Origin: Dolomedes plantarius
Lineage: Eukaryota > Arthropoda > Arachnida > Araneae > Dolomedidae
Direction of reading: 5' to 3'
Assembly: GCA_907164885.2 (NCBI GenBank)
Contig: OU015490.1
Coordinates: 92,315,799-92,379,798 of the forward strand
Length of the DNA: 64,000 nt
The notes beneath the pieces are model-generated. The model made no database searches, was not told the DNA's origin, and saw nothing but the letters and a program-made list of their open reading frames with translations. Shown here in pieces: positions 1-64,000 of the stretch (its first letter is position 1; every line of letters begins with the position of its first letter). Made by a program: the position numbers and the translations under genes.

Positions 1-581
1 CCAATAGTCTCAGACCAAGATTCACCATCTAGCGTACGTTTCATAACGTGGTTTGATAATGTGCTGAATCTAATAATGTCACGTTTTCCTAAGTGATAGT
101 GGACACTTTCCCGAAGATTTATGTGTTTCAGGGTTCAGGAAGCCGCAACCAGGATGTGGGAGGTGGGAAAAAAGAGTCCCTGTCTGTGTTTGTCAGTGGA
201 GAAAAGTGAAATCCAATCCGCACGGTTAGGATGCCCCTGGGTCAATCTAATAGGACAGTGTTTAGCTAAAGCGTTTAAGGGGAAACTATTATGATATGTC
301 TAACAAAGAAAGGGATGCATTTTACGACTGTGTTCCATCCCATCTTATCACTCTTTCTTTTAAAAAGAATAAAGAAAGAACCTCGTACCTTTTGAGGGTT
401 TAAGTGACTTTTTTGGAAAAATGAAAGGAAAGCGAAGAGTGTAAACTGATTCTTAAAATTGGTGGACTGATTCTTTAAAGCGAAAATTTTAACATGGAAA
501 TAATACTTTTGTTTTTGCGATATTGATTCTTATAAACGGTTGATTTTTATAACCACTGATCACTATAAGCGGTGGTTACTG

Positions 582-587
<6 letters not shown>

Positions 588-660
<73 letters not shown>
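588..660. repeat. (TA)n microsatellite
   Basis: About 73 bp of uninterrupted TA dinucleotide. Open frames of alternating Ile/Tyr across it are artefacts. Confidence 0.95.
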
Positions 661-664
<4 letters not shown>

Positions 665-1339
665 AATTTGTACAGTGAAATGTATAACCCAATAAATAAG
701 GCTGATTAAAGACTCCATACCAATCTTATGGAAGAGACCCCTTTTCCATGGCCATCCTTCAAAATTAGCCTCATTACTAACCACCATAGAGAAGTTTCAC
801 TGTGTGTATGAGAGAGAGAAAGAGAACAGAATGTTAAAAAAATAAAAAATAAAAACTATTCATAAAAAGAGTTTATAAAAGAAAGTAGAATGAAATTAAC
901 TATCCAATTTAGGCCTGTAAGCAATAGAACAAAATAAAGTTAAAAGAAAATGCAACTGAAATTCTAACAAAGGTGAAACAAAAAGGATAAAACTGTTGTT
1001 AGCTAGCATTATCTCTTTGTCAGGAGCACATACAATACCTTTGGAGAAAAACATTGGGTTCTAATATAGGTTGTGTAGCATCTTACATTCCAGATTTAGT
1101 CTACAGTGACATAATATAGGAGTGACAATCATTTTCATCTTTAGGAGAAGTATAGCTACAAAAGGTTATGATTCCTTTTCCAGAGTCTTCAGCAACATTA
1201 AAATAAATTACATTTTTTATTAAATTTTGAAAATTAACTTGTACATGATACGAAATATGTACCAAAACTTGGGAAACAAACCAGGGATTAGAAAAATATT
1301 AATAAACAGTAAGTAGCAAAAATTTTAAATTTATTTGCA

Positions 1340-1510
1340 AATTTCAAAAGAAAATTCTTCAATCTTCTTCTTCAGGACAGCAGGAGAGCCCCTGTGCTAA
1401 AAGCCAAGGTGGGCAACAGGGAAAATTCACTTGCCTTGCCTTGCCTTGCCTTTCTATGGCATTCTCCTGCTCTGTTCCTGAAGAAGAAAGCTGAATTTGC
1501 ATTTGAAATT
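1340..1510. repeat. foldback repeat, ~47-bp arms
   Basis: Arms 1340-1386 and 1464-1510 are imperfect reverse complements (shared core CTTCTTCAGGAACAG-like and CTCCTG). The spacer carries a short CCTTG tandem (about 1432-1450). Either a small MITE or a hairpin; no clear target duplication seen. Confidence 0.6.
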
Positions 1511-1746
1511 CAGAAATTGAGTGTAATTTTCAGTTATTTATAGTGAATATTTTAAGTTTTTTTAAATTCCTGACTTAGATATTGGTTTTTACTATTAAAC
1601 ATGATCAGGTTTTGTAGGTTAATTGTATATGTAATGTTATTTATAATTTTTTGGAGTTATTTTCATGTAAAATTATAATACTTTGAAATGATCCTTGTAA
1701 TATATGTTTAACTTAAAAGAATATTTTTTTCCTGCCATATATTTAG

Positions 1747-1826
1747 GTTGTGCTTTTGTAAAGTTTGAAAACCCGTCTGATGCACATTCTGCCATCAGTG
1801 CTCTGCATGGGAGCCAGACTATGCCT
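1747..1826 (+). CDS. CELF exon: RRM2 second half
   Basis: Acceptor ATTTAG before 1747 and donor GTATGT at 1827. Enters at phase 1 (one base of a Gly codon comes from the exon upstream of the window) and leaves at a codon boundary. Encodes RNP1 (GCAFVKF) and ALHGSQTMP of RRM2. Confidence 0.93.
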
Positions 1827-4800
1827 GTATGTGCTTTTTCTAAAATATAATTCTATGATTTTTTTTCCAGTTAATAATACAAAGTATTTTTCTTAAATTG
1901 GATGAGCTAAATTTACTTGTTATCTGATTTAAGTTCATAATTCAAAATTCAGTTTTAGACATTTTATTATTAGCTTTATATTAGATTCTTTCGTAGTATT
2001 TTATTTAAAGAAAATAATTTTCTGCTTTTTAGCATAAGTATATGGCAAAAGACATGCTTATTACACACTAGCCGGGCTTCACCTGATTATGCTCGGGCTT
2101 TGCCCAGCTCTTAAATCACTTGACACTCGAACTATAATTCATTTGAATTTAAATTCTTTTTCACTTTTAATTGCCAAAAAATCAATACATTTTCAAATGA
2201 TCTATTTATGATTAAAAAGTCTGAATCAAAAGTAAGAAAAATAAATAAAAATTAGAGATACAATGAAATATTTCTTTTCAGTGATTATTTTTTAGTGAGA
2301 ATCATGCTGTGTTTACATCGTAAAACATGGTGGTTATGTTTTGTTCGGTGGAGTATGCATTTAAATTGAAATATCTCTAAAACTATTAAAGTAACAGAAT
2401 AAGTATACACAGAAAAAATTATCAGCTTTTAAAGCTCTTTCTAAATATGTTAAATTTATGTACTTTCTTTAAAAAAAAAGCAACATCGATTTTAACTTTT
2501 AAAACATAGCAGTTGTGTTTTGTATCGGTGGAGTATGCATTTAGAATTGAAATATCTCTAAAACTATTAAAGTAACAGAATAAGTGTATGCAGAAAAAAT
2601 TATCAGTGTTTAAAGCTCTTTCCAAATATGTAATATTTATGTACTTTCATGAAAAAAAACCCATCGATTTCGACATTTTCAAACATGGCCAAATTTCATA
2701 ACAAATGCTATACTGGAAACAGTCCACCCGGAATTATTCCATGTTTCCAGCTGACAGGCAAAGTTTTTCTTTTATTTATATAGATAGCCTCATTTCTAAT
2801 TATGTGTATACATACGTTTCTAGCAATGTGTATACAAACATACTAGTGCTAAAGGCGTGTAGTTGCCTTTAATGTTAGAAATGATTCCAGGGCAGTAAAA
2901 TATTTTTCTTTCAATTATTTGTAATGAAGGATATATTCTCTTGTATTAAATATATATATATATATATATTTGATTGCTGTGAATGATTAGACTTCCACTC
3001 ATTTATAAATTTATATTCCATAATGTCTTGAATACAGTGGCTGTAAAAATAAGACTTATGTGACTGTGTGTGAAAATTTTTGAGCTCTTTTCAAAATAGC
3101 TTAGTTTTATTTTAATGAATAACTCAGGTTATTAATATCTTCATTGTTTTAGATTATATATTATCCTTTTATTGGAGCATGATAATTTGATTTAAAAATT
3201 CTGTTAATTTAAAACTAATTCAAATTACTTTCCCTGAACTTCTGTGTAAACTAAACGTGACCATCAAAATTGGCAGTATTCCAAATATTCTTCTGTTAAT
3301 TTAAAATTAATTCAAATTACTCTCTCTGAACATCTGAATAAACAACCTGACCATCAAAATTGGCAGTATTCCAAATGTTCTTCTATTAAGTACAAATGTC
3401 TTTTCTGAGTATGTGTACAGTTGTGTAAACTAAAATGAAACAGGTCCTTCTACTCTTGTTTTGACTTCACTTTTTTCTGTTCTTCCCTTCTGTCCTTATA
3501 TCAATGCAAAACTATTATAGTGACTGAACTATGAGTGATTAATTTCTCTGTTATTTTATGAAGATCAAACTTCTATTCTGTTTATGAGTTTGTCTGTTGG
3601 CAGAAGTTTTTCAACTGTGTATCTTTGTTGCTGCCATTCTGATGGATCATCAGTGCTAAATGCAGCATTGTTTATATTTTCTATAATCATGATCATGAAA
3701 CTGATCTTGTACTTTCTGTATGACCCATTTGTATAATACTATTACCTTGGTAGCTCTAACTCAGTGATGGATTAACTAACTTTATACTGTGGGACTAAGG
3801 CCTGCAAAGAATTCATAGGAGCTTTATGTCCTATTCTGGACCTTGCACCATTAAACCCCAACAACCAACCAAAGAATTCATAATTTCTAAGTTTGTATGG
3901 CAAACATAAACTATATTTCTGCAATATGGAAACAAATTATATAATATGTATGTAAAAAAATAGTGTTACTATGAACCTTAAAACAAACAGTTGTTATTAG
4001 CTGTTAATTAAACTGTCAGGTTAGCACTTATGTTCTTTTCTGTTACATATTTACAGTTTGAGTATAATAAATGTTTAAATATCTATTCACTATCACATTT
4101 ATTAGATTTCCAACTTATCTTCTATAGAAACAGCTGTAATTAGGTACATTACTGTAACTGGTACATTAAAATAGTATTTTATAATTATATTTTCAATTAC
4201 TTTTATTTTTTTTACTTTGTTTGTCTATTTCTATCTTTTTTTATATATTTGTTGATGTATAATTTTCAATAAATAAATTGAAATCTACCTTTTTAGATTT
4301 AAATGTCCTACAAAGTGTCTCATTTATCACTCTTTCCTTGTAATTTTCTTATTTCTATTTTAGTCTGTAAAAAGGAAAGCTAAACAGGACTTTTCTCTAT
4401 GGTTCCTTTTAAAAAGATGTTGTTACATACAAACATGTCTTTCAATAAAATATTTTTGAATGTTTTTTTTGTCACATACTGATAAATATTGATTACTTTT
4501 TATTGATATTAACATTCATTCATGAATTGCATATTTTTTATGTCAACTTTCCGTATAGGGTGCCTCTTCTAGTCTTGTTGTTAAGTTTGCAGACACTGAG
4601 AAAGAACGACAGCTAAGGAAGATGCAACAAATGTCTGGAAATGTCAACTTGTTAAACCCTTTTGTATTTAGTCATCTGGGATATGGAGCATACGCACAGG
4701 TAAATACTAAGGCTATCTTTGTACTGAAATCTACTGCTGACATTTGTCACTTTCCTCATAGTTTGAGGGACATCTAATTTCATAAAAATTCTTTCTTTTG

Positions 4801-7800
4801 GCCTACTTTTTAGAGGGTTATATACAGGGTGTTTCATATTGAATGAGACAAAAAGAATAGCATAGTACAAATTCTGTAATTGATTTATTTAGCCGAAACA
4901 AATTAATTCTGAAGCTACAATTATACAAGTTTTGTCTGGCAACAGCAAAAAATCTTCCGGTTATGAAATCACTGCTAGAGGCACTGTTAATCAAAATGGC
5001 ACCATCCATGTAGGAGAAAAGAGTACTGTGTTTTGGAATATGTTAAAACATCATCATTTATCGTCATTCAAAGACATTTTTGCACGAAAATTGGTAAAGA
5101 ACCACCACATTCTCAGAACATTGAATGGTGGGTGAAGCAGTTTCAGGACATGCGCTGCTTGTGTAAGAAAACCAGCCCAAGATGACCAGAAGCTAAAACC
5201 AAAATGGTTGAAAAAATTTGTGAAACGTCTTTACGAAGTCGATACAAAATCAATGTATCATTCGAGTTCTGAACTCAATGTGCCTCATACAATGGTGTGG
5301 CATGTGTTATGGAAATGTCTAAAATTCCGGCCATACACCTTTCAGATGGTGTAGGTGTCAAAACCTTCCGAAAAACTGTTGCATAAAGCTTTCTGTGAGA
5401 AATTACAAGATAAGCTGGAGGTAGATGGTTTTGTGAACAGAATTATGTTTAAGGATTAAGCCACTTTTCAATTTCTGGCAAAGTTAATCTCCATAATTTA
5501 TGATTTTGGGGCATGGAAAAGCCACATGGTGTAATGGAACATGAACGTAATTCTTCAATGGTGAACGTTTTCTGTGCCATTTCCAACAGTTGTGTGTTTG
5601 GTCCTTTTTTCTTTGTGGAAAAGCAATTAATGGGTGCATTTACCAAGATATGCTATCAGAATGGTTGTTCCCTCAGTTGGAGGAAGCGGTTTGGAGTGTT
5701 GGCTGTGTTTATTTTTTTAAATCTTATCTACTGATTCTACCTTTTGCTTATATCTTTTAATTAGAAGTCATGAATTTAATTGTAGGATTTTTATTCATAT
5801 AGTTCTGAATATAGTCAAAGTATGTGTTAACTGATTGAAGAGAATATGGTCAAAGTATGTGTTAAAGGATTGTAAAGACATGTTGTCTGAAGCCTTTCAT
5901 AATTTTCTTTTCTATTTTAGATGATTCATCAGCATGCTTTAGCTACAGCTGTTGCCCAGCAAGGTTATATCAATTCAGTCTCTCCTGTTGGTCCTCTCCA
6001 GCTTCCACCAATCAGTCCAGTATCAAATGGTTTACCGAGCCCTACCATAGCAGCTAATGCAGGTATAGTAAAAAGATATTTCACTCTATATCTCAAATAA
6101 ATGAAAATTTCCACATTTGTATCTAAATTTCAAGTAGAATATTTTGTTAAAGTAGGCATTGTAGTCCTTAAAAATTTGCAGGCATTGTAATTCCCCAGAC
6201 AGATTAATGGTCTGTTTAGCAAGCACTTTCCCATTGTACCAACCTGTTGCCAACATTATGTGAAAAGTCACCAATTAAAGGAATACAAGGAACTATTGAC
6301 TTTTTTACACTACAATTCAACTTATGCGAACTACATTTAGTGTTATAGTAAAAAATTGAAGGAATGGGAAAAAAAAAGTTAATACTGATTTTTCTTACCA
6401 CATATTAACTTTTGCAAACTACATTTCTACTTTTAGTGGCATAAATATCATTTTTTCTTTTGACATGGCCCTCCAAAATATATTAACTTGCAGAATGTGT
6501 CTCCATGAATTATGAGAGATAAGAATCCAAATGTGATCTATTTGTTTTGCATTGTTGCTAATTTCGCTATTTACAAGAACCCTACAGCCTTGCAATGTTT
6601 TGTGTATGGATGCATGTTTGGGGATCAACAAAATCATACTTATGGTTAACAGTTAAACGTACATACCCCACATCTTTGAGGTCTTTTTTCCTGTACCTTC
6701 TCCAGCAGACTATAGATAATAGTATCAGGTTATGCGTTTTCCACAATTATGACTGCTAGACAGCATACACTTCTATTTGGCCTTTTTTACATGAAGCATT
6801 CCTTTGTTTCATGACATTCTCCTCCAACAACTGATTGTTCTGGCAAAACATAATCTGCTTGGTTTTTCCCATTTAGTGTACAAAGTTTTCTCAATTTCAA
6901 CGATTTTCCCTTTACCTCCAATTTTTTTATCTTCCAGTACTAGAGTCTCCTTAATAACCTCTGGCATGTTATTATTCCAGTCAACTGTTGTATTTTTAGA
7001 TGTGGATAAATGCTTTTGTCAATCCCATAACATGTTAATTTTAGAAAGTGTCATTTTTGAAGAAGAATAATATACAAAACAAAATAAACAGTAAAATGTT
7101 TTTGACAATGTATCCCTGTCCACTTGTTACATGCACTTTAACAGAAATATTTATTTTGTTAGTAATGCCATAGCAGGGTGGTTGTGTCTGTGATTTGTAA
7201 GTAGATGTTACAGAGACTGAACTCTGGTCTATGCAGTCATATGAGAACAGATTTTTCTTTGCCAGGTGTTGCTGTTTGTCAACAAGTCTGTATAAAGGGA
7301 AAGTACTGTCTACTCTTGTATTGCCCAACATTATGAAAATACACCAAACAAGACCAGTTTAAAATGTTGACTCTGTGTGTATTATTTTTATGACCATTAC
7401 GTACTCTCCATTTACTTTTAGTTACAATCTGTCTGTTCATCTATAGAAATCACATAATGCTGTTTTGGCATCACCAGTTCTTTATATATCAGATCTGTTT
7501 TAACAATAATGATGTCTTCTATTTATCTAGGTTTTCCCCCAAATAAATAACTGTAATATTTTAGTGCTCAATATATTGTTGCAATTTTTAAAGTAGATAT
7601 TCAAGGCCTACACTTGGTTCGAGAAATTTGATGGGCATTGTAATTGAGTTTAGTACATTTCATTGTCATGCTAAAATATTAAATTACTATCTTACAACAA
7701 CTTGGGTTACCAGCAGAGAGAGGTTTAAAATGAACCAAAAAGCTTTAAAAAGTTTTTTAAGCTTGGTATATATTTTTTCATATCTTCATTTAAATGATTA

Positions 7801-10800
7801 TCTTTCAATTAAAATGTTTAATTCTTGTAAGTTGTAATTTCATTTGGTTCACAGTCAATTACACTGAGTATTTTTAAGTAACATTAAAAGAATGCTATTT
7901 TTAAAAATTATTGAGTAATATATATAATATGATGTTTTGACATGGTAATTTGTACACTAGAGACCTTATGGTAAGCCAGTGAATACTTCTTTTCTTGTAG
8001 TAGTCTTACACTATGCATAGCTGTTAATATTCCTGATTTATCTAGGAATGCTGCAGTTTTTCCATCTTATGACTTGCCAATCACAAAAGATGACTTCAAA
8101 ATTCAAACTTAAGTTGTAACTATAACTGAGCATGTAGCATAAATCTCAAACAATATGTAGATTTTATCACTGAGTGATTTTACCGGCATTCAGATTTTTC
8201 TTAGTGTGTTAAGAGTAATCTTACAAACTCTGAAATTTTTAAATTTGTAATTTGTTACATAAAAATACTCAGTGTAATTGACTGTGAACCAAATGAAATT
8301 ACAACTTACAAGAATTCAGCATTTTAATTGAAAGATAATCATTTAAATGAAGATATGAAAAAATATATACCAAGCTTAAAAAGCTTAAAATTCATGTATA
8401 GAAAATGTAGGTAGGACAAAAAAGTCCTTCAATTGTGTGCAGATGAGCATAATTTTATTTTTTACTGCTGAAACTGCAGAAATATTGTTAGCAATGAGTT
8501 ATAAGCTTTCTCTATTTGCATTTAGTCATTAAATTTAAGAGTGGTTTTGTCATTGAAAAGGGGAGTGACTTTCTTTTCTCTAGTTCAGCATTTAGTTGAT
8601 ATTTTTTGCCTGAATATATGTATAATGTAAGTATCAGAGATCTAAGTTCTAAGTATTTAATTGATTCATTTATTACTTATTGTATAGGATTTGTAATTAC
8701 AGTCAAACTCTGTATAGCGAACCTGGTATATAACGAACAAAAATTTTGGTCCCACTGTTTTCCTATAGTACATAATTTAATCAGTATTATGTCAGTTTAA
8801 TGTAATCCATTTTAGTCGATTTAATTCATTAATGATCATTTTTAATATATTTTATCATTTTATAAATACATCATTATTGAATACACATTGCAACTAATGA
8901 GTTATACATTTTGTGAACTCTAGCATTTTTCGTAACGGTTCGGATATAGCAAACCACCTTGCCGTCATCCGCCTTCCAGGCCGTCACGTTTTCGCTGCCC
9001 GACTGGCTGCGGCGTCCTTCGAGCGGGAGACAAATGCGCCTGGCTTGCACTGTACGTCGCAGTCGGATGGCCTTGTTAGTGGGAATCCCTGCTTAAAGTT
9101 CATTATAATGGGGTTCGACTGTACTTGTAATTTTTAAATTGATATTGCTTTATTGTACAGTGTTTGAGTAACATTTTTTGATGTAGGTGTCCATCACCCT
9201 CTAACAGGAGCTTTACCTGCCTGCACACCCTCTGCAGTGCCCAATTTTGCACTGGGGGAAATTCCTGCCCAAGCTGATATTTATGCCAATGATGTAGCAA
9301 ACTTATCAAGTAAGCTTTCTTGAAGATACTCTGAGAAATACTGCTGCTGTTTTTAAAAGAGCCCCTTTTGATAGCTGAGTTTTGCATACAGAAACTGTTC
9401 AATTGTCCCAAAATACCTAGAGATTATTCAGATTTTTATAATCTTCATCTATTTATAGATAGCTACTAAATTCATAGATTTGTGAATTATTCTCTTAATG
9501 TAAGAATCCATTTAACATAGTATTTGGTTCTTTTTATTGTTGGAGCAATAAACTTTGTATATATAAATTGAAAAGTTCTAAATGATTTGAATTATGTACT
9601 AAATGACTGGCTTAATTTTGAAAGTTACCACAGCTTGAGTTATGAATTAGATTAATATACTTGCATTGATTTATGTGTATGTTTTTTTTTTATATATATG
9701 TAAAACAAATATGTTTTGTTTACATCTAGATCTTCCATAGAATGCATAACTTTCTAGGAATTACTGGTCTGTAAAAGTAACTATTATAAATGAACATAAT
9801 GAAACAGAAGACCTATTTTAAATTTTAACTCCTAAAATATACTAATTTCACATTATTTCCAGTCTTTGCTGACATATTTTTAAAATAAAATTTAGAGGTG
9901 CTTCTGAGATTTTTATGCTAATAGTGTCAAGCAGGAAAAACATAGTTTAAATGCTAGATGTGCATAGGTGAACTGTTCTGAAAATAATCCCTTTTCATAT
10001 TTTGTAATTTCATATCCTAATGTTCATTTTTATTAAAAATATATTTAGGCAATGAGGGTAAATTTTGCAAAGCAAATTTTTAAGCTTTGTAAGAAGATAA
10101 AAATTTTCAACAAAAAATCAGAAGGTCATAACTTCTTCACATATGTTGAACTAGCTGAATACCCATACTTCACTAAGGAGTACATTCAAATTAAATACAA
10201 TGGTCAATGTATGCAATTAATGCCCCTCCCCCCAACAAAATATATATATATATATTTATAAAAAATCGTAATGGATATTTTTATAGACAAAATAATGTAG
10301 AAGAAAATATTCAAATTAAATACAGCAGTCAATGTATGCAATTAATTTGTATGTTTAATATCCATAAAACATACTAATTTGAATTAAATTCTTTAGAAAC
10401 TTCCATCTCAATTAGTCTAGTGGTTAAATTTTATCTTTTACGTATTTTAATATTTTTTTGTTGTCAATTTATTTCGTCATTATGCACGTGACGCAAAATT
10501 AATTTAAAGTATCACAAAAAAAAAAAAAAAGAAACCACGTGATCAGCATTTAATAAATTAAATTCTAAAAATTAATCTTTTAAAATTCACCAAAAATCAG
10601 AAAATGAAGGTAAAGATTCGAAAAAGATTTCATTTTAAAGGAATTTTCATGATCTTTCTCATGATATAAATTTTATAACCCTCAGATTATTATTTGCAAA
10701 CTTTAAAGAATGTTACAAAAACAGCTTAAAAATTTAATTTAAAAAAATCTAAGAAATTTTTCAAAAATCTGTCTTACTGCGCCCTTACCTATATGAAGAA

Positions 10801-13800
10801 TCACCGTGCAAAATTTTATCCCTTTAGGTCCAGCGGTTTGGTCTGTCAGACAGTCAGTCAGTCAGTCATGGAACTGTTTTATATATATAGATAAGTGACT
10901 TATCTGTGTAATTCTTTTACCTAGTGGGAAGCAGCTGATTTTCTTCTAAGGATGACTTTATTCATATAGAGAAAGATATAGAAATTTTGATTGTTCTAAA
11001 GATACAATTTGATCATGTGCAAATATATAGCTTTCTCCCCTAATTTCTTTTACTGAATTTCCAGTTTCCCCCTAAAAAACTAGACAATAGTCTAATGTTC
11101 AGGACAGTACCTTTTGGTACCCAGAGTCTGTGGATTTGAGTCTTACTAGTGGCATGGGTGTTTGTATCCATTCAAATGCGATATAAACTGTAACTTCCTT
11201 TCTGTTTTGCCCTTGTGAACAAAAGTTGTTTGTAATGGTTGTAAAAACTGATCATAATCACCAATATCCCAATTGAAACCTAAAATACCCTACCATTTTC
11301 CTAAATATAAGTTGAAGTATCCTGAGATTGCATGCGTGAGCTAAAATTGTGTCTGAGGAATTAGCTAAATTAAATTTAGTTGTTCTGATGGGGTTTAGTT
11401 GTTTGTGAAATTGGTAGTTAGAACTTGCAGTAGTGATTTGAGTTTTAGTAGTTTCTCTCAGATGCCTTATATTTTTAATGAATAATTTATTTTTTGCTTT
11501 GAAAGTCTCCAGCATATAAAGTTGTTTTAGTTGGTTGATAATCATTGTAGCTCACTGCAAAATAAAAATTTTTCTCCCATATTAATGTACAATTGATGCG
11601 TAAAATAATGATAGGATACATATGCTGTAATTATTTTTTGTATCATGTAAATACAAGTCTCATTCTCATGAAAAGTTGCCATAGTGTCTGAACTATAGCT
11701 TAACTCTTTACATATTCAGTGCATTTAAAAAAAAATTTTTTTGTTCAACTTATGTCTTAATGCAGTTTCAATTTGATCAGCAATATGTCTCAGCTCTAAC
11801 ATATCAATAGGTAATCATGTAAGCCTCTAACTTTAAGAATTGTCTTTCTATTTTGTTGAAAATCCTATTTTTTTAAGAAACTTTCTTTAGTGTATCACCT
11901 AAAATCTAAGGTATTTTCAGGGTAACTGAACCAAGCGATGGTAATCTAGTTCGAATTTTGGTACAGAAAATGTCAATTTTTTTTATTGCAAAAATCAGAT
12001 CTTTGTTGTTGTTGCTTATGCCACTTGACTGACAGCAACATCAGATCAAGTCCCGAAGGCTATGGGCAATGAAGGTGTGACTCCTGTTTTGAATTAGCAC
12101 CACAAGGGTCGGAGTTCGACTTGGCTAAATGACCGGTCCTGTAATTTTGAACCAAGTCAAGTGATGAGACCGGAACACTTGACCCCACACCACTAGATGT
12201 AAATTTGATAACTTGGAGGACATTGCAGCCACGCCCTATTTTACATGCCCTGGCCACCATTAGTGAACACGGCGGTGGATTTGCAGCGACGAGCATCGAA
12301 CCAGAGACGTTCAGATCACTGGCTCACTGCTCTTGCCAACCGTACCACCATACCAACAAATGTTTAGTACAAATGTTTATAAAATAACGTACATAAACTG
12401 CCATCTACTGAATAATGCAAAAATCACCTCCCAAGATATGGTATAGAATACTAGTGCTGCCATCTAAAAGGTTAAAACACAGCATTAATTTAGTTAAAGG
12501 ATTATTAGTAGAACCAAATAAAGGAGAGATAAATATACTAAATTGCCCAAATAAATAAATTTAAAAATATGATATGGTGGAGCCAAAAGGATTTTTTTTT
12601 CTCAATGTGCCAGACAGTTATATGTACACATTCACCATACAGCACAAATTTGTTTGCTTCTTCATTATGGGAGCATCAATTAGGTGATCTTACATTGCTC
12701 CCTTTGAAAGTGCCACCACAATTTAGATTGAGCATCCTCAGGGAAGACCCAAAGGGGATGTAATTAAACATAAAAATAGTGGCTAAAATTAGTGTAAAAA
12801 TATTAATGATATGAATATTATAATTTACTCTTCTCAAGCACTCTCATAATGCTTATTTTTCTGAATGTATTTAGTTTTTTAGCATTTGAAACAAGTGTTT
12901 AAAATAGATATTTGATTCTGAAATTTATAACTTCTAGTTCATACTATCAAAATTGTGATTGTAAACCTATTTTAGCATTTCTAAAATCATCATTTATTGC
13001 CTTAAGCTCAATAGTGATCATTGTCATATTAAGTTTTAATTCACTTTTGTTATCTAATGAATTACATTACATTCAGGAAATGCATTGTGAATCCTTTATA
13101 AATATATTTTCCTGTTATTCCAGGAAACTCCTTCTTCCTATTGTATCCAGCTGACTATACAGAAGCTTTAGAAAAGGGTGAATAATTTAGCAAATTTTTG
13201 TCTTGTTTGAATTTATGTCCTAGTGTTTCAATGTCAAATTCTGCAATGCATGGATCTAGCAGTTTATTGTTCTTTCAGGTACTGCCCTAGCTAATGCTGA
13301 ACCCTTACAACCTGCCACATATTCTAGTCTCCCTTCCTTCCCTTGCATGTGTGAGTACTTCAGTGTCATTCCTGTTCAGTAACGTGCAAAAGTATTGGTA
13401 GCACAATTTGATATTTTAAGAAATTTGCCAATTAAAAATTGACTTTTGATTTTGCACGTCATGTGCATGTTTTGTTGTAACTCACGTTGAAGTGCATATT
13501 GTAATCTTTTTAGAAAGGTAGGTAATTCACTGATATTTTGATATGATTTAAATATGGAAATTGAGGATTCATTAGATTTAAAATTATTTAGTAGAGGGGA
13601 TTATAGGGAGTTAAATAAAAAAAAATCACTTTATTTAAGTTCATTAAATAGACGGATTGTGCTGGTGTTTCCACTCATGGTTCTGTTGCCAGATAGTACT
13701 GAACAGCAAGATACTGCATGGCTTATGAACCAACAGTGGGTATAGAATTAGAAAACAAAAATATATATATTTATAATTTACTAGCTGAATACCCGTGCTT

Positions 13801-16800
13801 TGACACAGTACATTCAGATTAAATACAACGGTCAATATATACAATTAATGCCAAAAAAAAACCCAAAAATATATTTATAATAAATACAACAGTCAATGTA
13901 TGCAGTTAATGCCAAAAATATATATATATTTATAAAAATATTTTAATGGATATTTTTACAGACAAAATAACGTAGAAGAAAATATTCAAATTATATACAA
14001 GAGTCAAAGTATGCAATTAATTTGTATGTTTAATATCTATAAAACATACTAATTTGAATTAAATTCTTAAAAAATTTCCATCTCAATTAGTCTAATGGTT
14101 AAATTTTATCTTTTACCGCATTTTATTTATTTATTTATTTTTTGTAAATTTATTTTGTTATGCACATGACACAAAATTAATTTAAAGTATCACAAAAAGA
14201 AAAGAAACCACGTGATCAGCATTTAACAAATAAATTTTTAAAAACTAATATTTAAAAATTCCCCAAAAATCAGAAAATGAAGGTAAAAATTTGAAAAAGA
14301 TTTCATTTTAAAGGAATTTTTATGATCTTTCTCGTGATATAAATTTTATAACCCTCAAATTATTATTTTAAATACAAACTTAAAAAAAGTTACAAAAACA
14401 GCTTAAAAATTTAATTTAAAAAAAATCTAAGAATTTTTCAAAAATTTTTCTTAGTGTGCACCCCTACACTAAAAGAAGAATTGCCATGCAAAATTTCAGC
14501 CCTTTAGGTCCAGCAGTTCAGGCTGTGCTTTATCTGTCAATCAGTCAGTTACAGAACTGTTTTATATATATAGATTAAACTGAAGAGTATGTAGTTATGA
14601 GCTTCATTTACTCTTCTCTCTCTCTTTTTTTAAGGATGTCACATTTTTACTAAGTGACTTTTTTATTAATATATAAAAAAGGTGTTATCTTGCTTGTGGC
14701 ACTGAAAAAAAAAAAGCCATTTTGCAAAAGCATGGTTTACATACCTATTTATGGGAAAAAGGAAGTGATTTGCAATTTTATTAATAAAATAATAGTGGTA
14801 TTAGGAGTTGAATACCAAAATACTTTTCTATTTCAGTTTTCCCTTAAAAGTTCTTTTTTCTTTCATTTTAGTCAGGAACCTTTAGAGCTAATTTAACTAT
14901 TCACAAAATGTATGTATCATTTCTTGAACTTAACGATTTGAGATATTAAATTTTTCTTTTCTACTGTTGCATTCACATGTTTAAAAAATGAATTGGATAC
15001 TAAACAGTGCAATTAGCATATTGCATCCAAACTGTGAAAAGGATACTCCTAAAGGTAGACTTTTCATTGATGCACTTTAGGAATTAAGAATTCATAAAAT
15101 GAAGAAATTCCTGAATAATTTTAAACAAAAACTGAGATTAAAGTTTTTATTAGACAGTCTACATTCTTAAAGTATCTATTGATATTTTTAAACAATGCAT
15201 GTTCATTATTTAGAGAGAAAATAATTTATGGAAGATATTTGGACTTTAGAATATTTTTGAGTAATGGATTCAAGTGACATTGTATTTCTTTTATTTATTT
15301 TAATTTTTTTTAAAGCATTTAGAAAAATATTTTGAGCTTGTATTTTGGTAGCATGTTTTTTTCACTGTTTATTTTTTCAAAAAAATGAATATTAACAATG
15401 TTTAAAAAATGCTTAAGCTTTTTTATATATATGAAATTTACTTGTTCAGAGCAATCAAAATGTGGGTTTATGAAGCACCATCTACAAGTTGAGAATATAC
15501 AGTATTTGCTTGTGAAAGAAATTTGGCTTAAGCTTTAAATTTTATCAATTCTCTTATTTTTAAATTTTCTGCGTTTAGTTAAATCTTATGTATTCCATCT
15601 AATTTAGCTTATTCTGCAGCATATGGTCAATACGCACCGACACTGTGTCCACCACCTACAGTTACTTCCCCTGTGCAGAGAGAGGGTAAGTCACAGCTTC
15701 TGTCTCATTAAAAATGAAACTTTTAGCAATATATATGTAGAGTGTTATTAGAAATTTTAATAGTTTTTGTTGATAGAGCTCATTGTCAAGATTTTCACAT
15801 TTTATGAAAGAAAAAATATGCTTTAGAAATGTCATAAAATATCTTTCATTTTGTTAGATGATCCCACCGTCTTGACATTTTTTACAGCATAATCTATTCT
15901 GTTGCACTCGTTCAGATTGATATTTCTTAATTCTTACTTTTCTATATATTTTATTGATTTGATGGGGCTAACTCACATAAAATGGTTAGGGGTACGTAAA
16001 TTTTGCATAAAAAATATCGAAATTTTGCAAAAAAAAATTACAATATATGAAATTTTGCATTTATTTGCAAAATTAAATATATATATATATATTCATTCAA
16101 AAATTTCGAATTTATTTTAAAAAAATCTCAATTTTACTTACTTGGCTAGGTAAGTATCAAAATTCTTAGTTAAAAGCTAACACTGTAGTAGTCTCCATAT
16201 TCTCTTACGTAAGTCTTTAGCAAAGAGTAATAAGTAAATTTCAAGAGTGAGATCTCTCAGTTAAAGACTGTGGATGATCTTAAATAAGCAATTATGTTTA
16301 TAAATTATTACTATTATTACCTAATTTCCTTTAAAAAGCCGTTTTTCACCAAGTTTTCACCGAAAAGTAGTAAAAAATAATTTTCACATTTATTTGCTTA
16401 TATCGGCAAATTTCGCATTTATTCGCATCTATTTCATAAATACAAAAATTACATATCTCTAAAACTGGTGTATTGAATGTTCAGAACCAATTACAGGCAA
16501 TTTTAATGAGGAAGAAGCATTTTCCCTAGCATCCAGTTTTATAAATAAAAATAATCCTACATCAACTCATTATTATACTCTGAATTTTGTAGTACATACA
16601 GTTGCAAAAGGTTTAAGTGATGTGACAAATGAATTCTGTCCTTATTGTGTTACTATGGAAATCATACCATATATGAAGCACTCAGTCAGTATCTCTATCG
16701 GTGGTTCTTGTTTTGTAGTAAATTGACATTCTTCACTAAATAATACACAGTCTCTCTCTAATCTTGATTATTTAATTATATACATAGTATTTTCAAATAT

Positions 16801-19800
16801 ACATTTTACTCTTTGAAATCATATTCATTTGATTACTCTCTCTCTAAACCAGTGGTTCCCAACTGGTGGTCCATGGACCATAGGTGGTCCGCGAGAGCCT
16901 TGGGAGTGGTCTAGCACCATATATAAAAATTTTGCCAAATAAATGGGGATTTTGAAAGCAATCTTCATTTTACTAGATGGGCCGAATATATCCAATGACT
17001 ATCAGGTGTTGAATTAAAATTTCTTAAAAGCTTAACATAATTATTTTATTATTAGAATATGATACATTAGAATGTGAGTATGTTAATCCTATATCCCTTT
17101 TGTCCGAAGGATATTCTAACACCACCCCCTACACACACACACACCTCAAGTCAGTCGGGGCTGGTGGTGGTCCACCCATGGTTCAATTTCTGCCTTAGTG
17201 GTCCTCAGACTTCTACAGGTTGGGAAACACTGCTGTAAACACAACCTCTCTCAACCACGTTAAACTCTTAACTACTCTCAGCGTCCTCTACAGTATACAG
17301 GGAATATTTTCCACAGTTACAAATCTTGACTCATCATTTTAGAGGTGATTGCACAGGTCATGAATTGAAGTCTCAGTGAAATTATAATGAAATGCATGTC
17401 GTAGTTTCAATGGTTTCCTAGATGTGTGTAAATTCTTGCCTGTAATCTGTGGATTATATGTTAAAAAACTTGTGAATTTGTAGATGAAGGTTATAGGCCA
17501 CTTTGAATTATCTGCAGCTGTTTCCTGCTGCAGCTGCTTTTGTGCTGAGGTGTATTGAAAGAAAGCAATGCCTCTGCAAATAATACTCTGGTAATTATGG
17601 TTTCTAGGCAGGAAGTTTCGGTAATTTTAAAATCAAGTCCTTCCTTGTATATAGTCTACATGAAAGACATCTATTGGCTATCAATAATTTTATTAATCAT
17701 ACTTTTTGATTGGTGGGATAATTTAGGATATTTTAGGATTAATCACCTTTTGAAATACTGCATCAGATAAAATTATGTGTTGAGCTTCAGGAAAGTTTCT
17801 AAAATGGTATGTTTGCAATTGCATATTAACAAATGCATTTTTTTTTTATAATTTTGTTTCTTTGCATATGAGAGTTGTTAAATGCAAAATGCATGTTTTC
17901 AAAATTATAAAGAAAAGAGAAAAGTATAATTAATTCCATAGACATCACTTGCATAAATGTTTGGAAAAAAATTAATGTTTTAGATTTTTAAGACTTGTTC
18001 TTTGCATCCAAAAGTAGCAGTTTATCAGACTTTGAGGAATAAATCAGATTTTAAAATGCACATCTTAATTAAAAATGTACCATATTAAATTGCTTTCCCT
18101 TATTTTAACCTGCAAATTTAAGATCGTTATGATTAACTAAAGTCGCACCTAAAACCTCTATCTTTTTAATATAATTATAAAAATTTTACAAAAAATTAAA
18201 ATTCTCTTTACTGAACTTATATAAATAAGCTGAGTGTTACCTGGAATTTTAATTAACACCCATTTTGTACTGTCAGATATTTGCCTTTCAAATATCTTGA
18301 GTGAGAACAAATATTTTGTTATTAAAACATAAACAAAAAGTAGTTTTGATATATATGTAAGTAGTATCTGATTTATTTTATTTCAGGGATTTTTAGTTTG
18401 TAAACTTAATTATATTTTTTAAGTTTTAATACTCTAGGAATTCAATTATTCAATTTTTGAATTTTATTTGAAAGAATCTTAAAACTATTTATTGTAACTG
18501 AATTGAAAGGTCTTACTTATTTGTTATTAAAAAATAACAAAGCTTAAGGGACTACCTACGTTCGGAGCCAATTTAAAAAAAAAAATCTATTTTTTCAGGA
18601 TTTTTTTGTTTTTTATGATAAAATAGCACTTAAAAATTAAAAAATGAACAAAAACTTACCTGTAAATACGATACTTTTTTATAAATTGGTCAATTTCAAG
18701 TAATTTTTAATGAAATTTAGCTAAAACGCCTATCACTCTGCACAAAATTCTAATTTCCTTCTAACACATGATACATATGACAGTTATCTTCAAAATGACC
18801 TACAATCTAAGAGAAGTTTTAAATGCAAAAATAATACACACAATTTTATGTTCCAATATGAAAATTTTCCTTGATTCGTCATTCCTTTCCTTATTAAAAC
18901 AACCCCAAATAAAAAACTATTTATTATATATCAATTATTGTACATCATTTCATTTATGCATCTAAAACATTTCCTGAAAATTTTATCAAATTATATGCTT
19001 TATCATGTGAGATATCATGATAAAGGTAGAGATTTGTGCTAAAAAACATTATTCTGAGAAAAATGCATTTAAAGATGTTTGTCACTTCAATTTTGTAGCA
19101 GACGATGTTTTTTAAAATAGCTATAACTCTGCTTCTAATTAATGCATAGTAAAAATCAAAGCGGTTTTGAAAAGAGAAAAGGTTGAATTACATATTCTTA
19201 CAAAAAATAAAATTGACCAAAATAGTCAAAAGATGACATTTTCAATCTAGGCAGTCACCTTAAACTATATTTCGTTAAATTGTAAGATTTTAATATAACA
19301 AAGATTTCCCTCCTCATGTAAACATAAAATGTATGCTTTTTGTGTGAAAAATATTTTAATTTTCAAATTGTAATTTTTTCATTAAAAAAAAGTGCATTCC
19401 TCTACAATGCCAGCAATGATTTATCATTAAATCATTCTAATCAAATTTTAATGTATTTTAATCATAAAGATGTTTTCTGGACATGGACTATCTTGTACTG
19501 TCTGATAACTTTTACCCTTCAGTTAGTTAGATAACAATTTTAATGTTATTGGACTCTTACGTAGTGAGTTACTCTTGCAAACTATAGAAAGAAGGCAAAT
19601 ATATTTTGTACTCTGTATTGACACATAAGTTTTGATGCATTTCAGGTCCCGAAGGATGCAACCTTTTTATTTATCATCTGCCTCAAGAATTTGGAGATAT
19701 GGAACTAATGCAGATATTTGTGCCATTTGGTAACATAGTCAGTGCTAAAGTGTTCATCGACAGAGTCACTAATCAAAGCAAATGCTTTGGTAAGCTGTAA

Positions 19801-21795
19801 CTTTTTTTGTGGTTTATATAGTTGCTTTCTTTTTGTTTATATAATACTAGCTGAATACCCGTACTTTGCTACGGGTATTCAGCTACGGTACATTCAAATT
19901 AAATACAACGGTCAATGTATGCAATTAATGCCAATATATATATATATATATATAAAATAAATACAACGATCAATGTATGCAATTGATGTAAAAAAAAAAA
20001 AAAAAAAATATATTTTTAAAAAAATCGTAAGATATTTTTATAGACAAAATAATGAAGAAAATATTCAAATTAAATCTAATAGAAGATACTAAAGAATATA
20101 GTGCAGTTAATATAGTACAGTTAGAGGAACATATCTTTTACTGTATTTTAATATTTTTTTGGATAATGTCCAATCGTCTGCCAATGAAATGAATCGTGAA
20201 TTGTGAGCAATGAAAACATTTTATGATTAGTTTTCTTAAATGTCCTAAATCTGATACTACTATAAAATTTCTGTCATTAAGTTTTCCAGTATTGTCAGCT
20301 ATGTACGTAAATATTTTTTTCCCATTAAAATTCTTTTATAGCTTTTAATAGATTTTGAATGAATTAGCCTAACACGTATATTAAAGTAGATAAGAAATAA
20401 GGGTAATTTATTTCCTTAAAAATCTTAAGCTTCATTTATTTTACCCTTGTTCTGAATTTTGATATACAGGTAGCCCTCCTACAACACAGCATCTTACAAA
20501 ACGGTTTCTCTCTAACACAATAGGATAAATTGTAGGAACCCTTGTGTAACACTGCAACCTGTAACACGGTTTTGCTCTAACACAATAAAAAAATTGTGAA
20601 AACCTTTGTACAACACTGTACTTCTACTGCACTAGATAACACGATTTTTGTTTAACACATTTAAAAACTAAATTACCTTAAAATAATGACTGGATGGGAT
20701 AATGAACCTTTACATGAAAATGTATAAACAAATTATAATTTATTCATTGTAACATTAAAAAATTACAAGAAGGCCTAAGCTTTGCTGAAAATCTTGAATC
20801 ATTTCTCTTGAATGCAGACCCTTCCACTGAAAGAAGCCGAAAATTCAAAAGGGAGCTGTAAAATTATCTATCTCCATACCGTGATATTTACAATGACCTT
20901 GTTAGACCCAGCAAACAAACCAAAATTATATATTTTTTAAAGATGACAGAAGGTGCAAAAAATCTAAATGAAGAAAAAGGTTCTTAAAATGAATGTGATA
21001 TCGTTCAACTGAAAAAATGTTCTCGTTTGATTGTACTGAGCATTGATGAGGAAGAAATTTATTAAATTAAGGTCGCATTAAATGAAAATAATATCTTTTG
21101 CTTCTTTTCATTTTGTGTTATACATACATTTATATTTTTAATAAAAATTAATGCTTATAAATAAATGCTTAATAAATGATGACAATGCATTTTTTTAATA
21201 CTTTTTGCCATCTTTAAGCAGAATTAAATTAATTTTCAGTTATTTTCAGTTAATTTTGTTTTGTAGACTGGTGCAGCCATCTATTGACTGGAACGGGAAC
21301 GAAAAGTTATATGCAAGTTAACTTCCATTTAACTTCATTTTCTTTCAAGTTGATGGGATAATTCATCAAAAACATTTTTAAAAAGTATTTATTAATACAT
21401 AGAATTGTCAAGTGTATATGATTCAACAAAAAATTTAAAAACATGGTATATAAAAAGTTTTTTTTATCTTGTAATTATTGTACTTGCTCTGGGTCTCATA
21501 TAACACGGTTTCACAGAACACACAATTTTCTAGGAACCTATCTATCGTTTTATAGGAGGGTTATCTGTATTTTGCTACTAAAATTGTCTAATGGTTTATT
21601 AGATATTTTATGCAGCGAAACATCCTACGTTTTTAATGTTATCATTATCTCTTGTTTTTGTTTAAAGGTTTTGTTAGCTTTGATAATCCGCAGAGTGCCC
21701 AGGCTGCTATCCAAGCCATGAATGGTTTTCAGGTGGGTACAAAGAGGCTCAAAGTGCAGCTCAAGCGTCCAAGGGAATCAGGTCGGCCCTACTGA
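1747..21795 (+). CDS. CELF/Bruno-like RNA-binding protein, C-terminal part (8 exons, 5' end outside window)
   Basis: Spliced coding sequence: 1747-1826, 4559-4699, 5921-6062, 9187-9309, 13279-13350, 15608-15685, 19646-19789, 21668-21795. Joined in phase, it gives 302 full codons plus stop. In order: the second half of RRM2 (GCAFVKF RNP1, then [17 protein letters not shown]), a Pro/Ala/Ser/Gly-rich linker, and a complete RRM3 with RNP2 LFIYHLP and RNP1 CFGFVSF, ending [10 protein letters not shown]...RPY before TGA. CELF proteins bind U/GU-rich RNA and control splicing in the nucleus and mRNA translation and decay in the cytoplasm. The QTMPGASSS segment, [13 protein letters not shown] and the KRP...RPY tail look more like the CELF3-6/Bruno-3 side than CELF1/2; the subclass is from memory and less certain. 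Start codon, RRM1 and the first half of RRM2 lie upstream of the window. Introns are 1.2-4 kb and full of transposons; the reading frame is intact. Confidence 0.95.
2068..2785 (-). mobile_element. non-autonomous Helitron (family 4) with internal tandem duplication
   Basis: Read on the - strand it begins TCTATATAAATAAAAG (5'-TC at 2785) and ends CTAG (2068-2071), lying between A2067 and T2786 as Helitrons insert between A and T without target duplication. A GGGCAAAGCCC hairpin lies inside the 3' end. Two imperfect copies of a unit of about 190 bp (starting near 2324 and 2507, with GTGGAGTATGCATTTA) lie inside. No Rep/helicase coding. Confidence 0.65.
2948..2968. repeat. short (TA)n tract
   Basis: About 21 bp of TA repeat in a CELF intron. 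Confidence 0.8.
3199..3380. repeat. tandem duplication, two ~92-bp units
   Basis: Units 3199-3290 and 3291-3380 both start TTCTGTTAATTTAAAA and share GACCATCAAAATTGGCAGTA. No transposon ends seen; a simple local duplication in a CELF intron. Confidence 0.8.
4559..4699 (+). CDS. CELF exon: RRM2 end and start of linker
   Basis: 47 codons in phase 0, acceptor TATAG before 4559, donor GTAAAT at 4700. Encodes [17 protein letters not shown] (last RRM2 strand and the following basic helix), then a linker with LLNPFVF and GYGAYAQ. Confidence 0.95.
4823..5734 (+). pseudogene. degenerate mariner-type transposase (HTH plus DDE relatives)
   Basis: Starts near a TIR-like ACAGGGTGTTTCA at 4825. Broken + strand frames match a mariner-like family common in arthropods: EKSTV (about 5020), [17 protein letters not shown] (about 5263-5315), [24 protein letters not shown] (about 5398-5445), then [18 protein letters not shown] (about 5553-5610). 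It is interrupted by several stops and frameshifts, and the part with the second and third catalytic acids is missing. Lies wholly inside the CELF intron 4700-5920 in the gene's sense direction. Confidence 0.75.
5921..6062 (+). CDS. CELF exon: linker
   Basis: Acceptor TATTTTAG before 5921, donor GTATAG at 6063; 47 codons plus one base. Encodes [16 protein letters not shown] followed by a Pro/Ser-rich stretch ([13 protein letters not shown]). The Ala/Gln-rich start is typical of the CELF inter-RRM linker. Confidence 0.92.
7753..8383. repeat. large inverted repeat, ~131-bp arms, ~369-bp spacer
   Basis: 7753-7883 and 8253-8383 are near-perfect reverse complements (for example TTTCATTTGGTTCACAGTCA in the left arm returns inverted in the right arm). 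In the CELF pre-mRNA this would fold into a dsRNA of about 130 bp. It may be a long-TIR MITE; I cannot define a target duplication. Confidence 0.85.
8700..9121. mobile_element. pogo/Tc1-mariner-type MITE, TA target duplication
   Basis: Left end CAGTCAAACTCTGTATAGCG and right end GGGGTTCGACTG (inverse CAGTCGAACCCC) flanked by TA (8698-8699 and 9122-9123); 422 bp. The TIR resembles that of the element at 22470. The core, about 8930-9090, is strikingly GC-rich compared with its flanks. Confidence 0.85.
9187..9309 (+). CDS. CELF exon: linker, symmetric (123 nt)
   Basis: Acceptor GATGTAG before 9187, donor GTAAGC at 9310. Phase 1 to phase 1, a multiple of three. Encodes [19 protein letters not shown]...ANDVANLS. 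Sits 65 bp after a pogo-type MITE. Confidence 0.9.
10151..10891 (-). mobile_element. non-autonomous Helitron, family 1
   Basis: On the - strand: 5'-TCTATATATATAAAACAG near 10891, then the family region that ends TGACTGACTGAC and a GGACCTAAAGGG block, and a 3' end GGGTATTCAGCTAG at 10151. Flanking bases A10150 and T10892 fit A|T insertion without duplication. 741 bp, no coding capacity, contains a short TA tract. Confidence 0.85.
12003..12352 (-). mobile_element. tRNA-derived SINE
   Basis: On the - strand the head carries an A-box-like stretch (TACGGTTGGCAAGAGCAG) and a B box (TGGTTCGATGC) about 40 nt apart, then a GC-rich unrelated body and a CAA-type simple tail (TTGTTGTTGTTGC on the + strand at 12003-12015). 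A RNA polymerase III-type promoter is inferred. No flanking target duplication was found. Confidence 0.75.
13279..13350 (+). CDS. CELF exon: linker, symmetric (72 nt)
   Basis: Acceptor CTTTCAG before 13279, donor GTGAGT at 13351. Phase 1 to phase 1. Encodes [21 protein letters not shown] short symmetric exon in the disordered linker, so a candidate for alternative inclusion. Confidence 0.85.
13791..14574 (-). mobile_element. non-autonomous Helitron, family 1
   Basis: Left end CTAGCTGAATACCCGTGCTT at 13791 after A13790; right end TATATATATAGA before T14575. Same body as the 10151 copy, including the ATCACGTG-type block near 14208 and the GGTCCAGCAG block near 14510. 784 bp; sits in the CELF intron between exons 13279-13350 and 15608-15685. 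Confidence 0.87.
15608..15685 (+). CDS. CELF exon: linker before RRM3, symmetric (78 nt)
   Basis: Acceptor AATTTAG before 15608, donor GTAAGT at 15686. Phase 1 to phase 1. Encodes [17 protein letters not shown] and ends VQREG, the residues that lead into RRM3 in CELF proteins. Confidence 0.92.
16850..17232. mobile_element. hAT-type MITE with 8-bp target duplication
   Basis: TIRs CAGTGGTTCCCAACTGGTGG (left) and the inverse of CAGGTTGGGAAACACTG (right). Flanked by CTCTAAAC (16842-16849) and CTGTAAAC (17233-17240), matching at 7 of 8 bases, the size expected of hAT. 383 bp, no coding capacity; includes a short CA repeat. Confidence 0.9.
18548..19259. mobile_element. TTAA-flanked MITE (Kolobok- or piggyBac-like)
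   Basis: TTAA at 18544-18547 and 19260-19263. Ends GGGACTACCTA and, inverted, GGTGACTGCCTA share 9 of the first 11-12 bases. 712 bp of AT-rich sequence without a transposase. Superfamily cannot be decided from TTAA alone. Confidence 0.65.
19646..19789 (+). CDS. CELF exon: RRM3 first half
   Basis: Acceptor TTTCAG before 19646, donor GTAAGC at 19790, 144 nt. Encodes [15 protein letters not shown] (RNP2) and [16 protein letters not shown], ending NQSKCF. The conservation of this block is the strongest single proof of family. A Helitron end lies 57 bp downstream of the donor. Confidence 0.97.
19847..20200 (-). mobile_element. truncated family 1 Helitron
   Basis: Begins with the family 1 3' end (CTAG at 19847-19850 after A19846) and follows the family through the TACAACGGTCAATGTATGC block to about 20190 (GGATAATGTCCAATCGTC), then diverges; the TC end is missing. 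Its terminal hairpin is abnormal (see findings). It starts 57 bp after the CELF exon donor at 19790. Confidence 0.75.
20467..21567 (+). mobile_element. Tigger/pogo-type element, decayed
   Basis: TA duplications at 20465-20466 and 21568-21569; TIRs CAGGTAGCCCTCCTACAACA and inverse CAGATAACCCTCCTATAAAA. 1101 bp. A short + strand frame at about 20771-20860 reads [16 protein letters not shown] then [10 protein letters not shown] and a stop, resembling the C-terminal part of Tigger-like transposases. The rest of the transposase is gone. Confidence 0.75.
21668..21795 (+). CDS. CELF last coding exon: RRM3 second half and stop
   Basis: Acceptor TTTAAAG before 21668; stop TGA at 21793-21795. Encodes [20 protein letters not shown] (RNP1) and the basic tail [10 protein letters not shown]...GRPY. 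Translation ends here, so downstream sequence is 3' UTR for an unknown distance. Confidence 0.97.
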
Positions 21796-22469
21796 CGTCC
21801 ACTTTCTAAGTCTATTGGTATGGGAAAATTTTCTTTTTTCATCTAGTTTGTTTGGCATTAAAAAATGTATTTGTTCATAAGTGCATATTTTTTTATAATT
21901 GTGTATAGTCTACTTTGTTTATTTTGCTCTGCAATGAAGTGCAGAATAGTGACTTCATGATAAGTAGTGTATTTGTCATGAAAATCAAGACTAAGGGTTT
22001 GGTTAAAAATAAAACTTTCAAATTTAAAGATATTATTTTAGTCAAATTAAGAGATTTTTTTGGTTACCAGTTTTATTGGATCTTTATCCATGTAATTATC
22101 TCAGAAAATAAATGAATAAGAAATGTAATTGTATTAAAATGGGGTGCCTTTCATCAGGGGTAAGTAGCTCTTTTATTTGATAATTTCTGTACGATTTTCC
22201 CATGCCTAGCTTAGAGATTTCATGTATGTATTATTCTCAGTTATTTGTGTTTTCACTGACTCTAACTTCAATTTTTAACAATACTCGTTTTTATATCTTC
22301 TATAAATTCCTGTATGATTTCCCAGCAAGTATTTTGAGTTTTTTTTTTTCCCCCGTATCTTAAAAGGTACTGTAAGGGAAAAGGCTATGTTTTCACTTAA
22401 TAGTGTTAGGTCTTCTGCATATATCATAAACTGATTTTTCTCTTTAAAAAATAAATAAATAAATAAATA

Positions 22470-23068
22470 CAGTCGAACCTCCATATATCGAAGTAGCAAA
22501 ATGCCGGAAAAAAATTCGATATATAGAAATTTCGATATATAGAATTGATCTTAGTTTTATCATAATTCTCCTAAAACATTAAAATTAAAGCTAATTTTCG
22601 TATACGAATCTCCATTTCCAATTTATATGAGAATCACATTAAATGAAAGTTAACTAAAAAATGAATTAATGTGAAAGATTTATTGAGTACTTATATACCT
22701 TTAAAAAATCAATAATCCAGACAGTGGTTACAGTGATCACAGTTACATTCTTTTAAAAAAAAACTACGAATATCTTGCTGAACAGCCAGTTTTGCGGAAA
22801 TTTCATCAAAGAAATGCTCGCATTTATTCAGTCCATTAAAAACTTTATCAGGGATCCACGAAGTATTGTTTCAAACGCCAAAAATTGGGAGATTTTATTC
22901 TAAAGTGGAATAAAATCTCCCAATATGTCGTGAAAAAAATTTCAATATATAGAGATTTTTTCGATATATAGAAAAAGTTTTTCTATGTAATGAACATGGA
23001 GATTTGCTAAGAGTTCGATATATAGAAAATTTCGATATAGGGAAGTTCGATATATGGAGGTTCGACTG
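22470..23068. mobile_element. pogo/Tigger-type MITE, TA target duplication
   Basis: TIR CAGTCGAACCTCCATATATC at 22470 and its exact inverse at the right end; TA at 22468-22469 and 23069-23070. 599 bp; the subterminal parts repeat TTTCGATATATAGA several times in both orientations. No transposase. Lies 675 bp past the CELF stop, so probably inside the 3' UTR. Confidence 0.9.
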
Positions 23069-26000
23069 TATTTAAAAAAAATGTGCAGTCGGGGGACCCT
23101 GTCAGGAACGAAGTTCCTTATGTTATTTTTTCAACTTTAAACATGATTTAATATGTAGATTTCTGATTATATTAGTGTATTTTTGTCACACCAAAAAGCG
23201 CAGCCCTCTTTTATTCGACCAACTCCAACACACTCTCTCTCTAATTTGTATATTTTATTTTTATTTTTTATCATATTTTCAAAGCAAAAATGTAAGGTAA
23301 GGATTTGAATCAATAAATGTCATTTAATATTTTAGGAAAAATAGTCATTTATTAAGAATTAAATATAAAATAGTGAATTATAAATTATATATAAAAAATA
23401 AAATTGTTTCTTATTCTCATGCGAAAGATATATATATCATACCTAGCAAGATTCAATGTTTCATTTTGCTGTACTTTTTCTTTTTGATTCTGCCGGAATT
23501 GTTGTTGACATTGAGCGTTTGTGTTTGGTATTTTTTTCGCACTCTGAAGTTGATTTTGGATTATTTTTTCTCTTTCGATACTCTTTTTGACACTGAGCAT
23601 ATGATTTCACTATTATTTCGCTGTAATGCATGTAAATAGTAAACGCTCAAATCACATGTATATTAAGTGAATCTAAACAGTAAATACTTGTATTAAGTTA
23701 TATGATTTATTAACCTACTTTTCTAAGTTTGCATTATTTACATTTGCTGCAGTTTCTATTTCTCGACTTTCATTATAAAATTGCAATAATGACAATATAA
23801 ATCCCATATGAATTAAAACAATAACAAACAAAAAATAAGTTTAAATAATATTTGCACGTGTTTATAATTTCTGTCCACAGATGGCGCTGCAGCCATCCAC
23901 ATAATGCTTTTTCCTTACATGACAATTTCTGCCAGTTCATTCTACTGTAAGCCGCGTAAAAGAACTTCGTAAAAAAAAAAAAAAATCAATTTTTATGTAT
24001 TGCTGAAACAATGTTTTAAATGAAAGTATTTTGTCTTGTCAGGAGTGTTTGTATTAATATCTGTTAATGCCATCTTTACTAGGTGCCAAAATAGATTTCA
24101 TCTGTTGATATGCTGTGAGAGAAGTGCTTTTAATGAAGTGAAATGAATGCCCTCACATTCATTTGTTTTTCTTTGCTGGAAATCCCACTTGCCACTTTAT
24201 TTCCTTTCCTATGAAGAATTCAGTGGTCACATCATTATAAAATAGCAGTGGAAAATGTATTTTCTACTTGTACTTTATAAAATAGGATCCAGTCGCTTTT
24301 TGCCAGAAAGCGTAGTTTGATAGTTATGTCCTGGCAGAAAAAGACTCATGAACTAAATTATTAGTCATATCAATTGCTGGTAGCATTTTTGGAGAAGATT
24401 TTGGAGATGTGTCCTAGTATTTTACTGGCATTGTATGGACAATTTATTTATGACTTTTTTATTATTCGAGATTTTATTCTAAGCATGTAAATAATTACCT
24501 TTCTCTTATCACTATCAACATATTTTCTTTAGATTATAAACTTTTACAAGTTTGATTAGGGAAAAAAAAAATCATTGCACATATGCATTATTTAGTCAGT
24601 TATACTTATTGTATGGCTTTGCAGTATGTAAAAAAGTAATTCCTTTGAAAATCATTAGACACATATAAATGTTTCATATAATGGATAATGTATGTGGATT
24701 TGAGTTAAATTTTTATCTGATTCAAGTTTTTTATTTAAACAGTATATAAATTTTAGAAAATTTTATTGTGTTTAAAGGTATTAAATGTGAATTAATGAAT
24801 ATATAAGGAACTTTTATGGTATAGTCTCATGTATAAAATTTTATACCTACAGTTCACTTGAATGGCCAAAGTTAGCACAATATTGTTTTTTAACTATTCT
24901 TGAATGTTATAGTCCATCAGAGTGAACTAAATCTCTTACATTATTAAGCATTGCAACATACTTTTATACTATTTGATATTCAAATGCATCTTAAAGGGTT
25001 TTTAAGAAGCATTTGTGGTAGGGTGGCTGACTTCAGTAATGTCATTATAAGTATCATTGCAAAAATTTGAAAATGACTTACTAATAAAATGAAAACATCC
25101 TTGTTGCTAATGTGTTGAACACTTTTCCTTCTTTTGAAGCCCAGATTAAGGATTTGGGTGTTTGTTAGTTAAGATAGTTGAGTTTCTAAGAATGTATTAG
25201 GATTGAAATCGATATGAAATTAATCTTCAATTTGGTATAAGATTAACAAGATAACTTTTAGGAATTTAAAATCTTTCTCTCTCTTTTTCTTTCTTTTTTT
25301 AATTAAGATTTTATGCATGCTCCCTAGTTTAAAATTGTCTCATTTCTTTTTAATGAACTAAGTGTCCCAGAAGCTTTGTAATTCAAACTTCTATTTTAGT
25401 CATTTAGTATTGTTTAGGAATGTTGTCATTTAAATATTCTAAAGCAATTTAAAAGTGTTCTGTAGTTAAATTTTTCTTTTCTGGAACATTTAAGACTCGC
25501 ATTCTGTGAAAATTTTAATCTGTATTTTATCTAACTTATCTGTACCAATACTTATAACTGAATAAGAATGTACCTACAGTGATCATAAATTTTTTGTCCT
25601 TATCCTTAATATAATAACCCATCAATTTCTGTGACTATTCTGATAGGCGTCAAATATATCTTTAGAAGATTTTTAAAAATTTATAATAAAGGGACTGCTT
25701 TGTAAATCTTTCATTTTTAAACTGCTAATTTGTTGAAATATGACAGTTTTTAATTATGTTTTTTTAATTAGAAATTGACATAATACATTTGAACTAGTCT
25801 TAACTGTGAATTGTATAAAACATTTATTTTTACTCCCTAGTTACATGAGTTAGGGTTGCTCATAATTTATTTTTTTTTTTACTTTGAAAGTAAATGCTGT
25901 TGTTAAAAATTTTATAAATATTTGTCTCAAAAAGTATGTACCATCTGATTTTAAAAGGATAAACATACTACTGAGCAGATAATTTATATAAACAAGCATT

Positions 26001-27680
26001 TTATGTATCAAATTGGTACATATATAAGTGCATTTTTGATTATTTTTGCTGATTTTTATTATATAAAAAAGAAATGTGAATCGATTATTATTTTAAAATG
26101 ATTTAAATTCAGGGCTTTAAAATATCTAAATTAGTTTGTAATTTGAAAATTGATTCAGGAAACTATAAATTTTTTAGTGGAAAAATTGTGGTGTCTGTAT
26201 ATTTTTTTACTTATTTTATCTTTATATGAAAAAACTAGTCATTCAGTAGGCACTCTATGATACTTTCTGACCGAGGAAAAGAAGGAAATTAAACTTGAAG
26301 GAAGAAAAAAAAAGTATTAGGTTGTGGCAGTAGAAGTAAATTTTATAGTTCCATGTATTACTCCATGCTAAGTAGAATGTTTGGTTCAAGCTCCTTTATA
26401 AGCAATTTTTTTAACTTCCTTCATGAGCAATGACTGTAGCCTCAATTGGTAAATGTAATTACTGATTTACTGATTTTTAAAATTAGACTGAAAACAAGGA
26501 AAGAACTATTGTATAAAAGCAACTTTTCAAAATATGTACTACTTAAATGATTATGATTTGTGGTCAGTGTGATTATTTATTGCCTCCATTATGATTAAAT
26601 TCTCAACTCTATAAATGTCTGATATCAGTTATTCTGTTCTGTGGAAATGTTCACCAAAGTTGGGAATTTGTTAAGAAATTGAATGTCAATTTTGATTAAA
26701 AATTAAGTGAAAATGCCCATTTTATATTGAACACTCTTTAAAGTGCTGGAGAACATGTATTAATCAATCGTTCAGTTTTTAAATTGTATTTTGCTCTAAT
26801 AAGATGTAAGATTATGGTAGAAGATTGAAGGAAAAGTGTCACACATATTCACATGTTAGACATTTATGAGCATTAATTACATAGTGTAGATTAATCACCC
26901 ATAGCACAAATTAATTGCTCATGATAGAATTTTGAATCATGTTAACGAGCATGTGTTGGTCACCCTATTTTCTTAGTCCGTGTCAACGATATAATACAGT
27001 TCTATTTTAATACAAATATTACATTATAAATGTGGTCATTTGATACCATTATGTAAATGTGAAAAATGTTTGCCTATCTGGATATTGATGCTTATGTAGG
27101 ATAGACAATATGATATGAGCTTTGAAAAATGTATTTAGAAGATAGTTGGGGAGCAGCAACTATGTGTGTTTTTCCTCTTTGTATATTTTATTTCTCGATA
27201 TCAAAAAGTGTGTGGAATCTCAGCTCTAATTTGTAACCTCCTACATATCACATTGTTTACAACATATTTTGTTGATTGAAATATGAATGTTCCTGGTATA
27301 GAGTGCTTGAGATTAGGAAATCTCATTAAAATAGTGAAGGATTTCTTTGGTTATCTAGTGAATGAGATTTCACAACTATAAGACATGTTGATTTTTAAAT
27401 ATCACTGTGATTTCCAGCTTAGTCTGTATATTGTTTGTGTATAGATTTTTTTTTTTTTTTTTGCATAGCTTAAGGTTTTTTTTTTCTCTTTTCATCAGTT
27501 TAGTAATTATTGTAATTCACTGTAGAAATACCAGATGAAAAAAAGATTTAACTTAGGTTAGAGGGAAAATTAAATTGATGTTAGTCATACTTGAATTTAT
27601 AATTTTTCTTAAAATGAATTTGATCTTAATATTTCGGTTGAGTGCTTTTACTTCTAAAGGAATCTTATCCTATATTTATT

Positions 27681-27685
<5 letters not shown>

Positions 27686-27748
<63 letters not shown>
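27686..27748. repeat. (TA)n microsatellite
   Basis: About 60 bp of TA repeat in the noncoding tract. Confidence 0.95.
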
Positions 27749-27750
<2 letters not shown>

Positions 27751-30700
27751 TTGTTAAAACAAATATGTTATGGTATAAAATGCTTAAAATTCAGTAATTC
27801 ATTAAGTAGGAAAGTACTTTGAAGATTATGGGTTTGCTGAACCTGCATTAAAGTATTTCACAAAATCTCCTTTTTTTTTCCCTTTTTTTTTTTTGTCCTA
27901 AATTATGTATTCTAATTATTAACAGCAACATATATGTTTCTTAGGTTAAATAATATTGCTGGAAATTGCAGTATGTATGCATGGGTGGATTTTTTGTTTA
28001 TTTGTAAATATTATTATTTTGGTCACTATACTTTAGTATTATGCTTTTATAGTACAGAAAAAAATGTTTTGATTCTGTCTGTTCATAAAGAATTAAATTT
28101 CTTTGTTTAAAAATAATTTTTTATTTATGTTGAGAGAATGTGTGATGCTAACGAACTTCAAATTGCTGTGATCCAACAGTATATCAAGTACATTTTTCCT
28201 TTAGCAATGTACCATTTTAGACAACTGGTGCTCACTCAAAAGTATTGAATCAATGCCAAAGACTTTAATATAGAGGGATACTTCATTCTCTCTTCTTGAG
28301 TCCATCTAGTTCAGTCCATGTCAATATTTAAAAAACTTTTGGAAATGTAAATTATGAGTTTCAGCTTGTCATTTTTATTTAGTTTGAAATTTGTCTCATG
28401 TTTTTTTTTTCTTTTGTATGTGTCAATTATGCTTTCTTTTGTGACTCTAAAACATATCCATCTTGCATATAGTCTTTGCCTTTCTGTTATTACACATGAA
28501 TTTTTTTTTTTAACTGCATGCTACTCTAGCCGTGTTGCAGATTCATTAAATTTAACTGGAGATATTGTATTTACATTATGTCTATAAACAAAGCTTCTAA
28601 ATATCAACACAATTTGATTTAATTAGTAATGCATGCTTTCTTATTTAAATAATGAAATCTTTCTGTAATGGTTATTAATTAATAATCTTCTATTAATAAT
28701 CTTCTATGCTTGAAGATGTATTAATTTCTTCTGTTAATTGTTTTTTGGGTTTATTGTCCTGCTGTATTGTCAGTTTGATTTTGAAAGAATTATCTCGTAA
28801 TAATGATATATCAGAGTTAAAAAATTTTATCATAAAAGATTGGTAATTTTAAAGGTTTAAAATAATTTCAGTAGATTTTTAAAAGCAATAAAACATTAAA
28901 AAATATGATTTATTATTTTTAAGGTAAGGACTATACACTTATAGTGGTAGTTAAATGCTCTGTTTTCTGAGTGGACTTGTCATTTGACTTTGCTTGCAAG
29001 GAAAGAATTCTTTTTCTTCATATTATATGCATAGTCCTTTCCTTTTGATTCTTTATTGCATTTTTAATATTTTAAGACTTTTTATACAATCTTAAGTTCA
29101 CAACCAAGTTTTAATATCTATGAAAAAAAAATTTTAATTTCTGTTCAAAATTCTAAGTTATTAGAAAATATAAGTTAAAAAATAAGCATACAGTTGTATA
29201 TGTTTGTTTTCTTTTTCCATGTAAATAAGGAAGTGTGAATTTTACAAAAAATGTTTTAAAAGCTTTAAAACTTTAAAAAAAATTTTAATTGAATGATTCT
29301 AATATACAGCTATGAAGTTATGTTAATCTTTTGATATCTTTATTTTGATTTTTAGAATCAGTCTCGGTCCAAAGCCAGAGTAGTATACAGACTTTAATAA
29401 AACTGATTGGTTTTTGTCTTCTGTGAGTTTTGTAAGCATTGAAATGATTTTCTATAGATATCAAAATGTCTTGGAAGTTATTTTGCACATTTTGTCTTGA
29501 AAGTCTGATTACATCCCCTTGTCAAAAAGTGTGTGAAGCAATACAGTTTATTCAGTTCATTATTATCCCAGCTAAAGTGCAACTAGCTTTCTTTTATGGG
29601 TTTTGATTAGTGTTTTGTAAAATAAAAATTGAGTTGTAATTTAATGATTTTGATTTGTTAGAAGTTTATTTATTTGCTCCCATGTAAACCTGTACATTTA
29701 AAATACTCTTTGTTGACTTGAAGGTCTTATTCATTATTTTTCTAAATTTTTGCAGTAATGACTGATATAATTGCTGATTATATCTACTCAAACTGTGAGC
29801 TTTTAATATCTGCTTTGCCCGCATCTGCCACGTGGAAATTTGTTTGTTTTTAAATCTATGAATCCAAAAATCCCCAGCAAAGCAAGGGTCATATGCTCTA
29901 GCAGTAGTGGCTTTTGAAAAACTGGTGGATTGGGGATACTGACCATTTTCAGAAACTTATAACCTAGCGAGAAAGTCTCAAAATAGATATGTTAATCTAA
30001 ATTGAGATACACTCCTGAAAATCGTATATTTTATGACTGTAGTCAGAGCTTTCAAAAATATTTATTAAGGGTGTAGTAATTTAATGATTTCAGTCATATA
30101 ACTAATCTTGAAGTATTCTTTGTGAGGCAAAAATAATTTATTATATTCTGAAAGACTGTGTTTTATAAGTTCTCAAGAAATGTATTTTGGTGAAAAACTC
30201 TTGTTCTATTTCTTTTCTATGCATATAAACCTATACTACTTAATCTGTACTACTGATGAAATAATCAACATATGACAATACATGCATAATGCAGAAGACT
30301 ACTTTTAAGAATCAAATGTAAAGTGGAAATTATAACTGATTTTTGGCATTTTAAGACCATTGGTTAACATGAGAGTAGTAACAAAAGAATCTTTATTTAT
30401 GAATAACTTTTAGTCATTAAGAATGATTTTATTTTATCAGTCTCATTTTATCTGATTACGTTCCAAAGATTTTCAACTTAAAATTCCTTTATTTTCCTTA
30501 TTTTTGTAAAAAGTCTTTCTTTATCTACTCTTTCATATATATCTTATTTACATTTACTGATTAACTCTAAAGTAGTGTTTTCACTGATAGCTTTTTATTT
30601 AGAGCTTTATTTTATAAGTTTTTGTTCTGTTTGATGATCATTCTTGTGGTATTTTTGTGCATTCCTAATTTTTAGGTTTTCCTTTTTGTCTTTGAATTTG

Positions 30701-31609
30701 GGGGAATAGCAGGTTATTATGGGAAACAAAACTATTTTCTGGATTGTGAGTAAATAGTCCTGGTGTACATTTCAGATTTCAATATTATAGAAAAATCATT
30801 TCTACTCTTGCTCTTTTGTATTTTTTTATAACTTTGATCGCAAGATATTTTTATAGTTGAAAAATTCCTTTTCATGTGACAGAGACTTAAAAATTTAACT
30901 GTTTATAAGGTAAAAAGATGCAATGTTACAAAAATTACCATCAAACATGGATGTGATAATGATATTGATCAATTAATTTTTTTTTATGTTTATTTATCTA
31001 TTTATCCATAGGTTATATTCATTTTTATTAATACAATGATTTCATGTCATAATAGTTTTGCACAGTATGTATATGGTTTCTAAAATATTTTCTGTGATAT
31101 TTTTTTCTTTTAGTTCTTGACTAAAATTTTTAGATCATGAAATATTAATTTCCAAAATAGTTTTATCACCAAGTCTTTGATACAGGTTGTATGAGTTATG
31201 TCTAGACAGATTATCAGGGCAGTGGTTTTGTTCCCAGAAAAAGACAGAAATGTGTAGGTTGTTTCACATAAAACAGAAGTATTTATACAAAGTATGAGCA
31301 GAAGCATTCATATTTTGTTCTATTAAGTGGGAAAAAATGTATGCTTATATGTAAGTATTTAAATATGTTTTTAAATTTGTACTGAATTCATAAAATTACA
31401 CAATTGATGATTTTTATACATTTAAACTTTTGTCTAATGAATCAAATTTTAATCCATTGCCATTTTATATGACTGATATCGTCCTCTTTGATGCTATATC
31501 GTACACCATAAAACTGTCGCACAGAAAAGGGTTTTAATGCAGGCTAAGTCAGTTGGAACATACATCTGATTGCAAAGATAGTGAGAAAAAAAATTTGGAG
31601 TTTTGTATG

Positions 31610-31799
31610 AATGGCAGCTCCAAGAAGGGGGGGGGGGGGCAGAAGGGGTAATTGCCCCCCCTCCCCCAAAAATGCCCAATGTATTTTTTTGTCATTGCCT
31701 AAAATTATATAATACTAAATGAGTTTAGACCTAATACTAAATGAGTTTAAATTTAAAGCGAGACTATGTTTATTTCTTATACATACATAGACATATATG

Positions 31800-31879
<80 letters not shown>

Positions 31880-31907
31880 TAAGATCTATATCTCATATAT
31901 ATATGTC

Positions 31908-31950
<43 letters not shown>

Positions 31951-32020
31951 CCTTAAGAGCTGATGTTGCCCCCCCCCCCCCCCAAAGAAGAAAAAAAAAC
32001 TGGACTGGAGCTGCCCCTGT
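31610..32020. repeat. dispersed repeat copy 1 (G/C-run ends, TA core)
   Basis: Starts GGCAGCTCCAAG plus a G run, with AATTGCCCCCC, and ends TGATGTTGCCCCC plus a C run near 31955-31985. Shares CTAAAATTATATAAT and ATGAGTTTAAATTTAAA with the copy at 34066. The core is a long TA microsatellite (about 31806-31876 and 31916-31944). Probably a MITE whose ends decay into homopolymers. Confidence 0.6.
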
Positions 32021-34065
32021 TTTGTGTAAATTTTTAGAGAATATCGAAAGAGAAACAACTGAAGTTTAATCTTTTTTTAAATTTACTTAAAAGGCTTTAA
32101 AATCTGTAAAAATTTAAAGATTTGTTATGTATAATTTTTAAAAATCGCACAAAATTTGAATTTTTTGAAAAGAAATTTACTGAAATTACCACCATAGAAA
32201 ATAGTACTGGGACAAAATCATAGCCCTATCTTTAAATATTAGTACACTTGTATATCTCTTTTCTCTTTATATTCTAGTTTCTCATTTTTGTCCAGTTATT
32301 TTACTCTTCAGATATTATTTCATTGTATTCAGATTTTTATTCAATTGACATAAACTATCTTCCATGAAAATGTTTGTCACTTGCGCACGCACAAAAAATT
32401 TGAAAAAGTGTCCAGTTTATCATCTGTCTCTCTCCAGTTCTTGAGTAAGAAAATTATATGGAGAAATGTTTTTAAAAATGCCAGTTTTTCTTTTCTAAAT
32501 ATTTGCGCAGTAGCGTTTTATTTCAAAACTGTACTAGTGGCTAATGTTCATCTGTTTTAAGTTTTTAAAATTCAGTAAAGAGATTTAGAAATTAAAAATT
32601 TTTATAGTTAATGCATTGATTTAAAGATAACTTGATACAAAATCTGCAAAAATTTGAAATCTTAAACTTCTGGCTTATGATTTAGTGAAATTTTGACCAC
32701 ATGAACTATTTTTTCTCCAGTAGTGATAGATTAGGGAATTTATTGTTATGATACAATAGAGCAATTATAATTCTTAAATTTATGGAGGTATAAAATTTGA
32801 TCATCTGATAATTTCACATTCATGGATCATTAAGGAAAGAAAATTAAAAATTAGGTTAATATCATCTTTAATGTAATAATCGAATCTGATAATAAAATAC
32901 TTAAATCAAAATTTATAATTTTTATGGCATTTTTTATGAAAATGCACTACCACATGTATGCACATGTATATAATTACTTGGATGTTAAATTCCCTAAAAT
33001 TGCATTGTTTTGGTGTACACTGTAATAAGTCAGTGTGTATGTGCATACTTTTATCCATCAGTCAACTTATTTCATTATGTGATTGGTGCAGTCATAAAAA
33101 AAGTTACAATGTTTCATTTTTTAAATTCAATTTTTTGTAGTTTTTCTTATTTTGGCCCCATTTTTTTTAGTTGTATCCCCCCTCCCTATTATTGTAGAAG
33201 GTAACTTTACTTTAAAATTGATTTTAAAATCTAAATGGTGAATTTCACAATATAGAAAACATTTTTAGAAAATTTGTGGTCAATTTGTTTGCTTACATTG
33301 CCAGATATAAAATTCTGTATCCACCAATATCATTCTTAAAGTGGATTTCGTTATGCTAAAATTGTGTCTAATGAGAACAAAAATATCTTAAAAGTTCAGT
33401 GTAATGATGTGTAAATTGCACAGTCTGATGTCAAAGTCTTAAAAAATTTCTTATTATGAAGGTTAAGAAAAGAAAAGTGTATTGGATATGCTGTATTTGA
33501 TTTTTTTAAAGTGTATTCTTCTTTATGGTCTCAATTGGAAGAATTTTTTAGTTGTGGATTTCTTTGTTATAAAATAAGTTTAAACTAGTCAAAAGGCTTA
33601 TACTTTTGGATTTGTAAAAGACTGAAAACTTTTAATTATCATCAGGTGGATAATAACTAGTGGAGCCTAAATGTTCAAAAAGTATATATATTTGAAAAAT
33701 TGCTATAAAAGTTAATCCCATTCATCCATTAACATTTTTTAAACTAAAAACAGAAAATCTTCACTTCTTCTTATCAAGTTAGGCATAAACTTTAAGGGCT
33801 TGAGATGGCAATGTATCCTAAACCCTGAAATGATAGGCATTCTTAGAAAAAGGTTCTGTATGGAATTGAATTGTTAATGGTATTGAATGTTTAACATAGA
33901 TTGTTCACAAAAAGCTGTTGATTAACAAAGAGTGGGGTCATATCTTAAAATGCACCTTTTGAGGCATAGTGTAAATAATATCCTAAAAATTTATCCAAAA
34001 TAATTCATTTTTACAGAACTTGACATGAGTTTAGATTGATTATGAACTATAGATACTGCCAATCA

Positions 34066-34320
34066 AGGGTGGCAGTAGGGGCAATTGCCCCTCCCAAAAT
34101 GCCTGGCGTGTATTTTTTTTCTTTTTTTTTCATAGCCTAAAATTATATAATCATAGACCTAATGCAAAATGAGTTTAAATTTAAAATGAGAGGATGTTTA
34201 TTTCTTTTATATACATATACATACATACAAACATATATATATATATATATATATAAAAATCCTAAGAGCCGATGTTGCGCCCCCCCCCCCCTGAAATCTT
34301 CGCCACTGCTGCCAATTTCT
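34066..34320. repeat. dispersed repeat copy 2
   Basis: Same body as the copy at 31610: GGCAGTAGGGGCAATTGCCC, CTAAAATTATATAATC, ATGAGTTTAAATTTAAAA, a TA core (34226-34253) and GATGTTGCGCCCCC, ending CGCCACTGCTGCC. Same orientation, about 2.4 kb apart. No coding. Confidence 0.6.
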
Positions 34321-36306
34321 AACATCCGAGAAAAAATGATAGAAGTGCTAAAATATTTTATGAACAAGAAGAATATAAACATATGCTTCTTCAAAAGTAT
34401 GTCATTCTTGCCTGTTTTTTTTTCTGACTAAGAAGGGTTATTTATTCTTTGAATTTTGACCATGTGCAATTTACTCAGCATTTTAACCTCTCATTTTTTT
34501 AAAGCTGTCTGTGTAGTTCCATTTTATAGAAGCTATTTTTCTGTTTGTAAGTCTGTATTGAAATAATTTATTATCTCCACTTGTGTTATTTGTATTGGAA
34601 CAATTTTGAATATTATTTTCTATGAAACGTAATATAAATTATGTGCTGGTCACAGTGTACAGAAGACTTATGATTCTATTTATTCAATATCTATCTTGAT
34701 CTGCATTTCACAGTGTTAATAATTAAGATGACAACATTGCTGATGAAAATGGAAGAAATTTTTTAAATGTTGTAGAGCTTACCTCTTTTCATTGAAAATT
34801 CACATCCTACTTATTTATCGTTCAGCTCACATTTCTTATAAGCCACATTCACATGATATTATTCAATTCCATAGCTTAGTTGTGCTTTTTTTTTTTACTG
34901 TAGAATTTTTTTCTTTGTTTATTTCGCATTCCATGTATTTTAAATGAACCTGTAAAAAATTACAATTTTTTATTTACATCAAGAGCACATGCAATCTTTT
35001 TATAAAGAACAGTGTGAAAACCGCACTTTTTTGAAGTGGTAGAAATGAATGTATTGTTAACATTTACTGTGAGCGAGCTTGATATTTAAAGTATGTTTTC
35101 ATGTGAATGAGGTGAAACTGTATTTAGTTTAAAATATTGTATATTGAAAGCATTTTGAGAGCAAATATAGGAAAGACATAAATGACTAAATATTTTGAAA
35201 GATATGCTGATGATATATTTGATATATTTTATGATATTCAGCCTAAAACTAATTTGAATCTGATTAGTTATTAGTAATGAATTTTTGTGTTTTGTTTTAC
35301 CTTACTCTTAAAGTGACTTAGACTTTAAAGAGCTAAATTTTTATTTTGGGATTTCTATGAACTCAGCTATGCCGAAACTGTAATTTTTCACATTAATTCA
35401 ACATACTTCAGGTATTTGCATAGTCTAATATATTTTAAATCTCATTCGAACAAGAAAGTTACTTGAACAAGCAACTGAAATTATAATATCTTTTGTATGG
35501 AAACAAAACTTTTTTCTTCCTGTTTAATTGTATTCTTTTGATATTGACAGTTTTGAAGCTTAAATAGAAGCTTTATCTTTTTTTATTCTTTTATATTAGA
35601 CATAACTGTTAAGTGAGAACTTTATTTCATAAGGATAAAATGCAAATTTGCCTAGTCAGTTATTTAGTTCCTTCTGAAAGTATGTATCATTTACCCTTGC
35701 AACTTGTAACATGTTTATATCATACATTTGATAAATACATTTTATCATTATTCATACCATATTTTCATCATAGATATTTATTAATATGTACCACACTGTT
35801 GTAAAAAAAGAAAGGAATGCATCTTTTATCATATTGTTTATGGTGTTTGCCTAAACAAGTCATCATGGTGTAGCATGGATTAAAAATTTTCTGGTTTCTG
35901 GTAAATGTTTATATTCTAGTTTTATACTGGCTGTTAAACCAGAACACCATGCAGTAATTGGAGTCATGATTGTTAGTCCTTCAAGTAAAGAACAAAGGCC
36001 TTTTTTTTTTTTAAAGTTACTAGTGTACTGCATGTTTAAAAATACAGAATGGGATTATAATTGCCATTCCATTATACTCCAGTTTTAGAAATTAGAACTG
36101 TTTTAATTGTAAGTAAAGTTATTTTGTATACATACGTACATAATCAAACATAAATTGGAAAAGAACATGTGAAGTGTTGTCTTTTAGACTGATTTTAATT
36201 GAAATTTAAAATCCCTTTTTTTTTCTTAAAATAAAAATGAAATTCTGTCTGTAAAAACTTAATAATAGTTTGACTTTATAGTTCTGTTTATATTTTGTTT
36301 ATTAAA

Positions 36307-36410
36307 TTCTTTTTCAACTTTTTTTTAAAATTCTTTTTCAACTTTTTTTTAAAATTCTTTTTCAACTTTTTTTTAAAATTCTTTTTCAACTTTTTTAAAA
36401 ATTCTTTTCA
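36307..36410. repeat. 24-bp tandem repeat, four units
   Basis: Units TTCTTTTTCAAC + eight T + AAAA at 36307, 36331, 36355 and 36379 (the last one degenerate). Strand-biased T-rich minisatellite. Confidence 0.93.
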
Positions 36411-36884
36411 TGATTTTTCCCCAGTGTTTCTGAAAACTGTATCTTACATATAAAGGATTTCATGTAAAGCATAAGGACTCCATCAGTTATGGAACATCAT
36501 ATAATATTTTTGTAGTTATAAACCAGATTGTTATATACCCAAGTCGCTGATCAAGGAGTCAGATGATAAATATGTGCCAAAAACTGCTGCTAATTGTTAT
36601 GAACTTAGATTTGTATATTTTGTGAGTTTTATTAATATCTTCTATTAATTTTAATATTAGGGTTAAAATGAAGGTTAGAGCTATCAAGCTGTAATGTTTC
36701 TAGCTGCTGATATAGTAATTTTTGTATAACATGTCTAATGGGGAGACCTTCATAATACTAGAGGAAGAAGTTTTTAACTAAAATTTCTTGCCATAAATAT
36801 AAAATATATTCATTAAAACCTACTGAAATTGATGAGAGGAGATAGAAAAAATTTCAAGTTATAAATATCTTTCTAATACATCGC

Positions 36885-37008
36885 ACCTCTGCTAGAAGAG
36901 TGTTACATCTCAAAATAGCCATATTTTCATGAAGAGCTAAAGAAGAAATGCAATGACTCTTCCTGAAAATATGGCTATTTTGAGGTGTAATACTCTTCTA
37001 GCAGAGGT
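36885..37008. repeat. hairpin-forming inverted repeat, 45-bp arms
   Basis: Arms 36885-36929 and 36964-37008 pair with about two mismatches around a 34-nt loop (ACCTCTGCTAGAAGAG in the left arm, inverted in the right). A transcript would form a hairpin of about 124 nt. Could be a MITE relic or a hairpin RNA source. Confidence 0.85.
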
Positions 37009-37124
37009 ACAACATCATCTCACTTGAAAAGTAATGAATTTTGTGATAGCTTATATTTTACAATAAGATTTTGATTTTTCCTCATTAGTTGAATAGGTGA
37101 ATAATCTTAAAAATTATTGTAATA

Positions 37125-37887
37125 CAGTACAACCTCCCAAATCCGGAATCATTCAGGACACGACAATTTCAGATTTGGGAATTTTCTGGATTTGAGAAGT
37201 TTTTAAATAAAACTACAAAATTTTTGAAAAAAAAATAAACACACTTTAAAAAAAACATGTAAAATGGTTTAATTATTAAATAAACCTGAATATAGAACAT
37301 ATAATTACATTATAATTTAAACATTTCAGTCAATAATGTCTGTTGCTTTAATTTTGGCTTATTAGAAATGATTTTTTCTTGAATCCTATAATATACTGTG
37401 ATAATTTCATGTTCCGAGATAAAATTTCGCTGTTCTAAGCCTAATAATGTTTTATCTAATGATTTTATCAGGTTTTCCGTTAACATTCTTTCATTTTCAG
37501 GGCATTCTGAATCACTTTCACGATCGCTGTCATCATAACCTTTGTTATTTACCACACTATCATTAATTTCAGAGTCGCTCAGAGAATCGACGATCGGCAC
37601 ATTTTCGTCGATGTCTAAAACTTCCTGTATGTCTGAATTATCCAATTTAATGTTTCCTTTATTTGACCATTCTACTAATTCTACTATTTCAGCTTCTTTC
37701 ATAGATACTTGTAAGCCTTCAAAATCGCTGCTGTCATTTCCTTCAAAGAAAAGGGTTTTTTTTAACCGATCATTTTGGTAGCAACATCAATCGGTAAAAG
37801 GGAAAAGTAAAATTGGCCATTTATTAAAACATTCCAGATTTGGGGGGTTTCCGAATTTTAGACGTCTGAATTTGGGAGGTTGTACTG
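37125..37887 (-). mobile_element. Tigger/pogo-type deletion derivative, copy 1
   Basis: TIRs CAGTACAACCTCCCAAATCC and inverse CAGTACAACCTCCCAAATTC, flanked by TA (37123-37124, 37888-37889). 763 bp. Keeps the 3' end of a transposase gene on the - strand. Confidence 0.9.
37310..37702 (-). pseudogene. C-terminal tail of Tigger-type transposase, copy 1
   Basis: An open frame of about 130 codons. It reads EIVELVEWSNKG, DIQEVLDIDENVPIV, an acidic Ser/Asp-rich stretch, SLDKTLLGLEQ and ends KLKQQTLLTEMFKL. Acidic DxEEVL-type helices and a final QQTLL/QTTL motif are typical of Tigger/jerky-family C-termini. The CENP-B-type DNA-binding and DDE domains are deleted, so it cannot be an active transposase. 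Confidence 0.65.
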
Positions 37888-38262
37888 TATTGTATTTTTA
37901 ATTAATTGAATAAAACTAATTTTTAGTACAAACTTGTGCAGTAATTTCCCATGCTGCAGGTTAGTTTTAGAATATTTAAATACGGATTTATAAAATGCAC
38001 ATATTGAAAAATTGTATATCGTATTGCTGCTAACTTTCCCAAATCACAGAAAAGTTTCTGGACTTTGGAAAATGTGTTTGAATCTTGTGAATTTTTAGAA
38101 AATGATTAGTATATATATACTGTTTTAAGATAAGTAAAATCACAGAGTTGTTCCATTATCATTTGTTAAGAATTCCTTGGGTAAACCCAATTCATCAACT
38201 TGTTGATATGAAAAATGTTAGTTTTCTTGTAGTCGAAGAGCTGAGGTTTTTATACCTTTTTC

Positions 38263-38345
38263 TATAGGTCTCAGTTTATGTAGCTTTCTAACGTCAGAAG
38301 ATGGCCATAGATGTCCAAAACTAATCATATGGCCGTCAAAAAATT
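38263..38345 (+). repeat. ~83-bp direct repeat, left copy
   Basis: Shares TCAGAAGATGGCC-type and GATGTCCAAAACTAATC with 39157-39239 in the same orientation, 894 bp apart, at about 88% identity by eye. The intervening segment contains another repeat (38440-38989). Confidence 0.7.
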
Positions 38346-38439
38346 TTTTTTTCTTTTTCATGTCCTATTCAGTTCTTTATTTTTTTTATTGAAATTTAAA
38401 AAAAAAAAAACTGGTACCCGTCAAACCATGACGGCTAGA

Positions 38440-38989
38440 TAGTAAATAAATGTACTAATACTCAAATTATACCCAACACATTGCCGAATGTTGAAAATGA
38501 TAATAATGCGCAGAAACAAATTAATGTTTAAGCGGCCTCGTGCTTAGTGAGTATCTAAAGCCAGATTTAAAAATGTCACTGAGCGTGCGCAGAAGGCAAA
38601 TTTTTAATTGTAAATTATCGCTAATTAAGCAGCGCGAAATAAACAATTTCCATCAGGTTTAATCTTATATTTCACAAACATAATTATCATAAAAATAAAA
38701 ATGGCAGAGAGAGGTCTAGAGAGACTCCTCGCCATTGAAACATGTCACTGAGCATGCGCAGAAACAGTGAGTTTCTGAAGCCAGATTGAAACATGCCACT
38801 GAGCATGCACAGAAATCAAATTTTAATTGTAAATTATAGCTCATTCATAAAACATGCAGTTACAAAAACCAAATTTGACAAATCTACAGATTACAATCTT
38901 TCGTTTAAGACCAAAAAGAAGTAAATTGATGCAGTAGTTTTCTCTCACGGACTGCCCAAAAAGTCGGCTTAGCAACTTAAATATATAGA
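38440..38989 (-). mobile_element. possible Helitron with CACTGAGC-type internal repeats
   Basis: The right end AACTTAAATATATAGA followed by T38990 looks like an inverted Helitron 5' end (TCTATATATTTAAGTTGC on the - strand). Three copies of a segment with CACTGAGC(A/G)TGC(G/A)CAGAA lie at about 38578, 38746 and 38797, two followed by AATTTTTAATTGTAAATTAT-like sequence. The 3' CTRR end is not clear, so the left boundary is approximate. Confidence 0.4.
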
Positions 38990-39156
38990 TATTCTATTTC
39001 TATCTCTATCGCCTGATTCTTAAAATGAAAATACTCAGGAATTTACACCTTATATGCATAATAGAAAAATTCGTTTCCTTCATTCTTGCATGTCTCTTAT
39101 TTTGTACCATTAACTAATGCCAATTACATGGGATATTCTTTTATTATGTTTAGTTT

Positions 39157-39239
39157 CTGTAGGTCTCAGTTTGTTTAGCTTTCTGACAGCAGAAGATGGC
39201 CGTAGATGTCCAAAACTAATCGTATGGCCGTCAAGTCTT
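39157..39239 (+). repeat. ~83-bp direct repeat, right copy
   Basis: Partner of 38263-38345 (GGTCTCAGTTTGTTTAGC, GATGTCCAAAACTAATCG, TATGGCCGTCAA). Confidence 0.7.
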
Positions 39240-39636
39240 TTTGTTCATAAAAACATGAAATTACCATTTATTTGGAAAATGTAATCTGAATGATCTTTTC
39301 ATTCACTTTTATAGTTTCTAACATGCATGCCTCTGGAGGAATTTCATCATCACACTTTTAGTATTTTTTAAAAATGGTTGACAAATTTTGAGCATTGCCC
39401 CTATTTTCATTTTCTTATGTTGGCAGCTATATATTCTGACCATTCAAATTGGTTATGCCAAATTTCTTTGTCATAGCAGTATGGTCGATATTACTCCATT
39501 ACTTTCCCACAATGCACTATATGCATACAATATAAGCAGGAAAATCAATGGATCATCATGAATGTACAATGTTGAATGAATTCTATTTTTATTGAATATT
39601 TCTGTGAAAAAGTGTTTGTGGGGAAAATGATAAATA

Positions 39637-40369
39637 CAGTACAACCTCCCAAATTCGGAATTGTCCAGGACATGGTAATTTCAGATTTGGGAATTTTCCG
39701 GATTTGAGAGGTTTTTAGATAACACTGCAAAATTTTAGGAAAAAAATAAACACACTTAAAAAAACATGTAAAATGGTTTAATTATTAAATAAACCTGAAT
39801 ACAGAACATATAAGTACATTATAATTTAAACATTTCAATCAATAATGTCTGTTGTTTTAATTTCGGCTTATTAGAAATTATTTTTTCTCGAATCCTGTAT
39901 TCTGTCATAATTTCATGTTCTGACATAAAATTCAGCTGTTCTAAGCCTAATAATGTTTTATCTAAGGATTTTATCATGTCTTCCGTTGACATTCTTTCAT
40001 TTTCGGGGCATTCTGAATTACTTTCACGATTGCTGTCATAACCTTTGTTATTTACCACACTATCAATTTCAAAATCACTCAGAGAACTGACAATTGGCAC
40101 ATTTTCGTTGATGTCTAAAACTTCCTGTATATCTGATTTATCCAAGTTAATGTTGCCTTTATTTGCACATTCTATTAATTCTGCTATTTCAGCTCCTTTC
40201 CCAGACACTTGAAGCCTTCAAAATCGCTGCTGTCACTTCCTTGAAAGAAAAAGGGTTTTTTTTAACCGATCATTTTGGTAGCAACATCTATCGGTAAAAT
40301 GGAAAAGTAAATTGGCCATTTATTAAAACATTCCAGATTTGAGACGTCCGGATTTGGGAGGTTGTATTG
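39637..40369 (-). mobile_element. Tigger/pogo-type deletion derivative, copy 2
   Basis: Same family as 37125: TIRs CAGTACAACCTCCCAAATTC and inverse CAATACAACCTCCCAAATCC, TA at 39635-39636 and 40370-40371. 733 bp, same orientation, 1.75 kb downstream of copy 1. Confidence 0.9.
39819..40208 (-). pseudogene. C-terminal tail of Tigger-type transposase, copy 2
   Basis: 129-codon open frame aligned end to end with the frame at 37310-37702 (EIAELIECANKG, DIQEVLDINENVPIV, SLDKTLLGLEQLNF, KLKQQTLLIEMFKL). Differences are substitutions and whole-codon indels, so the frame stays open in both. The catalytic domain is absent. Confidence 0.65.
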
Positions 40370-40564
40370 TATTTTGAAAAGTTCTAGTTAAATATATATT
40401 TCAAAGTAATTTAGTGTCCATTTCAAAAGTTTTAAAATTGTGAAACACATTTCTTTCTTCCTTCCTTCCTGTAAGTTAGTTTTAACATAGGAACTTATTT
40501 ATGGTCAAATGAAAAAAAATTTCTGCTTGAGACTAAATGCAAATTTTTCTGTGATAGTCTGTTA

Positions 40565-41320
40565 CAGTGTTTCCAACCTTTTTTGAGTAGTGGCCCCCTT
40601 CAAAGTTTTCCATGCATCCTGTGTCCACCCCTTCTCTTCTTCCCCTGCTTATTTTCATAAGAAAGGCTTCTTAAGACATAGAGAAAAAGCAAAATTTATT
40701 TCCAACTAAATGTGTAATTTAAGAAAAAGGAAATTTGTAAGAAATGGAGAACATTAAGAAACATTCATCACTCAGTCAAAGATGCGTGAAAGCAAGAGCA
40801 AAATTTCCAGAAGTACTTACCGTACTGATTTAGAATTAAATAACAATAAAAATAGAAAAACTCTTACCCATATAAAATTGCTTTATTCTGTTGGAGAGCT
40901 ACAATAGTAGCCAAAAGTGACAGTGCATACTAATGAAAGACAAACTGTCATTTAGAATTTGTGTACTCTATGCTTAAGTAACTGTGATTTTCATTTACTG
41001 CCCAATAAGTCTGCTACGTGGCGACCGTCAACAGTTTGATCAAGGTGCATAAGCACTAGCTTGGGTCGCTGTAATTTATGAATACTTACTGCTCAATAAG
41101 GGAGGTAGATTTCTAACAAACTGAACTTGCACTTTGAATGAGACTTTTTCCTTTAAACAAACACCACTGCCCTACAGTTTCATGGTAAATAAATATTGAC
41201 AAATAATTTTTGATGAAATTTGTCCAAAAGTTATTTTAATTGAATAAAACCATGGTGACTCCCCTAGAAAAAACTTCATAACCCCCAAGGGAGTTATGAT
41301 CCACTGGTTGAGAATCCCTG
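40565..41320. mobile_element. hAT-type non-autonomous element
   Basis: Ends CAGTGTTTCCAACCTTTTTT and inverse CAGGGATTCTCAACCAGTGG. Flanks GTCTGTTA (40557-40564) and GTCTATAA (41321-41328) agree at 6 of 8 bases. 756 bp, no transposase. Confidence 0.8.
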
Positions 41321-41328
41321 GTCTATAA

Positions 41329-44300
41329 GGTAGAAACAAATTCAACCAAATTAAGTAACAAAGAGGAAAATTCATAAAATTCTTAGAATTTATAAATAAA
41401 ACAACATGGCTTGAGAATTTAAAGATCCTACTTCACTGATTATAATTTACTGAGATGCGATTACATTCTACCGTATCTTTTATTTAAAATTTTTTTATAA
41501 TTATGATTTATTGCAAAGATAGTGTAATGCATATATGCATGCATGCATACATATATGCATGCATGTGTGTGTTAAAAGATATATGTAAAATTCATTGAAT
41601 TATATATTTTGATTAAGTTGAGAGTTTGTTATACACGACTTGCTGTGTTTAATTCTTGGTAGGTAGTAGCTCTATGAAGGCATCTTCTTTCAGGTTAAAC
41701 TTCCAATCATTGCATGGGATGAATTTATATGAAAAATTTACAATTTGAAATACAAAGTTAATTAAGTGAATTTCCATCATAATATTTATAATCACATATT
41801 TTTTACTTTCTAAAGATGGCAAAAATACTTTTCTGCCCACAGTTACAAACTTCTGTATTGTTGACTGTTATTATATCTATGACTTTAGATAGGACTTACT
41901 TAAATTAAATTTTTAATAAAGAATTGATACAATAAGTGTGTTTGTTTTCAAGATTTCTGTGTTAATGAATTAAATTATACTTCTTTTCAATTTTTAATGA
42001 TTGAAAATTTTTAAAATTTAATTTAATTTTTTATTTGTATGTAGTGTTGTTGAGTTTTCTATCTTGTTATGGGTTTGTATAAGTTCTGACTGACCATAAA
42101 GAATTGGAAAAATTCAGGAGATGAAAAATAATTCTATTCTAAAAAATGTTCGTAAATTATAATTTTTCACATGAAACAGTTTTAGAAACACTGGTGTCTT
42201 ATCAATTTTCAATCCTTGTAATCCTCTTACTTCTGTAGATGGTAGAAGCCATCTAGAAATGGCAACAATGATTATATATGAAATGCACAATGTAATTTTA
42301 TACAGAACAGCACAGTATTTGGTGCTGAATTTCATATTAACACTCTGAGCTTACTATTATAATATTTATGAATTTTCCACTGTAATCAGTTTAGTCAGGT
42401 AATATGAGTGCTTTCTAGTATCGTAAAGGTTTCAGGATTTGACTTTTTTTTTTAATTATTAAAGCTGAAAAAAAGTGTTTTCAGTATATGAATAAAACGG
42501 CCTCTAAAATATGTACTTCATACATTTATAATCTGGTTGTATTGAATAAGTGCTTGTAAAAGATTTGGTTTTGGAGTAACATTGTTTCTTTGAAAAATCT
42601 TTACATATTTATGCTATGATTTAATTGTAAACAAAATTTGTTTCATTGTTTGCTAATTTTTTAAATAAATTGCACAATTGATTTGGTATTAGGTTTAATT
42701 TGTGCTAGATAGTTAACATTTTACCTGATTACATTTGATTAACTTTTTAATATTTCATTTAATATTTAATTTTAATTTTTATATAGAAAGGCTAAAAGCA
42801 TTCTTTTGCCTCTTGAATTGCTGTATGTACTGGAAAATTTCTTCACGTGAAAAATGGCTCATTTGTTTATTTAAGTTAATAATGATAAAATGACTTATTT
42901 GGAACTTTCCAGTGTAAGTTTTTTAATTATAAGTTGAATCTTTATTTACTAAGTATCATAATTTCACTGTGAAATTTCAGTGTAATAAAAATTCTTCAAA
43001 TGGAAGATAAGTGATGTTAAAAAAACTTAATTTTATAAAAGGAAAAACCTTGAAAAATTTAGAACTACAATTTTTAATAAAATGAAACGTTAGTCTTCAA
43101 ATTAATTCTGAAAAGAAAATGAAGAAGCAGACAAAATTGATAAAATAAGAAATGTTAATAAGTTTGAAATAATAATTTTAAATTATAATAATTTTAAATG
43201 TTATGTCTAAAGTGTCACTCAAGATCAAGGTCATGTAGAAAGTTTTATTTAAAAAAAGATTTGTTGTATGGAGGTTATATTATGCAATAGAAATTTTATT
43301 ATTATATTTGATGGTTTTGTGATTAAAAACTTAAACAAAACATTTTTTCCCCCGTAACTTATGCAATTAAATTACACTAAAGCTCAGGATTTTTAAATAA
43401 TAGCTTTAAACTCTTTTGGAGTTAATTTCAAGTACATGCAGCAGTTCTTTAATTTCAATCTTTAAATTGTTTTAATTTTAGATTTTTTATTTGCCATGTA
43501 TCAGATTTTTATCAATTATTTATTTGTACAGTTTTATACATTTTTCAGTTGAGCCATTTGATGATGTGTACATGTAAATAGAGCTATCATATGATGCATT
43601 CCAGGGTCATTGTCATCAACTGTTGTAGATAGTTTGTAATAAACACTTTACTGAGCACTGCTTGAGAGCTGGGTCAAATAACTGTATTTATTGGTGATCA
43701 TGTTATGAAATGACACATGCAAAAAGTGTTCTGGCTGTAGTATTCTGTCCTTCTAATGTACATTATAATCATTCATGTTAGCTTTATAATGAAATGGTCA
43801 ACATTTTTGATAACATTTCCTGCAAAAACGCACAGTCCAAGAAATTATCTTCCATTTAAAATATTAATTCTTGAAATATAGTCACCTAAAAATAAAATTT
43901 TATTGAAGCTCTCTATCTCTAAATGTATATGCGTTGTGATACATATTTTTTCAATATTTTTAAAACAAATTTTAAGAATATTCATTCGATTTTTGGTGTA
44001 TAATATGTACCTGCAAAATTGACATGTTTGAAATGTATTCTGAACTGAGAGTAAAGTTTAATTGTTAAGCCATTTTAGGTGAAATAAATCTCGAAAATAA
44101 TTGATGACTCTCAGATTTATAGAGAGGACATCTGCTGCAAACGTCACACAAATTTTACATCATAAGATTAGGAGAGGAATACTCCTGCCAGTTACATTTT
44201 TATGAGTGTTTGTAATCATCCACCAATTCAACATCATTTCTGATATTCTAGATAGTATAATGACGCATGCATGGTTACATACAGGCAGGTTTGTTTAATG

Positions 44301-45732
44301 TAATTTTGAATGTTTGGGTGAACCCTGATACATTTTATCACTCTAGAATACATTTAAATAATTATCATGAATCAATATATTCTTCAGTAATGCATGAAAG
44401 ATGGTTTGTACAAGAGTGTCAACTCTATTCATAGGTCATAGCTTAAGTTTAGTAGCAACTAAACTATAGGTATTCTAACTAAATGTCTGAAAAGGTTATG
44501 AATGCTATGTTAACTTTATGAGGATTATTTGATTTTGCTTTTGAGCAGTTTCATAATTTACCCTAAGTATTTAGTAGGATTAAAATTTTACAAACTTCTT
44601 TACATATTTTCTTAGCAATGAATAGTGAAATTCATCAATGAACTTCAATCTCATTTTCAATTATAAGTAGAGTAAAATTTGCTGTTATACTTTTAAACTT
44701 AATCTTTTAACATTTTTTAAGTTATATTCTAGAAATTTAAATATGTAATTCACGTATCTTAACTAAAGACAGAAAATATATTCTGTGGATTTTTAATGAT
44801 TTTTTCTCTATGCTGGTACTTTTTGAAATCTGTTCTATGATCTATGAATTTTTAAACCCAGTTGTAAAAGTAGTAAAATTGTACAGACCTGAATTTTTAT
44901 GTACGCAAGATAAACTTTATTTTAAATTTAGACAAAATTTGTACTATAAATCAACTTTTTCTGTTGATATTAGAAATTTTTTGATATTTTCTAAATGTAT
45001 TAAGTATATATAAATTTTCTATATGTGTATAGTTTTTAGGAAGTAAATATTTTTGGAAACTAACTGTGCAAATTAGCAATGTAAAATTATGCAGTTTTGA
45101 AAATATTTGTTAAACGAATAGGTTTATACATCATAAATTGTGCTGCATACAATTTCTCTTAAGAATAAAAATTTGAAAAATCATGCATTTAAAATGTAAA
45201 TAATTTCATGTATGAATTCAATGTGTTTCAATTAAGTTCTGTATATACATCAACATATATATTTAGCATACATTTTATTGATTTCTACTTTAACTCATTT
45301 GAGATAATATGCTTTGAACTTGATCTGAAAAATGATATACATGCCTGAATTTGGGATATGCTACTTTGTTTTCCTTACATGATGTTAGCATAGAAGCATA
45401 TAAATACATTCATAATTTGTAATGTTTATAGAAATAGATATTTTGCGAGAGACTCTTGTTCATTTTTCTCATCTTGTCCTGTATGCATGACACAGCAAAC
45501 AAGCAATGCATCAAAGAATGCAACAATCTTGCATCGCATAGCAAAAACAAATTCTGTAGAATTTGCAAGTTAGTGTAATTTATAATGTTATTACTGTCAA
45601 GTATGACATGCCCGTGCTACTTCATTTTAATTCAAATGTGCTATGAATTTTCTGTACACTTATAACAAAGTATATTAAATAAAAATGTCATTTACAAAAA
45701 TGTGTGCATTTCTTCGATTGTTCCGTTTATAC
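41329..45732. other. noncoding AT-rich stretch
   Basis: No gene or transposon ends recognised on either strand, apart from a simple ATGC-rich repeat near 41521. AATAAA-type words near 43637 and 45680 are possible polyadenylation signals. Confidence 0.5.
41521..41572. repeat. ATGC-rich simple repeat
   Basis: Alternating ATATGCATGCATGCATAC words ending in GTGTGTG. Confidence 0.75.
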
Positions 45733-46080
45733 CAAGATAGCCTAGTGGTAGCGCGTTGGGCTTTCAACTGTGAATGCTCTGTTCAAATCCCGATGAACAC
45801 CATTCAATATCTTAGAGGCACATTAAATACGTAGACTGGAGAGGCCTTCCACAAGGGCAGTGGGTGGGGGAAAATGCGAACCGTCCAGATGTTGCCGCCG
45901 GGGTTGCTCGATCAAAATTGCGGTAACACCAAAGGAGCAATGTGTGGCTGACCTGTATGGTGCTCCTGTATAAAAAGTAGTCAACAGTTTTCGCGGTAGA
46001 CAGTGCTAATGTCTCAGGATAAGTGTCTCCGGTTCAGTCAGAAAGAAAAGGTACTTCAGTTTGCTCTCTTACGTTATTTG
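45733..46080 (+). mobile_element. tRNA-derived SINE
   Basis: The head has A box TAGCCTAGTGGTAGCGCG and B box TGTTCAAATCCCG about 35 nt apart with anticodon-stem-like GGGCTTTCAACTGTGAATGC between them. A GC-rich body (about 45830-45950) follows, then AAAGAAAAGG near 46044. No mature acceptor stem can be built, so it is not a working tRNA gene. It ends just before the Helitron cluster. Confidence 0.75.
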
Positions 46081-46263
46081 CAGTTGATTTATATAAAATT
46101 AGCGGCCCGTCCCGACTTTGTCCGGGTTGAACAAAATATTATACCAATAAATTTCCAGTTGATAGCCAATAAATTGTAAATCTTTTTTTACCTTAATAAT
46201 AACCTAAATAATACCTTAAATTAATTTTATGTTAGTTAATAATTAAAATAAATTTTTTAAAAG

Positions 46264-46350
46264 AAAAAGGCGTGCCGGAGAACGGCTAGGTTCGAACCGC
46301 TAGCGTCAGAACAGAAGCCCACCGCGATAGCACCACGCTAAGGATCGTTG
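46264..46350 (-). other. tRNA-like A box/B box segment inside Helitron
   Basis: On the - strand: CTTAGCGTGGTGCTATCGCG (A-box/D-arm-like), GGGCTTCTGTTCTGACGC (anticodon-arm-like), then GCGGTTCGAACCTAGC (B-box/T-arm-like). Flanking GTGCCG and CGGCAC could pair. A full cloverleaf is not convincing; best read as a captured tRNA or SINE head. Confidence 0.5.
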
Positions 46351-46566
46351 AAGACTTCGGCACAAAAAGCGGTAGAGGACAGTAGCGGTAACAATGGAGA
46401 TTGTTAGGATTAAGCCCCTAACTTTATTTCTACTGATCAGATATACATAATATATAGCCTATGTCCATCTGGATTACTGTACCTTTCAAACAGTGAAAGA
46501 ATTTTTCAAATAGGTACAGTGGTTCTGAAGATTACCCTCCACGTACAAAATCGCTCTCTCTTTATA

Positions 46567-48759
46567 TCTATATCTATAAAGGAAGAAGTCCTGACTTATA
46601 TATATATATATACATACACGTATCAACGCCCAGCAAAAACTATTGGAGATACAGATATCAAATTTTAGGAGCTTATTACTTTTGTGCTGAAGGCGTCATT
46701 TAAGAAGCGATTTTTTAAAATTCGCCCCCCAAGGGGGGGGGGGCAAAACGTGTTTTTTACATATTCCTTCATATCTCAAAGAAGGATATTGATATTCATA
46801 ACATTCTTGCTTTAAAATGTAAGTAACATGAATACCTAAAAACCGATTTCAGGATTTTTCAAAATTAGGCCCCCAAGGGGGGGAGGGGGGGAAACGTGTT
46901 TTTATGTGTTTTATCACATTTTCCTTCATATCTCGAAGAAGAAAACAGATATCCATAAGATTCTTGCTTTAAAATATAAGGAACATAAATACCTAAAAAC
47001 CAATTTCAGGATTTTTTGAAATTCGGCCCCCATGGGGGGGGAGGGGGGCAAAACGTATTTTCCCATATTCCCTCATATCTCAAAGAAGGAAATTGATATC
47101 CAAAAGATTCTTGCTTCAAAATGTAAGGAACTTGATTACCTAAAATCAGTTTCAGGATTTTTTTCAAAATTCGGCCCCAAGGGGGGGAGGGGGGCTAAAC
47201 GTGATTTTACGTGTTTTTCATATGAAACGGATATCCATAAGATTCTTACCTTAAAATTAAAGGAAGCCGAATACCTAAAAATCAGTTCCAGGATTTTTCA
47301 AATTTCGGCCCCCCCACAAGGAGGGAGGGGGGGGGCAAAACGTGTTTTCCTTCATATCTCAAAGAAGGAAATTGATATGTTAAAGATTCTTGCTTTAAAA
47401 TGTATAGAACATGAATAAAATGAAGAAAATTGATATCCATAAGATTCTTGCTTTAAAATGTAAGAAACATGAATACCTAAAAACCAATTTCAGGATTTTT
47501 CAAAATTCGTCTCCCAAGGGGGAGAGGGGGGGGGGCTAAACGTGTTCTTACGTGTTTTATCTATATATATAAAGGAATCAACACCAAGCAAAAACTATTG
47601 GAGATACAGATATCAAATTTTAAGAGCTTATTACTTTTGTGCTGAAGGCGTCATTTAAGAAGCGATTTTTCAAAAATCGCCCCCCAAAGGGGGGAGGGGG
47701 CAAAACGTGTTTTTTACATATTCTTTCGTGTCTCAAAGAAGGAAATTGATGCCCATAAGATTCTTACTTTAAAATGTAAGGAACACGAATACCTTAAATC
47801 CAATTTCAGGATTTTTTTAAAATTTGGCCCCAGGGGACGGGGAGGGGGGCTTAACGTGTTTTTCACGTATTCCTCCATATCTCAAAGAAAGAAACAGATA
47901 TCCATAAGATTCTTGCTTTAAAATATAAGGAACACGAATACATTAAAACCAATTTCAGGATTTTCAAAATTCGGCCCCATGGGGGGGGGGGGCAAAACGT
48001 ATTTTTTACATATTACCTCATATCTCAAAGAAAGAAACAGATATCCATAAGATTCTTGCTTTAAAATGTAAGGAATATGAATACCTAAAAACCAATTTAA
48101 GGATTTTTCAAAATTCGGCCCCCAAGGGGGTTAGGGGGGCTAAACGTGTTTTTTACATATTCCGTCATATCTCAAAGAAGGAAACAGATATCCATAAGAT
48201 TCTTGATTTAAAATGTAAGAAACACGATCAATGTCACGATTTTTCGACATTCGCTTTAGATTTTGAAAAAATTGCTAGAAACAATCCAATAATTTATATT
48301 TCCTATATATATCACCATTTTGAACACCAAATTGGTGGTAGGAGAAAAGAGAGAGATCAACCTCAATTAAATGAAGTGTGGAAAGGTGTGTGTGTTTGTG
48401 AATTGTATATATTTCGGTTGTTAGTACGTATACATCTAGAGCTCAGGTTAACTCCATTCATTTTTATTATCCTGGGCAACGTCAAGTAATTCTTTGTTTA
48501 TGAAACCGGCGATTTTCACAAGGGTTTACGGGGAAGCCCTCAAACTCCTCGAAGGGCCGGGATCCAGTGGGTTATCAAAATTGAAAGAAACATTTTAATG
48601 CTGACATTAGCATGGGGGGGGGGGGGAGTTATTATAATATGCTGATGGGATGATGACCAGTGGAGAGGGATATAGATTGCCATAAAATACAAATATACAT
48701 ATCATACAAGTAAGCTTTATTAAGGGTTCACCCGTGCAACGCCGGGTATATAAAGCTAG
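46567..48759 (+). mobile_element. Helitron family 3 with internal minisatellite, nested in family 2 copy
   Basis: 5'-TCTATATCTATAAAGG at 46567 directly after A46566; 3' hairpin CACCCGTGCAACGCCGGGT then ATATAAAG and CTAG ending 48759, followed by T48760. A second 5' end (TCTATATATATAAAGG) occurs at 47560, so it is a partial head-to-tail dimer: 46567-47559 lacks a 3' end, 47560-48759 is complete. Both share CAAAAACTATTGGAGATACA and GCTGAAGGCGTCATTTAAG. No coding capacity. Confidence 0.85.
46720..48240 (+). repeat. ~145-bp minisatellite, about ten units in two blocks
   Basis: Each unit has CATATCTCAAAGAAGGAAA, GATATCCATAAGATTCTTGC, TTTAAAATGTAAGGAACA, ACCAATTTCAGGATTTTTC and a GGCCCCCAAGGGGGG run. 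G runs near 46730, 46875, 47033, 47178, 47325, 47517 (block 1) and 47690, 47830, 47979, 48123 (block 2). The blocks are split by the second Helitron 5' end. The open frame across block 1 is not a gene. Confidence 0.93.
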
Positions 48760-48770
48760 TATAAGTATAG

Positions 48771-49020
48771 ATAGCACCACGCTAAGGATCGTTGAAGACT
48801 TCGGCACAAAAAGCGGTAGAGGACAGTAGCGGTAACAATGGAGATTGTTAGGATTAAGCCCCTAACTTTATTTCTACTGATCAGATATACATAATATATA
48901 GCCTATGTCCATCTGGATTACTGTACCTTTCAAACAGGAAAGAATTTTTCAAATAGGTACAGTGGTTCTGAAGTTTACCCTCCACGTACAAAATCGCTCT
49001 CTCTTTATATATAAGTATAG
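48771..49020 (-). repeat. tandem 250-bp copy of family 2 Helitron 5' end, unit 1
   Basis: Starts ATAGCACCACGCTAAGGATC and ends CTCTCTCTTTATATATAAGT plus ATAG. Nearly identical to 46325-46566 plus 48760-48770. Only the 5'-terminal 250 bp of the element is repeated. Confidence 0.9.
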
Positions 49021-49271
49021 ATAGCACCACGCTAAGGATCGTTGAAGACTTCGGCACAAAAAGCGGTAGAGGACAATAGCGGTAACAATGGAGATTGTTA
49101 GCATTAAGCCCCTAACTTTATTTCTACTGATTAGATATACATAATATATAGCCTATGTCCATCTGGATTACTGTACCTTTTAAACAGTGAAAGAATTTTT
49201 CAAATAGGTACAGTGGTTCTGAAGATTACCCTCCACGTACAAAATCGCTCTCTCTTTATATATAAGTATAG
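49021..49271 (-). repeat. tandem 250-bp copy of family 2 Helitron 5' end, unit 2
   Basis: Head-to-tail with the unit at 48771, about 97% alike. The family 1 Helitron at 49273 follows after one base. Confidence 0.9.
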
Positions 49272-49345
49272 ACTAGCTGAATACCCGTGCTTCGCTACGG
49301 AGTACATTCAAATTAAATACAACGGTCAATGTATGCAATTAATGC

Positions 49346-49349
<4 letters not shown>

Positions 49350-49411
<62 letters not shown>
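49350..49411. repeat. (TA)n(TG)n microsatellite
   Basis: TA repeat changing to TG repeat inside the family 1 Helitron. Confidence 0.93.
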
Positions 49412-49868
49412 AGATGCTAGAAGCATAAACTATATTTAATTATATTAATGAGCGTTAAACGGTAATTTCCTATTAAAGTCCTAGTGTATTTTCCAATTCA
49501 GGAAGTAAATTGTTTTTCTCAGCGAAGAGTTCAGGGTCACCGAATTGCTCGCACGCGCTGGCTGATGTAATCGCCAGAATGTTCGAGAGAAGGGGCTCGA
49601 GATGATAGCCCACGCTTTTATATAACGCGTGAGAAAGTAAAAGCGCAGTTTTAGGGATATTTTTATAGATGTACGACGTGCGTCTGTCGTGAGCTGAGAG
49701 ATGATTGAAAATGGCGATTTAGCTGGGTTAATTGGGTATTCACTTAATGCTAATTAATAAAGTTGTTTAAATGTTAATTTAGCATTAGTTCTTCCACTGG
49801 CCTATTGTTTTATGACTGCAATTTAGAGTAATTAGTTTGTTAAAGGGTACGCGGCGAAGGGCCGTGAC
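49405..49868 (+). mobile_element. solo-LTR-like insertion
   Basis: Absent from other family 1 Helitrons. Starts TGTGAGATGC and ends GGGCCGTGACA (TGT...ACA), contains a TATA-box-like TTTTATATAACGCG (49616-49629) and an AATAAAG (about 49757) spaced as in an LTR. No reliable target duplication because the site is a simple repeat. Confidence 0.4.
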
Positions 49869-49874
49869 AAATAA

Positions 49875-49880
<6 letters not shown>

Positions 49881-49921
<41 letters not shown>
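49881..49921. repeat. (TA)n microsatellite
   Basis: TA repeat resuming the Helitron core after the LTR-like block. Confidence 0.9.
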
Positions 49922-49923
<2 letters not shown>

Positions 49924-50861
49924 CGTAACGGATATTTTTATAGACAAAATAATGTAGAGGAAAATATTCAAATTAAATACAACGGTCAATGTATGCAATT
50001 AATTTGTATGTTTAATATCCATAAAACATGCTAATTTTAATTAAATTCTTTAAAAACTTCCATCTTCATTAGTCTGGTGGTTAAATTTTATCTTTTACCA
50101 TATTTTAAATTTTTTTTGTCAATTTATTTCGTTGTTATGCACGTGACGCAAAATTAATTTGAAGTATCACAAAAAGAAAAGAAACCACGTGATCAGCATT
50201 TAATAAATTAAATTCTAAAAATTAATCTTTAAAAATTCACCAAAAATCAGAAAATGGAGGTAAAGATTCGAAAACGATTTAATTTTAAAGGAATTTTTAT
50301 GATCTTTCTCTTGATATAAATTTTATAACCCTCAGATTATTATTTTAAATGCAAACTTTAAAGAATGTTACAAAAACAGCTTAATTTAATTTTAAAAAAT
50401 CTAAGAAGAAATTTTCAAAAATCTCTCTTAGTGCACCTTTACACTATATGAAGAATCGCCATGCAAAATTTCAGCCCTTTGGCATTTTACACGTCCAGCG
50501 ATTTGGTCTGTGTGTTATATGTCAGTCAGTTACGGAACGGTTTTATATATATGGATTTCGTCAGTTTTGCGTATTTTTAAAAAAGTTTTAGTTTTTTAAA
50601 TTGCTTTATTTAATATTTTGGAATTTAAAATTTTGTTCCATAAGTGAGTCTTTTTATAAATACAATGAAAATTACCTACCCCCACAGTATGTCAGATGTA
50701 CATGTTTCTTGTCATTTAAATGTCTAATTTCTTTATCAAGGATTCGTAAGCGCCTACAAAACTGTCAGAGAAAATGAAATAGGATATGCATGCAAGTCCG
50801 GAAATATCCGTGAAAACTCAAAAATGACTTTCTCCTAAAATTTGCAATTTTCATAGAATAA

Positions 50862-51039
50862 GGGCCTGTTTACATAGGAGTCCGGTAGCGGAACATTAAA
50901 GTTAAGGTGACGTTGAGACGAAAATAAACCAATCATAGGCGTTAAAAATTTCGTCACTAATTGTTTGGAGGTTTGTCATTGGTTAAATACATTTCAATAC
51001 TTTAACGCTCCGCTTACGGACTCCTATGTGAACAGGCCG
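50862..51039. mobile_element. Harbinger-like MITE, 178 bp
   Basis: TIRs GGGCCTGTTTACATAGGAGT and inverse CGGCCTGTTCACATAGGAGT extend about 40 bp with mismatches (TCCGGTAGCGGAAC/TCCGTAAGCGGAGC). Flanked by TAA (50859-50861, 51040-51042), the 3-bp duplication usual for PIF/Harbinger. No coding. Confidence 0.75.
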
Positions 51040-52536
51040 TAACTGTCGTAGTAGTCCAGTCCATTTGTGCTCAAAAGGGGCCCTAGAGGGAAAATTTTGG
51101 GGTAGTTTTGATTTCTTCCATTTTATATGTTTTTTGGGATGCTGAATCCGAATCTGAGGTTTGTTAACAAAATTTCGTGACGCAACATTGAAGAAAATGC
51201 AAAAAAAGGTAAAATTTTTCACTTTTTGGCTGTTTTTTGCTTATAACTCGGAAACTATCAACTTTTCGTATGTAACCCCATTATTTAAAATGAAAGTACA
51301 TAAAATTTCCTACAAATTACACTATTTAGGTTTTTTCTCCGACGGACATTTTGGGCTCAAGCGCTATTTGAAAATTGGCGTAATTCGGCTGTCTCCGCAA
51401 AACCCACTTTTCCCACTCCAAAACTTTAATTTATTATTAAAGGCTGTCATTTAATTCCTCCTTTCAATACAATGTAGCATTTTCAAAATCCAGAGACCAC
51501 TGAACTAATGTCACTAAGTACAGGTGTTGTCGCAGATGAGAGGATCAACTGCCACTTGTCCAAGGAGATGGGCATGATAGGTATACAGCGCATTGTTGGT
51601 GGTCGATTTTCAAGTTGTAAAATTCAAACGAGGCGAAATAGTACGGCCTCTTGCGATCATGAATAGCTCTATTCAGATACAAGACAGGGATGTAGTCATC
51701 AATCCAACCACACTTTTCCAACGAATGACCATCGTGAAGCATTCATATGAAGAGCTGCGAGAATTTTTTCGTTACGAACTTAGCCCCTACCCTCTCTCTC
51801 TTTTCGATGAGCATGGGATGAGGAAAGGAACAAAATCGAGCTTGTACAGGGCTTTTACACCGACTCCAACTGAACAGGGGAACTTGAGCGATTCAAAATA
51901 TGTCATTGACGGAGGGTTTTTGTTACACCGGGTCAAATGGTACCACGGCCAAACATATGCAGAAATTTGCAGCTGTTATGTGTCATATGTCAAGTCGAAC
52001 TACAAATCAAATGCCGTTGTCATTTTTTATGGCTACCCTGACGAAGCTTGTGAAAGCACCAAGCGCATAGAACAATTGAGAAGAGCGCAAAGAAAATAAT
52101 ATGCTGCAATATCATTTACAGAATCGATGTTGCCCACTGTCTCGCAGGAGAGTTTCCTTGCAAACTCCAAAAACAAGAGCCGGTTGATATCTATGCTAAT
52201 GGAAAAATTTGATAATGCAAAAATTTATTCACAGCAAGCTGTGGAGGACACTGATATCCTAATTATCACAACAGCTCTTATGTTAGCCCCTTCAAATGAA
52301 TATGTGACAGTGGTGGGGGAAGATATCGACCTTTTGGTGATTTTGATTGGCCTGTGTGGCCCTGATATAAAGAACGTCTTTTTGAAACCAGGAAAAGGGA
52401 AGATGTCTCAAACCCTCTACAATCCCCATCTTGCCGCTGACAAAATCCTATCAGACCATATATTGTTCCTGCACGCGATGAGTGGTTGTGACACCACTTC
52501 TGCTTTGTTTAATCAGGGGAAACTGAAATTTCTTAA

Positions 52537-53909
52537 CCCGTCGTTGGTCGCACCAATTTGAGTAACGCCAGTGGTCGCGCGTAAGGGCTTTTCTCACACT
52601 ACCCATTTCCGTTGTTTTAAGTTGTCTGCTCAACAATAACACTTCAAAATTGTTTCTTTTCTAGGAATTGCATTAATATTAAGCAATCACGAGCAAGGAA
52701 ATTACAATTAAAATAATTATTTTAAAGCTATTATTCAGGAAAATTAATAGCGAAAGTGAAATTAAAAAATCATACCTACTTTATGAATCAAATTAAAAAA
52801 AACATATTAACTGTACTTTATTAGAACGTCAACTGAAAGTCTTATAAATGAGACGAAATGGACCTGGTAAATAAAATATTATACTATAAGTATTTATTAA
52901 CACAGCATTTGGGGCATACGTAAGTTGAATGTTCGGTACAAATAGGTCGCGCACAGGTAACACAACCCTTTTTTGGCTTCCTATTTTTTCTTCGAGGACA
53001 GAATGCACAAAATCCGGTGGTTTCAACATTTCGTTTGATTCTTGAGGAGCCATCAACTCCTGTTATTTGGCTAATTGCACTTCGCAATGCTGGTGACAAG
53101 TTTGGAACTGAATAACGGTCACCAGGTGAGGTTTCATGAGTTCCAATGCTAATTCCTTCAAGAAGGCTCGTCTAGCCATCGTATTGTTTGTATTTGCAGT
53201 ATATATAATTTGGCTGTTGATACCACCAATGTTCATGATCGAAAAAAATAATGTCAATGGCCATCTGCGACTTATTCTCGAAACAGAGTACTCATCTTTG
53301 AGTTCGTCGACTACGTCGACACCACCCTTAGTGAGATTATAAAAAGTAATAATCTCTGGTTTAGAGAGGACGCCAGAATCTTTATCTATTTTTTTACCAT
53401 TGTGCAAAGAGGAATAAAGAAGAACATTCTTCCCTTTCTTTGGAATATAAGACACTAAAGTGTAGTTGACGAAAACGCAAACACACTTCTTCTCAAAAGT
53501 AAAGTTCCCAAAAGTAATATTTTCTCAAAAGTAAAGAATAACACTGATCAAAATGCGCTTCTAACAAACAAAATTTGCAAATAAAATTAGGAGATAAATG
53601 TACTCACATCATCGCGTTATTAAATAACACAAATGCTGGTGGTCTCTTGATGAGAAACGCTCTCACGTGATGCAAACGCCAGTGGTCGCGCGATGAGAGA
53701 AATGCTCACACAAAAAGACACCTAAGCAAATAGCAGGCTGTTTGAAGGTCAAACACGCCCTAATTTTTATCTTAACTGATAACAGATTGTTGAGGAGATT
53801 CTAAAAGTCAGCTAGACAGGGGGTGGTGTCCCCAGGGTCATTTTCAAATAAGGGGTGCAATTTATATGACAAGTGTGAGAGAAATGCTCATAGCGCGACC
53901 AATGACGGG
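52537..53909 (-). mobile_element. piggyBac-type element, internally deleted
   Basis: TTAA at 52533-52536 and 53910-53913; TIRs CCCGTCGTTGGTCGC and inverse CCCGTCATTGGTCGC. A second shared word AACGCCAGTGGTCGCGCG lies 27 bp inside the left end and again at 53675 in direct orientation. 1373 bp, retaining only the end of the transposase gene. Confidence 0.93.
52884..53455 (-). pseudogene. piggyBac transposase C-terminal part
   Basis: Frame 1 (53455 down to about 53100) reads VLLYSSLHNGKKI, KPEIITFYNLTKGGVDVVDE and SRRWPLTLFFSIMNIGGINS, the final part of the DDD-type catalytic core and the insertion that follows it. After a frameshift near 53090 the second frame gives the C-terminal cysteine-rich finger CAFCPRR...CVTCARPICTEH...YVCPKCC, which binds DNA ends in piggyBac enzymes. 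The N-terminal half, including the first catalytic Asp residues, is deleted. Non-functional. Confidence 0.88.
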
Positions 53910-55407
53910 TTAAAGTCCTGCAGAGGAACAATGACTTGTAACCAGTCATTGATCCTTTCAAAGACCCTCAGGCATACCAGGACGAGATTGCCGAAGCAGG
54001 AAACGTGTTTCTCATGGCTCTGTATGAGAAAGGACATGAGATTAGCCTGAACGATTTGAGATACAGGCAATACGTATCTTCATCATACAAAAGTGAAACT
54101 AACATTGCCTCACTACCCCCCACCGAAGCTGCTGCACGACAACATTCACTGAAAGTTTACTTTCAGATGCAGCAGTGGTTATCCGGTCAAACCACACTCG
54201 ACGAGCAACAAAGAGACCCGAACGAGTGGGGTTGGAAAAAAACAAGGAATGGTCTCGTGCCAGTGCCAACCACTTTGAACCCTGCACCGGACTCGATACT
54301 TCGGCACATTTCTTGTAAATGTAAAAAAGGCTGCCAACGCAATTGTTGATGCAGTAAAGCTGGCCTCCATTACTCCCCGATCTGCACATCGTGCGAAGAG
54401 CTGTGTGAGAACGTCGAGCTCCCGGAAGACAGCATTGACTTTGACGAAGAAGAGACCGTAGAACAGACTGAAGAAATACGCTTGCATGATGCGGAAGGTA
54501 TGTCTAATCTCACAATCTATTTCGTAATCAGTCATCTCTCCTTCAGATATGATCACAAGTCGTCGTTTTCTCACCACCTCTTTCATTTTCCAGATGAACA
54601 AGCCCCGACGCTGACGACAGAACAACCCGAACCTGTACCAGGACTCGCCGCCTTCGAAGAACCTCAGCCAGGACCCTCTAAACGACAACGGCTCATATAA
54701 TAATGTAATATATGATCATATGTATACAATATAATAAAATGTAATAATTTTTCAAGATTTTTCGTTGGAATTTCATTTTTTTTGTAACTGAATTTGTACA
54801 ATTTCGGACTTCATTAAATAACTTGAACATTATTTTATTTTTGAAAAAATTACCTGTACCTCTACATATACGATCTAAATAAGGTATGTGCAGAGAAATG
54901 GGAGGAATTCACTAATTGACAGCCATTAATAATAAATTAGAATTTTGGAGTGGAAAAAGTGGGTTTTTGCGGAGACAGCCGAAATACGCCAATTTTCAAA
55001 TAGCGCTTGAGCCCAAACGGTCCGTCGGAGAAAATAACCTAACTAGTTAAATTTGTAGGAAATTTTATGTACTTTCATTTCGACTATGGGGGGGGGCGGG
55101 GGTTACATACGAAAAGTTGATAGTTTCCGAGTTATAAGCAAAAAACCGCTAAAAAATGAAAAATTTTACCTTTTTTTGCACTTTCTTCAATGTTGCGTCA
55201 CGAAATTTGTTAACAAACTTCAGATTCGGATTCAGCACCCCAAAAAACATATAAAATGGAAAAAATCAAAACTACCCCAAAATTTTCCTCCTAAAAACAC
55301 TATTTGACTGGACTATAGCTACACGGCGAAGTTTGGAGTGATTTTTTTATTCCTCAGCGATCTTATTCGTAAATCGATCGCTAGTTATTACGGAAAATAA
55401 GTAAATA

Positions 55408-56816
55408 CACTCATGGACAAAAAAATTAGCGCACCAAGAAGGAGTCGTCAAAATGAAACGAAATTTTACATACGTAATGACTACTTTGATATAAGTAAAT
55501 GATAAGAAAATCAAAGAAAAGGGATAATTTATTTCAGAGAAAAAGGCAAAAGAACGGAGGAGTTAATACTCCGTTGGACCCCCTCTAGCGCGAATGCACG
55601 ATGCGATACGATCGGGCATTGAGTCATACAAGTTCTGTATGATGTCTTGAGACATTTCGTTCCATATTTGCTGTAACCTTGCCTCTAGTTCGTTCAACCT
55701 CGTGGGATGCCCAACTCGTCGTCCCAAATAATCCCAGATATGCTCGATTGGAGACAAATCTGGGGATCGGGCAGGCCAAGGAAGGGTAGTAACAGTGCGG
55801 AGACAGTCTTGTGACATCCGTATGAGGCTGAGCATTGTCTTGTTGAAAAATGGCTTCTGGGAGCCGTTGCATGAGTGGCAAAACATGTGGTTGCAGGATT
55901 TCATGAACATACCGCTGGGCTGTCATGGTGCCACGGAACAATACTAGGGGTGACCGTGTATTGTAGGCAATGGCACCCCATACCATCACACCAGCTGTGG
56001 GAGCGATGTGTCGCTGTACAGCAAAGGCAGGATTGAAGCGTTCAGCACGAGCTCTCCACACACGAACACGATTGTCATCACTGCCGAGATTGAATCTGGA
56101 TTCGTCGCTAAAGACGACCCGGTTCCATTCCGCTGCAGTCCAGTTTCCTCGTGCGCGGCAAAACTCCAAACGGAGGCGTCGATGGGTGGGCGTCAAGGGC
56201 AGCACACGTAATGGGCGCCGCGATACCAACTGTCCTTCAGCCAGGCGCCTTCGTATGGTTCGAGAAGACACAGAGGCCCCTAGTGAAGGTGCTACCTGTG
56301 CCTGGATGGCGGCCGATGAAGCAGTTGGCTGTACGCGTGCATTTCTTACGATGTGGTGGTCTTCTCGACGACTGGTCTGTCGAGGGCGTCCTGAGCCTGG
56401 TCTTCGTGTACATGACATCTCTCGGGTCCACTGGTCCCAACACCTCCTCACAACACAATCAGAGCGGCCTAATTGACGAGCTACTCGCCTAGCTGACCAC
56501 CCAGCTTCCATCATCCCGACGATTCTCCCCCCTCTCAAACTGCGACAACTGCTTATATTGTCTTCGAACACGGCGTAATGGCATGTCTATCTCAGCTCTT
56601 CCTTTGTAAATGATTCAGCACACTCAAAGAAGCTTTGGTTACCTGTTTTATACTCCACAGAGTACGATGTTCAACGCCCTCTACCGGCTATACGTAATGC
56701 GCAATCACGCTGCATTTCTAATCATTTGCATATCTCCCCGACATGTACCTTCATTGCAAGTTTCGTTACGATCCCGCAATTATTTCTTGGTGCGCTAATT
56801 TTTTTGTCCATGAGTG
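55408..56816 (-). mobile_element. Tc1-type transposon, near full length
   Basis: 33-bp perfect TIRs (CACTCATGGACAAAAAAATT, then AGCGCACCAAGAA) flanked by TA (55406-55407, 56817-56818). 1409 bp, almost filled by one transposase gene. It is markedly GC-richer than the surroundings, which suggests a recent arrival. Confidence 0.96.
55563..56584 (-). pseudogene. Tc1-family DD34E-type transposase, two frameshifts
   Basis: The natural start is ATG at 56584 (MPLRRVRRQYKQLSQFERG). A six-G run at 56526-56531 carries an extra base and shifts the frame into GRIVGMMEAGWSARRVARQL (first helix-turn-helix) and GSGRPRQTSRRED (GRPR hook). First catalytic Asp in VFSDESRFNL, second in IFQQDNAQPHT; a second frameshift lies near 55805-55830, and the third residue, Glu, is in ARSPDLSPIEHIWDYLGRRV in the next frame. 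Ends ASCIRARGGPTEY, stop at 55563. About 340 residues in total, normal for Tc1. All catalytic residues remain; only two small indels disable it. Confidence 0.92.
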
Positions 56817-57716
56817 TATATCACATAATAAAAATTAAAAAAAAATTATTAACCAAAATTTTTCGTTAGCATTTTCACAAATTTCAATCTTATCCAGTGC
56901 ATCAGAACAAAAAAAAATCAAACGATTTTTTCTTTCTCTAAGAATGTATCATTTGAATTTTAAATTTATTATTTTTGAAAAAGCACTTGCGCGTGTGTCA
57001 TCGTCCATGTATAATACGATTTATAATAAGCAGTAGAAGAATCTAAGTTTATTTAGATAAACTGTCGTAGAGCATTTTCAACCAATTTAACCAAAACAGA
57101 TAAATTTTTTTCTTCCTGTATTGGAAGAAAATTTTATATGAATATTTCAAAGTCCATTGACTTGAACAAAGTTAACTTATACCTGAAATAAAGAACAGAT
57201 TCCCAGAGTAAATAATACTTGATAGATAGATTTCATCTATATATATAAAACAGTTCCGTAACTGACTCACTGACATACAACGCACAGACCAAACCGCTGG
57301 ACCTAAAGGGCTGAAATTTTGCATGGCGATTCTTCTTATGGTGTAGGGGTGTACTAAGAAAGATTTTTGAAAAATTCTTCTTAGATTTTTTAAAATTAAA
57401 TTTTTAAGCTGTTTTTGTAACTTTTTTTAAGTTTGTATTTAAAATAATAATTTGAGGGTTATAAAATTTATATCACGAGAAAGATCATAATTCCTTTAAA
57501 ATGAAATCTTTTTCAAATTTTTACCTCAATTTTCTGATTTTTGATGAATTTTTAAAGATTAATTTTTAGAATCTATGCTGATCACGTGATTTCTTTTTCT
57601 GGTACTTTAATTAAATATATCGTTACGTGCATAGCAACTATCTAGACAAAAAATTTTTTTTCTTTCTAATGCAGGAGACGATTGGATATTATCCAAAAAA
57701 ATTAATATCCCTTACG

Positions 57717-57722
<6 letters not shown>

Positions 57723-57806
<84 letters not shown>
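57723..57806. repeat. (TA)n microsatellite
   Basis: About 84 bp of TA inside the outer Helitron; the inner Helitron inserted at its right edge. Confidence 0.95.
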
Positions 57807-57808
<2 letters not shown>

Positions 57809-57940
57809 TAGCTGAAAACCCGCACTTCGCTACGGAGTACATTCAAATTAAATACAACGGTCAATGTATGCAAGTAATGCCAAAAAAATAAATATATATA
57901 TTTATAATAAATGCGACGATCAATGTATACAATTGATGTA

Positions 57941-57942
<2 letters not shown>

Positions 57943-58016
<74 letters not shown>

Positions 58017-58018
58017 CA

Positions 58019-58047
<29 letters not shown>
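57943..58047. repeat. (TA)n(TACA)n microsatellite
   Basis: TA repeat followed by about nine TACA units. Confidence 0.93.
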
Positions 58048-58054
<7 letters not shown>

Positions 58055-58565
58055 TATACATTTATAAAAGAATCGTAAGGGATATTTATTTTTTTTGGAT
58101 AATATCCAATCGTCTGCTGCATTAGAAAGAAAAAAATATTTTTTTTTGTCTATTTAGTTGTTATTCACGTGACGATAAATTTATTAAAAGTACCAGATAA
58201 AGAAATCACGTGATCAGCATTTAATAAATTAAATTCTAAAAATTAATCTTTAAAAATTCACCAAAAATCAGAAAATCGAGGTAAAGTTTCGAAAAAGATA
58301 TCATTTTAAAGGAATTTTTATGATCTTTCTCGTGATAAAAATTTTATAACCCTCAAATTATTATTTTAAATACAAACTTAAAAAAAGTTACAAAAACAGC
58401 TTAAAAATTTAATTTAAAAAATCTAAGAAGAATTTTTCAAAAATCTTTCTTAGTGCACCCCTACACCATAAGAAAAATCGCCATGCAAAATTTCAGCCCT
58501 TTAGGTCCAGCGGTTTGGTCTGTGCGTTGTATGTCAGTGAGTCAGTTCCGGAACTGTTTTATATA

Positions 58566-60165
58566 CAGCGGCTCCCAAAAGTGGTCGTACACTTACGATT
58601 TTCAATGAAATAGGGGTCTATCCATTGATTAAAATGAATATTTCAGAATGGGTAATTAATAATAAGATCTATAATCTATTTTTAACAAAACTACATGAAA
58701 TATTTTGAAACATAGTAAAACTTTATCTCACAAAAGTAATCGTACACTTGTAAAAAATCTCTACATATTAATAAATATTCTAATTTTCCGTTAAATTAAT
58801 ATTTAGTAGGATATCCTTTAGCATCCACAACAGCTTTTTAAACGTCTGGGAATAGATTGCACTAGTTCTTTTGTAATTTCTGCATCAATGTTCATCTATT
58901 CTTCCATCATAATTGTTTTTAGTTCGCTTTTCGTGTGAATGCCGTGTTTTCGTACTTGAACCTCCAGCTCTCTCAAAATATGGTTTAAAACTGGCGATTG
59001 AGGTGGTGTTTTCAAAACTTGTGGACAATTATAGAGACACCAGATGCGAACGTTGAGAGCCGTGTGCTTAGGATCGTTATCTTGATAAAAAACAAAGTTG
59101 TTTCCAATACCCAATTTTGAGCTGATAATTTTAAATTGTCTCTTAAAATATTTATAAAAACAGCATGATTCATTATGCCATCAATAAATACCAAATTTCC
59201 TAGTCCTGATGCTGACATGCACCCCCACACAAGGATACCTCCACCGGCATGCTAAACTGTTCCTACTAAGTTCTTGGGATTAAATTCCTCATTTTTTTCT
59301 TCTCCATACAATTATACGCCCATCAGCACCAAAAATGTTCATCGGCAAATAAGTCATTATTCTAATAGGTTTGGGGCTTATTTATCATTGATAGTGCCAA
59401 GGGAAGCCTAAACTTTCTGTTTTTCTCACTCACAAAAATTTTCTATGGGCAGAACGCCCATGTAATCCAGCTGTTCTGAGAACTCGTCAAAAAATTTCAG
59501 GTGAAATTGAAGTAGAAAATGTTTCATTGAATTCTGCAGAAACTTTTACAGCACTCAAACGTAAATTTTTCACAAATTTTCTAATTATAAATCTCTGATC
59601 AAGTTTTGTTAACTTTGCCGGACGGCCTTTTCTTACCTTGTTTTCGATCCAATTTTCTTCTTTAAAGCGTTTTTTTCACATACTGCACAGTAGAATGGGA
59701 TAAATTAAGTAATTTAGCAATATTCCGAACTGATTTACCACTACTATGATGAAAAATAATCAATTTTCGAATGCTGTTTGTTGTTTCTTTACGACTACGA
59801 GCCATTTTTAAATAATAAATAGAATATTAGTGAGTAGGCAAGCAAAAATTAAAGCCAAACGATATTTTAAATGCCACCACAATTCAAAAATAAAATAAAG
59901 CGCCAGACGATAATTTTAATATGAATTTATCCGAAAATATTTCAGTGTACGATGACTTTTGTGAGATAAAGTTTTAGTACTTTTTGATTACTGGTTTCTT
60001 AAAAATAAAGTTTTACTATGTTTTCAAAATATTTCATGTAGTTTTGTTAAGAATAGATTATAGATCTTATTATTAAATACCCATTCTGAAATACTCATTT
60101 AATTAATGGATACACCCTTATTTCATAGAAATTCGTAAGTGTACGAACACTTTTGGGAGCCACTG
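58566..60165 (-). mobile_element. Tc1/mariner-type transposon with ~190-bp TIRs
   Basis: Ends CAGCGGCTCCCAAAAGTGGT and inverse CAGTGGCTCCCAAAAGTGTT, TA at 58564-58565 and 60166-60167. TIR similarity runs to about 58758 and back to about 59940. Inserted in the TATATA end of the Helitron. Confidence 0.92.
58896..59805 (-). pseudogene. Tc1/mariner-type transposase, broken
   Basis: The start MARSRKETTNSIRKLIIFHH at 59805 leads into a helix-turn-helix (SGKSVRNIAKLLNLSHSTVQ), then a frameshift and KGRPAKLTKLDQR (GRPxK hook). A later frame has MWGCMSASGLGNLVFIDG and another frame YQDNDPKHTA (second catalytic Asp) and LKTPPQSPVLNHILRELE, where the usual LNPIE is changed so the catalytic Glu is lost. 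Several stops and frameshifts; dead. Confidence 0.85.
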
Positions 60166-60314
60166 TATATAGATTTTTACATCAATTGTATACATTGATC
60201 ATCGCATTTATTACATTAACCGTTGTATTTAATTTGAATGTACTCCATAGCGAAGCGCGGGTTTTCAGCTAGTCAATTATAAAAGCATGTAGTAACTGTT
60301 GAATCTATATAGAA

Positions 60315-62135
60315 CAAGAATTCTCAACCTTTTAACGTTCGCGGTACCCTTGGGATTAAGATTAGAAACTGGGGCATCTTTATTGGAATCTTAGTTCTTT
60401 CATTTTTTTAAAGAATTAAATCAAAGTTGAATGTATATCAGGGACATATTACATTTAAGTTCATGTAAATACTTACTCCGTTGGGGATTTTATTCATTTA
60501 TTAAAAGATATCAGTAACAAACACCAGAATAGTACATAATAATAATAAATTACCAGGGAATTTAGTATGGTAATACACTAGCGGACTACAAGGGAAATCG
60601 CTAAGAGTTTTGTTTTATTATTGCGAGACTTTCAACTGATTCTTAGATCACAAATGTTTGAATATGAGTGTAACACTGAAATTTTTTTTGACAGAGGCAT
60701 ACAAAATCCCCCCCCCCCCCCCCCCCAAAAAAAAAAAGGAAAAAAAATTCTTGGATATTTAATTTTAACTCTTTTATGCCCGCAGACGATAATTTGTGGC
60801 AACAATTGCAATTTAGCTATCGTAGAATAATTTTGAAAGAAGAGAAATGGAGTTGACGCGAGAGAATTATCGAGCTATGATTTTAAAGTGGGGCTAAAAC
60901 ATGAAGAATGCCTTCTACGTCTACAATTAGCATATGGAAATGAAGTTCCATCTCATGTATTCAGATGTTTTACAGAATTTAGAAGAGATCGAAATCCTCT
61001 CCTGGACGAAGAACGAACGCACAGGATGACCTTCGCCAGCTGTAGTCCCAGAAAATGTGTCGGCCGTACGAAAAATGTTAATCGATGATAATCGCGGTAC
61101 CTACCAAATGATGCAGAAGGAACTTTGGATCTGCAGCTATACATAAAATTATTCATGAAGAACTGCTAATGAAAACATTAGTTTGTCGTTGGGTCTGCAT
61201 AATTTAACAGAACACTAAAAAGCGGAGCGTGTCAGAATCAGCAAAGAAACCTTTAAAATTATTTAATGATGGTGGGCACCGCATTATTTCTAAAATCATA
61301 ACTGGTACTGGTGATGAGACGTACGTACCTTTTATTGACGTTCCAACATGCCAAGAAAGTAAAGTATGGTTCTTTGAAGATGACCCCAAACCAACAATGC
61401 TGAAAAGACAACGATCAATGAAGAAAGAAACGTATGCCGTGTTCTTCAGAACTTCAGAGCTGGTCAAAGCCATAAGGCTAGAGGGACATGAAACAGTTAA
61501 AGCTGATTGGTACACCACTAAGTGTCTTCCAGAAATTCTTCAAGGGGTGAATCTTGCTTCAACACGACAATGCATCTTCTGATACAGCAAGGATTAGTCA
61601 AATTTCTTGATAAAAAAAAAAAAAAACATCAAAGCGATAGAACATCCACCATATTCTCCTGATCTTGCTATGTGTGACTTTTGGCTATTTTTCAGTCTAA
61701 AATAAAATTACGTAGGCGTCGTTTTCACCCTGAAGATGAGCTTGATAAGGCTATAAAAACATATTTTCCCTCTATTCCAAGAAATAGACGACTTGAGGCA
61801 TTTAATCTTTGGAAAATTCGCCATACCTTAATCTTGGTGGGAACTACTTTGAACACTCATAAGAATTGGTAAGTAACTTTTATCATTTAGCCGTATCTCG
61901 AAAATTTTAGTGGGACCCTCGTATCAGGCCTAACAGTAGTGGGTGTCAGAGATGCTAATTCATCCTCAGGAACGATTGTATCGATCTGTGTCACAATCTG
62001 TCGGCGTGAGAGTCATTCAACTTAATATTTATATTACATGGATCCTACTAATATTTTTTTATCACCGCTCCCCCCCCCCCCCCCACCCCCCCACCCCCAC
62101 AAAAAAAAAAATCTCGCACCAGTTCGAAATCACTG
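60315..62135. mobile_element. hAT-type element carrying a mariner
   Basis: The left end CAAGAATTCTCAACCTTTTA and right end inverse CAGTGATTTCGAACTGGTGC resemble hAT tips. Flanks ATATAGAA (60307-60314) and ATACAGAA (62136-62143) agree at 7 of 8. The only recognisable gene inside is a mariner pseudogene; C runs at 60710-60726 and about 62070-62097 lie on either side of it. Confidence 0.65.
60847..61872 (+). pseudogene. mariner-type transposase, degenerate
   Basis: Starts MELTRENYRAMILKWG (60847), then shifts to HEECLLRLQLAYGNEVPSHV, an HTH typical of mariner, with DEERTHRM where GRPR is normal. The core reads GDETYVPFIDVPTCQESKVW (first Asp altered in context), MKKETYAVFFRTSELVKA and DWYTTKCLPEIL, and the end reads IEHPPYSPDLAMCDFW with the last catalytic Asp, LRRRRFHPEDEL and NLWKIR. 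At least four frameshifts and stops across about 1 kb. Full-length family size but inactive. Confidence 0.85.
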
Positions 62136-62189
62136 ATACAGAAGCCCTATAAGTCTTTTCTCACGATTGGATAAGCATTGAACGCTTAA

Positions 62190-62719
62190 TATAGCACAGT
62201 TTGAGGAACATTTCTTTTACTGTATTTTAATATTTTTATGGATAATGTCCAATCGTCTGCCGCATTAGAAAGAAAAAAAATTGTCAATTTATTTCGTTGT
62301 TATGCACATGACACAAAATTAATTTAAATATCACAAAAAGAAAAGAAACACGTGATCAGCATTTAATAAATTAAATTCTAAAAATTAATCTTAAAAATTC
62401 CCCAAAATTCAGAAAACAGAGGCAAAGATCCGAAAAAGATTTCATTTTAAAGGAATTTTTATGATCTTTCTCGTGATATAAATTTTATAACCCTCAGATT
62501 ATTATTTTAAAAGTAAACTTTAAAGAATGTTACAAACAGAGCTTAAAAATTTAATCTAAAAAAATCTAAGAAGAATTTTTAAAAATCTTTCTTAATGCAC
62601 CCCTACACTATAAGAAGAATCGCCATGCAAAATTTCAACCCTTTAGGTCCAGTGGTTTGGTCTGTGCTTTATCTCTCAGTCAGTCAGTCAGTTACGAAAC
62701 TGTTATATATATATATAGA
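62190..62719 (-). mobile_element. truncated family 1 Helitron
   Basis: The right end (Helitron 5') TATATATATATAGA before T62720 and the family 1 body (GGTCCAGTGGTTTGGTCTGT, CACGTGATCAGC) are present; the CTAG end is missing. The left boundary is approximate; from about 62190 it matches the 19847 copy (GGATAATGTCCAATCGTCTG). Confidence 0.75.
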
Positions 62720-62846
62720 TTATAAATATATATTATAAAAAAACCCGTGTATAAAAATTCCGCTTGCATTTCATACGAAGTATTATGTACTTCAAACGTT
62801 AAAGAACTGAAAAAAATTGGAAAAGATTTTTTTTTTCAAATTCGAA

Positions 62847-63022
62847 TTATCGTTCTATGAAGCAAATATTTTGCGGTTTAGTCAACATGGCTCCTCCAAA
62901 TATAGGTTCTAGGTCTACTTTTGATCCAGGTGGAGCCTTCACATGAAACTTTTGCATGATGGAAACGAAGTAAAGGAATGTTGTCATGATAGCCACTCCT
63001 TCTCCTGGACAGTTCCGTTTAC
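62847..63022 (-). CDS. cytochrome P450, last coding exon (CYP2-clan-like)
   Basis: On the - strand an acceptor (TTGCAG) precedes 63022 and a single open frame runs 57 residues to TAA at 62847-62849. The frame enters at phase 1: one base from the previous exon plus GT makes the Gly of GKRNCPGE, the heme-binding loop whose Cys ligates iron (family pattern FxxGxRxCxG). It continues VAIMTTFLYFVSIMQKF (helix L) and ends with a beta-rich tail (GGAMLTKPQNICFIER). Both match the end of microsomal CYP2-clan monooxygenases in length and pattern. Upstream exons lie beyond 63022; none is seen before 64000, so the next intron is over 0.97 kb. The frame is undamaged, so the exon is probably functional. A family I Helitron starts 127 bp downstream. 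Confidence 0.9.
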
Positions 63023-63174
63023 CTGCAATCCAGAAAAGAAAAGTTACTCAGGCGATATTAGTTTTAGAGTATTTCCCTAACATGTTAAATGTCTGTTCAG
63101 TAAAATTGTGGAGGCTAAATTGTTAAGCTTAATGAGGTCGTAACACTTACGATGGCATCAAATATCAGTGCTAT

Positions 63175-63545
63175 ACAGTGTGTCCGTAAATAGGGGGTTT
63201 AAAATGGTTATAGCTATGCCACAAATCATGTTGCAGGCAGGCGTCATACGTTAAATGAAAGAGAAACATTCAGAGTTTATGTGTGCGAAAGTTTATGTGC
63301 AGACTCCAACAGACTCCGGGAATAGCGCCGGAAAATTCTGTTTTCCAGTTAGATGGAGCTCCTCCACATTTTTCCACAATCTTGCGTGAATTTCTTAAAA
63401 AGCATTGCCTCAGCGATGGGTCGGACAAGAAGGGTGGATAGCCTGACCCCCACTGTCTCCAGACCTTCTCCCCATAGATTTCTATTTTTGAGTAAAAACA
63501 CAAGCGTGTTTATTCTACAACCTCTGACAATAAAGTTCGGTGAAT
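63175..63545 (+). pseudogene. mariner-type transposase fragment (DDE second half)
   Basis: TIR-like ACAGTGTGTCCGTAAATAGG near 63175. The + frame at about 63336 reads SVFQLDGAPPHFSTILREFL (second catalytic Asp region), then DGSDKKGG and a stop. Remnants of the following W...PDLSPxD part are frameshifted. Lies in the P450 intron, opposite strand. Confidence 0.75.
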
Positions 63546-63639
63546 GAAGTCAGAACGGCCGATCTGGCAACACTGGCGAAACAAAACGCTGCACCTGCAT
63601 AGTGGTAGGTGTTGACCATCTGCACTCACCGTTGTTCAG

Positions 63640-64000
63640 TTGAGCGTCGTTTGTGTTCCGTGTAAGACTTGTTTTACAAAGTGCTTGTTTAGTAACGTTT
63701 GTTCCGTGCGACAAATCGTTACCCAGAATTTAGGTATGAGAAAAACGTGTTGTCGTCTTGTGTCACATCACTTGGATGACGATCACAAGCAGGCACGTTT
63801 AGAGGCTTCACAGGGTTTGTTGAAACGGCTGATGCGACACCAAACTTCTTGAACTGTATTGCCACTGAGGATGAGTCCTGGTGTCTCAGGTACGACCCTG
63901 AAACGAAAAGGCAAAGCATGGAATGGCGTTCTCCTGCATCACCTCGTCGGAAAAAGGTCAGAGCAGAAAAATCACGCATCAAAACGATGGTCATCACCTT
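63640..64000 (+). pseudogene. mariner-type transposase, central part (runs off window)
   Basis: The + frame 63724-63852 reads QNLGMRKTCCRLVSHHLDDD and KQARLEASQGLLKR, then a frameshift near 63835 leads to NFLNCIATEDESWCLRYDPE (first catalytic Asp context, normally TGDESW) and KRQSMEWRSPASPRRKKVRA to the window edge. Typical mariner core order. The N-terminal HTH part is missing. Lies in the P450 intron, opposite strand. Confidence 0.85.

Follow-up and report, generated by a model that had tools for sequence, protein, structure and literature searches.

Layout of the locus

We analysed a stretch of 64,000 nucleotides of Dolomedes plantarius DNA (hereafter the window, in whose numbering positions are given unless a contig is named), in which Helitrons of three families lie beside and within one another. 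The features discussed here are as follows, with a caret marking a junction:

46099..49272, minus strand: family 2 Helitron (host element), with its own-strand TC at 49272 and CTAA at 46099, then T
46111..46126, minus strand: putative family 2 right-end hairpin CCCGGACAAAGTCGGG, recognised by eye and differing from the minimum-energy fold
46567..48759, plus strand: family 3 Helitron insert, 2193 bp, TC...CTAG
47560..47576, plus strand: second internal left end of family 3, TTTTA^TCTATATATATAAAGGA
48730..48747, plus strand: family 3 right-end hairpin ACCCGTGCAACGCCGGGT, a predicted stem of -5.3 kcal/mol with DNA parameters
49003..49020, plus strand: intact paralogous target site in unit 2, from site restoration and the cut-point scan
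49254..49271, plus strand: second intact target site, in unit 3, from site restoration and the cut-point scan
49273..50555, minus strand: family 1 Helitron, with its own-strand TC at 50555 and CTAG at 49273

At its left end, the family 2 host has three left-end units in tandem, each about 250 bp long, and it is cut by family 3. Each unit opens with the left end TCTATACTTATATATAAAG, which follows GTGCTA in the two internal ones, and the last unit runs on as GTGCTA^TCGCGG where the others have a left end. Of 30 fetched stretches, some of them overlapping, 20 showed a family 2 right end; 19 of these ends read CTAG and one CTAA, and T is the next base in all 20. The window copy, TC...CTAA^T, shows the TC/CTRR ends and the 3' T of a canonical Helitron. 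Family 1 abuts the TC of family 2 as CTAG^TC. Within the window, family 1 right ends read CTAG^T in 6/6 cases and left ends A^TC in 5/6, the copy near 58565 having a decayed left end; the other right ends lie at 10151, 13781, 19847, 57808 and 60272 (CTAG^T in 5/5).

Several further features surround these elements. Five pairs of inverted-repeat arms (55-110 nt, 85-96% complementary, 3.5-4 kb apart) lie around open frames at 51084-55293, and inside them a DDE_Tnp_1_7 fragment, which we take to be piggyBac-type, occupies 53063-53524. A Tc1/mariner-type transposase frame with an HTH_Tnp_Tc3_2 domain runs on the minus strand at 55624-56586. The stretches 45733-46060 and 46290-46350 (minus) have a tRNA-derived, A-box/B-box-like look; ARAGORN gave 0 tRNA genes in 45000-50000, so this likeness is one seen by eye only. 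Rfam gave 0 matches in the window at the gathering threshold.

A nested insertion and its restored target site

When 46567-48759 is excised and A46566 is joined to T48760, the join reads CTTTATATATAAGTATAG and exactly rebuilds the neighbouring tandem unit of family 2. The same sequence stands uninterrupted at 49003-49020 in unit 2 and at 49254-49271 in unit 3. The original prediction, made from the letters of the window, had recognised the identity between the join and an intact copy; its interval, 49007-49020, lacks four bases of the site, and the intact copy in unit 3 escaped it. A probe of 20+20 bp across the join matches 48990-49029 exactly. The predicted split of family 2 between A46566 and T48760 also came out best of 19,600 cut-point pairs: it is the only cut by which the unit-2 site is recovered in full, at 60/60 bases against 46/60 for the runner-up, and likewise the unit-3 site, at 41/41 against 38/41. 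Beyond the join, the flanks stay in register with the other family 2 units, at 99.2% over 241 bp and 97-98% over 263-268 bp, which excludes chance. In this alignment no base is extra or missing at the rejoined site, as had been foreseen, and the exact match to the paralogous intact units bears out an insertion without target duplication.

Two limits apply to how this site is read. First, T46567 equals T48760, and the insert boundary can therefore slide by one base; it is the Helitron convention A^TC...CTAG^T that settles its last base. Second, what serves as the empty site is another tandem unit of family 2, a paralogue and not an allele; the same kind of evidence appears as 'paralogous empty sites' in passages of PMC4067079.

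Because the target lies within TATATATA, which could hide a short duplication, and because the two T's coincide, the insert might instead be a cut-and-paste, TA-targeting transposon with terminal inverted repeats whose TA or TATA duplication is masked by the TA-rich site. However, the TA stretch is complete in both intact units, and hence nothing was duplicated; other family 3 copies have flanks free of TA repeats at the join (for example GGAGACA^...^TCCATT and GCGACAA^...^TCAATA), and the ends are TC and a hairpin with CTAG. We rejected this explanation on the intact units and the non-TA flanks, and consider it extremely improbable.

The ends of family 3 were compared among copies from across the host genome. 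A search of the 2.78-Gb genome, in which the window is C1:92315799-92379798, gave at least 74 matches, with the best 40 of 1,942 candidates scored, and at least 13 rows among the matches listed, the window included, cover the whole query. The comparison comprised 12 full-length copies, namely 11 fetched loci and the window; locus L016 was excluded on account of an additional outer part. Mean identity over the 30 bp inside the ends was 99.4% on the left and 98.9% on the right, and over the 30 bp outside them 32.2% and 38.6%, respectively. A precedes the left end and T follows the right end in 12/12 of these copies. Among the family-3-type ends of 39 fetched regions, left ends read A^TC in 61/66 cases and right ends CTAG^T in 35/35; the five deviating left ends comprise three that are register-shifted (L017, L018, L020) and two with TA for TC (L023, L032). 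Copies reaching past the TC or the CTAG, which would have spoken against the original prediction, were sought among the 12 and not found: all stop at the same two ends, and the earlier reading thus withstood this comparison. Family 3 has the TC/CTRR ends of canonical Helitrons, inserts at A^T and, in the window copy, leaves no target duplication, and its predicted hairpin stands 12 nt from the terminus, CTAG included, where about 11 nt is canonical. With A^TC...hairpin...CTAG^T and genome copies sharing these ends, the assignment to a CTAG-type Helitron is supported.

The locus itself occurs three times in tandem, at C1:92364558, 92381914 and 92399253, about 17.35 kb apart (L027, L028). The copies at C1:92381914 and 92399253 repeat its right part, and since family 3 starts in both at the equivalent of window 47214, the tandem duplication probably broke inside family 3. 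A position in such tandem repeats could lead one to suspect that the structure is an artefact of assembly. However, the right junction with family 2 is seen in three local copies, and unrelated loci on other contigs have the same ends; an artefact is accordingly most unlikely.

Taken together, we put the probability at about 96% that family 3 is a non-autonomous canonical Helitron, which a RepHel transposase inserted at an A^T site of family 2 without target duplication. Its ends, its A^T target, the unduplicated target and the dispersed copies with the same ends are directly seen, and the nesting of family 3 in family 2 is an ordinary event that happens to be unusually clean. The insertion lies 12 bp inside a left end of an older non-autonomous element, family 2, on the opposite strand. 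Its chemistry was presumably rolling-circle or proceeded by a circular intermediate, with the RepHel enzyme probably supplied in trans. In the insert, no long open frame was recognised as encoding a transposase. A long relative with the family 3 left end (L043 2896-3327, L078 2-439) encodes an OTU-like protease domain (PF02338, E 3.3e-07) and has a repeated AVARYQKAKPE segment. RepHel was recognised neither in the parts of this relative that were read nor in family scans of 7 and 3 selected open frames; the relative is possibly the remnant of an autonomous partner.

Composites with several left ends

The family 3 insert is a composite with two left ends (46567 and 47560) and one right end. This arrangement recurs: among the 39 regions, the ratio of left to right ends was 2:1 in 21, 3:1 in two (L016, L034), 4:1 in one (L029) and 1:1 in ten, and in five either the left or the right kind was missing from the stretch read. 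Several left ends with a single right end occur in both family 2 and family 3, and the left ends are spaced by about 250 to 1,770 bp, apart from one 20-nt case. The flanks of the composite differ from site to site, consistent with its moving as a unit that includes both left ends and the single right end. L041 is an element of the outer type that has a right end of its own.

A composite of this kind may have arisen in two steps, with an element inserting at an internal A^T of its own kind and transposition then starting from the outer left end and halting at the first right end. Two internal junctions with intact siblings agree with the first step. A left end stands exactly at TTTATTAA^TATGCG in L016, L021 and L029, and the site is intact in L041, L043 and L047; likewise, a left end stands at GGAAGAATA^TTTATG in L047, and the site is intact in L043. 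At both sites, 24/24 bases before the junction match, only T is common after it, and the intact siblings read A^T. In family 2, the junction GTGCTA^TC likewise has a counterpart at an A^T, GTGCTA^TCGCGG in the last unit. In addition, L070 has a family 2 copy inside a family 2 left end, with both halves of the host kept (GTGCTATCTA^TC...CTAG^TACTTATATATAAAG).

Alternatively, the extra left ends could stem from microhomology-mediated tandem duplication or unequal exchange between units, without self-insertion. TC is common to the left end and to the family 2 and A^TCACAT sites, and family 2 has 2 to 12 left ends per fetched stretch, mostly after GTGCTA, which fits unequal exchange. Not all junctions read A^T either. 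The commonest internal junction, which is also the window's own, is TTACGTGTTTTA^TC; its closest intact relatives read T^TACATA (22/24 bases; L026, L042), whereas the A^TCACAT relatives match only 20-21/24. In L029, a 20-nt duplication of the tip has an intact relative reading A^A and hence not A^T, and the internal left end TGATCA^GTAG of family 2 (L057/L074) is a second exception. Moreover, genome searches did not turn up the nested progenitors of the amplified composites. For the TATGCG site, nine one-mismatch matches were found in the genome, none continuing as the outer element and seven of the nine ending like family 1 right ends; another site gave three matches against two for the reversed control, and the family 2 search gave 0 matches.

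On the other hand, in two families the left terminus is exactly where the repeats begin, the T alone is shared at the TATGCG and TTTATG sites, and L070 shows same-family nesting with both halves present. We therefore regard duplication or exchange as a serious but less probable source of the extra left ends, and self-insertion followed by a halt at the first right end as the likeliest origin of the composites, a conclusion of which we are less sure than of the nesting. Unequal exchange probably also alters the number of units here.

Target sequence beyond A^T and relation to known Helitrons

We then considered whether the targets share more than A^T. All the loci obtained together yielded 67 distinct right flanks of four end types, the flanks of L081-L089 having been left out since TATA is part of the pattern by which these loci were found. 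T comes first in 67/67, and 51/67 have a TATA beginning at position 6 or 7, compared with 9 and 8 at two control offsets. After removal of 13 TA runs and 15 flanks loosely matching left ends, 24 of the remaining 39 had TATA at 6-7, compared with 5.4% of 14,265 A^T sites of the window (binomial p about 4e-21, a descriptive value because the motif was seen in the same data before the test). A partly independent set of 33 listed family 1 flanks, chosen for TATAAA further out, had ATA from position 8 in 21/33; without TA-rich rows the figure was 11/21, against a background of 6.9%. At the N13 spacing, the family 1 right-end controls matched 1,170 places in the genome with TATA and 33 with TATAAA, and the TATA control consisted mostly of TA repeats among the approximately 100 matches listed. 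On the left side, A is the last base in 69/74 flanks, and T stands at -2 in 48/74, where 24 would be expected.

The left ends of the Helitrons themselves resemble this downstream TATA pattern. By stricter matching, 8/67 flanks lie inside left ends of family 1 or of the family 2 type, two of the eight being the window's own, listed under the local duplicate L048. A position-weight score placed left ends at the 78th-92nd percentile of the window's A^T sites, with a median at the 94th for the 39 training flanks. The four candidate sites for self-insertion fell at the 91st, 76th, 48th and 3rd percentiles; because of these percentiles, the idea that left ends mimic targets is only moderately supported.

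We propose only tentatively, and with more doubt than belief, that the transposase picks its targets by a left-end-like motif of about TA^T N4-5 TATA(A), on the 3' side of the cut. If so, Helitron left ends would be landing pads for other Helitrons, which would account for nesting at left ends, for abutting elements and for the accumulation of many left ends in composites; a TATA(A) positioned downstream as in the donor left end would tie donor and target recognition together. For Helraiser, PMC4778049 describes a strong AT-rich preference within about 20 bp, most at the 3' flank, with A^T not absolute, and an excerpt of PMC13286980 gives AT dinucleotides for wheat Helitrons. A positioned TATA was not found in the portions of Helitron literature text covered, whose sequence-logo figures could still hold such a motif.

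As far as the accessible text of the cited papers goes, the elements described here agree closely with canonical Helitrons. TC/CTRR ends and insertion at A^T without duplication are the rule stated for Helitrons (PMC4067079), which the present nesting confirms in one more genome. Helitron1 and the bat Helibat/Helraiser elements likewise start with TC, end in CTAG with a 3' palindrome and insert at A^T without duplication, and 5'-to-3' abutting is reported for them as it is seen here (PMC4778049, PMC4067079). Unlike Helitron1 and Helraiser, the copies here are non-autonomous, rich in repeats and equipped with several left ends, with no RepHel in the places read. The oyster Cg_HINEs, Helentrons carrying repeats, are similar in being non-autonomous rolling-circle elements with central tandem repeats; however, TT is suggested as their insertion site, whereas the elements here use A^T and end in CTAG (PMC7492417). 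Membership of the Helentron or HINE (Helitron2) group was rejected on the A^T rather than TT target and the CTAG end.

For the composites, the nearest parallel is FoHeli of Fusarium, with several 5' termini and one 3' terminus, for which self-insertion followed by a stop at the first 3' terminus has been proposed; FoHelis resemble Helitron2/Helentrons and their duplicated part is typically below 200 bp, whereas the ends here are canonical and the spacing wider (excerpts of PMC5148889). Nested Helitrons are also described as a source of multi-terminus elements in an account from maize, as proposed here, but that case has three 3' termini, in contrast to the multiple 5' termini of the present families. 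Spread composites with some intact sibling sites readable base by base, as found here, are useful for testing where Helitron copying starts and stops.
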